Source of the DNA: Halovivax asiaticus JCM 14624
Lineage (GTDB): Archaea > Halobacteriota > Halobacteria > Halobacteriales > Natrialbaceae
Assembly: GCF_000337515.1 (NCBI RefSeq)
Contig: NZ_AOIQ01000023.1
Span: 2,592-66,591 of the forward strand
Direction of reading: 5' to 3'
Length of the DNA: 64,000 nt
Below, piece by piece: positions 1 through 64,000 of this stretch. Both the position numbers and the translations under genes were made by a program. The notes beneath the pieces are model-generated. The model searched no databases. It saw only the letters and a program-made list of their open reading frames with translations, and was not told the origin of the DNA. Position 1 is the stretch's first letter. Each line of letters begins with the position of its first letter.

Positions 1-1
1 C

Positions 2-862
2 CCGCTGCTCGCACAGTGGCTCGGCGACGAGTACCACGAACGCGAATACAGCGCGAAACTCGTGCCCGACTCGAAGAAGGTGGCCCACCCCTCACCCTAC
101 CGCGGACGGCTCCTCCTGGTCGGCGACGCCGCCGGGCAGATGCAAGCCCAGGGCCCGATCATCAAGGGGATGAACCACGCCGTCTCCGCGGGTGCGCTCG
201 CAGCCGATGCGTTCGCGAGCACCCGCACCGAGTCGGCGCCGGACGCGGCTGGGCGCAGCTACGTCGACATGCTGGAAAAATCCGGCACGATGGACAAGCT
301 TCGTCCCCGGCGCTATCGCCTCGCGAGCAAACTCGGCGAACACGATCTCGTCGAGCGCGTGACGAACGGCCTTCTCAAATCGAAAGTTGGTCGCGTCGCC
401 GCGACGAATCGGCTCTCGGCGAAGCTACTCGAGAAGGCGTACAACTCCCCGTTCCTCGTCGGTATGCTCCCCGATACCAGCACCGGGTACGTGACCCTGC
501 CGACGGTCCTCGGCGAGGAACTCGGCCGGACGGTCCACTGGGACTCCCCGGTCGAACCCCCGGCGCTCGCCGAGCGAATCGGCGACCTCACGTACGACAC
601 GGACGTCGGTAACCCGCACATCCGGTTGCTGGACGAATCCTACGAGGCAAGCGGCGCGGCGGTCGCGGCCTGTCCGGTCAGCGCCGAGGACTTCGGTGGC
701 GGCTGTTATCGTTCCGAGGACGTCGGGGCGAACGGCTCGACAGAACGCCTCGTCAGTCTCGACACGCAACCCTGTGTCGAGTGTGGAACCTGCGCCGTCG
801 TCGCCGACACCGAGTGGGAACACCCGAGCGGCAACAAGGGAGTCGAGTTCAAACAGGGCTAG
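2..862 (+). CDS. fixC: FixC-FixX fusion, C-terminal part (electron-transfer flavoprotein dehydrogenase), truncated by window edge
   Basis: The reading frame enters from the left edge and 286 residues are visible. The first ~210 residues match the C-terminal half of the FixC/ETF-quinone oxidoreductase flavoprotein, including the FAD-binding segment LLVGDAAGQMQAQGPIIKGM near residue 38. The last ~70 residues resemble FixX, the small ferredoxin-like partner: cysteines in ACPVSAEDFGGGC, then CVECGTC, and a C-terminus ending GVEFKQG close to the FixX ending. FixC and FixX are therefore one polypeptide here. In the family this protein passes electrons from ETF (FixAB) to the quinone pool during acyl-CoA oxidation, at the membrane face. 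The start and the FAD Rossmann motif lie outside the window. The assignment is firm; the redox partner is inferred. Confidence 0.85.
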   Translation, partial: PLLAQWLGDEYHEREYSAKLVPDSKKVAHPSPYRGRLLLVGDAAGQMQAQGPIIKGMNHAVSAGALAADAFASTRTESAPDAAGRSYVDMLEKSGTMDKLRPRRYRLASKLGEHDLVERVTNGLLKSKVGRVAATNRLSAKLLEKAYNSPFLVGMLPDTSTGYVTLPTVLGEELGRTVHWDSPVEPPALAERIGDLTYDTDVGNPHIRLLDESYEASGAAVAACPVSAEDFGGGCYRSEDVGANGSTERLVSLDTQPCVECGTCAVVADTEWEHPSGNKGVEFKQG

Positions 863-904
863 GTCGCCGTGTCGACTCCGTGCAATCACGGATGCAGACG
901 ACCC

Positions 905-970
905 GCTGGGACACTGGATACGAACCGATGGGACACTGGATCCGAATCGATGGGACACTGGAGACGAACC
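905..970. repeat. Three tandem 22-bp repeats ending one base before a start codon
   Basis: Units are 905-926, 927-948 and 949-970 with the shared core GGGACACTGGA, and they differ at only a few positions. Each junction carries a CGATG. The true start codon at 972 falls exactly where the next unit would place its ATG, so the translation start region itself appears to have been duplicated. Because 22 is not a multiple of 3, the ATGs at 928, 950 and 972 lie in three different frames. The array lies 43 bp after the FixCX stop. Confidence 0.85.
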
Positions 971-971
971 C

Positions 972-1346
972 ATGAAACATCGTGGCGCACGCATTTTGGC
1001 GCTGGCCCGGCAGGCCGAGCGGGATCGCCGGCGCTGTGAGCGCGACGACTGGTCGGCATCTGATCCGGAACAACGATACCTCCGTGAGGGTGCCGGACAG
1101 GCCATCTGGCTCTACGTGGAGGGTCGAACGGGTGGGCGGTTCGTCCAGTTTTCCGCGGCCGAGTACGATGCACTGGAGACGGCGATGAACGATTGGCTCG
1201 CCTGTTACGCGCGGGCCACGGGTGTCGACCTCGACGCCTCCTTTACCCTGCGGACGGCGGCCGAGTTACTATTGGAAACGCGAAATATTCACGATGTGGC
1301 CGCGTTGCTCATCAAGAATGACGATTGGAGCTCGGCGCGTGCCTAA
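972..1346 (+). CDS. Small conserved-looking protein of unknown function
   Basis: 124 residues. I do not recognise the family. The N-terminus is basic (MKHRGARILALARQAERDRRR), followed by a mixed alpha/beta-looking segment (AIWLYVEGRTGGRFVQFSAAE) and a helical C-terminus ending NIHDVAALLIKNDDWSSARA. There is no signal peptide, membrane segment or cysteine cluster. The ATG at 972 is chosen because it opens the protein directly after the 22-bp repeat array; the longer open frame that starts further upstream runs through FixCX and through the repeats and is not credible. It follows fixCX on the same strand and could be co-transcribed with it. Confidence 0.6.
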   Translation: MKHRGARILALARQAERDRRRCERDDWSASDPEQRYLREGAGQAIWLYVEGRTGGRFVQFSAAEYDALETAMNDWLACYARATGVDLDASFTLRTAAELLLETRNIHDVAALLIKNDDWSSARA

Positions 1347-1409
1347 CGCTGGCGCTCGTCACATTCTGCGTCGCGAAGAAAATCTGCTACCGGGAAAACG
1401 CTCGCCGTG

Positions 1410-1604
1410 TTACAGGCGGGTGACGTTGGTCGCCCGGGGGCCCTTGGGGGCCTGTTCGATGTCGAATTCGATCTCTGTGCCTTCTTCGAGGTCCGGACCG
1501 CCAACGTCTTCCATGTGGAAGAAAACGTCATCGTCCGCGTCGTCAGTCTCGATGAAACCGTAGCCGCCTGTGTCGTTGAAGAAATCAACGTTGCCTTCTG
1601 CCAT
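1410..1604 (-). CDS. cspA: Cold-shock domain protein
   Basis: 64 residues, the normal length for a single cold-shock domain. The RNA-binding motifs are recognisable as GGYGFIETDD (RNP1-like; KGFGFI in bacteria) and DVFFHMEDV (RNP2-like, VFFH). The C-terminus GPRATNVTRL is typical for haloarchaeal CspA. The family binds single-stranded nucleic acid and acts as an RNA chaperone in the cytoplasm. The ATG at 1604 is used; longer upstream frames are Arg/Ser-rich shadow. No Shine-Dalgarno sequence lies upstream, and a weak TATA-like CTTATCC (complement of 1634-1640) sits about 30 bp from the start, so a near-leaderless transcript is likely. Gene identity is very secure. Confidence 0.95.
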   Translation of the reverse strand: MAEGNVDFFNDTGGYGFIETDDADDDVFFHMEDVGGPDLEEGTEIEFDIEQAPKGPRATNVTRL

Positions 1605-1686
1605 TGCTTCTAAACACAACGCCGGATCACGGATAAGACTTGCGTGGGTACTGTTGTCGCGTGAACACACGCCGCGACTGTGGTGA

Positions 1687-2244
1687 TCATCGGTGTGTCC
1701 CGGTACCGCTCTCGGTACCATCGAGCGCGACGGATTCGAGCGCCCGGTCGGCGTAGAACGCGACCGAGAAGTCCTGTGGGCTCGGGAGCGCACAGGCGAA
1801 CCAGCCGAGCGCGAACGACAGCTGGACGGGGGAGGCTGCCGTCGGCGTGTGGCCGAGCGCAGCCAGGGTGAACAGCGGGACAGCGAGGAGCAGCGGGGCG
1901 AGAGCACCAAGTTGGAGCGCCCAGGTGGGCGTGGCGGGCCGGGGAGCGGGCAACACCACTGCCCAGGGCGTCCGCGTGAGCCACCTGATCGGGTGGCCAT
2001 CGCGGTGAGGGAGGATCTTCACACGGTACGGAACGCCGCTCAGGTGGAGGGCGACGGCGTGGGTTCCTTCGTGGGCGAGGAGGCCGAAACTCACGCCGAG
2101 AGCGAGCGACGCGCCGAGCAGGGTGAATTCCGGAACCATGCGCGCGAGCCACAGCGGTGAGCCCACGACAGCGGGTTGGTGGGCCCACCAGAGCGGGTGT
2201 CCACGAACTGTGTCTCGCAGCAGAGGCTGGGAAGGCGACTGCAA
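1687..2244 (-). CDS. Membrane zinc metalloprotease-like protein (DUF3267/S2P-like)
   Basis: 185 residues. A zinc-binding HExxH motif is present (AHEGTHAVALHLSG, about residues 57-70) inside a hydrophobic segment. Two further membrane segments follow (ALQLGALAPLLLAVPLFTLAAL and SFALGWFACALPS), and an aspartate in PSPQDFSVAFY could be the third zinc ligand, as in site-2-protease relatives. This is the pattern of DUF3267-type membrane metallopeptidases, whose substrates in archaea are unknown. It sits alone on the minus strand between cspA and the UPF0179 gene. The motif is directly visible; protease activity is inferred from the family. Confidence 0.75.
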   Translation of the reverse strand: MQSPSQPLLRDTVRGHPLWWAHQPAVVGSPLWLARMVPEFTLLGASLALGVSFGLLAHEGTHAVALHLSGVPYRVKILPHRDGHPIRWLTRTPWAVVLPAPRPATPTWALQLGALAPLLLAVPLFTLAALGHTPTAASPVQLSFALGWFACALPSPQDFSVAFYADRALESVALDGTESGTGTHR

Positions 2245-2320
2245 AACGCCTCAGGGTGTCCAGATCGCGCAGTTAAGTATGGGCCGCTGTCCGACGATCG
2301 GTTGGTCGGGCGGCGAGCAC

Positions 2321-2767
2321 TCACCCGTCGGGGTCGAGCTCGACCGTGGTGAGCGAGCGATCGAGGTGGCAGACATCGTGGGGTGGGTCGCCGTGGACCG
2401 TCGCGATGCGAGCCGACTCTCCGTGCTCGATGCCGTCGGGTTCGCACAATTCGTGACTCGGGCACTCGACGTAGGGGCACGGTCCGGCGAGGCTAGCCGT
2501 ACTTCCGGCGAAGGAGCCGTCTTCGGGGACGTTCGCTCTGACTGTCGTCGGCTCGACCTCGACAGCGCGGACCCCGCGATCGTGGATCGCACACTCGAGC
2601 AACTGGCCGTTCTCTCTGACGTCGGTTACCCGATACCGCCGTCCGGACTCCAGCGTGAGACATTGACTCCGATACGGACAGCCGGCACAGGCATCGGCTT
2701 CGCCTTCGTAGACGAACTCCGTGCCAGGCTCGGCCAGTAGATCGCCGAGCAGTGTGATCGTCGACAT
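2321..2767 (-). CDS. UPF0179 family protein
   Basis: 148 residues beginning MSTITLLGDLLAEPGTEFVY. Cysteines occur in CAGCPYRSQC, CAIHD, CPYVECPSHELC and DVCH, the Cys-rich layout of the archaeal UPF0179 family, whose function is unknown. The spacing suggests metal or Fe-S binding. The ATG at 2767 matches the usual family start; the open frame upstream is Arg-rich shadow. It is followed at 3243 by another minus-strand gene reading toward it, so the two may share a transcript (69 bp apart). Confidence 0.85.
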   Translation of the reverse strand: MSTITLLGDLLAEPGTEFVYEGEADACAGCPYRSQCLTLESGRRYRVTDVRENGQLLECAIHDRGVRAVEVEPTTVRANVPEDGSFAGSTASLAGPCPYVECPSHELCEPDGIEHGESARIATVHGDPPHDVCHLDRSLTTVELDPDG

Positions 2768-2835
2768 GAATCCTCGTAGTCGCCGCGGCGGGTTAAGCCC
2801 GACGGGGCGACCGCCTCGTCGATCGCCGTTCCCGG

Positions 2836-3243
2836 CTATCGGGTCGACGATCGGCCGGTCAACTCGTCGAGTCGATCGAGGTAGCGGTCCCGGGGGACCT
2901 GATAGGCGGCCCGGTAGTCGATTTCGCCGGCGGCGAAGCGCCTCAGCAAGTCGATGGCGGTCGACTCGGCGTCCGCCTGCGAATCGACTCGCTCGACGTC
3001 CCCGACGTACACCTCGGGTTCGAGATAGAGGGTGACGAACCAGTCGTCGTCGACGGTCCGGTCGGTGGGGTTCTGCCCGGGCCGGCGCGTCCGGGCGCCG
3101 TGGGTCAGATAACACACGGGAAGACAGGGGGCAGGGTACTCGCTGCCGTCGAAGACGTCCGGTCGGTAAGCGTAGACCGTTCGTCCGTCCGACTCGTCGT
3201 CCCAGACGACCCATCCGGGCGGCAGTTCGGTGGACGGCGTCAT
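2836..3243 (-). CDS. Conserved haloarchaeal protein of unknown function (probably DUF5820)
   Basis: 135 residues from the ATG at 3243 (MTPSTELPPGWVVWDDE). An ATG at 3264 would add seven residues. The motifs PPGWVVWD, YRPDVFDG, CLPVCYLT and DDWFVTLYLEPEVY recall a short haloarchaeal family that I believe is DUF5820, with no assigned function. It has no membrane segment or signal. It lies upstream of the UPF0179 gene on the same strand. The 5' flank carries the structured region 3335-3444, so this gene may have a long leader if the TATA-like box near 3487 is its promoter. Confidence 0.7.
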   Translation of the reverse strand: MTPSTELPPGWVVWDDESDGRTVYAYRPDVFDGSEYPAPCLPVCYLTHGARTRRPGQNPTDRTVDDDWFVTLYLEPEVYVGDVERVDSQADAESTAIDLLRRFAAGEIDYRAAYQVPRDRYLDRLDELTGRSSTR

Positions 3244-3334
3244 ACCGCCACGTACACCGTGCACTCGTATAGCCCCGGCGGTTGCTGTGGGCTGTTGGCT
3301 GTTCCTTTGGTCTGTCCGTTGGGTGCGGTCCCCC

Positions 3335-3444
3335 CGCAGGGGCAGCAGCTATGGCGCGCGCCAAGCGCCTGGTCGGAGACGTGGCAAGTGCAAGCACGCC
3401 GCTTTAGCCATCGCTTCGTGTTGTCCGGGTACGCTGCCCCTGCG
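3335..3444 (-). ncRNA. Structured RNA candidate closed by a 12-bp perfect inverted repeat
   Basis: CGCAGGGGCAGC at 3335-3346 is the exact reverse complement of GCTGCCCCTGCG at 3433-3444, enclosing 86 nt. Inside, GCTATGGC (about 3348) can pair with GCCATCGC (about 3408) with one mismatch, and GGCGC/GCGCC pairs are also possible. A TATA-like motif reading GTTTATATG on the minus strand (3483-3491) lies about 26 bp before position 3461, so a minus-strand transcript would begin just before the structure. It could be a free RNA or the leader of the gene starting at 3243. Strand and expression are inferred; I could not match it to SRP RNA or RNase P RNA. Confidence 0.4.
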
Positions 3445-3789
3445 AACTTGATTCCCCGGCGCGAGGGGACGAATCGAGTGCTCATATAAACGCCTTGGGG
3501 GCAAGCTTATGTGTGTGGATTACAACCATATTAAATACCACCGATATCTGTCCAACGATCGGTGCCTGCGGTATCCGGGTGCGCACGTCCCGGGTGCCAC
3601 GAGGAACAGTATGGTGTGTCAGCCCCTCCGTCAGCGCTGGTCCGTCCGTCCCCAGTGTCGCCGATCACGCGATCACAGCGTTCGGTGGACCCACCTGCCA
3701 GCGGGATCGGCCTCGAACCGAACGTGGTGGTCCCGCGGTGAACGGATGGACACCGTTTCGGGCGGCCGATACGCGATTCCAGTGATACC
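3445..3789. promoter_or_regulatory. Divergent intergenic region upstream of the prkA operon
   Basis: No convincing gene lies here. The region holds a short hairpin (GATTC/GAATC plus CCCC/GGGG arms, about 3450-3475), a symmetric TATA-like CATATAAAC at 3483-3491 and an AT-rich CATATTAAATACC near 3527-3539 that could serve as the prkA TATA box. The second would give a leader of about 230 nt before the ATG at 3790. The small open frames here are basic and unlike haloarchaeal proteins. Confidence 0.45.
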
Positions 3790-5865
3790 ATGACCAGTGA
3801 CACCGACACGCTCGAACGACTCAGTACCGCCTACCAGCAATCGATGCCCGCCGATCTGCGCGAGGCGAAATCGTTCGGCTGGTACCTAGACGAAGTCACC
3901 GCCGATCCGAAGATCGCTCGCAACGCCCACCAGCGCGTCGCGGACATGTTCGATCACTACGGCACGACCTACGACGACGAACGCGGCGTCGTCGAGTACC
4001 ACCTGGCGTCGTTGGACCCACTCAACGACGGCGAGAACACGTTCTACGGTCGTGTCGTCCACCAGGCGATTCACGAGTTCGTCAACAAGGTCAAGTCGGG
4101 CTCGCGCCGGCTGGGGCCCGAACGCCGTATCAAACTCCTGCTGGGTCCCGTCGGCTCCGGGAAGTCACACTTCGACCGCCAGCTCCGCCGATACTTCGAA
4201 GACTACACGCTGACCGAGGACGGTCGAATGTACACGTTCCGGTGGACGAACCTCTGTGACGTCATTCGGGATCAGGACCCGTCGGACGACGTCGTCCGAT
4301 CGCCGATGAACCAGGACCCGCTCGTCCTCTTGCCGATCGAACAGCGACGAGACGTCATCGACGCGATGAACGACGGTCTCGACGCGCCGTACACGATCCA
4401 GAACGAGCAGGCGCTGGATCCGGAGAGCGAGTTTTACATGGACCGGCTCCTGGCGCACTACGAGGACGACCTCCAGGCCGTACTGGAGAATCACGTCGAG
4501 ATCGTCCGGTTCGTCGCCGACGAGAACAAACGCCAGGGGCTCGAGACGTTCGAACCGAAGGACAAGAAGAATCAGGACGAGACGGAGCTGACGGGGGACG
4601 TCAACTACTCGAAGATCGCCGTCTACGGAGAGTCCGACCCGCGCGCGTTCGACTACTCGGGCGCGTTCTGTAACGCGAATCGGGGCATCTTCTCCGGCGA
4701 GGAACTGCTCAAACTCCAGCGGGAATTCCTCTACGACTTCCTGCACGCGACCCAGGAGCAGACCATCAAGCCGAAGAACAATCCACGGATCGACATCGAC
4801 CAGGTGATCGTCGGCCGGACGAACATGCCCGAGTACAAGGACAAGAAGGGCGACGAGAAGATGGAAGCGTTCAACGACCGCACGAAGCGGATCGATTTCC
4901 CGTACGTCCTGTCTTACGAGGACGAGGCGCGCATCTACGAGAAGATGCTCGAAAACGCCGACGTTCCGGACATCCACGTCGAGCCCCACACGCTGGAGAT
5001 GGCCGGCCTCTTCGGCGTCCTCACCCGCGTCGAGGAGCCGGACTCGGACCGTGTCGACCTCCTCTCGAAGGCGAAAGCCTACAACGGCGAGATCGACGAG
5101 GCGACGGACGTCGACGTGAAGAAACTCCGCGAGGAGGCCGATCAGACCGCCGAAATCGGCGAGGGGATGGTCGGGATCTCTCCGCGGTTCATCGGCGACG
5201 AGATCGCGGAGGCGATCATGGATTCGAAGCATCGCGACCGCGAGTATCTCTCGCCGCTGACCGTGTTCTCCTTCTTCGAAGAGAACCTGGAGCACCACGG
5301 CTCGATCCCGGAGGCGGAGTTCGAGCGGTACTACCGCTATCTGGAGCGCGTCCGCGAGGAGTACCGCGAGCGCGCCATCGAGGACGTCCGCAACGCGCTG
5401 GCGTACGACGTCGAGGAGATCCAGCGCCAGGGCGAGAAGTACATGGACCACGTGATGGCCCACATCGACGACGCGACGATCGAGGACGAGCTCACCGGCC
5501 GCGAGCAAGAACCCGACGAGACCTTCCTGCGGGCCGTCGAGGAGGAACTCGACATCCCCTCCGACCGCAAGGACGACTTCCGACAGGAGGTCTCGAACTG
5601 GGTGTCACGGCGCGCACGCGAGGGCGAGGCGTTCGACCCGACGGACAACGAACGGCTTCGTCGTGCCTTAGAACGCAAACTCTGGGAGGACAAGAAGCAC
5701 AACATCAACTTCTCCGCGCTGGTCAGCGCCGGTGAGATCGACGACGAGGAGCGGTCGGCGTGGATCGACGCGTTGGTCGAACAGGGCTACTCGAAGAACG
5801 GGGCGAAGGAGGTGCTCGAGTTCGCGGGCGCCGAAGTCGCCCGCTCGGAGATCGAAGAGCAATGA
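3790..5865 (+). CDS. prkA: PrkA-family AAA+ serine kinase/protease, first copy
   Basis: 691 residues, the usual PrkA length. A Walker A motif (GPVGSGKS, about residues 119-126) lies in the N-terminal AAA+ domain. The core contains characteristic PrkA segments such as FDYSGAFCNANRGIFSGEE and GRTNMPEYKD, and the C-terminal third has the PrkA-type helical region (SRRAREGEAFDPTDNERLRR). Bacterial PrkA was described as a stress-induced serine kinase and more recently as an AAA+ protease with Lon-like features; its role in archaea is untested. It heads an apparent operon with a second PrkA (4-base ATGA overlap), YeaH and SpoVR, as in many haloarchaea and in the bacterial yeaG-yeaH/ycgB association. 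Confidence 0.93.
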   Translation: MTSDTDTLERLSTAYQQSMPADLREAKSFGWYLDEVTADPKIARNAHQRVADMFDHYGTTYDDERGVVEYHLASLDPLNDGENTFYGRVVHQAIHEFVNKVKSGSRRLGPERRIKLLLGPVGSGKSHFDRQLRRYFEDYTLTEDGRMYTFRWTNLCDVIRDQDPSDDVVRSPMNQDPLVLLPIEQRRDVIDAMNDGLDAPYTIQNEQALDPESEFYMDRLLAHYEDDLQAVLENHVEIVRFVADENKRQGLETFEPKDKKNQDETELTGDVNYSKIAVYGESDPRAFDYSGAFCNANRGIFSGEELLKLQREFLYDFLHATQEQTIKPKNNPRIDIDQVIVGRTNMPEYKDKKGDEKMEAFNDRTKRIDFPYVLSYEDEARIYEKMLENADVPDIHVEPHTLEMAGLFGVLTRVEEPDSDRVDLLSKAKAYNGEIDEATDVDVKKLREEADQTAEIGEGMVGISPRFIGDEIAEAIMDSKHRDREYLSPLTVFSFFEENLEHHGSIPEAEFERYYRYLERVREEYRERAIEDVRNALAYDVEEIQRQGEKYMDHVMAHIDDATIEDELTGREQEPDETFLRAVEEELDIPSDRKDDFRQEVSNWVSRRAREGEAFDPTDNERLRRALERKLWEDKKHNINFSALVSAGEIDDEERSAWIDALVEQGYSKNGAKEVLEFAGAEVARSEIEEQ

Positions 5866-8150
5866 CGCACGGAACCGACTACGTCTCCGACGCCGACAGC
5901 ACACTGGCGGAGACGTACGAGGAGCCCCAGCGCCTGGACGCATTCGTCGATCGCCTCTTCGAGCGGCCGACGCTCGCCGCCCACGCCTCGAAGTACCTCC
6001 TCGACGCTATCGAGGCTGCGGGGACGCGAACCGTGCTCGAAGAGGGCGAGTATCGGACGCGCTATCGCTTCTTCGACGATCCGCACAACGACGGTGAGCA
6101 CGCCGTGCTCGGCAACACGGAGATGCTGAACGCGTTCGTCGACGACCTGCGATCGATAGCCGCGGGTCGAGGCAAGGGCGAGAAACTCATCTGGTTCGAG
6201 GGACCGACGGCGACCGGGAAGTCGGAACTCAAGCGCTGTCTGATCAACGGCCTCCGTGAGTACTCGAAGACGCCAGCGGGCCGGCGCTACACCGTCGAGT
6301 GGAACGTCCGGTCGGCGACGGCGGAGGATCGCAGCCTGAGTTACGGCGTCGATCCGACAGCGGCCGACGACGAACACTGGTTCGCGAGCCCAGTACAGAC
6401 ACACCCCCTCTCGGTCTTCCCCGAGGACGTCCGCGACGACCTCCTCGCGACGCTCAACGAGTCGTCCGACGAATCCGTCCCGATCCGGCTGGAGACGGAT
6501 CTCGATCCGTTCTCCCGGGAGGCCTTCGAGTACTTAGAAGAGCGCTACCGGAACCAGGGTGTCGATTCGCTGTTCTCGGCGATCACGGACGACCGGCACC
6601 TGCGCGTGCGCAACTACGTCGTCGACGTCGGCCAGGGGATCGGTGTCCTCCACGCGGAGGACGACGGAACGCCCAAAGAACGGCTGGTCGGCTCCTGGAT
6701 GCACGGTATGCTTCAGGAACTCGACTCGCGCGGGCGGAAGAACCCGCAGGCCTTCTCCTACGATGGCGTGCTCTCGCAGGGAAACGGCGTCCTGACGATC
6801 GTCGAAGACGCCGCCCAGCACGCCGACCTCTTACGGAAACTGCTCAACGTCCCCGACGAGGGGACGGTCAAGCTGGACAAGGGGATCGGGATGGACGTCG
6901 ATACGCAACTGGTTATCATCTCCAATCCCGATCTGGAGGCCCAGCTCGATCAGCACGCCGACAAGAACGGGATGGATCCGCTGAAGGCGCTGAAGCGCCG
7001 GCTGAACAAGCGGCGCTTCCAGTACCTGACGAACCGCTCCATGGAAGCCGAACTTATCAGGCGCGAGCTGACCGACGAGACGACCGTCTGGACGGCGACC
7101 GATCCCGACCAGCGAGACGAGAAGGTTCGCCAGCCACTTTCCGTGTCGGTTACCACCGAGGCCGGTCACACGCGAGCGCGAGAACTGGCCCCACATGCCG
7201 TCGAGGCGGCCGCGCTCTACGCCGTCGTCACCCGGCTCGTCACGGAGGATCTGCCGGCGGACCTCGACCTGGTCGAGAAGGCGGTGCTCTTCGATCAGGG
7301 GTATCTGCAACAGGGAGACGTTCGCCGCGACCTCGACGACTTCGGGTTCGAGGATGACGCGCCGGACGGTACGCACGGGATTCCAGTGACGTACACGCGC
7401 GACGTGATCGCCGACCTCCTGCAGGAGGGGAGCGATCGTCACCACCCCGAGCTCCCCGTCGAAGACGTCGTCATGCCGCGAGACGTGCTAGACGCGATGG
7501 CCGACGGGCTCTTCGAGGCGCCGATCTTCTCCACGGGGGAGCAGTCGGAGTTCGAGTCTCGCGTCACGCCGGTTCGCGAGCATGTCTTCGGCCGACAGGA
7601 GTCGGACGTGATCGAGGCGATCATGGCCGACCGCCGCGTGGACGAGGAGACAGTCGCGGAATACGTCGAGCACGTCTACGCCTGGGAGACCGGCGAGCAA
7701 CTCACCGACGATCGGAACGATCCGGTCGATCCCGACCCGCTGAAGATGAAACTGTTCGAGGTCGAGGAGCTCGGTCGGTTCCACGAACTCGACTACGACG
7801 GAAATCGGCCAACCGAGGACGTCCGCGAGTTCCGCCAGGAGAATGTCATCACCGCGCTGAACCGGTACGCCTGGGAGCACCGCGACGAGGCGTTCTCCGC
7901 GGCGGATGCGGACCTGACCGCGATCCCGGTTCTGACGGACGTCCTCGAAGCACACGACTGGGAGGACGTCCGTCGTCACTACGAGGATCTGGATCCGCAC
8001 GCGTGGGACGACCCGCCGAGCAATACGGAGACCGAGCGCGTCAAGTCGACGACGATCGATCGGTTGGTCGACGACTTCGGCTACTCCGTCGCCTCGGCCG
8101 AACTGACGAGTCGACACGTCATGAGCCAGGTGAGTTACCAGTGGGAGTGA
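5862..8150 (+). CDS. prkA2: PrkA-like AAA+ protein, second and divergent copy
   Basis: 762 residues from the ATG at 5862, which overlaps the prkA stop (ATGA); the longer upstream frame is antiparallel shadow inside prkA. Walker A is GPTATGKS (about residues 114-121). Shared PrkA features include FSYDGVLSQGNGVLTIVEDA, LVIISNPDLEAQL and MDPLKALKRRL, but the sequence differs strongly from its neighbour and is about 70 residues longer. Paired PrkA paralogues are typical for haloarchaea and suggest a hetero-oligomeric AAA+ ring. That assembly is inference. The same transcript probably continues into the YeaH gene 91 bp downstream. Confidence 0.9.
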   Translation: MTHGTDYVSDADSTLAETYEEPQRLDAFVDRLFERPTLAAHASKYLLDAIEAAGTRTVLEEGEYRTRYRFFDDPHNDGEHAVLGNTEMLNAFVDDLRSIAAGRGKGEKLIWFEGPTATGKSELKRCLINGLREYSKTPAGRRYTVEWNVRSATAEDRSLSYGVDPTAADDEHWFASPVQTHPLSVFPEDVRDDLLATLNESSDESVPIRLETDLDPFSREAFEYLEERYRNQGVDSLFSAITDDRHLRVRNYVVDVGQGIGVLHAEDDGTPKERLVGSWMHGMLQELDSRGRKNPQAFSYDGVLSQGNGVLTIVEDAAQHADLLRKLLNVPDEGTVKLDKGIGMDVDTQLVIISNPDLEAQLDQHADKNGMDPLKALKRRLNKRRFQYLTNRSMEAELIRRELTDETTVWTATDPDQRDEKVRQPLSVSVTTEAGHTRARELAPHAVEAAALYAVVTRLVTEDLPADLDLVEKAVLFDQGYLQQGDVRRDLDDFGFEDDAPDGTHGIPVTYTRDVIADLLQEGSDRHHPELPVEDVVMPRDVLDAMADGLFEAPIFSTGEQSEFESRVTPVREHVFGRQESDVIEAIMADRRVDEETVAEYVEHVYAWETGEQLTDDRNDPVDPDPLKMKLFEVEELGRFHELDYDGNRPTEDVREFRQENVITALNRYAWEHRDEAFSAADADLTAIPVLTDVLEAHDWEDVRRHYEDLDPHAWDDPPSNTETERVKSTTIDRLVDDFGYSVASAELTSRHVMSQVSYQWE

Positions 8151-8241
8151 GCGTCGAGAGCCGAGTGCGACACCGACGCATCCCGTACGATGAGGGAGGC
8201 CGGTCGATACTCGTCGTCACACCCGGTGAGGTGACTCGCGA

Positions 8242-9564
8242 ATGGGGCTGAGAGACGACCTGGAGCGATTCCGGGCGGTCGGCGAAGACCGCCGGGAGGA
8301 CCTCGCTGACTTCATTCAGTACGGCGACCTGGGCCACAGCGGCGCGGACGAGATCAACGTCCCGATCAAGATCGTCTCCCTGCCCGAGTTCGCGTACGAC
8401 CGTCGTGACAGAGGCGGTGTCGGCCAGGGTGACGGCGACACGCCCGACGTGGGGCAACCGGTCGGCCAGCCACAGCCCCAGCCTGGCGACGGTGACGAGG
8501 AGGGTGACCCCGGCGAGGAGGGCGGCGAACACGAGTATTACGAGATGGATCCGGAGGAGTTCGCCCAGGAACTCGACGAGGAACTCGGCCTCGACCTCGA
8601 CCCGAAAGGCAAGACGGTCGTCGAGGAACACGAGGGCCCCTTCACTGACCTCACTCGTTCCGGCCCGAACAGTACGCTCGACGTCGAACGCATGTTCCGT
8701 GAAGGGTTGAAACGGAAGGTCGCGATGGCGTTCGACGAGAATTTCGTTCGCGAAGTCTGCAAGGTCGAGGGGATCACGCCGCGCGAGGTCTTCGAGTGGG
8801 CCCGGGGCGAGCGGTTGCCCGTGTCGATGTCGTGGATCGAGCGCGCCCACGAGTCGGTCGCCGACGAGCGCGGGACGTGGGCCTCGATCGAGGAGGTCGA
8901 GGCGGGCGTCGATCGCCAGCCGGTCCAGCAACGGATCCGGCGCGACGGCATCGATCACGTGCCGCTCCGCCGCGACGACGAGCGGTATCGCCATCCGGAG
9001 ATCGTCGAGGAACGTGAGCGAAACGTCGTCGTGGTGAACATCCGCGACGTCTCCGGGTCGATGCGAGAGACCAAGCGCGAACTCGTCGAGCGCGTGTTCA
9101 CCCCGCTCGACTGGTATCTCACGGGCAAGTACGACACGGCGGAGTTCGTCTACATCGCCCACGACGCCGAGGCCTGGGCGGTCGAGCGCGAGGACTTCTT
9201 CGGCATCCGCTCGGGCGGCGGGACGAAGATCTCGAGCGCGTACGAGCTCGCCGCCGAACTGCTCGAGGCCTATCCCTGGAGCGACTGGAACCGCTACGTC
9301 TTCGCCGCTGGCGACTCGGAAAACTCCTCCAACGACACGTCGGAGCGGGTCATCCCGCTGATGGAGGAGATCCCGGCGAACCTTCACGCCTACGTCGAGA
9401 CGCAGCCGAGCGGCAACGCGATCAACGCGACCCACGCCGAAGAACTCGAGAAACACTTCGGACCGGACGACGAGGACGTCGCCGTCACGTACGTCAATTC
9501 GCCCGACGACGTCGCCGGTGCGATCTACGACATCCTCAGTACGGAGAGTGAGCCAGATGAGTAA
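8242..9564 (+). CDS. yeaH: DUF444/YeaH-type von Willebrand A protein
   Basis: 440 residues. The N-terminus ([21 protein letters not shown]) is followed by a Gly/Pro/Gln/Asp-rich linker around residues 60-100. The C-terminal half is a vWA domain with the MIDAS motif DVSGSM near residue 270, and contains [19 protein letters not shown], typical of the DUF444 (UPF0229) family. GGTGAGGTGA ends ten bases before the ATG and is a good Shine-Dalgarno sequence. In bacteria YeaH is co-transcribed with the PrkA orthologue YeaG and with SpoVR/YcgB under starvation and stress; here the same set is preserved. The molecular role is not established. Confidence 0.92.
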
Positions 9565-9593
9565 CAGTACACAGCCGCCTGGCGGTGAGTCCG

Positions 9594-11606
9594 ATGCGTG
9601 AGCCCGAGCACCGTCGCAAACGCGCGATCGCGACCGACCTCGAAGAGCCGGTTACGGCGGCCCGTAATCTCGCGGCAAAACTCGGGCTGGAACCGTATCC
9701 GGTCCGCTACTGGATCGTCGACCACGACGAGATGAACGAACTCATCGCCTACGGGGGCTTCCAGCGTCGCTATCCGCACTGGCGTTGGGGGATGCAGTAC
9801 GATCGCCAGCAAAAGCAGGACCGCTACACCGGTGCGCGGGCGTTCGAAATCGTCAACAACGACAATCCGTCGCACGCGTTCTTGCAGGAGTCGAACTCGT
9901 TGGCCGACCAGAAGGCGGTCATCACCCACGTCGAGGCCCACGCCGACTTCTTCGCGAACAACGATTGGTTCGGCCTGTTCACCGATCGGCGCTCCGACTC
10001 GGACGACGTCGACGCCGCGGCGATGCTCGAGCGCCACTCGCGGGCCATCGAGGCGTACATGGCCGATCCGGAGATCGACCGAAGCGACGTCGAGCGCTGG
10101 ATCGATCACGTACTCTCGCTGGAGGACACGATCGACCAGCACCGACCCTACCGCGGGCGCCTCGAACGGGACGTGGAGCCGCCGGATCTTGACGACGATC
10201 TGCAGGAGACGCTCGAAAATCTGGACCTCTCTTCGGAGGTAACCTCGGAGGTTTTCGACGACGAGTGGCTGGAAGCTCGGGCGGCAGACGATGGGGACGG
10301 TGACCCGTCGACGCCCGAGACGGACGTCCTCGGCTTCCTGCGCGAGTACGGCAAAGCCTACGATCCCGAGGAGGAACGCGCCGTCGAACTGACCGACTGG
10401 CAACGAGACATCCTCGAGATCCTCCGCGAAGAGGCCTACTACTTCGCGCCCCAGCAGATGACGAAGGTGATGAACGAGGGATGGGCCGCCCTCTGGGAGT
10501 CGCGTATGATGGCCGACGAGGCCTTCGCCGGCGACGACGAGGTGGTCGAGTACGCCGATCACATGGCGAGCGTTCTGGCCTCTCCCGGGTTGAATCCCTA
10601 CAGCCTGGGCCTCGCGCTCTGGCAGTACATCGAGAACGTGACCAATCGGCGGGAGGTCGTCGAACACCTGCTCCGCGTCGACGGCATCACGTGGCGGACG
10701 CTCACTGAAGATATCGACTTCGACGCCGTCCTCGACCGGCTCGAACCGCCCGCAGCGATCGATTCGATCGATTCTGCGTCGCTCTCGGCGCTCGAAACGG
10801 TCCCTGACGCGTGGGTCGATGCGGACGCACTCGAGGCAGCCCGAGCGGGTCGGATCGACGTCGACCGGTATCCGTGGCGTGTCCTCTCCTACGAGGGACT
10901 GGCCCGCAGGCACTACTCGCTCGTGAAACCCGCCAATCGGGGCGTCTTCGAACGAATCGGTCGCGACCGCCTCGAGGAGCTCGGTCGGTACATCTTCGAT
11001 TCGGATCGCTACGACTCCGTCGACGAGGCGGTCGCGGCCGTCGACTTCACGGCCGGCTGGGATCGCCTGTTCGACGTCCGCGAGAGTCACAACGACGTGA
11101 CGTTCCTGGACGAGTTTCTAACCGCGGAGTTCGTCCGCGAGAACGACTACTTCACCTACGAGTACTCCCAGGCGACCGGCCAGTTCCACGTCGCCAGCAC
11201 GGATCCCGAGGACGTCAAACGCAAACTCCTCTTGCAGTTCACCAACTTCGGCAAGCCCACGATTACCGTCGCGGACGGCAACTACGACAACGCCGGCGAG
11301 TTGCTGCTGGAACACGAGTACAACGGCATCGAGCTCGACTTCGAACAGGCCAAAGCCGTTCTCGAACGCGTGTTCGAACTCTGGGGGCGACCGGTGAACC
11401 TGCTGACGATCAGGAAGGAACTCGACGACCACGACGTCGAGGTGGCAAAACGCCGGAACCGGGAACCGACGCCCGACGAGCGCGGCGTCCGTCTTCGTCA
11501 CGACGGCACCGAGACGACGGTCGAACGCGTCGACTGGACCGCCGTCGAACACCTGGCCGCTGACGACGTCGATTACGACACGAAACCCGACGAGTGGCTC
11601 GCCTGA
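9594..11606 (+). CDS. spoVR: SpoVR family protein
   Basis: 670 residues from the ATG at 9594, placed six bases after a Shine-Dalgarno-like GGCGGTGA; a GTG at 9585 is in frame and would add three residues. Signature segments of SpoVR/YcgB are visible: HDEMNELIAYGGFQRRYPHW, FLQESNSLADQKAVITHVEA (residues ~100-120) and the central FAPQQMTKVMNEGWAALWES. SpoVR is needed for spore cortex formation in Bacillus, but the family is widespread in non-sporulating bacteria and archaea, always near PrkA and YeaH. It is the last gene of the cluster (29 bp after yeaH). A 14-codon frame ATG(9557)-TGA(9599) overlaps its start. Confidence 0.92.
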   Translation: MREPEHRRKRAIATDLEEPVTAARNLAAKLGLEPYPVRYWIVDHDEMNELIAYGGFQRRYPHWRWGMQYDRQQKQDRYTGARAFEIVNNDNPSHAFLQESNSLADQKAVITHVEAHADFFANNDWFGLFTDRRSDSDDVDAAAMLERHSRAIEAYMADPEIDRSDVERWIDHVLSLEDTIDQHRPYRGRLERDVEPPDLDDDLQETLENLDLSSEVTSEVFDDEWLEARAADDGDGDPSTPETDVLGFLREYGKAYDPEEERAVELTDWQRDILEILREEAYYFAPQQMTKVMNEGWAALWESRMMADEAFAGDDEVVEYADHMASVLASPGLNPYSLGLALWQYIENVTNRREVVEHLLRVDGITWRTLTEDIDFDAVLDRLEPPAAIDSIDSASLSALETVPDAWVDADALEAARAGRIDVDRYPWRVLSYEGLARRHYSLVKPANRGVFERIGRDRLEELGRYIFDSDRYDSVDEAVAAVDFTAGWDRLFDVRESHNDVTFLDEFLTAEFVRENDYFTYEYSQATGQFHVASTDPEDVKRKLLLQFTNFGKPTITVADGNYDNAGELLLEHEYNGIELDFEQAKAVLERVFELWGRPVNLLTIRKELDDHDVEVAKRRNREPTPDERGVRLRHDGTETTVERVDWTAVEHLAADDVDYDTKPDEWLA

Positions 11607-11696
11607 GCGATTTCCACGGCCACCGAACGGCGTCTCCATCGTGGACGCGACGGCACGTATTCGACCCGATCGCTGTCGTTCCGACCCCTGGTAGCG

Positions 11697-12242
11697 TCAC
11701 GATTCGCTTTCGTTGTCCGTTCGTTCGACGGGATTGTCCTGAAACTCGCTCAGTGCGTCACCGGTCGCGAACCTAATCTCGTCTACATCGTCTGCGCCGA
11801 GCGTGACGGCGAGCATCTCTTCGTCCGGATCGCTGATCTCGATCGACGTACTCGCTGTCGCGTCGTCCCCGACGGTCTGGGCTTCGTCGAGTTGCACGCG
11901 CACCTCGTACGTTCCCGGCCCGTCCCACACGTCCTCGAACACCTGGGTCTCCTCACTGGCCGCTGTCGACGTGTTCTCCGCGTCTGCCTGCGAATCGTTT
12001 CCGTCGTCTTCCGATGGCGGGGCGTCGAACGAGGCGTCGAGTACGTCCGTTCCGTCGGAACCGGTCACGACGATCGATCCTGTGACCCGTTCGGTCCTCC
12101 CGTTGAAGATGTTCACGTCCCCAAGCACTTTGTCGCCGATCCAGTCGACGAATGCCGTACAGCCGGCCAGCCCTGCGAGCGTCCCACTGCCGACGATTCC
12201 GAGCAGTTCTCGTCGCCGAACTCTTGCTCCGCATTCGTCCAT
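11697..12242 (-). CDS. Tat-type lipoprotein of unknown function
   Basis: 181 residues from the ATG at 12242. The signal reads RRRELLGIVGSG then a lipobox GLAGC (Cys about residue 25), consistent with Tat export and lipid anchoring on the outer membrane face, the common haloarchaeal arrangement. The mature part is acidic, with a Ser/Thr/Asp-rich stretch (DDGNDSQADAENTSTAASEE) and beta-strand-like segments such as GPGTYEVRVQLDEAQTVG, suggesting an Ig-like or beta-sandwich domain. No family is recognised. It is divergent from the SDR gene, with 96 bp shared upstream sequence. Confidence 0.75.
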   Translation of the reverse strand: MDECGARVRRRELLGIVGSGTLAGLAGCTAFVDWIGDKVLGDVNIFNGRTERVTGSIVVTGSDGTDVLDASFDAPPSEDDGNDSQADAENTSTAASEETQVFEDVWDGPGTYEVRVQLDEAQTVGDDATASTSIEISDPDEEMLAVTLGADDVDEIRFATGDALSEFQDNPVERTDNESES

Positions 12243-12338
12243 GGTATTAGAATATGCCCGTGGAGAAATGAATTTTTCCGTCACCGGTCGCATTCGCCAC
12301 CCGAGCATTGAACCAGTCCGGGAGTGTCAGGGGCCACC

Positions 12339-13070
12339 ATGCCACGAACGGCAACCTTTGCGTTCGACGAGACGGTGACGATCGTCACTGGAGCGACCGG
12401 CTCACTCGGCACGGCCGTCGCCGACCGGTTCGTGCGTGCGGGGTCGACGGTCTGTGGGGTCGACGTGGCCGAGCCCGACCCAGCCGATTCGGCTACGGAC
12501 GACGCTCCGTTCGCGGCGGCGGAGCGCGCCCACTTCTCCCAGGCCGATCTCACCGACGAATCCGACGTCGAGCGAGTTATTGCGGAGATCAGTGACGAGT
12601 ACGGTCGTATCGATCACGTGTTGAATATCGCCGGGACGTGGCGCGGCGGCCAGCCGATCGAGGCGACGAGCGTCGACGAGTTCGATCTCCTCATGGACGT
12701 CAATCTGAAAACGGCCTTCCTGACGAGTAAACATGCCTTACCCGCATTACAGGAGGCCGAAGGTGCTATCGTCAACGTGAGTTCGCGTTCGTCGCTCGAA
12801 GGGGGTGCGGGCGACGGCCCGTACCGCATCTCGAAGGCAGGTATTCGGCTTCTCACCGAGACCCTCGCCGCGGAGAATCGAGGGACCGTTCGTGCCAACT
12901 GCGTCATGCCGAGCGTGATCGACACGCCGATGAACCGTGAGATGATGCCCGACGCCGATCACAACTCGTGGGTCGATCCCGGAGAGATTGCGGACATCGT
13001 CGCGTTCCTCTGTAGTGACGCGGCGTCGGTGACGAGCGGTGCGGCGGTGCCGGTGTACGGCGAAGCGTGA
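12339..13070 (+). CDS. Short-chain dehydrogenase/reductase (SDR)
   Basis: 243 residues. The cofactor site is TGATGSLG (about residues 18-25), NIAG is the NNAG-like motif, and the catalytic triad is S..YxxxK as NVSSRSSLEGGAGDGPYRISK (about residues 150-170). It also has VIDTPMN near 200, normal for classical SDRs using NAD(P)H. The substrate cannot be read from sequence; 3-oxoacyl or hydroxy-acid dehydrogenase relatives are closest in style. The ATG at 12339 is used since the fold starts soon after; five more codons are open upstream. It lies 150 bp before livH, and the two may be functionally linked only by proximity. Confidence 0.85.
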   Translation: MPRTATFAFDETVTIVTGATGSLGTAVADRFVRAGSTVCGVDVAEPDPADSATDDAPFAAAERAHFSQADLTDESDVERVIAEISDEYGRIDHVLNIAGTWRGGQPIEATSVDEFDLLMDVNLKTAFLTSKHALPALQEAEGAIVNVSSRSSLEGGAGDGPYRISKAGIRLLTETLAAENRGTVRANCVMPSVIDTPMNREMMPDADHNSWVDPGEIADIVAFLCSDAASVTSGAAVPVYGEA

Positions 13071-13224
13071 ACCTCTCTATCAGTCTCGTTGACGGCCACG
13101 AGCACGCGTTCAGGACGTTCCAGGGTACCCGCCAAACAGTCACCGGTCACGGAACGTCAGAACCGCCAGCAGGCTGCGGGTAATCCGTTCGGTATGTTGG
13201 CTAGTAGCGTGAAGTATATTACCT

Positions 13225-14367
13225 ATGAGCAGAGAGTCGCTGACAGGCATGGGTGAGAATATCAGTGGAGGTCGGATTTCGGACAGCGCATCCGCTGTGC
13301 GAAACCGCCTTTCACCGACGTCAGGTGCTGACATTGTGGGGCTTTTCGTCGCCCTTCTCATGGTATTGCTGGTGCTCGATATCGTTCGCCGGTTGGTAAC
13401 CGGTGGCATCGCATACACAAAGCTTCTGGAGTACCTGTGGTGGGGGCTCCGGGATGCTATGTACATCGCACTCGCCGCAGTCGGTCTGTCGATGACCTAC
13501 AGCATCCTTCAATTCGCGAACTTTTCGCACGGTGATCTGATCACGACCGGTGCGTTCGGGGGCTGGGCCGCCGCCTATCTTGTCGGAGGGTGGGGGCTGG
13601 CCAGCGTCGGCGAACTCGTGTTGGTTCGTGCAACGTCGGGCGGTGTCTCACCGGGGCAGGTGGGACTACAGGTATTCGCGTCTCCGCTCGCGATCCTCAT
13701 CGGGATGGTGGTCGCCGGGGCGGTGACAGTCCTCGTTGCCCTCGCGATCGATCGGCTCGTGTACAAACGAATGCGGGATCAGGGCGGTATTTCGATGCTC
13801 ATCGCGAGCGTCGGTGTCGCACTCGCCCTTCGGTACTTCCTCGCCGTCATCTTCACGAACAGAAAGCGTGGCGTGACCGCGACCGCACCCGATGTTGGAC
13901 CGTTTACGGCACACGAGTTGACGCTCGTCATCATCGCGTTCGCCCTCATCGTCGGTTTGCACCTGCTGCTACAGCGCACGAAACTTGGAAAGTCCATGCG
14001 GGCGATGGCGGACAACAAGGATCTCGCGCTGATTACGGGCATTCCGACCGAACGCGTCATCACGGCAACCTGGATTATCGGTGCGGCGTTCGCCGGAATC
14101 TCCGGCTACCTCATCGTCCTCGATCGGGGATCGGTCTCCATCAACCTCGGCTGGTTCCTGCTGTTGTTGATATTCGCCGCAGTCATCCTCGGCGGCATCG
14201 GTTCCATCTACGGAGCCCTCGTGGGATCGCTCATCATCGGGATGACCGTGAACGTGTCGTTGATCTGGTTGCCGTCTGACCTTGCGAAAGTTTCCGCATT
14301 CATTCTCATGATTCTGATACTGGTATTCAAACCAAACGGCCTGCTCGGGGGGGTGGAGACGACATGA
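13225..14367 (+). CDS. livH: Branched-chain amino acid-type ABC transporter permease LivH
   Basis: 380 residues from ATG 13225, or 372 from ATG 13249. The LivH signature follows a short hydrophilic N-terminus: ALAAVGLSMTYSILQFANFS and HGDLITTGAF, then about eight membrane segments, and a cytoplasmic loop with LGKSMRAMADNKDLALITGI, the segment that contacts the ATPase. A TATA-like GTATATTA at 13213-13220 lies too close to 13225 for standard spacing but fits a start at 13249, so the shorter form may be real. It heads the livHMGF operon. The family imports Leu/Ile/Val, other amino acids, urea or short amides; the substrate is not determined by the sequence. Confidence 0.92.
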   Translation: MSRESLTGMGENISGGRISDSASAVRNRLSPTSGADIVGLFVALLMVLLVLDIVRRLVTGGIAYTKLLEYLWWGLRDAMYIALAAVGLSMTYSILQFANFSHGDLITTGAFGGWAAAYLVGGWGLASVGELVLVRATSGGVSPGQVGLQVFASPLAILIGMVVAGAVTVLVALAIDRLVYKRMRDQGGISMLIASVGVALALRYFLAVIFTNRKRGVTATAPDVGPFTAHELTLVIIAFALIVGLHLLLQRTKLGKSMRAMADNKDLALITGIPTERVITATWIIGAAFAGISGYLIVLDRGSVSINLGWFLLLLIFAAVILGGIGSIYGALVGSLIIGMTVNVSLIWLPSDLAKVSAFILMILILVFKPNGLLGGVETT

Positions 14368-15713
14368 GTACCGAAACTGTCGCCGACTCGGACGGCGAAG
14401 ACAACGCGCCGGCACCGATGGTTCGACCGAGCTGGTTCGCCGATATCGGTCGAATCGCCGCGGTCGTCGCCGTGACCTACGTGTTCTTCATGGGCCTCGG
14501 ACTTCTCGCCGGGTTGAACGTCAACTTCATCATGAGTTTCCTCCAGCGCATCACGTTCTACGGGGCCGTCTTCGCGATGGGCGCACTCGCCCTGAACCTG
14601 CACTGGGGCTACACCGGAATGTTCAACATCGGCGTGGTCGGCTTCATGGGCGTCGGCGTGTACGCGATGTCGTTCGTTACCGCCTCACCAGACGCGTCGC
14701 CGGCCGGTCTCGGCCTCCCCATTCCGGTCGGGATCCTCGTTGGCTTCCTGGCAGCGTGTCTCGCGGGGTTGGTGATCGCACTCCCTGCGCTTCGCGTTCG
14801 TGCGGATTACTTCGCGATCATTACCCTCGGGTTCTCCGAAATCATCCGGTTACTCGCGGTCTCGGGGTCGTTACGGACGTTACCAGGTGGCTACGGGACG
14901 GGCGGCGGGAGTGGTATCAGTGCCCCTCGAACCGACAGTGTCGTCTCGTGGCTGCAGTCGAAACCGGTCACCGGAGAGCTCACGGATGGCATTATCTGGG
15001 CGGGGGTCAACCTCGGCGGGGTTCCGGACTCCGTCATGGAGAACTACGTCTATACGGGCATCCTGATCGGGATCGTGATTCTGATCTTTTTGCTCCTGAC
15101 GCGGATCGCCTACTCGCCGTTCGGACGGGTACTGAAAGCGATTCGCGAGGACGAACTGGCCGCGAGATCCCTCGGGAAGCGGACGGACCGGGCGAAGGTC
15201 GTGGTGTTCGTCCTCGGCTGCGGGCTGATGGGTCTCGCTGGCATGCTATGGCTCGGTAAACGGACACTCGTCACCCCGAACCACATCAGACCGATCTGGA
15301 CGTTCTACATCTTCGTCGCACTGATCGTCGGTGGGGCTGGATCGAACACGGGCAGCGTTATCGGGGGCTTCGTCTTTGCAGCCTTCGTGTACGATGGTCC
15401 GGACTTCCTGAAGCGAGTCATCGAGTCCTTCTACGAAGTGCAATCACCGCCGACGATCGCCGATGCGTTCGTTTCGTCGAATCCGCTGGCAGTGATCGAC
15501 TACCTCGTCAATTCGATGGACGAAATAAAGTACATTATCCTCGGTCTGGTCCTGATTGTCCTGATGATCAAGCGACCGCAGGGACTGCTCGGCCACCGCA
15601 AGGAGATAGCCGCGGCAGTCGACCTCAGTCGACCCAGTACCCCCTCTGACGGAGCGAATTCCACGGATGAATCTGCGACGACTGGTTCAGCGGGAGGTGA
15701 GTCGGATGAGTAG
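14364..15713 (+). CDS. livM: Branched-chain amino acid-type ABC transporter permease LivM
   Basis: 449 residues, overlapping livH by four bases (ATGA). Typical LivM features are ALALNLHWGYTGMFNIG, LPALRVRADYFAIITLGFSE and YSPFGRVLKAIREDELAARS, the last being the ATPase-coupling loop. About ten membrane segments are present. The C-terminus carries an acidic Ser/Thr-rich tail of about 45 residues that is longer than in bacterial LivM. It is co-transcribed with livG and livF and forms the second half of the membrane channel. Confidence 0.92.
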   Translation: MSTETVADSDGEDNAPAPMVRPSWFADIGRIAAVVAVTYVFFMGLGLLAGLNVNFIMSFLQRITFYGAVFAMGALALNLHWGYTGMFNIGVVGFMGVGVYAMSFVTASPDASPAGLGLPIPVGILVGFLAACLAGLVIALPALRVRADYFAIITLGFSEIIRLLAVSGSLRTLPGGYGTGGGSGISAPRTDSVVSWLQSKPVTGELTDGIIWAGVNLGGVPDSVMENYVYTGILIGIVILIFLLLTRIAYSPFGRVLKAIREDELAARSLGKRTDRAKVVVFVLGCGLMGLAGMLWLGKRTLVTPNHIRPIWTFYIFVALIVGGAGSNTGSVIGGFVFAAFVYDGPDFLKRVIESFYEVQSPPTIADAFVSSNPLAVIDYLVNSMDEIKYIILGLVLIVLMIKRPQGLLGHRKEIAAAVDLSRPSTPSDGANSTDESATTGSAGGESDE

Positions 15714-16560
15714 CGCCGACTCCCCCGACCTGGAATCGCAGCGTGACGATGCGGAATCGGTGGACGAGGACGCATCGGCCCGGTCGGTCGACGATGCGGT
15801 TCTGGAAGTGTCGAACCTCCACAAGCGCTTCGGCGGAATCGTCGCGGTCGACGATACGAGTTTCTCCGTCGAACGGGGGTCGATCACCGGATTGATCGGT
15901 CCGAACGGGGCCGGTAAATCGACCACGTTCAACTGCATCACTGGGGTCTACGAACCGGAAGACGGATCGGTGACGTTCGATGGAACGGATATCACCGGCT
16001 GGGAACCCCATCAGGTTGCGAATCAGGGACTCGTTCGCACGTTCCAGATCGCACGCGAATTCCCGGAGATGACCGTCCTCGAGAACATGATGCTCGCCCC
16101 GAAGGACCAACTGGGTGAACACCTCTGGCGGTCGGTTCTTCCCGGTGCGCGCGGTGGTGTCGTCGAGCAGGAACGAGAACTCAGAGACCAAGCCTGGGAG
16201 ACGCTCGAGTTCTTCGAGATCGATCACCTCGCCGAAGAGTACGCGATGAACCTCTCTGGCGGCCAGCGGAAACTCCTCGACCTGGCACGCGCACTCCAGA
16301 CGGATCCGGAGATGCTCATGCTCGACGAACCGATGGCCGGCGTCAACCCGACGCTCGAAGAGAAGATCCTGGATCGGATCCACGCCCTTCGCGAGGACGG
16401 TTACACCTTCCTCATCGTCGAACACGATATGGACCTGATTATGGAACACTGCGAACACGTGATCGTGATGCATCAAGGGGGTGTCCTCGACGAGGGGACG
16501 CCAGAAGTGATTCAGTCGAACGAACAGGTTATCGAGGCGTACCTCGGAGGTGAGGTCTAA
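15706..16560 (+). CDS. livG: ABC transporter ATPase LivG
   Basis: 284 residues. The ATG at 15706 is set by a perfect GGAGGTGA at 15692-15699; the longer upstream frame lies inside livM. Walker A is GPNGAGKS (about residues 65-72), the ABC signature is LSGGQRK, Walker B is LMLDEPMAG and the switch histidine is IVEHDMD. The C-terminus HQGGVLDEGTPEVI is diagnostic for LivG. The first ~30 residues are an acidic haloarchaeal extension. It energises the LivHM channel together with LivF and starts eight bases before the livM stop. Confidence 0.95.
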   Translation: MSSADSPDLESQRDDAESVDEDASARSVDDAVLEVSNLHKRFGGIVAVDDTSFSVERGSITGLIGPNGAGKSTTFNCITGVYEPEDGSVTFDGTDITGWEPHQVANQGLVRTFQIAREFPEMTVLENMMLAPKDQLGEHLWRSVLPGARGGVVEQERELRDQAWETLEFFEIDHLAEEYAMNLSGGQRKLLDLARALQTDPEMLMLDEPMAGVNPTLEEKILDRIHALREDGYTFLIVEHDMDLIMEHCEHVIVMHQGGVLDEGTPEVIQSNEQVIEAYLGGEV

Positions 16561-17264
16561 TGACGCTACTCGATGTGGCCAACCTCGACTCCGGCTACGG
16601 CGACCTGCAGATCATCAACGGCGTCGACATGCAAGTTGGGGACGGGGAGTACGTCACCATCGTCGGCCCGAACGGCGCAGGAAAGTCGACCGTCATGAAG
16701 TCGGTCTTCGGCCTCACCACCTACATGGGTGGCTCGATCGAATTCAAGGGTACCGAGATCAGCGGCTATCGCCCGGAAGAGATCATTTCGACCGGTATCG
16801 GGTACGTCCCACAGAGCGACAACGTCTTCCCCTCGATGTCGGTGATGGAGAACCTGGAGATGGGCGCGTACATCTTGGACGAGGTTCCACAGGAACGGAT
16901 CGATCGGATCTTCGACCGGTTCCCGATCCTGGAGGAACGCCGCCAGCAAAACGCCGGTGACCTGAGCGGTGGTCAGCAGCAGATGCTCGCGATGGGTCGG
17001 GCTCTCATGCTCGATCCCGATCTCCTCTTGCTCGACGAACCGAGCGCGGGCCTCGCGCCCGATCTCGTCCAGGACATGTTCGACCGAATCGATCGCATCA
17101 ACGACGATGGAACGGGCGTTCTACTGGTCGAACAGAACGCGAAAGAGGCGTTGCGTCGGTGTAATCGCGGCTACGTCCTCGTACAGGGGCAAAACCGCTA
17201 CGAAGACACCGGAGACGCGTTACTCGCGGACGAACAGGTCCGAAAGGACTTCCTCGGCGGATAA
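16560..17264 (+). CDS. livF: ABC transporter ATPase LivF
   Basis: 234 residues, the standard LivF length. The start overlaps the livG stop by one base (TAATG) and follows GGAGGTGA at 16545-16552. Walker A GPNGAGKS (about residue 36), signature LSGGQQQ, Walker B LLLDEPSAGLAP and the LivF-specific VLLVEQNAKEALR are all present. It is the last gene of the operon. The substrate-binding protein is not downstream in the same direction but lies convergently at 17644-18885. Confidence 0.95.
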   Translation: MTLLDVANLDSGYGDLQIINGVDMQVGDGEYVTIVGPNGAGKSTVMKSVFGLTTYMGGSIEFKGTEISGYRPEEIISTGIGYVPQSDNVFPSMSVMENLEMGAYILDEVPQERIDRIFDRFPILEERRQQNAGDLSGGQQQMLAMGRALMLDPDLLLLDEPSAGLAPDLVQDMFDRIDRINDDGTGVLLVEQNAKEALRRCNRGYVLVQGQNRYEDTGDALLADEQVRKDFLGG

Positions 17265-17643
17265 CGCGCCGCGCCCGGTTTTCTGGGAGCAAGCAGACAC
17301 CGAGACGACGTAATGGAACGGCGCACCCGTAATTCCGGCGTGTGTCGTCACGGATGGTGTGTCCTTACGTGTGGGACCATGATTTCGTGCCCGTCTACCT
17401 GAGGCGGACACGCTCGCCGAGCGGCCGGGCGGTGTGTTCGCGATACATGAGTGTGGTATACAGACCCAATAGTCGCTGGGCCGAACTGTCTGGACGCAAC
17501 GTTGTCGGTCACCCGTCGCGACCGTGGTTCCGTGGCGCTACTCGTGGAGTGATGCTCTCGGTCTCGTCCGATCGATCGAACGTAAGCGTTTGTGTCGACA
17601 GTCGATCACGACACCGCGAAAAGTAGTCGGGTTGCAGCCGGCG
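17265..17643. other. Intergenic region between convergent livF and livJ-like genes
   Basis: 379 bp with no gene that I can support. Open frames here are Arg/Ser-rich with no haloarchaeal acidic bias and no recognisable domain. Because both flanking genes read into it, it should hold two transcription terminators, but I see no strong T-run. Confidence 0.5.
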
Positions 17644-18885
17644 TCAGGCTTCGTAGGTGACGCTGCGGTCGACGGAGTAGCCGTCCATCGTGTAGCTACC
17701 GATCTGGTACGTCACGGCGGAGGGGTTCCCGTTATCGAGGAAGTCGACGGGACCGGATGCGCCCTGATAGTTGATGGCGTCGCCGTTCTGTGCCATCTCC
17801 ACCGCCTCGTCGAGATTACCCGGACCGACCTCTTCGCCGTCCGGGTTGGCGACCTCGCGGACGTTATCGGCGATCGTGGGGCCGTCTACCTCGCCACCGT
17901 ACAGCGTGGCGAGGATGAGGACGGCGCTCGCGTCGTACGCTTGCGCGTTGAAGACCCCAGGTGCTGAGCCGTACTCGGATTCGTAGAGGCTGGTGAAGTC
18001 GTCGATACCCTCGCCGTCCGCTCCGGGTGCCGTCCCGATGACGTTCTCCATCGGATTGTCCGCGTTCGTGGGAAGATTGTCGTCGATGAGCCCGTCGGGA
18101 ACGAGAATCGGCATGTCGTTGTCGAAATTCTGGTAAAATTCACGGAAGATGACTTGCCCGGCCTCGGGGTAGCCGACGATCATCAACAGGTCGGGATCGG
18201 TTCCGGCCGAGTTCTCCAGTTGCGACGTGAACGACGTATTGCTCGAGGAGAAGGAAACTTCGGCGAGCACTTCGGCGCCTCGGTCCTCACAGCCGGCGAC
18301 GAATTCGTCGTTGAGGCCCTGCCCGTAGTCGTTGTTCAGGTAGAGCGTGGCGATCGAACTGGCGCCCTGGTCGTTGACGGCGATTTCCGCCATCGCGTCG
18401 CCCTGCCAGGCGTCGCTGGGGCAGGTCCGAAGCAGGTAGTCCCCGTTCATCCCCGTAATGTCGGGACTGGTACTCGCAGGCGAGATTCCGACTACTTCGT
18501 TCGGAATGAGGATGTCGTTAGCGATGTTGATCGTGACGGCTGAAGACGCCGCCCCGGTGATCGCCGGATAGCCCGAGTCGACGAGTGTCTGGGCCTGACT
18601 CACGCCGACCTCCGGTCTCGTCTCGGTGTCACGGCGACCGACGTCGATGGTGAGATCGGTGTCGGATTCGAGCTGTAGTGCGGGCAATTCGGCGCCGTCC
18701 GCGATCGGGGTCCCGAGGGAGCCTAGCTGGCCGGACTCCGGTTGCAAAATCCCGAGGCGCGGTTCGATATCGCCGCTCCCTGATCCATCGTCTCCACTGA
18801 GCGCGTTGAGACAGCCTGCGATCGAGAGTGTTCCTGCGGCACCGATTCCCCCGAGCACCCGCCGCCGATTCAGCTTTCGTGCCAT
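17644..18885 (-). CDS. livJ: Branched-chain amino acid-type ABC substrate-binding lipoprotein
   Basis: 413 residues. The signal begins MARKLNRRRVLGGIGAAG with twin arginines, then the lipobox SIAGC (Cys about residue 25), so it is Tat-exported and lipid-anchored. The mature protein has the two-lobed periplasmic-binding fold of the LivJ/HAAT class: RLGILQPESGQLGSLGTPI, GAASSAVTINIANDI, SPASTSPDIT, YGQGLNDEFVAGCE and DASAVLILATLYG. It captures the ligand outside the cell for LivHMGF. A TATA box (complement of ATTATATAGT, 18906-18915) is centred 26 bp before the start codon, so the transcript is probably leaderless. Confidence 0.92.
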   Translation of the reverse strand: MARKLNRRRVLGGIGAAGTLSIAGCLNALSGDDGSGSGDIEPRLGILQPESGQLGSLGTPIADGAELPALQLESDTDLTIDVGRRDTETRPEVGVSQAQTLVDSGYPAITGAASSAVTINIANDILIPNEVVGISPASTSPDITGMNGDYLLRTCPSDAWQGDAMAEIAVNDQGASSIATLYLNNDYGQGLNDEFVAGCEDRGAEVLAEVSFSSSNTSFTSQLENSAGTDPDLLMIVGYPEAGQVIFREFYQNFDNDMPILVPDGLIDDNLPTNADNPMENVIGTAPGADGEGIDDFTSLYESEYGSAPGVFNAQAYDASAVLILATLYGGEVDGPTIADNVREVANPDGEEVGPGNLDEAVEMAQNGDAINYQGASGPVDFLDNGNPSAVTYQIGSYTMDGYSVDRSVTYEA

Positions 18886-18905
18886 AGGTTACCGTATAGC
18901 GGTCC

Positions 18906-18915
18906 ATTATATAGT
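18906..18915 (-). promoter_or_regulatory. TATA box of the livJ-like gene
   Basis: The minus strand reads ACTATATAAT, an archaeal TATA consensus, centred about 26 bp upstream of the ATG at 18885. The distance predicts transcription starting at the start codon (leaderless). Confidence 0.65.
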
Positions 18916-19104
18916 ACTTATGTATTTGTTTCCTAACACAATATATCAAGTAAGGTGGCCTTCGGTGTGACATTTTTAGCTATAGGAGCCGGATACCCCG
19001 CATCCATACTCGTTAGATCTGTACCCGATCGGCGACACAGCTGGGGGTCGGTCGCGGGGTGAACGATTGGCGAGAATCTCGTTGTAGGCACCCAGTACCA
19101 TCGG

Positions 19105-20499
19105 ATGGTCGCGTCGCGTGTCCGTCGAATGTCCCGCAGTTCGACCGACCGGAGTTCGTGGACTAGGCGGGCGGGATTTATCCTCGCGGCCGTGGGAAGC
19201 GCCGTCGGATTGGGGAACGTCTGGCGGTTCCCGTTTCAGGCCGGCCAGGAGGGTGGAGCCGTCTTCGTCCTCCTGTACCTCTGGTTCGTGTTATTGATCG
19301 GCGTCCCTGCGATGCTGGTCGAGTTCACGGTCGGGCGGCTCACCGGGCGGAGCCCGGTCGGTGCACTGGCCGAGTTCGGCGGCGGTGCGTGGCGGTACCT
19401 CGGTGGGTTGTTCATCCTGATCGGGTTTCTCATCCTGTCGTACTATAGCGTGGTCGCCGGCTGGGTGCTTCGGTACGTCGTCGGCAGCGTAACCGGTGGG
19501 TACGCCGGCCGATCGGAGTCGTACTTCCTCGACATCGCGACCGGGTTCGACGCGCTGGTCTTTCACGCGATATTCATGGCACTGACGGTCGCGATCGTCG
19601 CACTCGGGGTCAGGCGGGGGATCGAACTGGCCGTCACGGTGATGGTCCCGGCAGTCGCGTTCGTCGTTCTTGCCCTCGTCGTCTACGCGTGGACGCTCCC
19701 TGATGCCGGCGCCGCCTACGAGTACTACCTCTCGCCGGATTTCTCCCTCCTGGCTTCGGACTGGCGGTCGATCGTCCCGGCGGCGGCCGGGCAGGCCTTT
19801 TTCAGCCTCTCGGTCGGGATGGGGGTCATGATCACGTTCGCCTCCTACCTGGACGAGGAGCGGAATCTGCTCGTCGACACCGGAATCATCGTGGCGATCG
19901 ATACGGCCGTCGCCTTTCTGACCGGGCTGTTCGTCTTTCCGATCCTGTTCACAGCCGGTGTCGGGCCCGCGGATCCGGGTCCCGGCGCCATCTTCGTCGC
20001 GCTCGCTGGTGCCTTCGCCGACATTCCGGCGGGCTCGGTCGTCGGGGTCGTCTTCTTCGGGATGTTCGCCATCGCGGCGCTCTCGTCGGCGATCAGTATC
20101 ATGGAGGTCGTCGTCTCGTTCGCCATCGACGAGTTCGGCGCCGTGCGGCGACGGACGGCGGCCGTGACCGGGGTGGCCATGTTTCTCCTCGGCACGCCGG
20201 TCGCACTCCTGTCCTCCCAGCGCCAGCCGATTCTCGTAACGCTGTACGACGCCCTCGCTGCCCAGATTCTCCTCGTCTCCGGCGGGATCGTCCTGATGAT
20301 CCTGGTCGCCTGGATCGGGGCCGACCGAGCGATGGCGGAACTCCGTCGTGGCATGCACTCACCCGGGGTACTCCCGCAGGTGTGGATCTGGCTCGTCAGA
20401 ATTCCCGTCATCGTCGTGTTGCTCGTCACCCTCGCCCTCGCGGTCGGCGACTACTGGTCCTTCCTCTCGGGAGACTTCGCCGACTTCCTCGGCCTGTGA
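19105..20499 (+). CDS. Sodium-dependent transporter of the SNF/NSS family
   Basis: 464 residues from ATG 19105; ATG 19129 is an alternative that removes eight basic residues. The NSS signature is in the first membrane helix ([20 protein letters not shown] then [15 protein letters not shown]), followed by EFTVGR. About eleven to twelve membrane segments follow, including [17 protein letters not shown] and [18 protein letters not shown]. Relatives are LeuT and TnaT, which import amino acids with sodium; the substrate here is unknown. It is divergent from the LivJ-like gene (219 bp). A short T-run at 20516-20520 follows the stop and may terminate transcription. Confidence 0.9.
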
Positions 20500-20743
20500 C
20501 CGATCAGCGTCGGCGTTTTTCTCTCTCTTGTCACTCCGACGGAGACGTGCGGCCTGGCCGCATTCCGACGTTCCACAACGGGGGTGTCGACGACGTACGG
20601 GCCTGATTGTGGAGCGTGTCGCCAGCCGGAACGTCGTTACCGTGGCCAATACCGACGACTTCGCACACCGTTCGCATTGCAGAACGCTTTTTGTGTGGCT
20701 GGCCGTTCGACCCGACAATGATTATCGCAGGGAGGAGTCGACA

Positions 20744-22294
20744 ATGACGATGGAGGAGCGTATCGAAGCACTCGAACGCCTGCGGGAGGAGGCGCTTCTG
20801 GGTGGCGGCGAGGAGCGTATCGAGCGCCAGCACGAGAAGGGCAAGATGACCGCCCGCGAGCGTATCGAGTACTTCCTCGACGACGACACGTTCACCGAAT
20901 TCGACCAGCTTCGTACGCACGACGAGACGAACTTCGGGATGGACGAAAAGCAGGTCAAAGGCGACGGTGTCGTAACTGGCTACGGCGAGGTCGACGGCCG
21001 GAACGTCTTCGTCTTCGCCCACGACTTCACCGTCTTCGGCGGCTCGCTCGGCGAGGTCTTCGCCGAGAAGGTCTGCAAGGTCATGGACATGGCGATGGAA
21101 GTCGGCGCACCCGTCATCGGGCTCAACGACTCCGCGGGCGCGCGGATTCAGGAGGGGGTCAAGAGCCTGGCCGGCTACACCGAGATCTTCCGGCGGAACC
21201 AGCAGGCGAGCGGCGTGATCCCCCAGATATCCGCGACGATGGGGCCCTGCGCCGGCGGTGCGGTGTACTCCCCCGCTATCACGGACTTCATCTTCATGGT
21301 GAAGGACACGAGCCACATGTACATCACCGGCCCCGGCGTCACGAAGACCGTCACTGGTGAGGACGTCACGCACGAGGAACTCGGTGGGGCGATGACCCAC
21401 GCCGGCGAGACCGGCGTCGCCCAGTTCGCCTGCGAATCCGAGGAAGACGCGCTCGACAAGATCCGCCGGCTCCTCTCGTATCTCCCGCAGAACAACGTCG
21501 AAGACCCGCCGCGGGTCGAGCCCTGGGACGATCCGGAACGACGCGACGATGCGCTCGAATCGATCGTCCCCGACAACCCCCAGAAGCCCTACGACATGAC
21601 GGACGTCATCGAGACGACCGTCGACGAGGGCTCGTTCTTCGAAGTGGCGGAGAACTACGCGAAGAACCTCGTGGTCGGCTTCGGCCGCCTCGACGGCCGA
21701 TCGGTGGGCCTCGTGGCCAACCAGCCGCGAGTCAACGCCGGGACCCTTACCGTCGACGCCTCGATGAAGGGCTCGCGCTTCGTGCGCTTCTGTGATTCGT
21801 TCAACATCCCGATCGTCACCTTCGTCGACGTCCCCGGCTACATGCCGGGTACCGATCAGGAACACCGGGGGATCATCCGCCACGGCGCGAAATTGCTCTA
21901 TGCTTTCTCCGAGGCGACCGTCCCGCTCCTGACCGTCATCACGCGCAAGGCCTACGGCGGCGCCTACTGCGTGATGGCCTCGAAGAACCTGGGCGCGGAC
22001 GTCAATTACGCCTGGCCCACTGCCGAGATTGCTGTCATGGGCCCGAAGGGCGCGGTCAACATCCTCTACCGGGAGGAACTCGCCGAGGCCGACGATCCCG
22101 ACGCGCTCCGTGAGGAACTCATCGAGGAGTACCGCGAGGAGTTCGCCAACCCCTACACGGCGACCGACAAGGGCTTCCTCGACGACGTCATCCGCCCTAC
22201 CGAGACCCGGCCGCGACTGATCTCGGATCTCGAGATGCTCCAGTCAAAGCGCGAGGACACGCCCGACAAGAAACACGGAAACATCCCGCTGTGA
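20744..22294 (+). CDS. pccB: Propionyl-CoA/acyl-CoA carboxylase, carboxyltransferase subunit
   Basis: 516 residues, normal for PccB. The ATG at 20744 follows GGGAGGAG at the right spacing; the long upstream frame is shadow. Both crotonase-like halves are present: an N-terminal half with [32 protein letters not shown] and [13 protein letters not shown], and a C-terminal half with [26 protein letters not shown] and GPKGAVNIL. It moves the carboxyl group from biotin to propionyl-CoA, giving methylmalonyl-CoA. It is followed by pccX (13 bp gap); the biotin carboxylase pccA lies 2.3 kb further on. Confidence 0.93.
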
Positions 22295-22307
22295 TGGGGG
22301 CCGAGCT

Positions 22308-22676
22308 ATGAGTCAGAACGAATCCCCAGTGTCCGACGACGGAACGGACGAGTCGGCGGAGGCGTCGACGGATGATCGTCGCGACGCAGGGGACACGGCG
22401 GCCACCATCGACCTCCCTCTCGACGGCGACGTCTCGCTCTCCGTTCCGCCGTCGGCTACACCGGCCGAGACCGCGGCCATCGCGGTTGCGATCGGCGCGC
22501 ACCTGCGCGATCGTGAACTCGCCGCAGCGGCCGCGGACGGACCGGACGAGACGTGGGACGGTGAGCGCTGGGCGTTCGCTGGACGATTGGATGCGCTCGG
22601 CGAACGGTCCTCACGCGTTCCGACAGCGGCGCCAATGGATCCGTGGACTGCCGCGGGTCGACGTGACCGGTTTTAA
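22308..22676 (+). CDS. pccX: PccX-like small subunit of acyl-CoA carboxylase (epsilon-like)
   Basis: 122 residues. The first ~45 residues are acidic and low-complexity, then [20 protein letters not shown] and the C-terminal pattern [11 protein letters not shown] and [15 protein letters not shown]. The terminal W/A/GR motif recalls the epsilon subunit of actinobacterial acyl-CoA carboxylases and the PccX protein of Haloferax mediterranei, which is required for propionyl-CoA carboxylase activity. It lies 13 bp after pccB on the same strand, as in Haloferax. The role is inferred from context and these motifs. Confidence 0.75.
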
Positions 22677-22949
22677 CCCACACCTCATTCGTTACGATTC
22701 TTCGCTTATAGATGTCAAATAGCTCGTTTTGCAGGGTATTATTGGGGAATAGTATAGATTGTCGCTTGCACTATCGGTATATTTGTCCCAAATGTTTAAG
22801 TGTAGGCACGTTCGGTCCGTCAGAAACTATTAGTGATAGTAAAACCAATACAAAATAACATAGATGAGTACGCTCTGGCTCTCGTCAGAATATTCCGATG
22901 GCGAGTGGACGCCGCCGAACTGCCCGCCTATCTGCCCGACGACAAACGA

Positions 22950-23354
22950 ATGACTGGACACTATAGCCGTCGCGGGTATCTGTTGGGGACTACCCCGTTT
23001 GTTGCGGGGGCCGTCGCAGGCTGCCTGACAGACGATAGTACGACGAGCGAAAGTCTGCCCTACATCGATGTCTCGAACATGTCAACCTCCTCGGTGGCTG
23101 TCTCTATCGAAGCGCACGCTGCCGAGACGGATCGCGAACTGGTATCTGAGACGGTCAGGACGGAACCGAAGGGAGTGGAGACACAGTACATGCTCGATAT
23201 GGACATCGAGAAACGAACGGAGATTCTTGTTACTGGGGAAATCGAGGCCGATAGCGATTCGGCTACCCATCATGCGTATCCGACAGGACATAACCCGTTT
23301 AGCGTTTCTATTACTGATGGACCTGCAGTAGATGTCGGATACACTGAAGTGTAA
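22950..23354 (+). CDS. Small lipoprotein of unknown function
   Basis: 134 residues from the ATG at 22950. The signal has twin arginine (HYSRRGYLLGTTPFVAGA) and lipobox AVAGC (Cys about residue 25). The mature part is a ~105-residue acidic domain with beta-like segments (DVSNMSTSSVAVSIEAHAAE) that resembles the Ig-like domains of many haloarchaeal lipoproteins. The 22677-22949 flank is AT-rich, with GGTATATTTG near 22770 as a possible TATA box. Base use is lower in G+C than pccB or pccA, suggesting later acquisition. An upstream in-frame ATG at 22833 would put 39 residues before the signal and is unlikely. Confidence 0.65.
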   Translation: MTGHYSRRGYLLGTTPFVAGAVAGCLTDDSTTSESLPYIDVSNMSTSSVAVSIEAHAAETDRELVSETVRTEPKGVETQYMLDMDIEKRTEILVTGEIEADSDSATHHAYPTGHNPFSVSITDGPAVDVGYTEV

Positions 23355-23421
23355 TTGATTGAACAAAGACAATCATAAATTCCGTTACGGCACGTTCTAG
23401 TGGTGTTATTTATCAAATTAT

Positions 23422-23638
23422 ATGGGGGATATCTGGAACCACGATTCCGCCAGCGGCTCGCGACCAGCTGTTTACACAATTTGGAGCGAAGCGGTGACCT
23501 AGAGACCCCTGGTCAGCCGCTGGCCGGACAGATCGATTCTGAGCCGTGGCGTCGGGTTTTGGACAACTCGGACCGTTATTGACCGTCCTAGTTTCGGAGG
23601 GCGCTGATTGCAGTATATTTATGCCCAACTGTTGGTAA
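23422..23638 (+). pseudogene. Possible histidine-kinase HATPase relic with two in-frame stops
   Basis: Reading one frame (codons at positions ≡2 mod 3) gives IPPAARDQLFTQFGAKR, a TGA at 23495, then PRDPWSAAGRTDRF, a TGA at 23540, then SGFGQLGPLLTVLVSEGAD and CSIFMPNCW before TAA at 23636. The first segment resembles the GIPxxxRDxLF region after the HATPase G1 box, SGFGQL resembles GTGFGL of the G2 box, and the end resembles the GAxFxxxLP terminus. All pieces stay in a single frame. The similarity is by eye only and short, so this is tentative. Confidence 0.3.
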
Positions 23639-23740
23639 CATATCGACCGACGGATGTGGGTTCACGGTCGTACTAACCGGAGGGGAGAACCCGAGCACGC
23701 GTACGTTTTCGGACCGGGGTCGGTGTGAGTGGATCGTTCT

Positions 23741-24508
23741 ATGAGGGCGGTCGTGGCTCTTGTTGTCGTCGTGATGCTGGCTGGTTGCGGTGGGTTCGTC
23801 GGAAGCGATCAGCAATCTCCATCCACCGACCCAGCCGATCTCGCACTCCTTCCTGGCCTCTCCGGAGCCGAGGTCACGAACAGTAGTCTTCTGGCCGCCC
23901 AACACGACGAGCTATCCGGGAAAGCGTATCGAATGGAGTGGAAACAGACCGCCACGGACGGCTCTGGATCCGTTCTCTCGTACGAGAACGGGACGAGTAT
24001 CGTCGCAGCAGGTGGCAACCCTGCCCGTGAACGGATCGTCCGTAGGGGCCCAACTGCGACCGCCTCGAACGTGAACCGGACAGACTACTGGTCGGACGAC
24101 GAGCTGTCCGTCGTCCGGGAGTCGGGCGCAGGATCTGTCCGTTACGCTGAGGTGACAGATGAGGGGGTCAGTCCCGACCCACCGTTTCCGCTAGAGCGGG
24201 CGTACGATGCGGTCGATACGGTGATTGTTCGCCCGCGTACCAGCGAGCCGTACGTCCTCGAGGGGCATACTGACCACCTCGGTCGGTACGAGAACGTCTC
24301 GTTCCGACTCACCCTTTCTGCCGACGGCTATCTGACGGCGGCAACGCTCGAAGGAGAAACGCTATACAGTGCAATCTATCGTGCTGACGAGGTATCTGTC
24401 GAGCTGACGTATACCCTTCGCCAGCTATCAGTCTTCGAGTCAGGTCCGACGGAGCCGACGTGGATCGAGACGGCGCGAACCGAAATCGGAAATCAGTCGG
24501 CGGGGTGA
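23741..24508 (+). CDS. Sec-type lipoprotein of unknown function
   Basis: 255 residues from ATG 23741 (a GTG at 23729 is in frame). The signal MRAVVALVVVVMLAGCGG is a compact Sec lipoprotein signal with Cys at residue 16 and no twin arginine, unlike the other lipoproteins in this window. The mature domain is rich in beta-type segments (EPYVLEGHTDHLGRYENVSF, RLTLSADGYLTAATLEGETL), similar in style to haloarchaeal DUF/LolA-like lipoproteins, but I do not recognise the family. It sits between pccX and pccA and probably has its own promoter. Confidence 0.7.
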   Translation: MRAVVALVVVVMLAGCGGFVGSDQQSPSTDPADLALLPGLSGAEVTNSSLLAAQHDELSGKAYRMEWKQTATDGSGSVLSYENGTSIVAAGGNPARERIVRRGPTATASNVNRTDYWSDDELSVVRESGAGSVRYAEVTDEGVSPDPPFPLERAYDAVDTVIVRPRTSEPYVLEGHTDHLGRYENVSFRLTLSADGYLTAATLEGETLYSAIYRADEVSVELTYTLRQLSVFESGPTEPTWIETARTEIGNQSAG

Positions 24509-24623
24509 CCGTCAACTCGTTCGCTGTCCGGATCGTCTTCTTTGAGGGGGCTGTGCGTGGGTTCGTCGTCCCGACTCCGTTGCGAAAAAGTAAGGTACGC
24601 CCCGAGCGACCGTCCGAGCAGGA

Positions 24624-26462
24624 ATGTTCCGGAAGGTTCTAGTCGCAAACCGCGGCGAGATCGCGGTGCGGGTCATGCGGGCCTGCGAGGAACTGGGCGT
24701 CGAGACAGTCGCAGTCTACTCCGAGGCGGACAAGAACGGGGGGCACGTCCGCTACGCCGACGAGGCGTACAACGTGGGTCCGGCGCGCGCGGCGGACTCC
24801 TATCTCGATCACGAGGCCGTCATCGAGGCCGCGCACAAGGCCGACGCGGACGCGATCCATCCCGGCTACGGCTTCCTCGCGGAGAACGCCGAGTTCGCCG
24901 CCAAGGTGCAGGACGAGGAGGGGATCACCTGGGTTGGGCCGTCCAGCGACGCGATGGAGTCGCTCGGCGAGAAGACCAAGGCGCGGACGATCATGAGCGA
25001 CGCGGACGTCCCGATCGTCCCGGGGACGACCGATCCCGTCGAGTCGGCCGAGGAAGTCGAGGAATTCGGCGAGGAACACGGTTTCCCCGTCGCGATCAAG
25101 GCCGAAGGTGGCGGTGGCGGTCGCGGGATGAAAGTCGTCGAGAGCGCAGACGAGGCCGCAGACCAGTTCGAGAGTGCCAAGCGTGAGGGTGAGGCTTACT
25201 TCGACAACGACTCGGTCTACCTCGAACGCTACCTCGAGAACCCACGACACATCGAGGTCCAGATCGTCGCCGACCACCACGGCAACGTTCGCCACCTCGG
25301 CGAACGGGACTGCTCGCTCCAGCGCCGCCACCAGAAGGTCGTCGAAGAGGGGCCGTCGCCGGCGCTCTCCGACGAACTGCGCGAACAGATCGGCGAGGCC
25401 GCCCGTCGCGGTGTCGCCGCCGCAGACTACACCAACGCCGGGACCGTCGAGTTCCTCGTCGAGGAAGAGCCCGGCCGCGACGGCCTGCTCGGCCCCGACG
25501 CGAACTTCTACTTCCTCGAGGTCAACACGCGGATCCAGGTCGAACACTGCGTCACCGAGGAGATCACGGGCATCGACATCCTCAAGTGGCAACTCCGGAT
25601 CGCCGCCGGCGAGGAGCTGTCCTTCGGGCAGGACGACGTCGAGATCGACGGCCACGCGATCGAGTTCCGGATCAACGCCGAGAACGCGGCGAACGACTTC
25701 CAGCCCGCATCCGGTGGGACCCTCACCACCTACGACCCGCCGGGCGGCGTCGGCGTTCGCGTCGACGACGCGATGCGCCAGGGTGACGAGCTCGTCACCG
25801 ACTACGACTCGATGATCGCGAAGCTCATCGTCTGGGGAGCCGACCGCGAAGAGTGTCTCGCCCGTTCCCAGCGCGCGCTCGCGGAGTACGACATCGAGGG
25901 CGTGACGACGATCGTCCCCTTCCACCGGCTGATGTGCACCGACGAGCGCTTCGTCGAGGGCACGCACACGACGAAGTACTTAGACGAGGAGGCAGACCGC
26001 AGCCGCTTCGAAGACGCTCAGGAGCGCTGGGGGCCGGACGAGCCGTCCGCGTCCGCCGACGACGTCGATGTCGTCGAGCGCGAGTTCACAGTCGAGGTCA
26101 ACGGCAAGCGTTTCGAGGTCGATCTGGAGGAACGCGGTGCGGCGCCGCTGGCGAACGGCGGTGGAAGCGGGGGCCAGGCTCAGCGCCCACCCCAGCAGAC
26201 GGGGAGTGACGGCGCGTCCAGCGGGGACGACACCGCAGTCGCCGGTGACGGCGAGTCTGTCACCGCCGAGATGCAGGGGACCGTCCTCTCCGTCGAGGTC
26301 GGCGACGGTGACGAGGTCACGGCCGGCGACGTGGTCGTCGTGCTCGAAGCGATGAAGATGGAAAACGACATCGTCGCCTCCATCGGCGGCACCGTAAGTC
26401 AGGTGCCGATCTCCGAGGGCGACAGCGTCGACATGGGCGACACGCTGGTCGTACTGGAGTAA
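24624..26462 (+). CDS. pccA: Acyl-CoA (propionyl-CoA) carboxylase, biotin carboxylase and biotin carrier subunit
   Basis: 612 residues. The N-terminal biotin carboxylase part opens with [20 protein letters not shown] and has [14 protein letters not shown], the ATP-grasp loop [25 protein letters not shown] and [12 protein letters not shown]. After a Gly/Gln-rich linker (about residues 510-540) comes a biotin carrier domain with the biotinylation motif EAMKME near residue 575. ATP and bicarbonate carboxylate biotin, and PccB then transfers the group. The two-domain arrangement is standard for haloarchaeal PccA. It is separated from pccB-pccX by two lipoprotein genes. Confidence 0.95.
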
Positions 26463-26569
26463 GACTTCGGACCGCCGGTTCAGTGTTGCCGATCTCGGTC
26501 AGTCGGCCGTTTTGTCTCCTCTGTTCGGTCCGTGTTAGCCCTTTGAGCGTGCGCGATGTAGCCGGTCGC

Positions 26570-27223
26570 ATGAAGAACGTCGACGACCTTATCGAGGGGG
26601 CGGCTGAACTCGCCGAACAAGGACTCTCACGGGGGGAAATCGCGGACGAACTCAACGTCTCTCGCGAGACGGCCAGCTGGCTGGTCGAGCGAAGTGGGAT
26701 GGAGACGCCCGAGAGCGACGCGCCGAGCGAACGGGCGGACGCCGGTCGACCGCAGGACATCCACGTCGACTGGTCGGCCATCGGGCGCGATTCGCGCCGA
26801 CTGGACGCCATCGCGGTCGCCATGGCCGATCTCCTCGCGAAACACGGGGAGGACGTCGACCTGACGGTCGGCATCGAGAAAGCTGGCGGACCGATCGCGG
26901 CACTCGTCGCTCGCGAACTCGAGACCGATCTGGCGACCTACACGCCGGCGAAACACCAGTGGGAGGAAGGCGACATCGCCGAGCTCCACGGCACGTTCAG
27001 CCGCAACTTCGCCGGGATCAGGGATCGGGAGTGCTACGTCGTCGACGACACGATCACGAGCGGCACCACGATGACCGAGACGATCGAGGCGATCCGTGAG
27101 GAAGGCGGTGAGCCGCTCTCGTGCGTCGTGCTGGCGGACAAACATGGGGTCGACCAACTCGAAGGGGTGCCGGTGTACTCGCTCTTGCAGGTGATCAGCG
27201 TCGGGCGGGACGAAACTGAATGA
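26570..27223 (+). CDS. gfcR: GfcR-type transcription regulator (HTH plus phosphoribosyltransferase-like domain)
   Basis: 217 residues from ATG 26570 (MKNVDDLIEGAAELAEQGLS). Residues ~20-45 form a helix-turn-helix (SRGEIADELNVSRETASWLV). The rest is an orotate-phosphoribosyltransferase-like domain with the PRPP-binding motif CYVVDDTITSGTTMTETIE. This architecture is that of GfcR (formerly PyrE-like), described in Haloferax as an activator of glucose and fructose breakdown genes of the Entner-Doudoroff route. Here it directly precedes a gluconate dehydratase-type gene and KDPG aldolase, which supports the assignment. Ligand sensing through the PRT domain is inferred. Confidence 0.88.
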   Translation: MKNVDDLIEGAAELAEQGLSRGEIADELNVSRETASWLVERSGMETPESDAPSERADAGRPQDIHVDWSAIGRDSRRLDAIAVAMADLLAKHGEDVDLTVGIEKAGGPIAALVARELETDLATYTPAKHQWEEGDIAELHGTFSRNFAGIRDRECYVVDDTITSGTTMTETIEAIREEGGEPLSCVVLADKHGVDQLEGVPVYSLLQVISVGRDETE

Positions 27224-27276
27224 GGTGTCCACGTGCACCGAATTAGCCTGCTCAGATCTCCTCTCGATTCTGAATC

Positions 27277-27288
27277 TCTCCTAGGAGA
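27277..27288. promoter_or_regulatory. 12-bp palindrome, candidate operator upstream of the dehydratase gene
   Basis: TCTCCTAGGAGA is a perfect palindrome located 54 bp before the ATG at 27343. A weak TATA-like GGCTACAACC at 27313-27322 would place transcription start at about 27341. The palindrome would then lie just upstream of the BRE/TATA, where archaeal activators bind. GfcR, encoded immediately upstream, is the obvious candidate ligand. Confidence 0.45.
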
Positions 27289-27342
27289 ACTGATCACGAA
27301 CACTGAACCAAAGGCTACAACCGTCCGAGTGGTTCGGGTGGT

Positions 27343-28632
27343 ATGGGCATCGAGTATCGCGGGCTCCACGATCCGAACGCCGAGTACACGATGCGCGATC
27401 TGGCGGCCGAGTCGATGGGGATCATCGCGAAGCGCGGCGGCGGTCGCGACGTCGAGATCACCGACGTCCAGACCACGATGGTCGACGGCAACTTCCCGTG
27501 GACGCTCGTCCGGGTCTACACGGACGCCGGCATCGTCGGGACTGGCGAGGCCTATTGGGGAGCGGGAGCGCCCGAGTTGATCGAGCGCATGGCGCCGTTT
27601 CTCCGCGGGGAGAACCCGCTCGACGTCGATCGGCTGACCGAGCACCTGCTCCAGCGGATGTCGGGCGAGGGGTCGATCGGCGGCGTGACGGTGACCGCGA
27701 TCTCGGGCATCGAGGTGGCGCTGCACGATCTGGCCGGCACGATTCTCGAGGTGCCGGCCTACCAGCTGCTCGGCGGCAAGTACCGCGACGCGGTCCGCGT
27801 TTACTGTGACTGCCACGTCGAGGGTGGGGAAGAAGATGGGCCACCGACGCAGGCGGCGACGGACGCACAACCTCAACCCGCCGAGCCGCTGGCACAGGCC
27901 GAGGAGGCCGAACGGGTCGTCTCGGAACTGGGCTACGACGCGCTGAAGTTCGACCTCGACGTGCCCTCCGGTCACGAGAAGGATCGGGCGAATCGGCACT
28001 TGCGCGAGGCCGAGATCGAGCACAAGCGCTCGATCGTCGAGGCCGTCACCGAGGCGGTCGGCCACCGGGCGGACGTCGCGTTCGACTGTCACTGGTCGTT
28101 CACCGCCGGGAGCGCGAAGCGGCTGGCGAGCGCGCTCGAACCGTACGACGTGTGGTGGCTCGAAGATCCCGTCCCGCCGGAGAACCACGACGTCCAGTGC
28201 GACGTGACGCGGTCGACGACGACGCCGATCGCGGCCGGGGAGAACGTCTATCGTACGCACGGGCAGCGTCGCCTCCTCCAGGAGGGCGGCGTGGATATCG
28301 TCGCGCCGGACCTGCCCAAGGTCGGCGGGATGCGCGAGACGGTGAAGATCGCGAACCTGGCCGATCTGCACTACGTCCCCGTCGCGATGCACAACGTCTC
28401 TTCGCCGGTCGCGACGATGGCCAGTGCCCAGGTCGGTGCGGCGATCCCGAACACGCTGGCCGTCGAGTTTCACTCCTACGAACTCGACTTGTGGGCGGAG
28501 CTGGTCGAGGAGTCCGTCATCGAGGAGGGGTACATCGAGATCCCCGAAGAGCCGGGGCTGGGTGTCACGCTCGATCTGGACGTCGTGTCCGAGCACATGG
28601 TCGAGGGTGAGGAACTCTTCGACGAGGCCTGA
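27343..28632 (+). CDS. gnaD: Enolase-superfamily sugar-acid dehydratase, probably D-gluconate dehydratase
   Basis: 429 residues. The N-terminal capping domain (DVEITDVQTTMVDGNFPWTL) and C-terminal barrel carry the mandelate-racemase/muconate-lactonizing pattern: metal ligands in VAFDCHWSF, WWLEDPVPPENH and IAAGENVYRTH, then a catalytic His in VAMHNVSSPVAT. The family dehydrates aldonic acids to 2-keto-3-deoxy acids. In haloarchaea both gluconate and xylonate dehydratases belong here and are similar; the adjacent KDPG aldolase and GfcR favour gluconate, feeding the semi-phosphorylative Entner-Doudoroff route. The aldolase gene starts five bases after the stop, so the two are one transcript. 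Confidence 0.85.
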   Translation: MGIEYRGLHDPNAEYTMRDLAAESMGIIAKRGGGRDVEITDVQTTMVDGNFPWTLVRVYTDAGIVGTGEAYWGAGAPELIERMAPFLRGENPLDVDRLTEHLLQRMSGEGSIGGVTVTAISGIEVALHDLAGTILEVPAYQLLGGKYRDAVRVYCDCHVEGGEEDGPPTQAATDAQPQPAEPLAQAEEAERVVSELGYDALKFDLDVPSGHEKDRANRHLREAEIEHKRSIVEAVTEAVGHRADVAFDCHWSFTAGSAKRLASALEPYDVWWLEDPVPPENHDVQCDVTRSTTTPIAAGENVYRTHGQRRLLQEGGVDIVAPDLPKVGGMRETVKIANLADLHYVPVAMHNVSSPVATMASAQVGAAIPNTLAVEFHSYELDLWAELVEESVIEEGYIEIPEEPGLGVTLDLDVVSEHMVEGEELFDEA

Positions 28633-28637
28633 TCCGG

Positions 28638-29312
28638 ATGAGCTTCCTCCCAACCTCAGACCGCGTTGGCGACAAGCCGCTCGCCACCATCGTCGACAGC
28701 GGCGTTGTCGCCGTGCTCCGTGGGGTCGATCGCGAGTCCGTCGCTCCGGTCGCGAAGGCGCTCGTGGCCGGTGGCGTGCTAGGGATCGAGATCACGGCGG
28801 ACGATCCCGGTGCGGCCGAGAAGGTCTCGCGGCTCCGGGCGGAACTGGCCGAGACGGACGCGGTGATCGGGGCGGGGACGGTTCTCGACGCGGCGACGGC
28901 GAGCGCCGTCGTTGACGCCGGTGCCTCGTTCGTCGTCACGCCCCACACCGCACCCGAGGTTGTCCGGACGTGCAACAGACGCGACGTCCTCTCGATGTGC
29001 GGTGTCCTGACTCCCACCGAGGCCGTGACGGCGATTGAGGCCGGGGCGGACGTCCTGAAGGTCTTTCCCGCCAGTAGCGTGGGACCGGGGCACCTCTCCG
29101 CGCTCGCCGGCCCGCTGGGTGACGTGAATTTGATCCCCACCGGCGGCGTCACGTTGCAGAACACGGCTGCCTACATCGACGCTGGCGCGTGTGCGATCGG
29201 TGTCGGTGGCGATCTGGTAGACGGGGACGCGATCGAATCAGGTGACTTCGACATGCTGGAACGGCGCGCCGAGAAATTCGTCGACGAAGTCGCCGACGCC
29301 CGTGGGAAGTAA
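28638..29312 (+). CDS. kdgA: 2-keto-3-deoxy-6-phosphogluconate (KDPG) aldolase, bacterial Eda type
   Basis: 224 residues, slightly longer than bacterial Eda. Motifs are VVAVLRGVD, AVIGAGTVLDAATA, the Schiff-base lysine in ADVLKVFPASSVGPG and IPTGGVTLQN. GVLTPTEA stands where GVATPTEA is usual, and the preceding residue is Cys rather than Pro. It cleaves KDPG (possibly KDG) to pyruvate and glyceraldehyde-3-phosphate. It lies immediately downstream of the dehydratase. In Haloferax the corresponding genes are scattered, so their physical linkage here is informative about pathway membership. Confidence 0.9.
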   Translation: MSFLPTSDRVGDKPLATIVDSGVVAVLRGVDRESVAPVAKALVAGGVLGIEITADDPGAAEKVSRLRAELAETDAVIGAGTVLDAATASAVVDAGASFVVTPHTAPEVVRTCNRRDVLSMCGVLTPTEAVTAIEAGADVLKVFPASSVGPGHLSALAGPLGDVNLIPTGGVTLQNTAAYIDAGACAIGVGGDLVDGDAIESGDFDMLERRAEKFVDEVADARGK

Positions 29313-29447
29313 GTATCCCGATTTGGTCCCGGTTAGCGCTGTTGATATCCTCTTCTCCAGCCACGTCGTAGCGAGAAACGGACGCTCTCTATACGCACAA
29401 TGTTAACAGGGAAAGAACTATTGTAATGTCGATGAACATTCTATAAC

Positions 29448-29666
29448 ATGGGTGCGGATAATCCGAACACAAGAACGAGGCTCGGCTTTATTTTCGTCTT
29501 CGCTCTTCTCGTCGTTCTGCTAATAGCCACTAGAGGCGTCATGGGGGGTATGTATGGGTATATTTCTGATATAAGCTGGGTGGCTGGAATCTTATTTCTC
29601 CTATTTGCAAGTGCAACCTCTCTTTGGATTGTTTTCCGATACGTTGGTTCTTATGGTGAGGAGTAA
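29448..29666 (+). CDS. Small two-helix membrane protein, unknown
   Basis: 72 residues with two clear membrane segments (FIFVFALLVVLLIAT and VAGILFLLFASATSLWIVF) joined by a short loop. The start is polar (MGADNPNTRTRLG) and the C-terminus is YVGSYGEE. No family is recognised. The DNA is visibly richer in A+T than the preceding sugar genes, suggesting a different origin. It appears monocistronic; AT-rich sequence precedes it at 29400-29445. Confidence 0.6.
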   Translation: MGADNPNTRTRLGFIFVFALLVVLLIATRGVMGGMYGYISDISWVAGILFLLFASATSLWIVFRYVGSYGEE

Positions 29667-29980
29667 ACCACCTGTACGTACCGCGGCGGTATCAGACTTA
29701 TATCCGAAGGGTCCCGACAGGGACTCCCCCGTTCCATTACTTCGATCGCTTTGCGTGGACAGCTGGATCGCGACCGGTTGACACCAGTCAGATGCCTCCT
29801 TCCAGAACTGTAACGGCTGAATTACTTCCGTACTGACCGACCCAGCTACCATTGCTGTCCGGTGTAAGGCGTGTGAGGGGAACTGCTGGTGTGGCCGATC
29901 CTGATTCTGCGATTGAGGGGTTTGCCGACAGCACTCACCGCGAGCGACCGACGGGAGAGCGGGCCGACGACCGACCCAGA
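29667..29980. other. Intergenic stretch without a supported gene
   Basis: Part of the 451-bp gap before the glutaredoxin gene. The open frames are short and Arg-rich. A small hairpin-like CCCGACAGGGA near 29720 is the only local feature seen. The remainder of the gap is the repeat element at 29981-30073. Confidence 0.45.
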
Positions 29981-30073
29981 AGCCGCGCTTCGCGCGGCTG
30001 GCGGGGAGGGAGGAGGCCTTTCATCAAAGTTTTCCCGAGTGCGGTCCCGTCAGCGACCGCACGCAAGGGAAAA
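29981..30073. repeat. Intergenic hairpin element, copy A
   Basis: Two hairpins in a row: AGCCGCGC-TTC-GCGCGGCT at 29981-29999, then a larger one at 30030-30073 with TTTTCCC/GGGAAAA outside and GTGCGGTC/GACCGCAC inside an 8-nt loop. The linker GGCCTTTCATCAAAG is shared, in opposite orientation, with copy B at 37091-37160. This indicates a dispersed haloarchaeal intergenic element; its function could be termination or RNA processing. Confidence 0.6.
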
Positions 30074-30117
30074 GTTTGGTCGCAAGCCCTATGCGGCTGA
30101 GTGCTCTTAGATGGGAT

Positions 30118-30465
30118 ATGGACGACTTCCCACCGAATCAGGGACTCGATCAGGACGAGGTCACTGAACAGGTCGAGACGGCGCTCGCGGAAAACGAGGT
30201 AGTCCTCTTCATGAAAGGGACGGAGCTCATGCCCCAGTGTGGGTACTCCCGGAAGGCGCTGGGGCTCCTCTCGGAGCACCGAGACGACATCGAGACTGTC
30301 GACGTGCTCCAGTCGTTAGACGAGTACCGACAGGCGCTCGAAGCCCACAGCGGTTGGGAGACGATCCCCCAGACGTACGTCGACGGCGAGTTCGTCGGCG
30401 GGAGCGACATTTTGGAGGAACTGCACGAGCGCGGCGAACTTGCCGAGACGGTCAACGCGGCGTAG
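30118..30465 (+). CDS. Monothiol glutaredoxin (Grx4/GrxD family)
   Basis: 115 residues from ATG 30118. The core reads VVLFMKGTELMPQCGYSRKA, with the monothiol motif CGYS in place of the common CGFS (Cys about residue 41), then TIPQTYVDGEFVGGSDILEE, the glutathione-binding TxPxxYVxGxFVGGxD segment. Family members bind a bridging [2Fe-2S] cluster and pass it to apo-proteins. Haloarchaea use gamma-glutamylcysteine rather than glutathione, so the thiol ligand is probably different. The longer upstream frame starts inside the hairpin element and is not used. Confidence 0.9.
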   Translation: MDDFPPNQGLDQDEVTEQVETALAENEVVLFMKGTELMPQCGYSRKALGLLSEHRDDIETVDVLQSLDEYRQALEAHSGWETIPQTYVDGEFVGGSDILEELHERGELAETVNAA

Positions 30466-30647
30466 ACCTGCTGGGCGCAGTTATCCAGATCGTCACTGAT
30501 CGGCGATGTCAGCATCCCGGTGTTTGCTGGGTAAACACGCTGCCGTCGTCGTGATTCATCCGATCTGCACGAGGCGGTATCGAACAGCAGGTCATTTAAG
30601 CGCGGCCCTCGTAGTATCCCGCAAGCGAGCACTCACGAACTTTCACC

Positions 30648-31229
30648 ATGTCAACAGAGGAATCCGGCCACGTCTATCGTCTCCACTCGACGCTCGAATT
30701 GCCCCTCGAGGAGCTCCACGATCACCTCGACGAAGCAACCTACCCCGACGGGATCGCCGACGTCGAACTCACGCGGCGTAACAACACGCTCATCCTCAAG
30801 GCGGACGCCGAGGACGAAAGCGTCAGTAAGTACACGCCGTCGGCCCAGCTCAAAGCCAGCGTGGTGGAGAACCGGGTCTACGAGGAGGATCCCGAAGAGC
30901 GCCGGAACGCCTTTCGCTGGGAGGACGACGAGGAAGAGGAGATCGAGTCCGAACTCGTCGAGTACGCAGCGTTCAAGGGCGATCGCGAGACCGTCCTCCA
31001 GAACTCCCTCCTCCAGTACGAGATGTTCCAGGTCCTCTGTGACATCGCCCAGCAGTCCGAGAAGGGCACCCTGACGGCCATCTCCGACCACGACGGAGAT
31101 CTCGAGGCCACCCGGATCGTCGACAGCGAGGTCCGCCCGGCGGACGTCGAAGTCGTCGAAGGCCCCCGCGACAGCACGGGCCAGTCCGGCGGCGTCAACT
31201 GGCGCGACAACAAATTCATCAGCGACTGA
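30648..31229 (+). CDS. Conserved haloarchaeal acidic protein of unknown function
   Basis: 193 residues, strongly acidic in the middle (EDDEEEEIESELVEYAAFKG). The N-terminal part (HVYRLHSTLELPLEELHDHL, ELTRRNNTLILKADAED) looks like a beta-alpha fold; the C-terminus VNWRDNKFISD is distinctive. No signal, membrane segment or metal site is seen. It lies 182 bp after the glutaredoxin gene. I recall similar haloarchaea-only proteins annotated with a DUF number but cannot name it with certainty. Confidence 0.75.
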   Translation: MSTEESGHVYRLHSTLELPLEELHDHLDEATYPDGIADVELTRRNNTLILKADAEDESVSKYTPSAQLKASVVENRVYEEDPEERRNAFRWEDDEEEEIESELVEYAAFKGDRETVLQNSLLQYEMFQVLCDIAQQSEKGTLTAISDHDGDLEATRIVDSEVRPADVEVVEGPRDSTGQSGGVNWRDNKFISD

Positions 31230-31282
31230 GGGTGGCCTCGTAGCGGTTAGGTGCTATCTCGTACTTGTCTCCTCAGTCCACT

Positions 31283-31603
31283 CTATGAGAGGTATCCAGA
31301 CCGCACGATTCCGATACTAGCGAAGAGGACCAGAATTCCTAAAAAATAGGCAACCTCTGTCTTCATCTGCGTTCGGTTTTCCGACTGGGCGGGTGTTTCA
31401 TTTTCAGGCCATCGAGGGAGCGATTTTCGTCCAAACAGGTATCCAAACCCAATTATCAGGCCAATAACAGGTGTCAACACAAACGACATATAAATCACTG
31501 GTTGCTTCACATTTTGCCGGTGTGCATCAAAATAGACGAGAACCGCACCCAGCACTTGTACCGCGAAAACCAAAAGAAAGCCACGCAACAGCCATTCGTC
31601 CAT
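31283..31603 (-). CDS. Small three-helix membrane protein, unknown
   Basis: 106 residues with three membrane segments: LLRGFLLVFAVQVLGAVLVY, VIYMSFVLTPVIGLIIGFGY and AYFLGILVLFASIGIV. A basic loop (GRKSLPRWPENE) separates helices two and three. The gene is A+T-richer than its neighbours and isolated on the minus strand. A DUF-type haloarchaeal membrane protein is likely, but no function can be read. The ATG at 31603 gives MDEWLLRGF. Confidence 0.65.
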   Translation of the reverse strand: MDEWLLRGFLLVFAVQVLGAVLVYFDAHRQNVKQPVIYMSFVLTPVIGLIIGFGYLFGRKSLPRWPENETPAQSENRTQMKTEVAYFLGILVLFASIGIVRSGYLS

Positions 31604-31880
31604 ATCAATTACTTATGTTATTCGGATAAGTAGATACCCCTCGTTTGCTACGCCCACTATTTGAGAGAACGGCGCGATCACTACCCAAATCTATATGGCG
31701 GTTAGTGAACCGTCGCGTGAACCTAGTTTGGCCTTGGGGATTAGCAATGCTAGCTGACTCATCAGTGGATAGCTTCTCCAATATTGACCAGCCGTTGTGT
31801 CCCACCGTGAATTGCCTTCTAGATCGAATGCGACTGATGGGCTCGTGACTTCTCCATTAATTCCACCTTCTAACCAGTAA
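31604..31880. other. Intergenic stretch without a supported gene
   Basis: A+T-rich DNA between the minus-strand membrane protein and the structured RNA. An open frame of 67 codons exists on each strand, but neither shows acidic bias or a domain. Sequence from 31994 to 32151 is likewise without a supported gene: an 83-codon frame (31904-32155) overlaps the RNA and ends with a 4-base overlap of the next gene, yet its composition is not haloarchaeal. Confidence 0.45.
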
Positions 31881-31890
31881 CTATATTATC
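31881..31890 (+). promoter_or_regulatory. TATA box upstream of the structured RNA
   Basis: CTATATTATC at 31881-31890 is a good archaeal TATA box. A start 25-27 bp downstream of its centre falls at 31910-31912, exactly at the first paired base of the structured RNA. No other gene begins at that distance. Confidence 0.55.
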
Positions 31891-31911
31891 CTTCACGTCA
31901 ATCATGCAGAC

Positions 31912-31993
31912 GGAAGCCCCGTCCGAAGGGTACGAAAGTGCCCCGGGTGCTGTAACACCCGAGACGTGGCTTCCAAATCCCCACCATGGGATT
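31912..31993 (+). ncRNA. Three-way-junction RNA candidate (possible IS200/IS605 right-end or omega-RNA-like relic)
   Basis: The outer stem pairs GGAAGCC (31912-31918) with GGCTTCC (31968-31974), continued after a C/T mismatch by CGTC/GACG (31920-31923 with 31963-31966). Two adjacent hairpins fill the junction: GGGTAC-GAAA-GTGCCC (31928-31943) and CGGGTG-CTGTAA-CACCCG (31944-31961). A fourth hairpin AATCCC-CACCAT-GGGATT (31976-31993) follows one base after the outer stem. A TATA box at 31881-31890 is correctly placed. The 3' ends of haloarchaeal IS200/IS605 transposons look similar to me, but no tnpB is present. The structure is seen directly; expression and identity are inferred. Confidence 0.5.
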
Positions 31994-32151
31994 GTGGTCG
32001 CCATGTTCCGAAACACACCATCGAGACAAAAAGGTCTCGCACGCCCGTTGCCTAGAGAGTCGTATCGCTACCCGTCGCTCACTTCAGCTTCTTGGGATGG
32101 GGGGCCGAGTCACGTCGATCAGTTCGATCCACAGAACTGCGAGGTGCTCGG

Positions 32152-32406
32152 ATGAAATCCGTCGAGCGAACGCGCGACGGGACCGGCGACGCGACTCCCG
32201 CCCGGGAGTGCTATCGGTGTGATCGGGACGTGGCACCATCACAGCTGTTCCGCGTCGATGTCGAGCCGCCGGACGCGCTGGCTCGTGAGTATCGGCCCTC
32301 GATGCGGTACTGTTGTCCGGACTGTGCGGCCGCGATGAACCTCTCCGAGTTCTCAGATTGGATGAAATCGCGACCGCGACGGGGTGTCGGGTCGGGAGGC
32401 GAGTGA
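32152..32406 (+). CDS. Small zinc-ribbon-like protein
   Basis: 84 residues. Four cysteines form two CxxC knuckles: CYRCDRD near residue 20 and RYCCPDCAAAMN near residue 57, enclosing FRVDVEPPDALAREYRPSM. This is the layout of small haloarchaeal zinc-finger proteins often placed near regulators; partners are unknown. The ATG at 32152 is selected because the zinc domain starts soon after and the upstream extension is basic. It may act alone, since the next gene is 350 bp away. Confidence 0.6.
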   Translation: MKSVERTRDGTGDATPARECYRCDRDVAPSQLFRVDVEPPDALAREYRPSMRYCCPDCAAAMNLSEFSDWMKSRPRRGVGSGGE

Positions 32407-32688
32407 TCACGCCGCTCGACCACTGATCCGGCACTTGTGATCTGCGTTTTCGATCCGATTTCTCGCCGCCGATTTTTCTGCCGTCCGGCTCTCCGTCGGG
32501 GGTGAGACGGCAGTCGTCGACGCCGGACTCGACTCGGAATCGTCGTCGGTGAATGGTCGATATGCTCGCCCGCGTGCTTCGGGTCGGAACCTTCCTCTCC
32601 GTTGGTTCGACCCGAATGGTGACTTCCGTTCGATCTGTCGTGGTGGGAGTGTTCACGCATTCTCGGCGGAGAACAGTTGCGTGAGGCC
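32407..32688. other. Intergenic stretch without a supported gene
   Basis: The 352-bp gap before the HTH operon. No acidic frame, RNA fold or T-run stands out in 32407-32688. The last 70 bp contain the operator candidate. Confidence 0.45.
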
Positions 32689-32729
32689 ATGTTAAGCAAC
32701 CCTCTCATTTTGCAAAGCTTCCTTAACAT
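32689..32729. promoter_or_regulatory. Operator candidate of the HTH/membrane-protein operon
   Basis: ATGTTAAG (32689-32696) and CTTAACAT (32722-32729) are exact inverted copies with centres 33 bp apart, three helical turns. Between them lies TTTGCAAA (32709-32716), itself a perfect palindrome. The block ends 29 bp before the ATG at 32759, overlapping the expected promoter. A small HTH protein is encoded in the operon (33400-33600), so autoregulation is plausible. Confidence 0.5.
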
Positions 32730-32758
32730 TCATGTGGGTGCAGTCAAAAGGGTGCTGT

Positions 32759-32995
32759 ATGGTCGAGAACCCACGAAAAGCGTACAGTGCCCTTCTCGTG
32801 CTGGTGGCAGCAGCTGTTAGTGGCGTCATTATCGCGTCGGGATTCATCGCGCCGGAATTCATGGTGGAAGGCAACACCTTCTGGCTCTTCATCGGGGCCA
32901 TAGTGGTGATGATTGCCTGTGCGATCATCAGCTGGACCGTCAACCTCCCGTACATTATCGCAGAAGAATTTGCCGCCAACGGAGGGGACAACTGA
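32759..32995 (+). CDS. Small two-helix membrane protein in the HTH operon
   Basis: 78 residues with two membrane segments (ALLVLVAAAVSGVIIASGFI and FWLFIGAIVVMIACAIISW) and a C-terminus EEFAANGGDN. ATG 32759 (MVENPRKAY) is preferred to the earlier frame start at 32732, which would begin within the operator region. It overlaps the next gene by one base (TGATG), so the pair is translationally coupled. Function unknown. Confidence 0.65.
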   Translation: MVENPRKAYSALLVLVAAAVSGVIIASGFIAPEFMVEGNTFWLFIGAIVVMIACAIISWTVNLPYIIAEEFAANGGDN

Positions 32996-33393
32996 TGGTG
33001 AGGATACTACCACTAAAATACAATTTGCTTCTATTCGTAGTCACATCGCTCCTCTATCCCATTATTGGGTTACTGCTCGGTGAGCCATTTGCAAACCCAA
33101 CAATCGCAGATTTGACCGTGCTCCCTGCAGTTCTCCTTCTCTTCGCTAACCTCGGTTATCTCGCGCAGTCCCGGCGTGCGGAATCAGGGGTGGTTGATGA
33201 GCGTGACATGCAGAATATCGATCTTGCGCTAGCTGGTACTGGAATCGTCCTGCTCGTCTCGATCCTAACGATGTATGTCGGGTATGCGGCGACGGATACT
33301 GGCACCCCAACGGAGATCGATTATCTCGCGTTAGCAGCTGTCGGGACGATATTTGCCGTGCTGGGTGGGACGGAAGTCTATCAGCGTCTCTAA
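32995..33393 (+). CDS. Four-helix membrane protein paired with an HTH regulator (DUF2178-like)
   Basis: 132 residues, four membrane segments (LLLFVVTSLLYPIIGLLLG, LTVLPAVLLLFANLGYL, ALAGTGIVLLVSILTMYVGY, YLALAAVGTIFAVLGG). A soluble loop reads SRRAESGVVDERDMQNIDLA, where the DERD-type motif resembles the DUF2178/YdgT-type membrane proteins commonly encoded before small XRE regulators in bacteria and archaea. Coupled to the preceding gene and six bases from the HTH gene. The pairing suggests a membrane-linked control module; no substrate is known. Confidence 0.7.
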   Translation: MVRILPLKYNLLLFVVTSLLYPIIGLLLGEPFANPTIADLTVLPAVLLLFANLGYLAQSRRAESGVVDERDMQNIDLALAGTGIVLLVSILTMYVGYAATDTGTPTEIDYLALAAVGTIFAVLGGTEVYQRL

Positions 33394-33399
33394 CGGAAT

Positions 33400-33600
33400 A
33401 TGGACAACAATCTCCGGGTCAAACGTGCAGAGAGGGAAATTACCCAGCAAGAGCTCGCGGATGCAGTCGATGTAAGTCGGCAGACGATCTATGCGATAGA
33501 GAAATCGAAGTACGATCCGTCGTTGGAACTCGCCTTTTCTCTCGCGAACTACTTCGACTGTTCAATAGAGGACATATTCGACCCAGCTATCGACAACTAG
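33400..33600 (+). CDS. Small XRE-type helix-turn-helix regulator (YozG-like)
   Basis: 66 residues consisting almost wholly of an XRE domain: RVKRAEREITQQELADAVDV and SRQTIYAIEKSKYDPSLELA, then YFDCSIEDIFDP, the end typical of YozG-like stand-alone regulators. It should bind DNA as a dimer. It is the third gene of the operon with the two membrane proteins, and probably controls it through the inverted repeat at 32689-32729. Confidence 0.88.
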   Translation: MDNNLRVKRAEREITQQELADAVDVSRQTIYAIEKSKYDPSLELAFSLANYFDCSIEDIFDPAIDN

Positions 33601-33782
33601 TCTGTCGGTGGCAAATACGTGGGGAACTGGACGGACGTCGGATACCCTTTCATGAGCTGGCCAGCACCCGACACCCACGGAATCCTCGTTCGAGGCCGCA
33701 TCTGTACGGCACCCCTGATCCATGTCTCTCGATAAATCACCGAACCGCAGTACAAACTACGGGACAGTAAACTGAATCCACG

Positions 33783-34991
33783 TTACGACTGACTCGCCAC
33801 GACATCCGCGAGCGAGGCGATGGCCCCGTCGAAGGCGTCCGGCTCGGCGTAGGAGAAGGAGAGCCGGAGGGTGTTCGACCCACCGTCGTCGGGGTAGAAC
33901 ATCGACCCGGGGAGGTAGGTCACGCCGGCGTCGATGGCGTCGGCGAGTAACTCGTCGGTGTCGACGGTATCGGCGAGTTCGACCCAGACGAAGAAGCCGC
34001 CGTCGGGTTCGGTCCAGGTGGCCTCGGGCGGCAGGTGGCGGTCGAGCGCTTCGAGCAATCGGTCGCGACGCGTGGCGTACGCCTCGCGGAGGACGGGGAG
34101 CGAGTCGTCGAAGTGGCCGGCGTCGCAGTAGTGGCCGACGACGCTCCGAGTGAAGGTGTTCGTTCCGCCGGCGGCGAGGGAGTCGATCGCGTCGCAGATC
34201 GGTTCGGGGGCGACGAGCCAACCGAGGCGGACGCCCGGGGCGATCGTCTTCGCGAACGAGCCGACGCGGATCACCCGCCCCGAGTCGTCGAGCGCGGCCA
34301 GCGGCGGGATCGACTCGCTATCGTACCGGAGATCGGTGTACGCGCCGTCTTCGACGATGACGAAGTCGTACTCGTCGGCGAGGGCCAGCAGGCGCTTCCG
34401 GCGATCGAGCGAGAGCGTCGCGCCGGTCGGGTTCTGGAAGTCGGTGATCGTGTAGAGGAGTGTGGGGGCGGATTCGCCCGCCGCCTGCCTGGTTTCCAGT
34501 CGATCCGCGAGCGCCTCCACGTCGATCCCCGCATCGTCGACGGCGAGCCCGTCGATCTCGACCCCGAAGTTCTCGAAGACGCTGATCGACCCCATGAACG
34601 TGGGCCGTTCGACGGCGACGACGTCACCTGGTTCGAGGAACGCCCGGCAGACGCTGTCGATGGCGTGCGTAGCGCCGTTGGTCAGGAGGACGTCCGTCTC
34701 CGCGGGGTCGATCCCGCGCGCCGTTTCGCGCTCGCGAACGAACGATTCCAGTCGCGCCGCGTACTGGCCACCGCCGTATTGGAGCGCCTGTGGGCCTTCG
34801 GCGTCGAAGACCGCCTCGACGGAGCGGGCCAGCTCGTCGGTCGGAAACGATTCCGGGAACGGAAAGCCGAACGCGAGCGAAACCGCGTCGGCCTCGGCGA
34901 TCTCGCGCCAGTTGCCGTACGCGGAACGCTCGAGTGTCGACCGGGCCTGCGGTGTGAGCAGGTCCGTCCCGGCAGGGACTGCGTCGTGCAT
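33783..34991 (-). CDS. PLP-dependent aminotransferase, class I/II (Aro8/LysN-like)
   Basis: 402 residues from ATG 34991; a frame start at 35006 would add five. Fold-type I landmarks: LQYGGGQYAARLESFV, LLTNGATHAIDSVC, VAVERPTFMGSISVF, ITDFQNPTGATLS, FVIVEDGAYTDLRYD and the PLP lysine in VGSFAKTIAPGVRLGWLVA, plus TNTFTRSVV. The F-P-E-F/GxGQ pattern and the absence of an N-terminal GntR domain place it with archaeal 2-aminoadipate/aromatic aminotransferases. The substrate is not resolvable by sequence alone. It is isolated on the minus strand. Confidence 0.88.
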   Translation of the reverse strand: MHDAVPAGTDLLTPQARSTLERSAYGNWREIAEADAVSLAFGFPFPESFPTDELARSVEAVFDAEGPQALQYGGGQYAARLESFVRERETARGIDPAETDVLLTNGATHAIDSVCRAFLEPGDVVAVERPTFMGSISVFENFGVEIDGLAVDDAGIDVEALADRLETRQAAGESAPTLLYTITDFQNPTGATLSLDRRKRLLALADEYDFVIVEDGAYTDLRYDSESIPPLAALDDSGRVIRVGSFAKTIAPGVRLGWLVAPEPICDAIDSLAAGGTNTFTRSVVGHYCDAGHFDDSLPVLREAYATRRDRLLEALDRHLPPEATWTEPDGGFFVWVELADTVDTDELLADAIDAGVTYLPGSMFYPDDGGSNTLRLSFSYAEPDAFDGAIASLADVVASQS

Positions 34992-35177
34992 TCGTTGTCC
35001 GAGCAACGATCGACCGACGCAAAAACGTACCCATCCCGGCGGTCTAGACTGATTCCTGCGGAGCGACTCGGTCGTGTTAACACGGCCTCGTGCTCGTTCG
35101 GCCCAACCAGATCGATCTCGATGGAGAGCGACGATGGTTTCGTTCGGCGAAAAACGGTGTCAGCGTGCAGACCGAGG

Positions 35178-35834
35178 TTATCCGTCGGTACTCGACTCGT
35201 TACGACTGCCGCGTCCGCCGGCGCCGGGGAGCACGCCGACGAATTTCCGGGCGTAGCCGAGTTTGAGTAGGCCGATCTGGAGGGCGATCCCCACGACGAA
35301 CAGTGCGAGGAAGACCGGCTCGGTGGTCTCGAACAGCAGCGGATCGACGCTCGTCGAGGACTGGGCCTCGGCGATCGCCTCGAACGTGAGCGACTGGCTG
35401 GCCAGGGCGGCACCGATGAACGACGTGATGGCGATCATCGTCACGTTGGTGAGCGTCATGCCGGCGAGGGCGACGGCAGCACCGATGGCGACGCCAACCC
35501 CGATCTCGACGTACCATGCGCCGTCGACGAGGATCGGCGCGAGGGCGGTCAGGCCGAAGTACGTCCCGACGATGAAGCCGATCGCCCCGATCGCGAGCGA
35601 GAGCAGCATGTGGGCGACGAGGACGCCGACGACGATGCCGAGTGCGATGCCGACTGCGGCTGCGGCGGGGGTCCCGACACCGGCTGCGCCGGCGATCGAC
35701 GGTGCGACGAGGTAGCCACCGCCGGCACCGAGCAAGGCACCCATGAGGGCGACGCCGTATCGTGCGAGCGTCGCGCCGGCGAACAGGAGGACGATCCCGA
35801 TCCCGATCGGCGCGACGACCAGTGGGTCGAGCAT
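35178..35834 (-). CDS. Multi-spanning membrane protein (DUF4203/TM7S3-like)
   Basis: 218 residues with about seven Gly/Ala-rich membrane segments, for example PIGIGIVLLFAGATLARYG, LMGALLGAGGGYLVAP and LSLAIGAIGFIVGTYFGL, resembling the TM198/DUF4203 fold. After the sixth helix there is a soluble loop (EAIAEAQSSTSVDPLLFETT). The C-terminus is basic and glycine-rich (GGRGSRNESSTDG). The role is unknown. It is the only gene between the aminotransferase and the divergent CysD-like gene. Confidence 0.7.
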   Translation of the reverse strand: MLDPLVVAPIGIGIVLLFAGATLARYGVALMGALLGAGGGYLVAPSIAGAAGVGTPAAAAVGIALGIVVGVLVAHMLLSLAIGAIGFIVGTYFGLTALAPILVDGAWYVEIGVGVAIGAAVALAGMTLTNVTMIAITSFIGAALASQSLTFEAIAEAQSSTSVDPLLFETTEPVFLALFVVGIALQIGLLKLGYARKFVGVLPGAGGRGSRNESSTDG

Positions 35835-36118
35835 GACGGAGACGTTCGCTCACAGCGGCAAGTACTTTGCGCCTGACTGTCTCTCTCGCCTATCAGTCAG
35901 GGTGGCTATCATTGCCGTCCGATAGCCGTCGGTTCTCGATTTCGGTACCGACACCGCCTACGCGTCCACACCATGCGAGTCGTCCAAATCTGGAGAGCAC
36001 GTCGCCGTTTTACAGCTGGTGCGACGGCACCACAGGGTTTTCTCCGTGAGATGAGAAGGAGAACCTGCGACGTGCAAACCCGAGGATTTACATCCGTTAA
36101 TTACATCTAATTACGCAC

Positions 36119-37090
36119 ATGGCCAGCGACTCCCAGATCACAGTCGACGTCGACTACGAAGACGGCACGGACGAATCGCCCGAGAGCTATTCCGACCTGC
36201 AGGACAAGATCGAGAAGGCGATCGACGTCACTCGCGAGGGCCTCCAGCAGTACGACAACCCTGCCGTGATGTGGACCGGCGGTAAAGACTCGACGCTTAC
36301 CCTCTATTTCATCAAGGAAGTCGCCGAGAAGTACGACCTCGACCTGCCGCCGGCGGTCTTCATCGACCACTACCAGCACTTCGACGCCATCCACGACTTC
36401 GTCGACCACTGGGCCGACGAGTGGGACCTAGAGGTCATCTACGCACGCAACGAGGACGTCGGCGCGTACGTCGAGGAACACGATCTCGAACCCGGCGACG
36501 ACATCCCGATTTCCGACCTCTCGGAGCACAATCGCCACCACGTCCGTGAGATCCTGGAGTACGAGGAGGACACTTTCCCCTTCCTGCTCGACACCTACGT
36601 GGGCAACCACCTGCTGAAGACCGTTGCGCTCAATGACGCGCTCGAAACCCACGACATCGACGGCGTCATCTCCGGCGTCCGCTGGGACGAACAGGAAGCC
36701 CGCGCTGACGAGACGTTCTTCTCGCCGCGTCACGATCCCGACATCTACCCACCACACGACCGCATCCAGCCGATCCTGCAGTTCGACGAACCCGCCGTCT
36801 GGGACGCCTTCTGGCACTACGTCGTCCCCGACACCGTGGCCGACTTTCCCGACGACGGCTACGTGCCCCAGAGCGGTGACGACCTGCCCAACGGCCTCAC
36901 CCAGGACGACATCCCCGTCTCGCCCAAGTACTTCGCCGGCTTCCGCTCACTCGGCAGCGAGGTCAGCACCGAGAAATCCGACGAGGAACCCGCCTGGCTG
37001 CAGGACATGGCCAACACGACCGAGCGCGCGGGCCGCGCCCAGGACAAAGAGGACCTGATGGAGCGCCTGCGTGACCTCGGATACATGTAA
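36119..37090 (+). CDS. CysD/PAPS-reductase family PP-loop protein
   Basis: 323 residues. The PP-loop is MWTGGKDSTLTLYFI (about residues 50-64), and the C-terminus FRSLGSEVSTEK plus NTTERAGRAQDKEDLMERLR matches the last part of CysD, the small subunit of ATP sulfurylase (TTSERQGR pattern). The PAPS-reductase catalytic ECGxH motif is absent. It may therefore activate sulfate or adenylate another acid, but no CysN-type GTPase partner is next to it, so the reaction is uncertain. AT-rich sequence with TTAATTACATCTAATTAC directly precedes the start and should contain the promoter. Confidence 0.82.
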   Translation: MASDSQITVDVDYEDGTDESPESYSDLQDKIEKAIDVTREGLQQYDNPAVMWTGGKDSTLTLYFIKEVAEKYDLDLPPAVFIDHYQHFDAIHDFVDHWADEWDLEVIYARNEDVGAYVEEHDLEPGDDIPISDLSEHNRHHVREILEYEEDTFPFLLDTYVGNHLLKTVALNDALETHDIDGVISGVRWDEQEARADETFFSPRHDPDIYPPHDRIQPILQFDEPAVWDAFWHYVVPDTVADFPDDGYVPQSGDDLPNGLTQDDIPVSPKYFAGFRSLGSEVSTEKSDEEPAWLQDMANTTERAGRAQDKEDLMERLRDLGYM

Positions 37091-37160
37091 CGAACTTTTT
37101 CCGCCTTGGGTGCGCTTCGCGCACCACGCGGCGCAAAAACTTCGATGAAAAAGGCCGCCT
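37091..37160. repeat. Intergenic hairpin element, copy B
   Basis: The central hairpin is GGTGCGC-TTC-GCGCACC (37109-37125) with flanking CGCC/GGCG and TTTTT/AAAAA arms (37096-37139). The right part, read on the minus strand as GGCCTTTTTCATCGAAG, matches GGCCTTTCATCAAAG in copy A at 29981-30073. It begins at the stop codon of the CysD-like gene and may terminate it. The remaining 37161-37362 shows no supported gene. Confidence 0.6.
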
Positions 37161-37362
37161 CCGCGGACTCCTTCCGCTCCGGCGGTACAACGCGCTGAAC
37201 TACGGTTCGCTTCGCTCACCCCCGAAGATTTCCCCTTCACCATTCGTGCGTTTTCCGTCCCCTGTTTCGAACTCTTCGTTTCTGCCCACCTGCGAGACGT
37301 CGGTCGTTGTGACCTGCTCGTTCGTGGCAAAGTGATTTTTATCTGAACGACTGAGTCTCTCC

Positions 37363-38052
37363 ATGGTCGTTCCGCTGGCGATGGGGTGGCGCCACCTGCT
37401 GTTCGAGAACTGGCCGATCGAACCGGCCGTGATGGACGCCCATCTCCCCGACGGTTTGGCACCCGACGTGTACGACGGTTCGGCGTGGCTCTCGATCGTG
37501 CCGTTCACCAACGTCGCCGTTCGCCCTAAGGGCGTCCCCGAATCGCTCGGGGTCCGATTGCCGGAACTCAATGTCAGGACGTACGTCACGCACGCCGGTG
37601 TTCCGAGCGTCTACTTCTTCAGTCTCGACGCGCAGGGTATCGCGAGCGTTCTCGGAGCCCGTCTCTTCCACCATTTGCCGTACTTCTACGCGCGCATCTC
37701 GCTGGAGCGGGTCGACGATCGAATCTGGTTCCGGAGTCGCCGGCACCATCCCGGGGCTCGCCCCGCCCGATACGCGGGAACGTACCGGCCGATCGGCGAC
37801 CCGTTTTCGGCTCCCGAGGAGCCGTTCGCCGCGTTTCTGGTCGAGCGCTACCGATTCTACACCGAGGCGCAGGACGGGTCGCTCCGGTACACGGACGTCG
37901 ACCACGATCCGTGGACGCTCTCCCCGGCTGAGGCCACGATCGAACGGAACACGCTATTTTCTGCGCACGGGTTCGAGACACCGAATGCCGGGCCCACGTA
38001 CTACTACAGTCCGGGCCTGGACGTGATCGCCTCGCGGAGTAACTCGGTGTAG
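37363..38052 (+). CDS. DUF2071 (YqjF-like) protein
   Basis: 229 residues. The DUF2071 pattern is present: WRHLLFENWPIEPAVMDAHL near the start (W..LLF..WP), FDGSAWLS-like YDGSAWLSIVPFTN, LPELNVRTYVTH (the NVRTYV core) and GVYFFSLDA-like VYFFSLDAQGIASVLGARL. The family has a lipocalin-like beta fold with unknown function, seen in many bacteria and halophiles. The ATG at 37363 fits the family start. It is convergent with the minus-strand membrane protein at 38091. Confidence 0.9.
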   Translation: MVVPLAMGWRHLLFENWPIEPAVMDAHLPDGLAPDVYDGSAWLSIVPFTNVAVRPKGVPESLGVRLPELNVRTYVTHAGVPSVYFFSLDAQGIASVLGARLFHHLPYFYARISLERVDDRIWFRSRRHHPGARPARYAGTYRPIGDPFSAPEEPFAAFLVERYRFYTEAQDGSLRYTDVDHDPWTLSPAEATIERNTLFSAHGFETPNAGPTYYYSPGLDVIASRSNSV

Positions 38053-38090
38053 AAAATGCGGCGTCGATCGCAGCGGCCGACGTCGTCGGC

Positions 38091-38861
38091 TCAGGACTCG
38101 TCGTCGCCGTCGTCCGGCGACGGGCGGACGAGGTTTGCGAGGGAGACGAGGATGCCGAAGAGCCACCCGGAGGTGACGGCGAAGCCGAACCACATGGCGG
38201 CGTAGGCGGCGCCCTCGAGGTCGAAGTTGTCGCGGAAGTAGTCGCTGATCCCACCGACGTAGAGGACATTGTTGAGGAGCCAGGCGGCGAAGTCGTAGCT
38301 CGGTTCGAGGACGTAGGGTTCGAGCGACGGCGTCACGAGTGCGGCGGCGACCGGCGGCAGGAAGATCGCCGTCATCGCGAACGGGTAGGCGATCAGCACC
38401 GACAGCCAGCGACCGCCGTACTTCGAGGTGGTGGCGGCGATGGCCGTCGAGACGACGGCGACGGAACTCGCCGCCGCGATGGCGACGAACGGTTCCCACT
38501 CGAGTTGGAGGTACGCGAGCGCGCTCAACAGTCCCCAGACGACGACGGCGACGAGGGTGATGCCGGCGATGCCCAGTCGCGTGACGGTCGAATCCAGCTT
38601 CGAGGCGTAGAATCGAGTACCGAGTCCGACGACGGCCAGCGGATACAGACAGAGAAGGACGAGCGCTCCGAGGAGGTACCAGCTATAGTAACCGAGCGCC
38701 TGCGGAAGCGTCTCCGGTTTCCACTTACCCATCACCGAGTGACCGCGCCCGCGCTGGCGCGGGAAGAACACCTCCATCCACGAGCCGTGTAACATCGCGA
38801 GATCGAGCATCACCGCACCGATAATGCCGGTACGGTTTCTGCTCCGCGTGCGGGTTGCCAT
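38091..38861 (-). CDS. Multi-spanning membrane protein, unknown
   Basis: 256 residues from ATG 38861 (MATRTRSRNRTG); a frame start at 38921 would add 20 residues of no hydrophobic character. About six membrane segments are visible, e.g. WYLLGALVLLCLYPLAVVGL, GIAGITLVAVVVWGLLSALA and FGFAVTSGWLFGILVSLA. The C-terminus is acidic (SPDDGDDES). The conserved-looking MLHGSWMEVFFPRQRGRGHS near residue 25 is distinctive. I cannot name the family. Confidence 0.7.
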   Translation of the reverse strand: MATRTRSRNRTGIIGAVMLDLAMLHGSWMEVFFPRQRGRGHSVMGKWKPETLPQALGYYSWYLLGALVLLCLYPLAVVGLGTRFYASKLDSTVTRLGIAGITLVAVVVWGLLSALAYLQLEWEPFVAIAAASSVAVVSTAIAATTSKYGGRWLSVLIAYPFAMTAIFLPPVAAALVTPSLEPYVLEPSYDFAAWLLNNVLYVGGISDYFRDNFDLEGAAYAAMWFGFAVTSGWLFGILVSLANLVRPSPDDGDDES

Positions 38862-38999
38862 ATCCAGTCCCTGCGACCGGCGGACCGTAAACTTTCCTGT
38901 GTATTCTTCGGCGCTGATCACTCAGAAACGCTGGGAAATCGCCCGCTCATATTACTCACGCTGCTTCCTGCCCAGAACCCCTAACGGGAGGTTTGGACG

Positions 39000-39845
39000 T
39001 CAGTGCTGGTTCCAGGGACCGAAACCTGGATCGACTTCGCGCTCACCGCGATCGAGTTCGTCGATGCGAGCGATCTCGTCCGCCGAGAGCGACAGGTCGA
39101 GCGAGGCCCAGTTGTCGGCGATGTGGTCGCGCCCGGTCGCTTTCGGGATCGCGGTCACGCCCCTCTCGCGGAGCCAGGCGAGGCTCACCTGTGCGGCCGA
39201 CACGCCGTGGTCGTCGGCGATGTCGGCGAGTTCGTCCTCGTCGAAGACGTGTCCGCGGGCGAGCGGCGAGTAAGCGACGACGTTGATGTCGAGTTCGTCG
39301 CAGGTGTCGAGCACCTCCTGTTGCTGGAGGAACGGATGCATCTCGTACTGGTGGGCGAAGATGGGTGCGTCGAGAATGTCGGCAGCCTCCTCTAGCTGGT
39401 GGGGCAGGAAGTTACTGACGCCGACGCGCCGTGTTACGCCGTCGTCGACGAGTTCGTCGAACGCGGCCAGCGTCGCCTCGGGGTCGTACTCGCGGGCTGG
39501 CCAGTGAATGTACAGCAGGTCGACGGTGTCGACGCCGAGATCGTCGAGACTCTCGCGAGCCGTCCGTTTCACGTCTTCTGGAGCCAGGTTGTCGATCCAG
39601 ACCTTCGTCGCGAGGAAGATATCGTCCCGATCGACGGTGGCTCGCTCGATGCCGTCGCCGACGGCAGACTCGTTGCCGTAGGCCTGGGCCGTATCGATGT
39701 GGCGGTAGCCCATGTTGAGGGCCGTTTCGACGCTGGTTGCACACTCGTCCGGGTCGGTGTTCTCCCAGGTACCGAGACCGAGGCGGGGCATTCCGTCTGT
39801 CGTCGGACAGTCCGTCGGCTCGATGGCAGTTGGGTCGGTTGTCAT
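39000..39845 (-). CDS. Aldo/keto reductase
   Basis: 281 residues, normal for the AKR5-like group. The catalytic tetrad is visible: Asp and Tyr in RHIDTAQAYGNE, Lys in FLATKVWI, His in LLYIHWP. NADPH-site residues come from PKATGRDHIADN. It should reduce small aldehydes or ketones, or oxidise sugars, in the cytoplasm; 2,5-diketogluconate reductase-type members are close in style. The start MTTDPTAIEPTDCPT is the only ATG before the barrel. It is divergent from the methyltransferase gene (182 bp). Confidence 0.92.
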   Translation of the reverse strand: MTTDPTAIEPTDCPTTDGMPRLGLGTWENTDPDECATSVETALNMGYRHIDTAQAYGNESAVGDGIERATVDRDDIFLATKVWIDNLAPEDVKRTARESLDDLGVDTVDLLYIHWPAREYDPEATLAAFDELVDDGVTRRVGVSNFLPHQLEEAADILDAPIFAHQYEMHPFLQQQEVLDTCDELDINVVAYSPLARGHVFDEDELADIADDHGVSAAQVSLAWLRERGVTAIPKATGRDHIADNWASLDLSLSADEIARIDELDRGEREVDPGFGPWNQH

Positions 39846-40027
39846 ACACGCCCCTTTGGACGCGATGACCGTAATGGGTTCCCCTTCCGGCGAGCGACAC
39901 GTGTACCGAAACCGATCGACTCAGTTACAGGCCGGTGGACGGGACGTCGGACGGCTGGGCAACGCGCGGCCCGCTTCGAACGATGACTTCGAAACCCACA
40001 AGCGACGGCCGGTCGAACGACGGACAA

Positions 40028-40936
40028 ATGGAGCCGTTCGAGCGGTACCGGCCGATTATCGACGACTTCGAGGCGTTCCTCGCGGCGTGTGAGCGATCGC
40101 TCGGCAGCGCCGTCAGGGTCAACACGATCAAGGCGACACCCGAGCGGGCGATGGCGACGCTCGATGTCGAATCCGTCGGGTACGAACAGGCCGACTGGGA
40201 CCCGCGCGTGCTCCGTCTCGAGACCGATTCACCCGGGTCGACGTGGGCGTCGTTCCACGGGTTCACGCACGGCCAGGAGGAGGTGTCCGTGATCCCGCCG
40301 CTCGTTCTGGACCCGGAGCCGGGCGAGCGCGTCTGGGACGCCTGCGCCGCGCCCGGGAGCAAGGCGACACAGCTCGCCGCGCTGATCGACGACCGCGGAA
40401 CCGTCGTGGCCAACGACAACAACCTCGGACGCCTCTCTGCGCTCCGATTCAACGCCGAGCGCCTCGGTGCGACGTCGCTCGCGGTCACGAACGACGATGC
40501 GCGGAACTACTCCCTGCAGCCGTTCGACTTCGACGAGTTCGACCGGGCCCTCGTCGACGTTCCCTGCTCCTGTGAGGGGACGATTCGGAAGAACCCGGAC
40601 GCGTTAGACGAGTGGTCGATGGGCCACGTTCGCTCGATCGCCGGGATCCAGACCGGCATCCTCCGGCGGGCCGTGCAGGCGACCCGCACCGGCGGGACGG
40701 TCGTGTACTCGACGTGTACCTTCGCTCCCGAGGAGAACGAGGCGGTCGTCGACCGTGTGCTCGCACGCGAAGACTGTGAGGTCGTTCCGTTCGACCTCGC
40801 GCTCGAGCACGACCCCGGTCTCACCGAGTGGGACGAGGAGACCTACGATCCGTCGCTCGCCGAGGCGGCCCGGATCTATCCCCACCAGAACGACACCGGC
40901 GGCTTCTTCGTCGCGAAGCTGGAGGTGACCGGCTGA
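40028..40936 (+). CDS. NOP2/Sun family RNA m5C methyltransferase
   Basis: 302 residues from ATG 40028. After an N-terminal RNA-binding segment (SLGSAVRVNTIKATPERAMA) the SAM-binding motif is VWDACAAPGSKATQLAALI. Motif IV is ALVDVPCSCEGT and motif VI is VVYSTCTFAPEENEAVVDRV, which hold the two cysteines used for cytosine-5 methylation. The target (tRNA or rRNA) is unknown. No PUA domain is present at either end; a candidate partner with such a domain is encoded by the next gene, whose ATG overlaps the stop by one base. ATG 39983 in the same frame would add 15 residues. Confidence 0.92.
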   Translation: MEPFERYRPIIDDFEAFLAACERSLGSAVRVNTIKATPERAMATLDVESVGYEQADWDPRVLRLETDSPGSTWASFHGFTHGQEEVSVIPPLVLDPEPGERVWDACAAPGSKATQLAALIDDRGTVVANDNNLGRLSALRFNAERLGATSLAVTNDDARNYSLQPFDFDEFDRALVDVPCSCEGTIRKNPDALDEWSMGHVRSIAGIQTGILRRAVQATRTGGTVVYSTCTFAPEENEAVVDRVLAREDCEVVPFDLALEHDPGLTEWDEETYDPSLAEAARIYPHQNDTGGFFVAKLEVTG

Positions 40937-41538
40937 TGGCGGACGACGAGCGTGTAACCGGGGCCGACGCCGCTGACACTGCGGACACCGAAGACGCCGA
41001 GAACGCTGCCGATACGGACGCCATCGACGGCGAACTCGCCACCAACGAGGGGGAGCGATTCGACCGCTTGCCAGCGACATCCGCCGAACGGACCGTGGCG
41101 GGGCGAGTGTCTCGAAAGGAGGTGCTCGAGTACTACGACGAGCGGTTCGGTATTCCACCCGAGACTTTCGCGGACTACACCTTCTGGGAGAAGGGAGCCG
41201 GCAAGATCTGGGTCTACGCGGGGGAGGCTCCGTCACCGACGGCGGTCGAGTCCCTCGGTATGCTGTGTCTCCGAACCCGCCAGGAACACTGGAAGCCGAC
41301 GACGGATTTCGTCCAGCGATTCGGCCAGCATGCGACCGAGTGCGTGATCGATCTCGATCCGGATGCAGCCGCCCGATTCGTCGCGGGCGAGGACCAGGAA
41401 CTCGACTGGGACGGCGACTGGGGGTACCTGATCGCCGCTCACGAGATGGCGGGCGAGCGGGAGCCACTCGGGATCGGACTTTACGTCTACGACGAACTCC
41501 GCTCGCTGATTCCGAAGGGGCGCCGACGCGACCTGTAG
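40936..41538 (+). CDS. PUA-like partner protein of the NOP2/Sun methyltransferase
   Basis: 200 residues, coupled by TGATG to the methyltransferase. The first ~45 residues are acidic and disordered (ADTEDAENAADTDAI); then RVSRKEVLEYYDERFGIPPE, FWEKGAGKIWVYAGE and RFGQHATECVIDLD, ending YVYDELRSLIPKGRRRDL. The layout resembles the C-terminal RNA-binding domain of bacterial RsmF/NOP2 proteins and suggests that a fused protein elsewhere is split in two here. This is inferred from position and style. Confidence 0.75.
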   Translation: MADDERVTGADAADTADTEDAENAADTDAIDGELATNEGERFDRLPATSAERTVAGRVSRKEVLEYYDERFGIPPETFADYTFWEKGAGKIWVYAGEAPSPTAVESLGMLCLRTRQEHWKPTTDFVQRFGQHATECVIDLDPDAAARFVAGEDQELDWDGDWGYLIAAHEMAGEREPLGIGLYVYDELRSLIPKGRRRDL

Positions 41539-41610
41539 TGGGTCGCTGTGGCGCCGTCGATCACTAGTTTTGTCGTCGTTCACACGGCTTGCCGTCGACA
41601 CACCGAGTCT

Positions 41611-42000
41611 CTACAGGCCGGCCCCGAGGAAGACGCGGACGAGCACGCCGACGACGAGGGAGTACGTGACGTTGACGAGCGTGCCCGCGAGGTAGAACAG
41701 GCTGTTGTTCTTCATGTCGTCGCTGCGGACGATGCTCTTGGCGGCGAAGACGATCGCGAGTGCGGCATAGGCGCCCGCGAGGACGAATGTGAGCAGGAGG
41801 ACGTTCTCCGTCTTGCCGACGATGGTGCCGATGTCGCGGTCGGTATCGGTGACGGACGCGGCGTAGCCGTCGTCGGCCCAGGCGAGCGCGTTCGTCACGA
41901 CCCAGCCGCTGGTTCCGAGCAGCAGCGCGTAGCCGGCCAGGACGTAGACGGCCGACTCGTCGAACGGGGCGACGTCGATGCCGACCGCTTGCAGCGCCAT
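41611..42000 (-). CDS. Four-helix membrane protein coupled to a SatD-like gene
   Basis: 129 residues from the ATG at 42000, which overlaps the TGA of the upstream gene by one base; a GTG at 42003 precedes it. Membrane segments: VYVLAGYALLLGTSGWVV, NVLLLTFVLAGAYAALAIVF and SLFYLAGTLVNVTYSLVVGV. A polar central part reads DDGYAASVTDTDRDIGTIVG. In bacteria SatD-like genes are followed by a membrane protein (DUF3307), and this could be a functional counterpart, although the sequence is not clearly the same family. Confidence 0.7.
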   Translation of the reverse strand: MALQAVGIDVAPFDESAVYVLAGYALLLGTSGWVVTNALAWADDGYAASVTDTDRDIGTIVGKTENVLLLTFVLAGAYAALAIVFAAKSIVRSDDMKNNSLFYLAGTLVNVTYSLVVGVLVRVFLGAGL

Positions 42001-42692
42001 CACGCCGATTGCACCTCCTCGTCGCGACTATCGGCCGCGTCGGCCGGCCACCCGGCCGACAGCGTCTCGCGGAGTCGGCCCTCGATCGTCTCGATCAGCG
42101 GCCATGAGGCACTCTGGAGGGTGTTCGAGACGGCCTGTTGGCTGATGCCCAAATCGTCGGCGACGGCTCGCTGGGTCGGAGCCCGCTCGTAACGGGTCAC
42201 GACCTCGCGCTGGCGATCGGTCCAGGACTCGCGCAGCGAGAGGAGGAGGTTGACCTCGTCGGCGACCGCGGTGTCGAGCGGATGGGTGTCGGTGTCGAGC
42301 CCGAAGCGAAGCCCGTCGCGTTCGACGGCCTCCAGCAGCTCCGTCGCCCGGTGGAACGCCTCGCCGTCCATGTGTGCGACTGCATCGGTCTCGCCGACTG
42401 AGATCTCGCCGCTGGCGACGGCGAGCCTGATCGCGTGGGGGTATAGGACATTCTGGAGCGTGATGGCGACGTCGTAGAGCGAGTCGAGCGAGGACAGCAC
42501 CGCTCCCAGTTCGTCGATGCCCTTCAGAACCGACGGCCCGGCGACGAACGACGATTCGTACCGCGCCGCCACCGTCTCGCGCGCCTCGGTGAACGTCTCT
42601 CGAAACCCGTCTCGATCGGCGATCTCCCGGGAATCGACCACGTCGCCGAGGACGACGTATCGATCGGCTCCAGCGTCGGTTCGGTCCGTCAT
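42000..42692 (-). CDS. SatD-like protein with a C-terminal helix-turn-helix
   Basis: 230 residues from ATG 42692. The start RYVVLGDVVDSREIADRDGF matches the SatD opening (xxxGDIxxSR), followed by VLKGIDELGAVLSSLDSLY and ALRFGLDTDT-like LRFGLDTDTHPLDTAVADEV. The C-terminal third holds an HTH (TQRAVADDLGISQQAVSNTL). SatD-family proteins occur with a membrane partner across bacteria and archaea, and their function is not settled. The partner here is coupled downstream. The upstream AAACAAACATAAATGG near 42740 may contain the promoter. Confidence 0.8.
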   Translation of the reverse strand: MTDRTDAGADRYVVLGDVVDSREIADRDGFRETFTEARETVAARYESSFVAGPSVLKGIDELGAVLSSLDSLYDVAITLQNVLYPHAIRLAVASGEISVGETDAVAHMDGEAFHRATELLEAVERDGLRFGLDTDTHPLDTAVADEVNLLLSLRESWTDRQREVVTRYERAPTQRAVADDLGISQQAVSNTLQSASWPLIETIEGRLRETLSAGWPADAADSRDEEVQSA

Positions 42693-43069
42693 TCGTCGAT
42701 GCCGACGAACCCACAATAGAAAAAAGTTGTCTCTGAGAAAACAAACATAAATGGTTGTTCGATGACCGTTGTGATTCTCGCGTGGTGCGTCGAGTGCAGA
42801 TGACGGTGCGTTGCCGATCTCTCACGAAACACAATCTATTACCATAGTATATTGTAATACAGGCTTTATTGATTGTTGTTTCGGGCTCCTACTGCCGGAA
42901 CCGGTCGTTCCTCTTCGTGACCGCTCATCCCGTCGGTGAATCGACCGAGTAACGACCGGCTACGGCCGGGTCCCTGTCACCCGTCCGGACCGGTCGACGG
43001 AACTGATGGTCTCCCGGACGTGGCAGTTTGCTAGTATTAATGCCTGTGTGTGGCGTTGTCTAGCTATCG
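42693..43069. promoter_or_regulatory. Divergent promoter region of the SatD-like gene and the sugar-type ABC operon
   Basis: No gene is supported in these 377 bp. An AT-rich block contains TATTAC (42837-42842) and GTAATA (42854-42859) as exact inverted copies, nested with ACAAT/ATTGT arms (42831-42835 and 42851-42855); this may be an operator. TAGTATTAATG near 43032-43042 is a good TATA box for the ATG at 43070, giving a leader of about eight bases. Confidence 0.5.
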
Positions 43070-44311
<1,242 letters not shown>

Positions 44312-44320
44312 CTCAGGATC

Positions 44321-45454
44321 ATGGACCTTCGATCCCACCTCGACGCCGTCGGATTCGACCGGCTGTGGCCGCTCTCGACGAGCGGGGACGGAGATGCCAC
44401 AGCCGGCAACGGGACGAGCGGGGACGATGATGACGCAGCCGCCAACGAGACGAACGACCCAGCCCAGACGGACGGCGGCTCGACCGTCCACTCCGATCCC
44501 GGACCGCCGAGCGCGTCTGGCGGCGGACTCTCACGTCGGGTGAGCCGGCGACTGGGGATCGATCACGAGAAGGCGACCGCACTGGCCATCTTTCTGTTGC
44601 CCGGCATGACGCTGTTCGCGATCTTCTCGATCGGGCCGATCGCGTACTCGGCGGTCGGGAGCTTCTTCTCGTGGGACGCGTTCACCATCGGTGAATTCGT
44701 CGCGTTCGAAAACTGGGTCGAGACGTTTCGGGACCCACTGATCATCAACTGGGAGAATATGCGCGAGTTCCGGTTCCCGATGGGTGCCTTGCCGCAGAAC
44801 CTCCTCTGGGTCGTGATTCACGTCCCACTGAGCACGCTGCTGGGACTGGGCCTGGCGCTGCTGTTCGCCGATCTGAAGGGCCGGCGGATCCTCCGCTCGA
44901 TGATCTTTCTCGGCTTCACGACGCCCACGATCATCATCGGACTCATCATGCTGTTTATCTACGACCCACAGGCCGGGATCTTCAACGAACTCCTTCGCGT
45001 GATCGGCCTCGAGGCTCAGGTCAGAAACTGGACGCAATCGCCACAGGTCGCGATCTACGCCCTGATCGCCGGCGGCGTCTGGGTCCAGACCGGATTCTCG
45101 ATGCTGCTGTACAGTTCGGCGCTGGCCGCGGTCGATCCGTCGCTCATCGAGTCGGCGAAGATCGACGGGGCGGGCCGGATCAGGCGATTCCGCGACGTCA
45201 TCTGGCCCCAGGTCAGACCCGTCACCGCCGTGGTCGTGATAATGGGCATCATCTGGGTCCTCCGGATGTTCGACATCGTCTACGCGGCTGGCGGCTCCGC
45301 GGGCGGCCCGAATCACGTCTACTCCGTCCTCGGAATCGAGGTGTACCGCGCGGCGTTCGAACCACCGATACAGTACGGCAACGCGATGGTCGTGGCATTG
45401 GTCGAGTTGCTCATCGTTGCACCCCTGGCGCTGTACATCGCCCGCATGAGGTAA
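44321..45454 (+). CDS. ugpA: ABC transporter permease, UgpA/MalF type
   Basis: 377 residues with six membrane segments in the C-terminal ~290. A soluble acidic N-terminus of about 85 residues (GDGDATAGNGTSGDDDDAAA) precedes the first helix. The EAA loop that contacts the ATPase is ESAKIDGAGRIRRFRDVIWP, and the final helices read MVVALVELLIVAPLALYI. It lies nine bases after the ATPase gene and three before the second permease. Confidence 0.92.
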   Translation: MDLRSHLDAVGFDRLWPLSTSGDGDATAGNGTSGDDDDAAANETNDPAQTDGGSTVHSDPGPPSASGGGLSRRVSRRLGIDHEKATALAIFLLPGMTLFAIFSIGPIAYSAVGSFFSWDAFTIGEFVAFENWVETFRDPLIINWENMREFRFPMGALPQNLLWVVIHVPLSTLLGLGLALLFADLKGRRILRSMIFLGFTTPTIIIGLIMLFIYDPQAGIFNELLRVIGLEAQVRNWTQSPQVAIYALIAGGVWVQTGFSMLLYSSALAAVDPSLIESAKIDGAGRIRRFRDVIWPQVRPVTAVVVIMGIIWVLRMFDIVYAAGGSAGGPNHVYSVLGIEVYRAAFEPPIQYGNAMVVALVELLIVAPLALYIARMR

Positions 45455-45457
45455 CAG

Positions 45458-46531
45458 ATGACCGAAGACGACACCACCGACGACAGCATCGAGGATACCA
45501 CCGACGGCGGCATCGACGAACCCTCCGCCTCCGACACGAGCGACGATACCGACGGCGATGGCACCGGATCGGAGCCGGTCGCTCATCCCGACGGCGGTGC
45601 GTCGACTGCGGCCGGTGCCCGAGATCAGTACATTCCGGCCGCGGAGATTCCAGATAGCAGACCCGCGCGTGACCGCGACTGGGCGGCCTGGCTTCGCGAC
45701 CATGCGCCGTCGCTCCGGCGCACGCTGACCTACGTCGTCGCGATCGGGGTGGCAATCCTGTGGATCGTCCCGTTCATCGGGCTGTTTATGGCCTCGCTCC
45801 GCCCGCTCTCTGAGATTATCGGCGGCTGGTGGCAGCTGGAGGGGATGACGCTCACGCTCGAGAATTACCAGCGCGCGTGGGAGTACCAGACGGCGCCGCT
45901 CGGCCGGGCGCTGATCAACACGATGATCGTCACGGTTCCGGCCGTGCTGGTCGTGATGCTCCTCGGTGCGATGGCCGCGTATCCGTTCGCCCGGTTCGAG
46001 TTCCCGCTGAAGACGGTGATCTTCTTCGCGATCTTGCTGGTGATGGCTGCGCCGCCCGAACTGGTGGCGATGGGCAACTACAACACGCTTCGGAACACCG
46101 GGATGTTCGACACCTACATGGGGCTCATTCTGGTCCACATCGGCTGGGGTCTGGGCTGGGTCGTCCTCTTCCTGCGGAACTACCTGCTTGGTATCCCGGA
46201 GGAGTTAGAGGAGGCCGCCCGCATCGACGGCGCCTCTCGTTTCCAGATCTTCCGGACGATCATCCTGCCCCTGTCGGTCCCGGCGCTCGTCTCCGTCGCC
46301 GTCATCCAGTTCACCTGGGTCTGGAACGCCTTCTTCTTCCCGCTCGTCTTCATGCGCTCGCCCGATCTCTACCTCGCTCCCCAGGTACTCCCGCTGATGC
46401 GCGGCCGACTGCAGGTGGACTGGGGCCTCGTCGCCGCTGGATCCATCATGACGATGGTCGTCCCGATCGTCCTGTTCCTCCTGCTCGAACGGTACTACAC
46501 GCGCGGAATGGTGGCCGCGGTCGTCGACTGA
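45458..46531 (+). CDS. ugpE: ABC transporter permease, UgpE/MalG type
   Basis: 357 residues. About 80 residues of acidic low-complexity sequence (TEDDTTDDSIEDTTDGG) come before the first of six membrane segments (LTYVVAIGVAILWIVPFIGL). The EAA loop is EEAARIDGASRFQIFRTIIL. It ends VVAAVVD, and the codons for its last residues and stop (GTCGTCGACTGA) are echoed in the 22-bp repeats just downstream. Forms the channel with the UgpA-type protein. Confidence 0.92.
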   Translation: MTEDDTTDDSIEDTTDGGIDEPSASDTSDDTDGDGTGSEPVAHPDGGASTAAGARDQYIPAAEIPDSRPARDRDWAAWLRDHAPSLRRTLTYVVAIGVAILWIVPFIGLFMASLRPLSEIIGGWWQLEGMTLTLENYQRAWEYQTAPLGRALINTMIVTVPAVLVVMLLGAMAAYPFARFEFPLKTVIFFAILLVMAAPPELVAMGNYNTLRNTGMFDTYMGLILVHIGWGLGWVVLFLRNYLLGIPEELEEAARIDGASRFQIFRTIILPLSVPALVSVAVIQFTWVWNAFFFPLVFMRSPDLYLAPQVLPLMRGRLQVDWGLVAAGSIMTMVVPIVLFLLLERYYTRGMVAAVVD

Positions 46532-46567
46532 GGCCAATCAGAGATCGTCGACGGCGACCAGCTCGAC

Positions 46568-46655
46568 GTCGTCGACTGAGACAACCCACGATCGTCACTG
46601 GGATACCCCACGATCATCACTGGGACAGCCCGCGGTCGTCGACTGCGACGTACAC
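46568..46655. repeat. Four tandem 22-bp repeats downstream of the UgpE-type gene
   Basis: Units are 46568-46589, 46590-46611, 46612-46633 and 46634-46655 with consensus around GATCGTCACTGGGA followed by CCCAC. Unit 1 contains GTCGTCGACTGA, identical to the 3' end and stop codon of the permease gene at 46520-46531, and an imperfect further copy spans 46519-46540. The period is exactly the same as in the array at 905-970, and CACTGG-ATAC is shared between the two. Confidence 0.8.
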
Positions 46656-46730
46656 ACTGTCGGTTCCTCGGATGGTGGTCGATTCGTCGACCCGAACGGC
46701 CCCGTCGCTACCCCGGTCTTGCCCCCTCGC

Positions 46731-47030
46731 TCAAAACGGCACGTAGCCTGTTATCGTCGCGACTGCGGCGACGACGATGGTGATGAGATTCGCGACGAGA
46801 AAGGCCATCGACGAGCGCCAGGCGAACAGCAGAAACGTCGCGAGGGGGATCGTTGCGATCGCCGCTGGCCAGGCTCCCTGCAGTGCGAGAATCGTCAAGA
46901 ACCCCGTCGTGAACAGGAAGAGGACGTCGATGACGAGAGCGTTCGCGTTCCGGCGGCGGAGTTCTTCGACCGTAATCGCGAGTGTCGACGAGCGCGAGCG
47001 CCGGTCGCCGTCGGCGGCAGCGTCGCTCAT
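46731..47030 (-). CDS. Small membrane protein linked to the binding-protein gene
   Basis: 99 residues, two to three membrane segments (LVIDVLFLFTTGFLTILALQ, AAIATIPLATFLLFAW and SSMAFLVANLITIVVAAVAT). The ATG at 47030 overlaps the stop of the substrate-binding gene by four bases (ATGA), indicating translational coupling. A membrane partner of the importer or an unrelated passenger are both possible; no family is recognised. Confidence 0.65.
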   Translation of the reverse strand: MSDAAADGDRRSRSSTLAITVEELRRRNANALVIDVLFLFTTGFLTILALQGAWPAAIATIPLATFLLFAWRSSMAFLVANLITIVVAAVATITGYVPF

Positions 47031-48286
47031 CCGCCACCGCCGCCCGCGCTCTCCTGCTGGACCTCGGCGAGTGACTCGGCCATCGACGAGACGTCCTGGT
47101 CGGGATCGGCCCAGAGGCCGGTGAGCTGTGACCAGAACTCGGACTGGAAGGGGTCGCCGAGCGTGTCGTCGAGGTCGGGGACGAGATCGACCTCCTCCGC
47201 CTGCTGGGCGAGCGTCTGCATGACTTCCAGGCTATACGCGTCCGTCGGGACGTCCGTACTGGAGGCGATGAAGCCGCCCTGCTCGGCCCAGATCTGCTGG
47301 GCGTCGGGGCTGACGAACGCTTCGACGGCACTCGTCGCCTGATCGGCGTCGTCGACGTACGACGGGACGGTGAACCAGTTCTCCGCCGCGACCATCGACT
47401 CTGTCCCGGGCAGTCTGAACACGCCCAGATCCGAGGGCTCCTGGATGGCGTCGAAGCCGGTCGTGAACGATCCCTGGAAGTACAGCGGGATCTGGTTCTC
47501 CCAGAGGTACTCGAACTGAATCCCGAAGTCGCGCACCTCGCTGAAGTAGCCGTCCGCGATCAGTCCCTGGATCTCTTCTAAGGCGGTGACGACGCGGTCG
47601 TCGGTCATCGACGCCTCGCCGGCGATGAGGTCGCGCTGGAGTTGCGCGCCGTCTTCCTGGCGCAGGATGAACGCCTCGGTGACGTCAGAGAGTGGCCAAC
47701 CGGTGCCGTTGCCCGACGCCAGCGGTGCGTCGACGCCGTCGATTCCCTGGATCTCGTCGAGCAGGCTCATGAATTCGTCGTAGTCGCCCGGCTCTTCGAG
47801 GTCATTGTCGTCGAAGAACGACTGGCGATACCAGAACCCCGGTTTGAGGTCCATCTTGAAGGGTGCGCCGTACTGGTCGCCGTCGACGGTCACCTGTTGG
47901 GAGTCCGGAGCGAAGTTTCCGCCCTCCCAGACGCTGGTCACCGGCTCCAGGTGCCCCGATTGAGCGTCGGACTGCACTCGCGCCGGTGATGGCATCACGA
48001 CGATGTCGGCCGTCGCCACGCCGGCTTCGTAGTCCATCAGCGTCCCGGTGAGGATCGCCTCCGTATCGCGCGGGTCGTAGGCGATGTCGATGTCCAGCTC
48101 GTCCTGGACGTAGTCGACGACGTCGAGGAAACTCTCTTCTTCGCCACCGGTCCAGACGCCCGTTACGGTCAGATCACTGTCGCTACCGCCGCCTGGCCCT
48201 CCCTGACACCCAGCCAGGCCGACGATGCCGGCGCCGGTCGCAGCGAGGACCGTTCGTCGGTCGAAACGGTGTCGTGTCGCGTCCAT
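47027..48286 (-). CDS. ugpB: ABC transporter substrate-binding lipoprotein, UgpB/MalE type
   Basis: 419 residues from ATG 48286. The signal DRRTVLAATGAGIVGLAGCQ has twin arginine and lipobox Cys near residue 27, so it is Tat-exported and lipid-anchored. The body is a family 1 solute-binding protein: VTGVWTGGEEESFLDVVDYV, DIVVMPSPARVQ, YGAPFKMDLKPGFWYRQSFF and VPSYVDDADQATSAVEAFVS. It ends in a run of glycines. It delivers the solute to the convergently oriented ATPase/permease operon; the pocket does not reveal the ligand. Confidence 0.9.
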   Translation of the reverse strand: MDATRHRFDRRTVLAATGAGIVGLAGCQGGPGGGSDSDLTVTGVWTGGEEESFLDVVDYVQDELDIDIAYDPRDTEAILTGTLMDYEAGVATADIVVMPSPARVQSDAQSGHLEPVTSVWEGGNFAPDSQQVTVDGDQYGAPFKMDLKPGFWYRQSFFDDNDLEEPGDYDEFMSLLDEIQGIDGVDAPLASGNGTGWPLSDVTEAFILRQEDGAQLQRDLIAGEASMTDDRVVTALEEIQGLIADGYFSEVRDFGIQFEYLWENQIPLYFQGSFTTGFDAIQEPSDLGVFRLPGTESMVAAENWFTVPSYVDDADQATSAVEAFVSPDAQQIWAEQGGFIASSTDVPTDAYSLEVMQTLAQQAEEVDLVPDLDDTLGDPFQSEFWSQLTGLWADPDQDVSSMAESLAEVQQESAGGGGG

Positions 48287-48466
48287 GTGTAGCCCTGCCA
48301 CCGAGGACGGGGATATCAGTATCTCATGGTCTCGTGACTACTTCTGACTGACATTGTGACAGTCGTCCGTTCGGTGGCGTCGACTCCCGAACGGCGCTGC
48401 GCCCGCCGCCACGCCTGACGGGCCCGTACCTCAATCCTTTTATTTCCCGTCTTCCTTTGCCCCGAC

Positions 48467-49918
48467 ATGAGCGAAGACGAGGGCACGGAACCGACGGCTC
48501 GCGGGATCCGGCCGGACGACGAGCCCCCGGGGGACGAGTCGGCCCCGCCCGCCGCGTCCGAATCGGGGGGCACGGACGACGGATCGAGCGACGAACCGAC
48601 CGACATCGACGGAGACACCCACGCTGACGATACTGTCACCGCGGCGGATCCGAACGACCCAGCGGGTGCGCCCGCTCACGACCACGAGTCGGACGAAGCG
48701 ACAGACGAGTCGACGGGTGATCGATCGAGACAGGGTCCGGAGACCGCTGCGGAACTGCAGGCGCTCCTGGACGACGTCGCCGAGTACGACGAAGCCCTCT
48801 CACAGGAAGTCGCGAGCGTCGTCGACACCGCACGCGAGGTCAACGAGACGGTCGAACACCAGCGCACGGAACTCGCCGACCTCCGCGGGCGAAACGACGA
48901 ACAGGCGGAGACGATCGACGGCCTCCACGACGAACTCGGCGATAGCGCAGCGCGGATCGAGACGCTCGAAACGAAACTGGCCGAGCGCGACGACCGTATC
49001 GAGGAACTCGAAACCGAGCTCGCGGAGACGACCGACCGCGTCGACGAACTGGAAGAGGCGCTGAAACGCAAGCAAGCCGACTTCCAGAACTACAAGAAAC
49101 GGGCCAAAAAGCGCCAGGAGCAGCTCAAGACGAGGGCGACGGAGGATCTCGTCGGCCGACTCGTCGGCGTTCGGGACAATCTCAAGCGCGCACTCGACGA
49201 GGAGAGCGACGACGCCGGCTCCCTGCGCGAGGGCGTCGACATGACGCTGCGGGAGTTCGACCGCGTCCTGGCCGACGAGAACGTCGAGGAGATCGATCCC
49301 GAGCCGGGAAGCGAGGTCAACCCCCAGCGCCACGAGGTGATGGTCCAGATCGACAGCGATCAGCCCGAAGGGACGATCGCGGAGGTCTTCACGCCCGGCT
49401 ACGAAATGGGCGAGAAGGTCATCCAGTCCGCGCAGGTCACGGTTAGTAACGGTGCGCTCGCCGACGACGTGGACGCCGAAGCCGACGGAAAAGGCAGATC
49501 GGAGACCGACGAGGAACCGGATTCGGCTGACGACGGATCAAGCGACGGGGGCGACGAATCGATCGATGCGCCAGACGACGAAGCCGAAGCGACGGGTTCC
49601 CACGACGAGGCTGGCGCGTCGGACGCCGAAGACGCCGACGCTGATAATGCTGCCACAGGCGACGCTACGACGCAGGACGCCAAGCAGTCCGACGACGCTG
49701 CCGAAGCGGCGAGCGAATCGGGCGCTGACGACGTCAACGCGGCTGGCGAGGCGTCCACTGGCGCCGGTGAGGACGCGATCGAACTCGGCGGCGAAGTCGA
49801 TTCGAGCGACGACGCCGGTGCTCCCGACGAGGGCGACGGCGACACTGAAGAGGAGACGATCGAACTCGGCGGTGACGTTGCGGACGGAGACGAATCCACG
49901 ACCGACGACGCGGCGTAA
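48467..49918 (+). CDS. grpE: Nucleotide exchange factor GrpE with long acidic extensions
   Basis: 483 residues, about twice the usual length. Layout: an acidic N-terminus (residues 1-95), a long coiled coil (about 95-200, with ETLETKLAERDDRIEELETE), the conserved GrpE head with DFQNYKKRAKKRQEQLK and VNPQRHEVMVQID and YEMGEKVIQSAQVTVS (about 199-330), and a C-terminal acidic tail of about 155 residues. The tail repeats IELGGEVDSSDDAG and IELGGDVADGDES. GrpE promotes ADP release from DnaK. It lies 370 bp upstream of dnaK. The tail is unusual and is probably solvent-exposed. Confidence 0.92.
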   Translation: MSEDEGTEPTARGIRPDDEPPGDESAPPAASESGGTDDGSSDEPTDIDGDTHADDTVTAADPNDPAGAPAHDHESDEATDESTGDRSRQGPETAAELQALLDDVAEYDEALSQEVASVVDTAREVNETVEHQRTELADLRGRNDEQAETIDGLHDELGDSAARIETLETKLAERDDRIEELETELAETTDRVDELEEALKRKQADFQNYKKRAKKRQEQLKTRATEDLVGRLVGVRDNLKRALDEESDDAGSLREGVDMTLREFDRVLADENVEEIDPEPGSEVNPQRHEVMVQIDSDQPEGTIAEVFTPGYEMGEKVIQSAQVTVSNGALADDVDAEADGKGRSETDEEPDSADDGSSDGGDESIDAPDDEAEATGSHDEAGASDAEDADADNAATGDATTQDAKQSDDAAEAASESGADDVNAAGEASTGAGEDAIELGGEVDSSDDAGAPDEGDGDTEEETIELGGDVADGDESTTDDAA

Positions 49919-50288
49919 CTGTACGCCGGGGCGGCGCACCGGCCTGTCGGGGAGACGCTCTTCTTTTCTCGGTCGCAACCACTCTCGGCGAGCGGATACT
50001 GGTGGAGTAGTTCTTGCGTGTGATCGCTGTCAGATTGACTGTCAGCTCTCGTAGTCCTTTTTCAGTCCGGTCTGCCCGCCCGCCGGTGAGAAGTCTCTGC
50101 GTGGCACACAATCGCCCTTACGAAGAGGTCCTCGAGTGTCCGATGTCTGTCGTGCTGCCTTCTCGACTCGTTACAATCGGCCTGCCTGAGTGTGCTACTG
50201 CCCGCCAGCGCTGCTTCCTTCTATAATACCAAGTAAACTCGGTCTCGTCCACCAACATTTAAACCAAAGTGCGCACAAAGAGGAGGTG
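49919..50288. promoter_or_regulatory. Intergenic region with the dnaK promoter
   Basis: No gene is supported. Two TATA-like sites precede dnaK: TATAATACC (50222-50230) and CATTTAAACC (50256-50265). The second predicts a transcription start almost at the ATG. AGGAGGTGAT at 50281-50290 is a perfect 10-base complement to the 16S rRNA 3' end and overlaps the dnaK ATG at 50289. A T-rich CTTCTTTTCTC (about 49959-49970) may terminate grpE. Confidence 0.5.
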
Positions 50289-52214
50289 ATGACGAGCAAC
50301 AAGATTCTCGGGATCGACCTGGGGACGACAAACAGCGCGTTCGCGGTGATGGAAGGGGGCGACCCGGAGATCATCGTCAACGCAGAGGGCGACCGGACGA
50401 CGCCGTCGGTGGTCGCGTTCACGGACGACGACGAACGACTCGTCGGGAAACCGGCGAAGAACCAGGCGATCCAGAACCCCGAACACACGATCTCCTCGAT
50501 CAAGCGCCACATGGGCGAAGAGGACTACGCCGTCGACATCGACGACGAGGCGTACACGCCCGAGGAGATCTCCGCGATGACCCTCCAGAAGATCAAGCGC
50601 GACGCCGAGGAGTACCTCGGTGACGAGGTCGAGAAGGCGGTCATCACGGTCCCGGCGTACTTCTCCGACCGCCAGCGCCAGGCAACCAAGGACGCCGGCG
50701 AGATCGCCGGGTTCGAGGTCGAGCGCATCATCAACGAGCCGACCGCGGCGGCGATGGCCTACGGGCTAGACGACGAGTCCGACCAGACGGTGCTCGTCTA
50801 CGACCTCGGTGGCGGGACGTTCGACGTCTCCATCCTCGACCTCGGTGGCGGCGTCTACGAAGTCGTCGCGACCAACGGTGACAACGACCTCGGTGGTGAC
50901 GACTGGGACCACGCCATCATCGACTGGCTCGCCGACGACTTCGAGGACGATCACGGCATCGACCTGCGCGACGACCGCCAGGCCCTCCAGCGGCTCAAGG
51001 ACGCAGCCGAGGAGGCCAAGATCGAACTCTCCTCGCGCAAGGAGACCGAGATCAACCTGCCCTTCATCACGGCGACCGACGACGGTCCGATCCACCTGGA
51101 AGCGTCGCTCACGCGTGCGAAGTTCGAGTCGCTCACCGCGGACCTGATCGAGCGGACGGTCGAGCCGACCGAGCAAGCTCTCGAGGACGCCGGCTACGAC
51201 AAGGACGACATCGACGAGGTGCTGCTCGTCGGCGGGTCGACCCGGATGCCCCAGGTCGCAGATCAGGTCGAGGATCTCACCGGGAAGGAACCACAGAAGA
51301 ACGTCAACCCCGACGAGGCCGTCGGGCTGGGCGCGGCGATCCAGGGTGGCGTGCTCGGCGGCGAGGTCGACGACATCGTCCTGCTCGACGTGACGCCGCT
51401 CTCTCTCGGTATCGAGGTCAAGGGCGGGCTCTTCGAACGACTCATCGAGAAGAACACGACGATCCCGACCGAGGAGTCGAAGATCTTCACTACCGCGGCG
51501 GACAACCAGACATCCGTGCAGGTACGGGTCTTCCAGGGTGAGCGAGAGATCGCCGAGAAGAACGAACAGCTCGGCGAGTTCCACCTCACCGGTATCCCAC
51601 CGGCCCCGGCCGGCCAGCCGAAGATCGAGGTCGCGTTCTCCATCGACGAGAACGGGATCGTCAACGTGACCGCCGAAGACCAGGGAACTGGCGAATCCGA
51701 GGAGATCACGATCGAGGGCGGTGCGGGTCTCTCCGACGACGAGATCGACCGCATGCAGCGCGAGGCCGAAGAGCACGCCGAAGAGGACGAGCAGCGTCGT
51801 GAGCGGATCGAGGCTCGCAACGCCGCCGAGGCGACGATCCAGCGCGCCGAGACGCTATTAGAGGAGAACGACGAGGTCGACGACGACCTGCGCGACTCCA
51901 TCGAGGCCGCCGTCGACGATCTGGAGGAGACGATCGACGACACGGACGCCGACGCCGACGACATCGAAGCGGCGACCGAAGAGCTGAGCAAGGAACTCCA
52001 GGAGATCGGCAAGCAGATCTACCAGGAGGCCGCCGCCGGCGCCGAGGGCGCTGGGGCCGACATGGGTGGCGCCGCGGGTGGCGCGGCCGGTGCTGGCATG
52101 GGCGGTGGTCCCGGTCCGAACCCCGGCCCGGGCGGCGCTGCCGGTGACGGAACCGAAGAGGAGTACGTCGACGCCGACTTCGAAGAAGTCGACGACGAGG
52201 ACGAGGACGCCTAG
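50289..52214 (+). CDS. dnaK: Molecular chaperone DnaK (Hsp70)
   Basis: 641 residues. N-terminal ATPase signatures: [33 protein letters not shown], and [12 protein letters not shown]. The substrate-binding part carries [20 protein letters not shown] and [20 protein letters not shown]. The C-terminus is a Gly/Ala-rich linker and the acidic tail [14 protein letters not shown]. Works with GrpE and DnaJ encoded on either side. The ATG at 50289 gives the family N-terminus [12 protein letters not shown]; the longer frame upstream is non-conserved. Confidence 0.97.
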
Positions 52215-52372
52215 GCGACACTGACGGCCCAGCTTCGACGAATAACTTGCATCGCGGCCGGTTCTGTCTCCGGCTGGCGACGCCCGCGACTCGCTCTTTG
52301 ATTGCCCGATGCGGTTCGTCCGACAGCCTTTCTCGTCGCGCCGACCGCGGTTTATCGACGGTTACGATCGAA

Positions 52373-52427
52373 CACCACGCGGTGTCCCCCGCGGGCGAAC
52401 CCGCCGTCCGCCGGCGGAGCGGCGGAC
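52373..52427. other. Three consecutive hairpins between dnaK and the PRC-type gene
   Basis: CACC-acgc-GGTG (52373-52384), GCGGG-CGAA-CCCGC (52391-52404) and GTCCGCCG-gcggag-CGGCGGAC (52406-52427) are all perfect stems. They lie about 160 bp after the dnaK stop, within the 370-bp gap 52215-52584, which holds no supported gene. A terminator, processing site or leader RNA for the next gene is possible. Confidence 0.45.
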
Positions 52428-52584
52428 GACGACCGAGTTACCGGTAACGCGCCCTTGATCGGTGGGCCCTCGAATCACCGCCGGTTCCGCCTCGAATCTC
52501 GGTTCGCCCGTCGCCGGAAATCCGGAACTATCGGTGAAACGATTCTCCGCGTTTAGGAGTCAGACGCCGGAACCGCCGAACGCT

Positions 52585-54096
52585 ATGAGTCGAGATTCGA
52601 CCGATGCTGACGAGCGGCGAATGTCCGCGGACCGAAAGACGATCCGCGGCTGGGCGGACGAACACCAGGCGATCCCGATCAGAGACGACGACCGATCGAC
52701 GGACGAGGCGCCGCGGTATCGAGTAGTCGGCGAGTCGACCGTCGGCGACTCGCACGAACGAGCCGACTGGGACGAATTCTTCGACCATCTGGACGAGGGC
52801 GACCAGGTCGTCGTCTACCGGGGTGCGGAGACGGACCAACCGTTCGAGGTGATCGACCGGACGGAGGCGATTACCCGGGGCGACCTCTCGGAGGCGGAGC
52901 TCGAAGAGCGCCTCATCGAGGGCGAGGTGGTGACGAGCGAGGTGCGGGAGACGACGGTGGTCGAGAGCGTGGTCGTCGAGGAGGCCACCATCGAGAGCGA
53001 ACTCGTCGACACCGACCTGATCGATCAGGAGGTACTCGACGCGGAACTCGTCTCCCGTGAGTGTACCGGCTGTCGCCTCGTCGGGGACGGGGAGCACGAA
53101 GCCAGCCACCGCGACTGGTTCGACGAGGGCCGGTACGTCGGGTCGCTCGATGCCCGAATGCCGGCCGACGGGACGACAGCGTCCGGGCAGACGGCTGGCG
53201 GGGGCGCAGGCACACTGGACCCGGACCACGAGCACGCGACGGAGATGGACGTCAACGAGGCCGGCACGCGTGGTGAGGGAATGGCAGACGACCCCACTCC
53301 GCAGATCGACCTCTCGAACGCGCCGTACGCCGCGGAGTTCGACGTCGAGGAGATGTGGTCGGTGACGCGTAGCTTCGTCGAGCGGTTCACGATCGAGAGC
53401 CGGGTCGCGGAGACCGACGTCGCCGGGACCGATACGGTGGAGGGTCGCGATATCGACGTCGAAGGACTCCACCGATCGATCGCGACGAGCGAGTTGCTCG
53501 ACGTCGACCTCTCCGCCGACGAGGTGCTGAGCCAGTGTGAAATCCAGACGGAGTTCGCCGAGGACGATCGCATCCGTACGCAGTTCGATCGCGAGCGCGT
53601 CGTCGAGGACGACGTGGTGGATCGAAAGCTGCTTCGGGCGGACGTGACCGGCGGCACCGTCGAATCGATGGAGGTCACGAGCAGTCGGGACGTCTCCACC
53701 GAGATAACCGACGAGGCCGTGTCGGGCGACTCCGGGACTTCGACCGGGCTGACCGGCGGCGAGTCGATCGACGCTGCTGATCGGGAATCGGGCGCGGTTG
53801 GCGGCGTCGAACCTGACGTCGGCCGGGTGACGCTCACGGACGACGAGGTCGGAAAGACCGTCGTCGACGCGACCGGCGAAGAGGTTGGGATGGTCGCGGC
53901 CGTCGAGGAGAACGGCGAGGTGATGCAGGTCGACGCGCACCCGGGTCTCACTGACCGGATCAAGGCCGCCCTCGAGTGGGGAGATGCAGGCGAGGACGAG
54001 TATCCGGTCGAGATCGAGCAGGTGGCACGCGTCACGGACGATCAAGTGCAGTTGAAGGGAACCGAGAAGTTGGACGGCTCCGAGCGGGCCGACTGA
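52585..54096 (+). CDS. DUF2382/PRC-barrel-type acidic protein between dnaK and dnaJ
   Basis: 503 residues from ATG 52585. The N-terminus reads ADRKTIRGWADEHQAIPIRD. The central 300 residues alternate short beta-like and helical pieces such as GEVVTSEVRETTVVESVVVE and SFVERFTIESRVAETDVAG, the style of DUF2382 proteins. Residues ~412-495 form a PRC-barrel-like unit (VTLTDDEVGKTVVDATGEEV, VMQVDAHPGLTDRIKAALEW). In bacteria PRC/DUF2382 proteins are stress-linked. It sits between two chaperone genes, 148 bp before dnaJ. The role is not known. Confidence 0.7.
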   Translation: MSRDSTDADERRMSADRKTIRGWADEHQAIPIRDDDRSTDEAPRYRVVGESTVGDSHERADWDEFFDHLDEGDQVVVYRGAETDQPFEVIDRTEAITRGDLSEAELEERLIEGEVVTSEVRETTVVESVVVEEATIESELVDTDLIDQEVLDAELVSRECTGCRLVGDGEHEASHRDWFDEGRYVGSLDARMPADGTTASGQTAGGGAGTLDPDHEHATEMDVNEAGTRGEGMADDPTPQIDLSNAPYAAEFDVEEMWSVTRSFVERFTIESRVAETDVAGTDTVEGRDIDVEGLHRSIATSELLDVDLSADEVLSQCEIQTEFAEDDRIRTQFDRERVVEDDVVDRKLLRADVTGGTVESMEVTSSRDVSTEITDEAVSGDSGTSTGLTGGESIDAADRESGAVGGVEPDVGRVTLTDDEVGKTVVDATGEEVGMVAAVEENGEVMQVDAHPGLTDRIKAALEWGDAGEDEYPVEIEQVARVTDDQVQLKGTEKLDGSERAD

Positions 54097-54244
54097 CGGT
54101 CCTCGGTCGGCCGGGCGTTCGCCACATCCACTCGTTGCAAATCGACTTCAGTTTCCGGCTTCGAGCGCCGATTCGACGGACCACCTCGCCGCGAGGCCCG
54201 AACGGTCCCTTGAAGTGTTTCAACCCATTATCGAGTGGTAACGA

Positions 54245-55414
54245 ATGAGCGAGGACTTCTACGACGTGCTCGGCGTGAGTGCCGACGCGTCCGCCGAAGA
54301 GATCAAACGGGCCTACCGGGAGAAGGCGACGGAGTACCACCCGGACGTCTCGGACGAACCCGACGCCGAGGAGAAGTTCAAGAAGATACAGAAGGCAAAG
54401 CAGGTGCTGACCGACGACGAAAAACGCGAGGCCTACGACCGGATGGGTCACGACCGCTACGAGCAGGCCGAAAAACACGGCTTCGATGCCAGCGACGCTG
54501 GTGCTGGCCCCTTCGGCGGCGGAGCCGGGATGGGTGGCAATCCGTTCGGCGGTGGCGGCATGGGCGGCGGTGGCATCGGCGACATCTTCGAACAGGTGTT
54601 CGGCGGTGGTGGCGGTCGCGGCCGTCGCCGACCGCGGTCCGGAAACGACCTCCGAACGGAACTCGATATCTCCCTGGAGGACGCCTACGAAGGCGTCGAA
54701 CGACAGTTCTCGTTCGAGCGACCGACCGAATGCGACACGTGCGAGGGAGCCGGGCACCCGCCGTCGGCCGACGCGGAGCAGTGTCCGGAGTGTCAGGGCC
54801 GCGGCCAGGTGACGCAGGTTCAGCAGACGCCGCTCGGGCGCGTCCAGCAGACGACGACCTGTCGGCGCTGTGAGGGCGAGGGGACGCTCTACTCGGAAAC
54901 CTGCAGTGACTGTCGCGGCGAGGGCTACGTCCGTGACGAGGTGACGTTGACGGTGGACGTGCCGGCCGGTATCGAGGACGGCCAGACCCTCCGGATGGAG
55001 CGCGAAGGGGCGCCGAGTCCCGAGGGCGGTCCAGCCGGCGACCTGCTGATCGACGTCTCGATCGCCGAACACGAGGAGTTCGAGCGCGAAGGCGACGATC
55101 TGCACTATCGCCTCCCGGTTTCGTTCCCCCAGGCGGTCTTCGGCGACGAGGTGACCATCCCGACGCTCGACGGCTCCGTGTCGTTCGACGTGCCTGCCGG
55201 CACCCAGAGCGGCGAGACGATGCGTCTCGGCGGGAAGGGCATGCCGCGCCTCCGGGGCCGCGGCCACGGCGACCTCTTCGTCACCGTCCAGATCGTCACG
55301 CCCGAGTCGTTAAACGAGGAACAACGCGACGCGCTGGAGGCGTTCGCCGAGGCCGGCGGCGACGAGATCGAGGTCGCAGACGGCTTCTTCGATCGGATCA
55401 AGCGCGCGTTTTGA
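54245..55414 (+). CDS. dnaJ: Chaperone DnaJ (Hsp40)
   Basis: 389 residues. J-domain at the start: EDFYDVLGVSADASAEEIKR and the HPD triplet in EYHPDVSDE. A Gly-rich linker (GGGAGMGGNPFGGGGMGGGG) leads to a zinc domain with four CxxCxGxG repeats (CDTCEGAG, CPECQGRG, CRRCEGEG, CSDCRGEG), then the C-terminal peptide-binding part (VPAGIEDGQTLRMEREGAP). It stimulates the DnaK ATPase and delivers substrates. The ATG at 54245 starts the J-domain immediately. Confidence 0.97.
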   Translation: MSEDFYDVLGVSADASAEEIKRAYREKATEYHPDVSDEPDAEEKFKKIQKAKQVLTDDEKREAYDRMGHDRYEQAEKHGFDASDAGAGPFGGGAGMGGNPFGGGGMGGGGIGDIFEQVFGGGGGRGRRRPRSGNDLRTELDISLEDAYEGVERQFSFERPTECDTCEGAGHPPSADAEQCPECQGRGQVTQVQQTPLGRVQQTTTCRRCEGEGTLYSETCSDCRGEGYVRDEVTLTVDVPAGIEDGQTLRMEREGAPSPEGGPAGDLLIDVSIAEHEEFEREGDDLHYRLPVSFPQAVFGDEVTIPTLDGSVSFDVPAGTQSGETMRLGGKGMPRLRGRGHGDLFVTVQIVTPESLNEEQRDALEAFAEAGGDEIEVADGFFDRIKRAF

Positions 55415-55549
55415 GCGCTCATCCGTGTTCTCACGGCGGCTCGACTGTGAAAGTCCGTTCGTACGTTCGCACCCGCTCGATGACATCGGGCGGGGTCACG
55501 GTCGACCTGGATCACCGCGTTTTTGCGCCCACCGGACCGACGGCTACGT

Positions 55550-56395
55550 ATGGAGACCGTCGCCGACTATCTCACGCGTGATCGACGGAGTGATCGGCCG
55601 GCGCTCGTCGATTCGACCGGGCGCACCTACGACGCACACTGGGTGTGTACCTCGGCCTGGAAGGCGGGAAACTTCCTCAGGCACACCGGCGTCCGTCGTG
55701 GGGTCACCGTCGGCGTCGTCGGTGATGGACCGCTCGCCGTCCTCTCGTTTCTCGGGACCGCGTTGCTCTCGGGGCGGACCTGGTTCGACCCGCCGTCGAC
55801 GGCGATCGACGCCGCCTCATCCGCCGCGAGTGACGCCGAATCGCTCCGGACGATCGTCGCGCCGGCGACCCAGCTCGAGGACGTCGAAGCCGATCCGTCG
55901 ACCCAGCTCGTCTGTTACGGCGGTGAGCCACCTGCGCCAGGTGTTCACCACCTCGACGCGGGGCTCTGGAGCGAGAATCCGTCGTTCCCGCCGGTCGATA
56001 TCGATCCCGAGACGCCGCTGCTTGCGGTGACCGACGGCGATGGGACCCGACATGGATCGATCAGTCACGCCACGGCGCTCGCGGAAGCCAGGCGAATCGC
56101 CGGGACGTTCGACATCGAGGCCGGGACGCGCGTCGTGGTCGACCGGGCGTTCGACGACCCTCGAACCGTCGTCGCCGGCGTGCTCGCACCGCTCGTCGCG
56201 GACGGGGTCACCGTCCTCACTGGCGGGACGGGTGGACGAACGCAGTCCCAGACGCCTGAATCGTCTCTCGACGGTGGTGAGGACGGTGCCGAGTCGACCG
56301 AGCCCGAGGGAGCGCTCTTCGTCACCGACGCCGACGCGACGTCCGTACCCGAGCGACGACTCCCACTCTCCGCGGTCGAACTGGACGTCTCGTAG
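55550..56395 (+). CDS. Short AMP-binding enzyme-like protein, probably catalytically incomplete
   Basis: 281 residues. The start (METVADYLTRDRRSDRPALV) and VTVGVVGDGPLAVLSFLGTA resemble the N-terminal part of acyl-CoA synthetases, and a later part (ARRIAGTFDIEAGTRVVVDR) resembles their core. The P-loop of this superfamily (SSGTTGxPKG) is replaced by LLAVTDGDGTRHGSISHATA, and the C-terminal lysine domain is absent. It may be a reduced family member with another role. It lies 135 bp after dnaJ on the same strand. I cannot assign a function. Confidence 0.65.
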   Translation: METVADYLTRDRRSDRPALVDSTGRTYDAHWVCTSAWKAGNFLRHTGVRRGVTVGVVGDGPLAVLSFLGTALLSGRTWFDPPSTAIDAASSAASDAESLRTIVAPATQLEDVEADPSTQLVCYGGEPPAPGVHHLDAGLWSENPSFPPVDIDPETPLLAVTDGDGTRHGSISHATALAEARRIAGTFDIEAGTRVVVDRAFDDPRTVVAGVLAPLVADGVTVLTGGTGGRTQSQTPESSLDGGEDGAESTEPEGALFVTDADATSVPERRLPLSAVELDVS

Positions 56396-56507
56396 CGACG
56401 GATGGTTGCGACGTGGCAGTGAGTCGAGGGCCGCCCGTCGACCGTCCATCGCTTGCACGCTCGGGTGCCGTGACTAAGCCCACTCTCGATGCAGGTCGGA
56501 CCGGGTG

Positions 56508-57017
56508 ATGTCCATGAATGCACTCGAAGACATGTTCGAACACAAGCTCCGTCAGCAGTACTACGCCGAGACACAGCTGGTCGACGAACTCGACCACATG
56601 GCTCGGATGGCCGACAACGAGCAGCTGAGCGACGGGATGGCCGAGCACCGCGACGAGACCAGAGACCACGTCTCCCGGCTCGAAACGGTTTTCGACGAGA
56701 TCGGGTCGACACCGGCCCCGATCGAGGATGCCGTCGTCGACGGCCTCCACGAGGAACGTATCGAACTGGACAAGTCGATCGACGACGCCGGGATGCGCGA
56801 CATGGGCTATATGACGGCCGGGATGATGACCGAACGCGTCGAGATGACGGCCTACGAGGGACTCGAGCTAATGGCGGATCGGATCGGGTACGGAAGCGAG
56901 GTGATGGATCCGTTGTCGGCCAACAGAGAGGAGGAAAAGTCGGCGTTCAGGGAGCTCGAGGCGATGTCGGAGTCCTCCGAGATGAGGTCGTTCTGGGATC
57001 GGATCACGCCGTCTTGA
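56508..57017 (+). CDS. YciE/DUF892 ferritin-like protein
   Basis: 169 residues from ATG 56508 (MSMNALEDMFEHKLRQQYYA); GTG 56505 and ATG 56514 are also open. The family opening (ALEDxFxxxLxxxYYAExQL) is clear, followed by HRDETRDHVSRLETVFDEIG and VEMTAYEGLELMADRIGYG. DUF892/YciE proteins form four-helix bundles with a di-iron-like site and are stress-linked in bacteria. Sits on its own promoter between the AMP-binding-like gene and an unknown gene. Confidence 0.88.
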   Translation: MSMNALEDMFEHKLRQQYYAETQLVDELDHMARMADNEQLSDGMAEHRDETRDHVSRLETVFDEIGSTPAPIEDAVVDGLHEERIELDKSIDDAGMRDMGYMTAGMMTERVEMTAYEGLELMADRIGYGSEVMDPLSANREEEKSAFRELEAMSESSEMRSFWDRITPS

Positions 57018-57163
57018 ACCCAACGGCGTCCCGTGTCCTGACAGCGCACCCTGTCTGACCAGGCCCGCACGGATGGACCGAACTGCCATCTCGATCGGCC
57101 AACGGGCCCGGAGCCGTGCGATGCCGGGCATCGATTTTCCCGTCCGGTCGTCGGAGCGTGACT

Positions 57164-58093
57164 ATGGACACAGCAGCACACTGGGACGACATTCGGACGC
57201 AACTCGCGGCGCTCGACGACGGCGCGGCGCTGGAGACGCCCGTCTCGGGCCGTCGGTTCACTATCCGGTCGATCGAGGACGACCGACTCGTGATCGAATT
57301 TTTCGACAGCGGGGAGGATCGAACGCTCCGGCGCGAGCAGTTCGACGTGCTCGTCGACCGGCTCGAATCGAACCCGATCCGCGTCGAGACGCTGCAACCG
57401 GGCGTCGAGCCCTACGTCACCGTGCTCACACTCACGTCCCACATCGTGATTGACGGTGATGACATCGTGTTCGACCCGGCGGCGGAAACGGCCGGCGAGA
57501 GTCCGTTTCTCGTCAGCCCTGCCGAGGCGCGAACGGCGCCGGACCGGCTCCACGACGACGTGCTCTTGCTCGCCGAACACCTCCATCGGTTCGACGTGTC
57601 GGAACCGGACGAACTGACGACGACGGACCTGACCGATTGCTACGTCATCAGCTCCGACGTCCAACGTGGTTCGGACCGCCTCCGAACGACGTTTCGCGAC
57701 GAACTCCTCGACCGCCTCGGTCCCGATCAGCGATTGCACGGCCGGTTCGGGACGATCACGCGGGCGACCCGGGAACGTCGATCACTCCGCGACGAGGCGA
57801 CCGTCTTCGACGCCCTCGATGCCCACGACATCCCGCACGAGTGGGTCCGCGGCATCGATCCGACGAAGGTCGACGTCGTGCTGTCGGTGACCGACCTCGA
57901 ACCCGACGAGGTCTACGACCGATCAGAGTCGGTCTACGTCCAGAAGACCGGCGTCGACGAGGACGAGAAGTACGAGTTCCTCGCTGGTATCCGCGACCGG
58001 CTCACCGAACTCGAAGGGAAGGAAGGCGACGAACTGCGAGACGAACTCACGGATATCGAATCGCGGATCGAGGCGGCGCTCGGTGCTGGCTAA
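57164..58093 (+). CDS. Conserved-looking haloarchaeal protein of unknown function
   Basis: 309 residues from ATG 57164 (MDTAAHWDDIRTQLAALDDG). Beta-rich N-terminus (RFTIRSIEDDRLVIEFFDSG), a middle portion DDVLLLAEHLHRFDVSEPDE and a coiled C-terminus (YEFLAGIRDRLTELEGKEGD). No signal, membrane segment or catalytic motif is evident. I do not recognise the family. Acidic bias and codon use match the chromosome, so it is a real gene. It is followed at 58204 by a membrane protein on the same strand. Confidence 0.65.
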   Translation: MDTAAHWDDIRTQLAALDDGAALETPVSGRRFTIRSIEDDRLVIEFFDSGEDRTLRREQFDVLVDRLESNPIRVETLQPGVEPYVTVLTLTSHIVIDGDDIVFDPAAETAGESPFLVSPAEARTAPDRLHDDVLLLAEHLHRFDVSEPDELTTTDLTDCYVISSDVQRGSDRLRTTFRDELLDRLGPDQRLHGRFGTITRATRERRSLRDEATVFDALDAHDIPHEWVRGIDPTKVDVVLSVTDLEPDEVYDRSESVYVQKTGVDEDEKYEFLAGIRDRLTELEGKEGDELRDELTDIESRIEAALGAG

Positions 58094-58203
58094 TTCGTCT
58101 GCCGAACATCGGGCTCCGGCGATCGGAACGTCCTCCTCGTCGGTCCTGGGGCGGACATGTGCAGGCACAGGCGCTATCGCCGGTCCTCCCCAACATCCGC
58201 CGA

Positions 58204-58587
58204 ATGATCGTCTCGCGGCTGGCTCGTCACTATCTCGACCCGCCAAACTCCCGATGGCTTCGGCGCTCTTTTCACCTGTTGTGGCTCGTCGACATGATGA
58301 CGGCGGTGCTGTTGATCTTCGCCCCGTACGCGAAGGAACTGAACCCTGTCACGGTCTTTTTCTACGATGTGTTCGGATTTGCGGGAGTTGCGCTTGCCGC
58401 CGCTACCTACGCGGGGATCGTCGTCGCCGTCGGTCACTATCTCTCACACCCGATCGACCTCGCGTTCCTCGTGACGGTCGTTTCGATGTACCTCTTCTTC
58501 GTGTTCAACAACGTGATCGTCCTGGCGTTCGACCGGACGATCCGCGGGATTGCGGCGGAAGCGTCGCCCGCGCTCGTCGGCTTCTGA
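58204..58587 (+). CDS. Small membrane protein, DUF5658-like
   Basis: 127 residues from ATG 58204. Three to four membrane segments: SFHLLWLVDMMTAVLLIFAP, VTVFFYDVFGFAGVALAAAT, YAGIVVAVGHYLSHPIDL and LAFLVTVVSMYLFFVFNNVI. The RxxNPVxxFFYDxxG pattern resembles DUF5658-type proteins. The function is unknown. The ATG is preferred because the long upstream frame lies antisense-like inside the previous gene. Confidence 0.65.
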   Translation: MIVSRLARHYLDPPNSRWLRRSFHLLWLVDMMTAVLLIFAPYAKELNPVTVFFYDVFGFAGVALAAATYAGIVVAVGHYLSHPIDLAFLVTVVSMYLFFVFNNVIVLAFDRTIRGIAAEASPALVGF

Positions 58588-58644
58588 GCGCAAGTTGCGT
58601 GTCTCCTCGTCGACGGATACGCCGGCGGAATCGACAGGAGCGTT

Positions 58645-60642
58645 CTATCGCGCTTCGTCGAGCGCTTCGAGTGCTCCAGGGTTCTCGATGCTGCTCATGT
58701 CGCCGAGATCCTCGCCGGTGTAGGTGGCCTCGATGGCGCGGCGGATGATCTTGCCCGACTGGGTCTTCGGGAACTCGTCGACGAAGAGGATCTCTCGCGG
58801 GCGGAAGGGCTTGCCGTGTTCCTCGCCGACCTGTGCGCGCAGTTCGTCGCGTAGGCCGTCCGACTCCGTTTCCTCGTCCTCCAAGATCACGTAGGCGACG
58901 ACGGCAGTACCGGTCGTCTCGTCCGGCGCGCCGACGGCGGCGGCCTGGTTCACGGCGGGGTGGTCGATCAGTGCGCCTTCGACTTCGGCTGGACCGACCT
59001 TGCGACCGGCAACGTTGAGGGCGTCGTCGGCGCGACCGTGGAGGAACCAGAAGCCGTCCTCGTCCTGCTGGGCCCAGTCGCCGTGGTCCCAGAGGTCGTC
59101 CCAACTCGACCAGTACTCCTCGAGATAGCGCTCGTCCCCCGACCAGAGCGACTTGGTCATCGAGGGACAGGAGTCGCGCGCGACGAGGAACCCGCGTTCG
59201 TTCTCGTCGGCGACGGACTCGCCCGCCGAGTCGACGATGTCGATGTCCATCCCGAGGCCCGGGCCGCCGAGCGTGCAGGGCTTGAGATCGTTGATGGGCA
59301 TCGGCATGAGGAAACAGCCACAGATCTCGGTCCCGCCGGAGATGTTGATGATCGGCGCTTCGCCGCGACCGACATTTTCCAGGAACCACTGCCAGGATTC
59401 GGGGTCCCAGGGCTCGCCGGTCGATCCGAGGATCCGCAGCGAGGAGAGGTCGTGTCCCTCCAGCCACTCGTCACCGTGCTTGCGCAGTGCGCGGATCGCT
59501 GTCGGCGAGATGCCGAACTGCGTGAGTTCGTGGCGGTCGATCAGTTCCCAGAATCGGTCCGGCTCGGGGTGGTCCGGGGCACCCTCGTACATGAACATCG
59601 TCCCGCCGAACGAGTGGACCCCGATGAGCGTCCACGGGCCCATCATCCAGCCGATGTCCGAGACCCAGAAGAATCGGTCTGCGGGTTTCAGGTCGAACCC
59701 GAAGTAGAGCTCTTTTGCACACTGCAACTGGACGCCGGCGTGGGTGTGGACGATCCCTTTCGGCTTGCCGGTCGTCCCCGAGGAGTAGAGCAGCATGGAC
59801 TCCTGGTCGGCGTCGAGCGACTTCGTCTCGTACTCGTCGTCCTGCGTCGCGACGGCGTCGGCCCACGTCTCGTCGCGGGCGTCGTCCCAGGGCATGTCGG
59901 ACTCGGGCTCGTGACCAAGCCGCTGGAACGTGACGGTGTGTTCGACGTGACCGGCTTCGTCGATGGCCTCGTCGGCAGCCCCCTTGAGCGTGATCTTGCC
60001 GCCACGGCGGTAGAAGCCGTCGCCAGTAAACAGCACCGAACACTCGGCGTCGGCGATCCGGGTCGCGGTCGCGTCCACGCCGAACCCGGAGAAGATGGGG
60101 ACGGCGATGGCGCCGACTTTGAAACAGCCGTAGAGGATCGAGATGACTTCGGGAACCATCGGCATGTACAGGCCGACGGTGTCGCCGGTCTCGATGCCGA
60201 CCGATTCGAGGTAGTTCGCGACCTTGTTCGACTGGCGAGCCAGTTCGTGATACGTGACCTCGCGGACATTGCCGTCTTCGCCCTCCCAGATGCAGGCGAC
60301 GCTGTTGCGAGTCGGCTCTTCGACGTCGGCCCAGCGGTCGACGGTGTTGTGGGCGATGTTGAGTTCCCCGCCGGGGTACCACTCCGAAAACTGCGGTCCC
60401 TGTTCGTCATTTCGCACGCGATCGTAGTCCTCGTAGAACTCGATGTCGAGATAGTCGACGAGTTCGTCCCAGAACCACTCGACACCGCTTTCCTCGACGC
60501 CATCGACGTCGCTCGTCGTTCGTTCGATGAGTTCGTCGTAGTCGTCGATGTCGTACGTTTGCATGAACTCCCAGACGTTCGTCGACTCGACGAACTCCCG
60601 GGACGGTTCGTAGGCCACCTCGTCGATGTACTCGCCGGTCAT
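58645..60642 (-). CDS. acs: Acetyl-CoA synthetase-type (AMP-forming) acyl-CoA ligase
   Basis: 665 residues, the normal Acs length. The start at ATG 60642 gives MTGEYIDEVAYEPSREF; the frame stays open a further 843 bp upstream, over the opposite gene, and is rejected. Motifs: the P-loop LLYSSGTTGKPKGIVHTHAG, GWMMGPWTLIGVHSFGGTMF, STGEPWDPESW, WDHGDWAQQDEDGFWFLHGR and the catalytic-lysine segment PKTQSGKIIRRAI. It activates acetate or another short carboxylate with ATP and CoA; propionate is also possible given the adjacent propionyl-CoA genes. Divergent from the acetyltransferase gene. Confidence 0.92.
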   Translation of the reverse strand: MTGEYIDEVAYEPSREFVESTNVWEFMQTYDIDDYDELIERTTSDVDGVEESGVEWFWDELVDYLDIEFYEDYDRVRNDEQGPQFSEWYPGGELNIAHNTVDRWADVEEPTRNSVACIWEGEDGNVREVTYHELARQSNKVANYLESVGIETGDTVGLYMPMVPEVISILYGCFKVGAIAVPIFSGFGVDATATRIADAECSVLFTGDGFYRRGGKITLKGAADEAIDEAGHVEHTVTFQRLGHEPESDMPWDDARDETWADAVATQDDEYETKSLDADQESMLLYSSGTTGKPKGIVHTHAGVQLQCAKELYFGFDLKPADRFFWVSDIGWMMGPWTLIGVHSFGGTMFMYEGAPDHPEPDRFWELIDRHELTQFGISPTAIRALRKHGDEWLEGHDLSSLRILGSTGEPWDPESWQWFLENVGRGEAPIINISGGTEICGCFLMPMPINDLKPCTLGGPGLGMDIDIVDSAGESVADENERGFLVARDSCPSMTKSLWSGDERYLEEYWSSWDDLWDHGDWAQQDEDGFWFLHGRADDALNVAGRKVGPAEVEGALIDHPAVNQAAAVGAPDETTGTAVVAYVILEDEETESDGLRDELRAQVGEEHGKPFRPREILFVDEFPKTQSGKIIRRAIEATYTGEDLGDMSSIENPGALEALDEAR

Positions 60643-60828
60643 TGTGCTCGTCGGGTGGGTTTCGCATACACCCCGAAGAAATTTGCCATCCGTTGCCACG
60701 CCTGCGGCCAGCGCTGGGTCGACCAGTTGGTCCGCTGGCTCGGCGCTATCGCTATCGTCGGACGTCACGCCGCTCCACCGTTCGGCGTGCCCGCAAACAC
60801 TTTTGCGCCACACCACCAAGTTATCCGT

Positions 60829-61413
60829 ATGTACGTACGGGACGCGAAGAACCGGGAGGAGGTGTGGCTGCTCGACCGGATCGAGGAACTCGGTCTCGAT
60901 GCGACGGCGTTCCGTTCGCGCGACTACGTTATCGCCATCGACGAGGTCTCGAACGAGAAGGCCGGCTTCGGGCGCATTCGTCTCCACCGGCCGGACGATG
61001 GCGAACCAGCCTGTGAGCTGACGAGCATCGGCGTCCTCGAAGACTGGCGCGGACAGGGCGTCGGCGCCCACGTCGTTGAACGCCTCGTCGAGTACGCCGG
61101 TGATCAGGACTTCGAGACGGTCTACGCGTTGACGGGCGAGGGCCCGTATCTCGCACAGTTCGGGTTCGAGTCGATCGACGCGGATGCCCTGCCGGGACCG
61201 CTTCAGACTCGTCTTGAAGCGAAGCGAGACGGCGTCGATCCCGACGCCAGCCCGCTCCGGGTCGCCGTCGACCAGTTTCAGGTCCCTGATCGGCTTCGCG
61301 GGGCGTTCAAGGCAGCCAGCAAGGAGGAGGCTGCCGGCGACGACGAGACGACAGCGGAGGAGTTCGGAATCGATCCGGAGACGGCCACGTACAAGTACGA
61401 CACCGGCCGGTGA
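60829..61413 (+). CDS. GNAT-family N-acetyltransferase
   Basis: 194 residues from ATG 60829 (MYVRDAKNREEVWLLDRIEE). Acetyl-CoA motif RGQGVGAHVVERLVEYA follows ELTSIGVLEDW, standard for GNAT, and YALTGEGPYLAQFGF completes motif B. The C-terminal ~70 residues are an extra acidic helical segment (AFKAASKEEAAGDDETTAEE). The acceptor is unknown. A Gcn5-like enzyme next to an acetyl-CoA synthetase recalls the bacterial pair that controls Acs by lysine acetylation, but that link is inference. Its last codons and stop are in a 22-bp duplication. Confidence 0.88.
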   Translation: MYVRDAKNREEVWLLDRIEELGLDATAFRSRDYVIAIDEVSNEKAGFGRIRLHRPDDGEPACELTSIGVLEDWRGQGVGAHVVERLVEYAGDQDFETVYALTGEGPYLAQFGFESIDADALPGPLQTRLEAKRDGVDPDASPLRVAVDQFQVPDRLRGAFKAASKEEAAGDDETTAEEFGIDPETATYKYDTGR

Positions 61414-61442
61414 CCAGAACGACACTGGCCGGTGACCGGAGC
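61399..61442. repeat. Two tandem 22-bp repeats spanning the GNAT stop codon
   Basis: Unit 1 (61399-61420) contains the final codons and the TGA stop of the acetyltransferase gene (GACACCGGCCGGTGA). Unit 2 (61421-61442) begins GACACTGGCCGGTGACCGG. The two agree at 19 of 22 positions and all three differences are transitions. Period 22 is the same as in the arrays at 905-970 and 46568-46655. Confidence 0.75.
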
Positions 61443-61676
61443 CACCCGCTGTGAATTTGAACGACGACCGACCTCTGACTTTCACTCTGTAATCTCGCTC
61501 ACGTGCGTGGCGTTCCGGATCAATCGTCGTACCGGAATCCGCCTCGTACGCCGGCGTCTGGACGCTCGTACCCCAACCGATTACCGCCGCCGGTAATTCT
61601 CAATTCTAACATTTTTGGGCATATTAATGAATGTATAAGGTACACATATGGGGGTAGGATTTTATATTTGGATCTG

Positions 61677-62348
61677 ATGTCAGGTTCCGAGACAGGTGAT
61701 GGAGTTGATGAATCGAACGAAAGTGGTGGGGCACAGGCGACGTACACCGAGCCCGAATCGGGCGGACAGACCGGCCGCCAGCACCCGGGCGGCTTCGACC
61801 GTTCCCAGCCCGGCACGGATCTCGGTGAGCTGTTGTCCGATCACGAAACGCAGCGATTTCTCAAGGGACTACTTGGAACGTTCGCCGTCCTCTCGGTGGC
61901 GATCTTCCTCATGTTCCTTCTGGTCGATGCGTTCGGGGATCCGTCGCTTACGATCGATGCGGACCTGGCCAGTCAGGAACAGGAGCAGGTACACGACATC
62001 TACCTATTCAGTATCGTACAGACCGCGCTGGGTTTCCTCCCGTATCTAGGCATGCTCGTCGTCGCCGGGTTCGGTCTGCTCGTCGGGACACAGTTCTCGA
62101 AGTCCAACGGCGAGAAGTTCAAAGTGAGTGCGATCGGTGCTTTCGGTGGGCTGGCGCTGTTTGTGTTCGTAACCATCTTCCTCGGCTCCACGCAGCTTCC
62201 GGAACTCAGTTCGGGCGGCTCTTCGGGGATCGTGGTTGGTACGTCCCTCGAGACGACACAGTTGCTCATCAACAGTCTCGTCTTCGGCACGGTCGGGGCA
62301 ATCGTCTCGGTCGGCGTCACGTACGTTTCGGTCACGTTCACCGAGTGA
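61677..62348 (+). CDS. Multi-spanning membrane protein with acidic N-terminus, unknown
   Basis: 223 residues from ATG 61677. The first ~70 residues are hydrophilic ([20 protein letters not shown]), then four membrane segments ([77 protein letters not shown]). The flank holds GTATAAGG near 61634 and TTTTATATTTG near 61659-61669, either of which may be the TATA box. The T8 run at 62375 follows 26 bp after the stop. The family is not recognised. Confidence 0.7.
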
Positions 62349-62374
62349 ACAGCCGCTTCTCGCACGAAGAACGG

Positions 62375-62382
62375 TTTTTTTT
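62375..62382 (+). terminator. T-run terminator
   Basis: Eight consecutive thymines (ACGG then T8) lie 26 bp after the stop at 62348. U-rich runs are sufficient for archaeal transcription termination. Confidence 0.6.
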
Positions 62383-62566
62383 GCAGGGACGCGATCGAGT
62401 ATCGTCCTCGCACCGTTGTGACGTGGCTGCGGTGGAGTGTTCGAGGGCGAAGGTTTGCCATACGCGGAGTCGAACACCGTCGGACGAACGCGACGAACTC
62501 GTTGCTTCACGTTCCGATCGGTTCGTTTCTCAACTTTCAAGCCGCGTGACCGCGTTGGTGGGGATA

Positions 62567-64000
62567 ATGTTCGACTCGGACGACCTCGAGTCCATCCGCG
62601 AGGGGCACGCGGCGTGGAACGAGGAGACCGTCGACCCTGTCGTCGATCGGTTCGGCGAACGCAAAGAGACGTTCACGACGGACACGAACGGCCAGGAAGT
62701 CGATCGCGTCTACACGCCGGCGGACGTGGCCGATCTCGACTACGAGGACGATCTCGGGTTCCCGGGGGAACCGCCGTACACGCGCGGCGTCTACTCGACC
62801 GGCTATCGTGGCCGACTGTGGACGATGCGCCAGTACGCCGGGTTCTCGACCCCCGAGGACACCAACGAGCGGTATCATTATCTCCTCGATCAGGGTCAGA
62901 CCGGCCTCTCGATGGCGTTCGACCTGCCGACGCAGATGGGCTACGACTCCGACGCCGAGATGGCCGCCGGCGAGGTCGGGAAGGCCGGCGTCGCCATCGA
63001 CTCGTTAGACGACATGCTCACCGTCTTCGACGGTATTCCGCTGGACGAGGTCTCGACCTCGATGACGATCAACGCGCCCGCGAGCGTGCTCCTGGCGATG
63101 TACATCGCCGTCGGGGATCGCCAGGGCGTCGACCGCGAGGAGTTGCGCGGGACCATCCAGAACGACCTCCTGAAGGAGTATATCGCGCGCAACACCTACA
63201 TCTACCCGCCGGAACCCTCGATGCGGATCATTACGGATATCTTCGAGTTCTGTGCGGACGAAACGCCGAACTTCAATACGATCTCCATCTCCGGCTACCA
63301 CATCCGCGAAGCCGGCTCGACTGCGGCGCAGGAACTCGCCTTCACCCTCGGTAACGGGATCGAGTACGTCGAGGCGGCCGTCGACGCCGGACTCGACGTC
63401 GACGAGTTCGCCCCACAGCTATCCTTCTTCTTCAACGGCCACAACAATATCTTCGAGGAGGTCGCGAAGTTCCGCGCTGCCCGTCGGATGTGGCACGACA
63501 TCATGGAGGAGCGCTTCGACGCGCAGAACCCCAAGTCCAAGCAACTCAAGTTCCACACCCAGACGGCGGGCTCGATGCTCACCGCCCAGCAGATCGAGAA
63601 CAACGTCGTCCGCGTGGCCTATCAGGCGCTCGCGGCGGTGCTGGGCGGCACGCAGAGTCTCCACACGAACGGCAAGGACGAGGCGCTGGCGCTGCCGACC
63701 GAAGAGTCGGTGCGCACCGCGCTTCGCACCCAGCAGATCCTCGCCCACGAGTCCGGCGCGGCCGATACGATCGATCCGCTGGCGGGGAGTTACTACGTCG
63801 AGAGCCTCACTGACGAGGTGGAAGCCGACGCCTACGACCTGCTCGACGAGGTTGCAGACCGGGGCGGGATGTTAGACGCCGTCGAATCGCAGTGGGTCCA
63901 GCGCCAGATTCAGGACACGGCGTTCGACCGCCAGCGTGAGATCGAAGACAGCGAGCGCATCATCGTCGGCGTCAACGAGTTCGAAGTCGAGGAAGAACAG
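62567..64000 (+). CDS. mcmA: Methylmalonyl-CoA mutase large chain, N-terminal part, cut by window edge
   Basis: 478 codons from ATG 62567 to the last base with no stop. Characteristic mutase segments are FPYTRG-like [20 protein letters not shown] and [90 protein letters not shown] and [20 protein letters not shown]. The cobalamin-binding domain is not in view; haloarchaea often encode it separately. It converts methylmalonyl-CoA (the propionyl-CoA carboxylase product) to succinyl-CoA using adenosylcobalamin. Confidence 0.96.

Follow-up and report, generated by a model that had tools for sequence, protein, structure and literature searches.

A compact RNA fold preceded by a promoter-like element lies at the start of a pair of small genes in Halovivax asiaticus JCM 14624, and the question raised by this locus is whether the fold is an RNA in its own right or a part of the message that it precedes. 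The window analyzed here is a 64,000-nucleotide stretch of contig NZ_AOIQ01000023.1, and the RNA elements and the two ORFs that make up the locus lie on its + strand. A sequence-only reading had described an outer stem of 7 + 4 bp, two 6-bp hairpins, a GAAA loop, and a fourth hairpin, all of which are present base for base. The three-way-junction RNA (31912-31974), for which sequence, folding, and covariation agree, consists of the outer stem P1 (31912-31918 paired with 31968-31974 for 7 bp and 31920-31923 paired with 31963-31966 for 4 bp), the P2 hairpin (31928-31933/31938-31943, with the GAAA loop at 31934-31937), and the P3 hairpin (31944-31949/31956-31961), these helices being recognized from sequence and folding. 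It is followed by the P4 hairpin (31976-31993; AATCCC/GGGATT, 31976-31981/31988-31993), which is supported by folding and covariation and is located between P1 and the start codon. The TATA box expected before the first paired base is also found, as the TATA-box-like element ACTATATTA (31880-31888) about 25 bp upstream, recognized by its sequence and by a spacing that is kept in copies from the genus.

The AUG beyond P4 opens ORF1 (32003-32155 in the list of open reading frames), a putative leader peptide of 50 amino acids (MFRNTPSRQKGLARPLPRESYRYPS...) whose stop codon overlaps the start codon of ORF2 as ATGA. ORF2 (32152-32406) encodes an 84-amino-acid Cys-rich protein (CYRC...CCPDC) predicted from its Cys pattern to bind zinc, and the sequence ahead of it contains a Shine-Dalgarno-like GAGGTG (32141-32146). 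As judged from this layout, the RNA in the window forms the 5′ leader of a transcript that would carry both small genes and is not a free-standing molecule. The upstream neighbor (30648-31229) is a DUF7110 gene (PF23422, E value of 4.5e-94), and since a homologue of it also lies upstream of the element in genomes G001 and G003, the locus is anchored. Downstream, and outside the repeated unit, two predicted small membrane proteins and a helix-turn-helix (HTH) regulator are encoded (32732-33600).

The segment at 31904-32010 has a predicted folding energy of -51.4 kcal/mol, compared with -33.3 ± 3.9 kcal/mol for dinucleotide shuffles (z = -4.6); these and the other folding energies reported here apply to 37°C with standard parameters and ionic conditions, not to haloarchaeal molar salt. 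The minimum free energy (MFE) fold of the window copy is not the three-way junction. Rather, positions 32000-32005, which include the start codon, are paired with the 3′ strand of P1, so that this strand (CGUGGCUUCC) has two rival partners, namely, the 5′ strand of the outer stem and the GCCAUG around the start codon of the next ORF. We refer to its core, CGUGGC (31965-31970), as the switching strand, for which folding and covariation both indicate the two partners, and to the helix with GCCAUG (32000-32005), which hides the AUG, as the alternative (ALT) pairing, for which the evidence consists of the MFE fold, co-variation, and a shuffle control. The match of the covariance model R3 to the window (68.2 bits, E value of 4.8e-12) spans 31912-32005.

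The ALT pairing is available to nearly all of the copies. A contiguous ALT helix of at least 6 bp with the start region is found in 67 of 86 copies, compared with a mean of 11.3 and a maximum of 20 in shuffled controls; five of the 86 have no contiguous ALT helix longer than 4 bp. Where the 3′ strand of P1 lacks GGC, the GCC-AUG of the start region becomes AAGC-AUG (7/7 copies), and the class of the 3′ strand changes together with that of the start region (Fisher P = 2e-8, a value that ignores the relatedness of the sequences). In a set of 36 copies from beyond the window's family, the true partners form ALT helices with a mean of 6.72 bp, versus 4.97 ± 0.20 for permuted ones (maximum, 5.56), and P1 behaves in the same manner (8.17 versus 5.44 ± 0.23). 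Across the class, the three strands vary in a coordinated manner, as in GGCUUC/AAGCC, GGUCUUC/GAAGACC, GGGUUC/GAACCC, and GGUUGUC/GACAACC, with three-strand examples in copies L139 (GGAAAC/GGUUUCC/GAAACC) and L289 (AGACAA/UUGUCU/GACAAC) and in a Halalkalicoccus plasmid copy that had no part in model building (GACAGACC/GGUCUGUU/ACAGACC).

The fold itself is conserved as RNA. In the A5 alignment of 50 diverse copies, standard pairs occupy 92.6% of the cells, and 24 of the 26 pairs show double changes, which are the compensatory changes in homologues by which the sequence-only reading had proposed that a promoter-equipped structured RNA could be recognized. The covariation score is 0.425, compared with no more than 0.087 for slid partners and 0.124 for shuffled ones. 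P4 shows double changes at 7/7 pairs, with 79% of its cells paired. The A5 alignment was fitted to the covariance model, which biases these counts toward the model; an earlier MAFFT alignment, made without fitting to the model, is less divergent but also supports these helices. The junction contains invariant positions (GUG...CAC in P3), and across copies the P2 loop is A-rich and P3 is invariant. Among copies with a long P2 loop, 29 of 59 can pair at least four loop positions with the segment immediately 5′ of P2 (permutation mean of 17 and maximum of 25), which is suggestive of an H-type pseudoknot in which the conserved GAAA would be the third loop; candidates include the P2 regions of copies L092, L118, and L106. 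A near-perfect palindrome of variable sequence (e.g., CCAATTGCTACGTAGCAATTGG) is also seen between the TATA-like element and P1, within about 30 bp upstream of P1, in distant copies (L275, L279, L281, L283, L289, L290, L291, and L294). It may serve as a DNA operator or represent an additional 5′ hairpin, and if it is an operator, these genes would be controlled at both transcription and translation.

We consider a cis-acting, riboswitch-like translational switch of Halobacteria to be the best reading of this locus, with a probability of roughly four in five. Transcription would start just ahead of P1. In the ON state, the leader would fold as the junction P1-P2-P3, and because the junction occupies the 3′ strand of P1, the start codon would stay free, and ORF1 and the coupled ORF2 would be translated. 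In the OFF state, the start region (A/G)GCCAUG would instead be taken up by the 3′ strand of P1, and this helix would combine with P4 into a single long hairpin in which the AUG is buried. Translation would be turned on by a signal that favors the junction, be it a small molecule, an ion, or some shared RNA-binding protein, and in the window's family, ribosomes that finish ORF1 may then initiate on the overlapping ORF2. A conserved, structured leader domain ends at the start codon, and the computed folds that expose and hide the translation start are mutually exclusive. By predicted energies, the switching strand is paired with one of its two partners in 86/86 copies, P1 giving the lowest energy in 52 of these and ALT in 34, with a median difference of 1.5 kcal/mol. 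The two conformations are thus predicted to be nearly isoenergetic, as is characteristic of a bistable translational switch, and the near equality of the two states makes a translational on/off switch most likely.

The genes that follow the RNA bear on what the signal might be. In the window's family, ORF1 has a conserved N terminus (MFRNTPSRQKGLAR here and MIAYILPGYKRPAR elsewhere), and in 70 of 86 copies, its stop codon either overlaps the ORF2 start codon or lies directly beside it. The codon constraint on ORF1 is weak (ratio of 0.53, versus 0.63 and 1.26 in shifted frames); we therefore do not regard it as an ordinary coding sequence, and the case for its being real depends on the conserved overlap of its stop codon with the ORF2 start. 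The P5 hairpin within its codons 7 to 13 (32022-32039; CGAGAC-AAAAAG-GUCUCG), recognized by pairing across copies, forms in 80/86 copies. An exchange of G-C for A-U in P5 alters both of the encoded residues (Gly..Pro to Arg..Leu), indicating that RNA pairing, beyond protein, constrains this helix. Sequestration of the ORF2 ribosome-binding site was also considered and was rejected family-wide, given that the pairing probability of the Shine-Dalgarno sequence is 0.698, versus 0.694 in shuffled sequences. The ORF2 proteins are small and Cys-rich (CYRC...CCxxC, CxRC...CVDC, or CPxCG...PCGC), and an ORF of this zinc type lies downstream of 74/85 copies, compared with 12% of control places. ORF2 has no family above the cutoff in Pfam or NCBIfam and no convincing relative of solved structure by sequence. 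A predicted model of it (m9b6e67d4e0bb; pLDDT, 69.7) gave a best Foldseek E value of 0.023. Among the top rows of its structural alignments is eS26, a ribosomal zinc protein that sits at the mRNA exit channel (VIA; Z score of 5.2 over 63 residues at 3.3 Å, which is below the level that the tool considers meaningful). A translation-related role of ORF2 would be intriguing.

These products raise the possibility of an autoregulatory leader, in which the Cys-rich protein, or one paralogue of it, would set the switch by binding the junction in the mRNA that encodes it, much as ribosomal proteins act on their own leaders. The predominance of small, Cys-rich, predicted zinc-binding cargo in the family, the sequence-specific GUG...CAC kept in the junction, and the weak alignment with eS26 are what one would expect of such a system, although the last of these falls short of significance. 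However, the same RNA core precedes proteins of unrelated types (CYRC, CPxCG-PCGC, SWIM, and others), so a shared signal is favored over product-specific control, and we regard autoregulation as possible but rather doubtful. In other families, the AUG belongs directly to a SWIM zinc finger protein (PF04434) or to other small proteins; of 10 cargo proteins of distant copies that were scanned, 3 exceed the Pfam gathering threshold for SWIM and 1 is just below it. Outside the window's family, zinc-type cargo follows 12 of 33 copies by a strict pattern (7% in controls), and the link to zinc is therefore not universal. One SWIM gene in a Halalkalicoccus record (V1795_RS21470; NZ_CP144464.1; copy L305, 1399-1494) has an annotated start that coincides with the upstream end of the RNA. 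The annotated start is therefore probably misplaced, and our model would place the real one at the AUG closing the RNA, some 93 bp farther downstream.

The closeness of the two predicted energies would also suit a sensor that needs no ligand, such as an RNA thermometer or a salt sensor in which temperature or ionic strength shifts the balance between the states. However, a junction with an invariant P3 and an A-rich P2 loop exceeds what a melting hairpin would need, and we consider such a sensor improbable.

The RNA is both repeated and widespread. A DNA search yielded 24 matches in the genome of H. asiaticus itself and 22 to 26 in each of four congeners, with similarity that begins at the TATA-like element and runs for about 530 bp through the small Cys-rich gene. 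The covariance model R1 detects no fewer than 28 copies in this genome and as many as 32 in one congener, and 41 of the 61 genomes from the family contain a match. All of the named records that carry the core motif come from genera of the Natrialbaceae, e.g., Natrinema, Natrialba, Halopiger, Halostagnicola, and Halovivax, and matching loci such as L061 and L110 likewise point to the Natrialbaceae as the window's family. Five weak matches outside the family proved on inspection to be real relatives and were part of the material from which models R2 and R3 were built. With R2 (E ≤ 0.001), the RNA is found in 143 of 391 genomes of the class, and with R3 (E ≤ 0.0001), it is found in 169 of the 391 sampled Halobacteria genomes (43%), representing 63 of 86 genera. 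No occurrence was found beyond its own order in a 197-genome sample of the phylum, in which all 13 matching genomes belong to that order. Copies detected by R3 are also carried on named plasmids of Natrinema, Natribaculum, and Halalkalicoccus, and one region (G024:C1:1570917-1574253) is a tandem array with three copies in 3.4 kb. Genus g76, which belongs to another family (G209, G352, and G374), has undergone a separate amplification, with 4 to 10 copies detected per genome, depending on the model and filter, and the cargo of those that were read is a CxxC mini-protein. An origin in halophages or other viruses was considered and rejected, as neither the DNA nor the SWIM protein had a phage match and the core pattern was not in viral contigs.

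Many of these copies occupy conserved syntenic positions in related species. Two loci could be traced past one species pair, and in the more distant species they cluster with paralogues of their own species and not with their orthologues. This fits gene conversion among dispersed copies; alternatively, recent duplication may have replaced copies. Within each species, the members of this syntenic gene family appear to undergo concerted evolution. The number of similar dispersed copies per genome and the separate amplification in g76 might instead be read as marks of a mobile repeat, i.e., a MITE-like element or gene cassette with a structure that promotes its own movement. We find this very unlikely given that so many copies are syntenic across species, that the structure competes and co-varies with the start codon, and that species-wise clustering at syntenic loci is compatible with gene conversion.

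The sequence-only reading had suggested that the fold might be either a free small RNA or a stand-alone remnant of an IS605 right end or omega-RNA, for which the promoter-like element and the compact fold can be cited. Neither proposal fares well, and we give them only a slight chance. The inspected copies end at a start codon with which the outer stem competes and the start region co-varies, and this layout argues against a stand-alone small RNA. The element lies 5′ of small genes, whereas an omega-RNA would sit on the opposite side of the gene; there is no transposase among the listed neighboring ORFs or the five neighbors scanned against Pfam, and many copies are syntenic. In scans against Rfam 15, neither the full window nor the isolated element nor any of nine related loci scored above a gathering threshold, the best match in one such scan being 14.1 bits against a threshold of 112. 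As for the claim that no protein explains the RNA, it holds for the RNA itself but overlooks the coding unit that starts immediately downstream. The converse notion that 31904-32155 is one gene with incidental hairpins can be practically dismissed, since, although the frame is open through the RNA in the window copy, RNA length modulo 3 is evenly spread across copies, 26 of 86 copies have in-frame stops inside the RNA, and the pairs are compensated.

A fuller version of the preferred translational switch, in which the RNA would be a new, haloarchaea-confined class of ligand-sensing riboswitch that governs a large regulon of zinc-binding mini-proteins by start-codon sequestration, with a coupled leader peptide in one family and copies kept alike by gene conversion, is more tentative, and we would give it somewhat less than an even chance. 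The RNA also draws attention to how a largely unannotated group of small Cys-rich genes may be regulated. No prior description of it was found in the literature searched, the coverage of which largely leaves out subscription journals.

Among known systems, IS605 omega-RNAs, which derive from the 3′ end of tnpB, share with this RNA a compact hairpin structure but differ in location, neighbors, and co-variation, the RNA here, as judged by its listed and scanned neighbors, not being at the 3′ end of an IS605 or IS607 tnpB gene or tnpB remnant. The leaders of ribosomal-protein autoregulation likewise present a structure at the start codon of a small gene; here, however, the downstream genes are not ribosomal and encode several unrelated proteins. 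The closest likeness is to bacterial translational riboswitches, with which the RNA shares a conserved, folded 5′ leader domain, a strand common to that domain and a sequestering helix, and compensatory changes in both states. It differs in that it sequesters the AUG itself, is archaeal, occurs in dozens of copies per genome, and is without a known aptamer structure or ligand. The fluoride riboswitch of Thermococcus kodakarensis, described in 2021 as the only experimentally determined natural archaeal riboswitch (PMC8241225), is also an archaeal leader RNA thought to act on translation, but no Rfam family matches the present RNA and its downstream genes are not fluoride exporters. ORF2 resembles, by description only, the one-domain zinc finger micro-proteins of Haloferax volcanii (PMC10716476), which are likewise small haloarchaeal proteins with two Cys pairs, although ORF2 has no Pfam or NCBIfam match above the cutoff. 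A haloarchaeal start-site map indicated that translational control by structured leaders is not typical (PMC4983044). If confirmed, the switch would be a native riboswitch-like class in the very group where such control is thought to be atypical, and with two covarying states, a presence in 43% of the sampled Halobacteria genomes, and up to 32 copies per genome, it would be a clear exception to that view.
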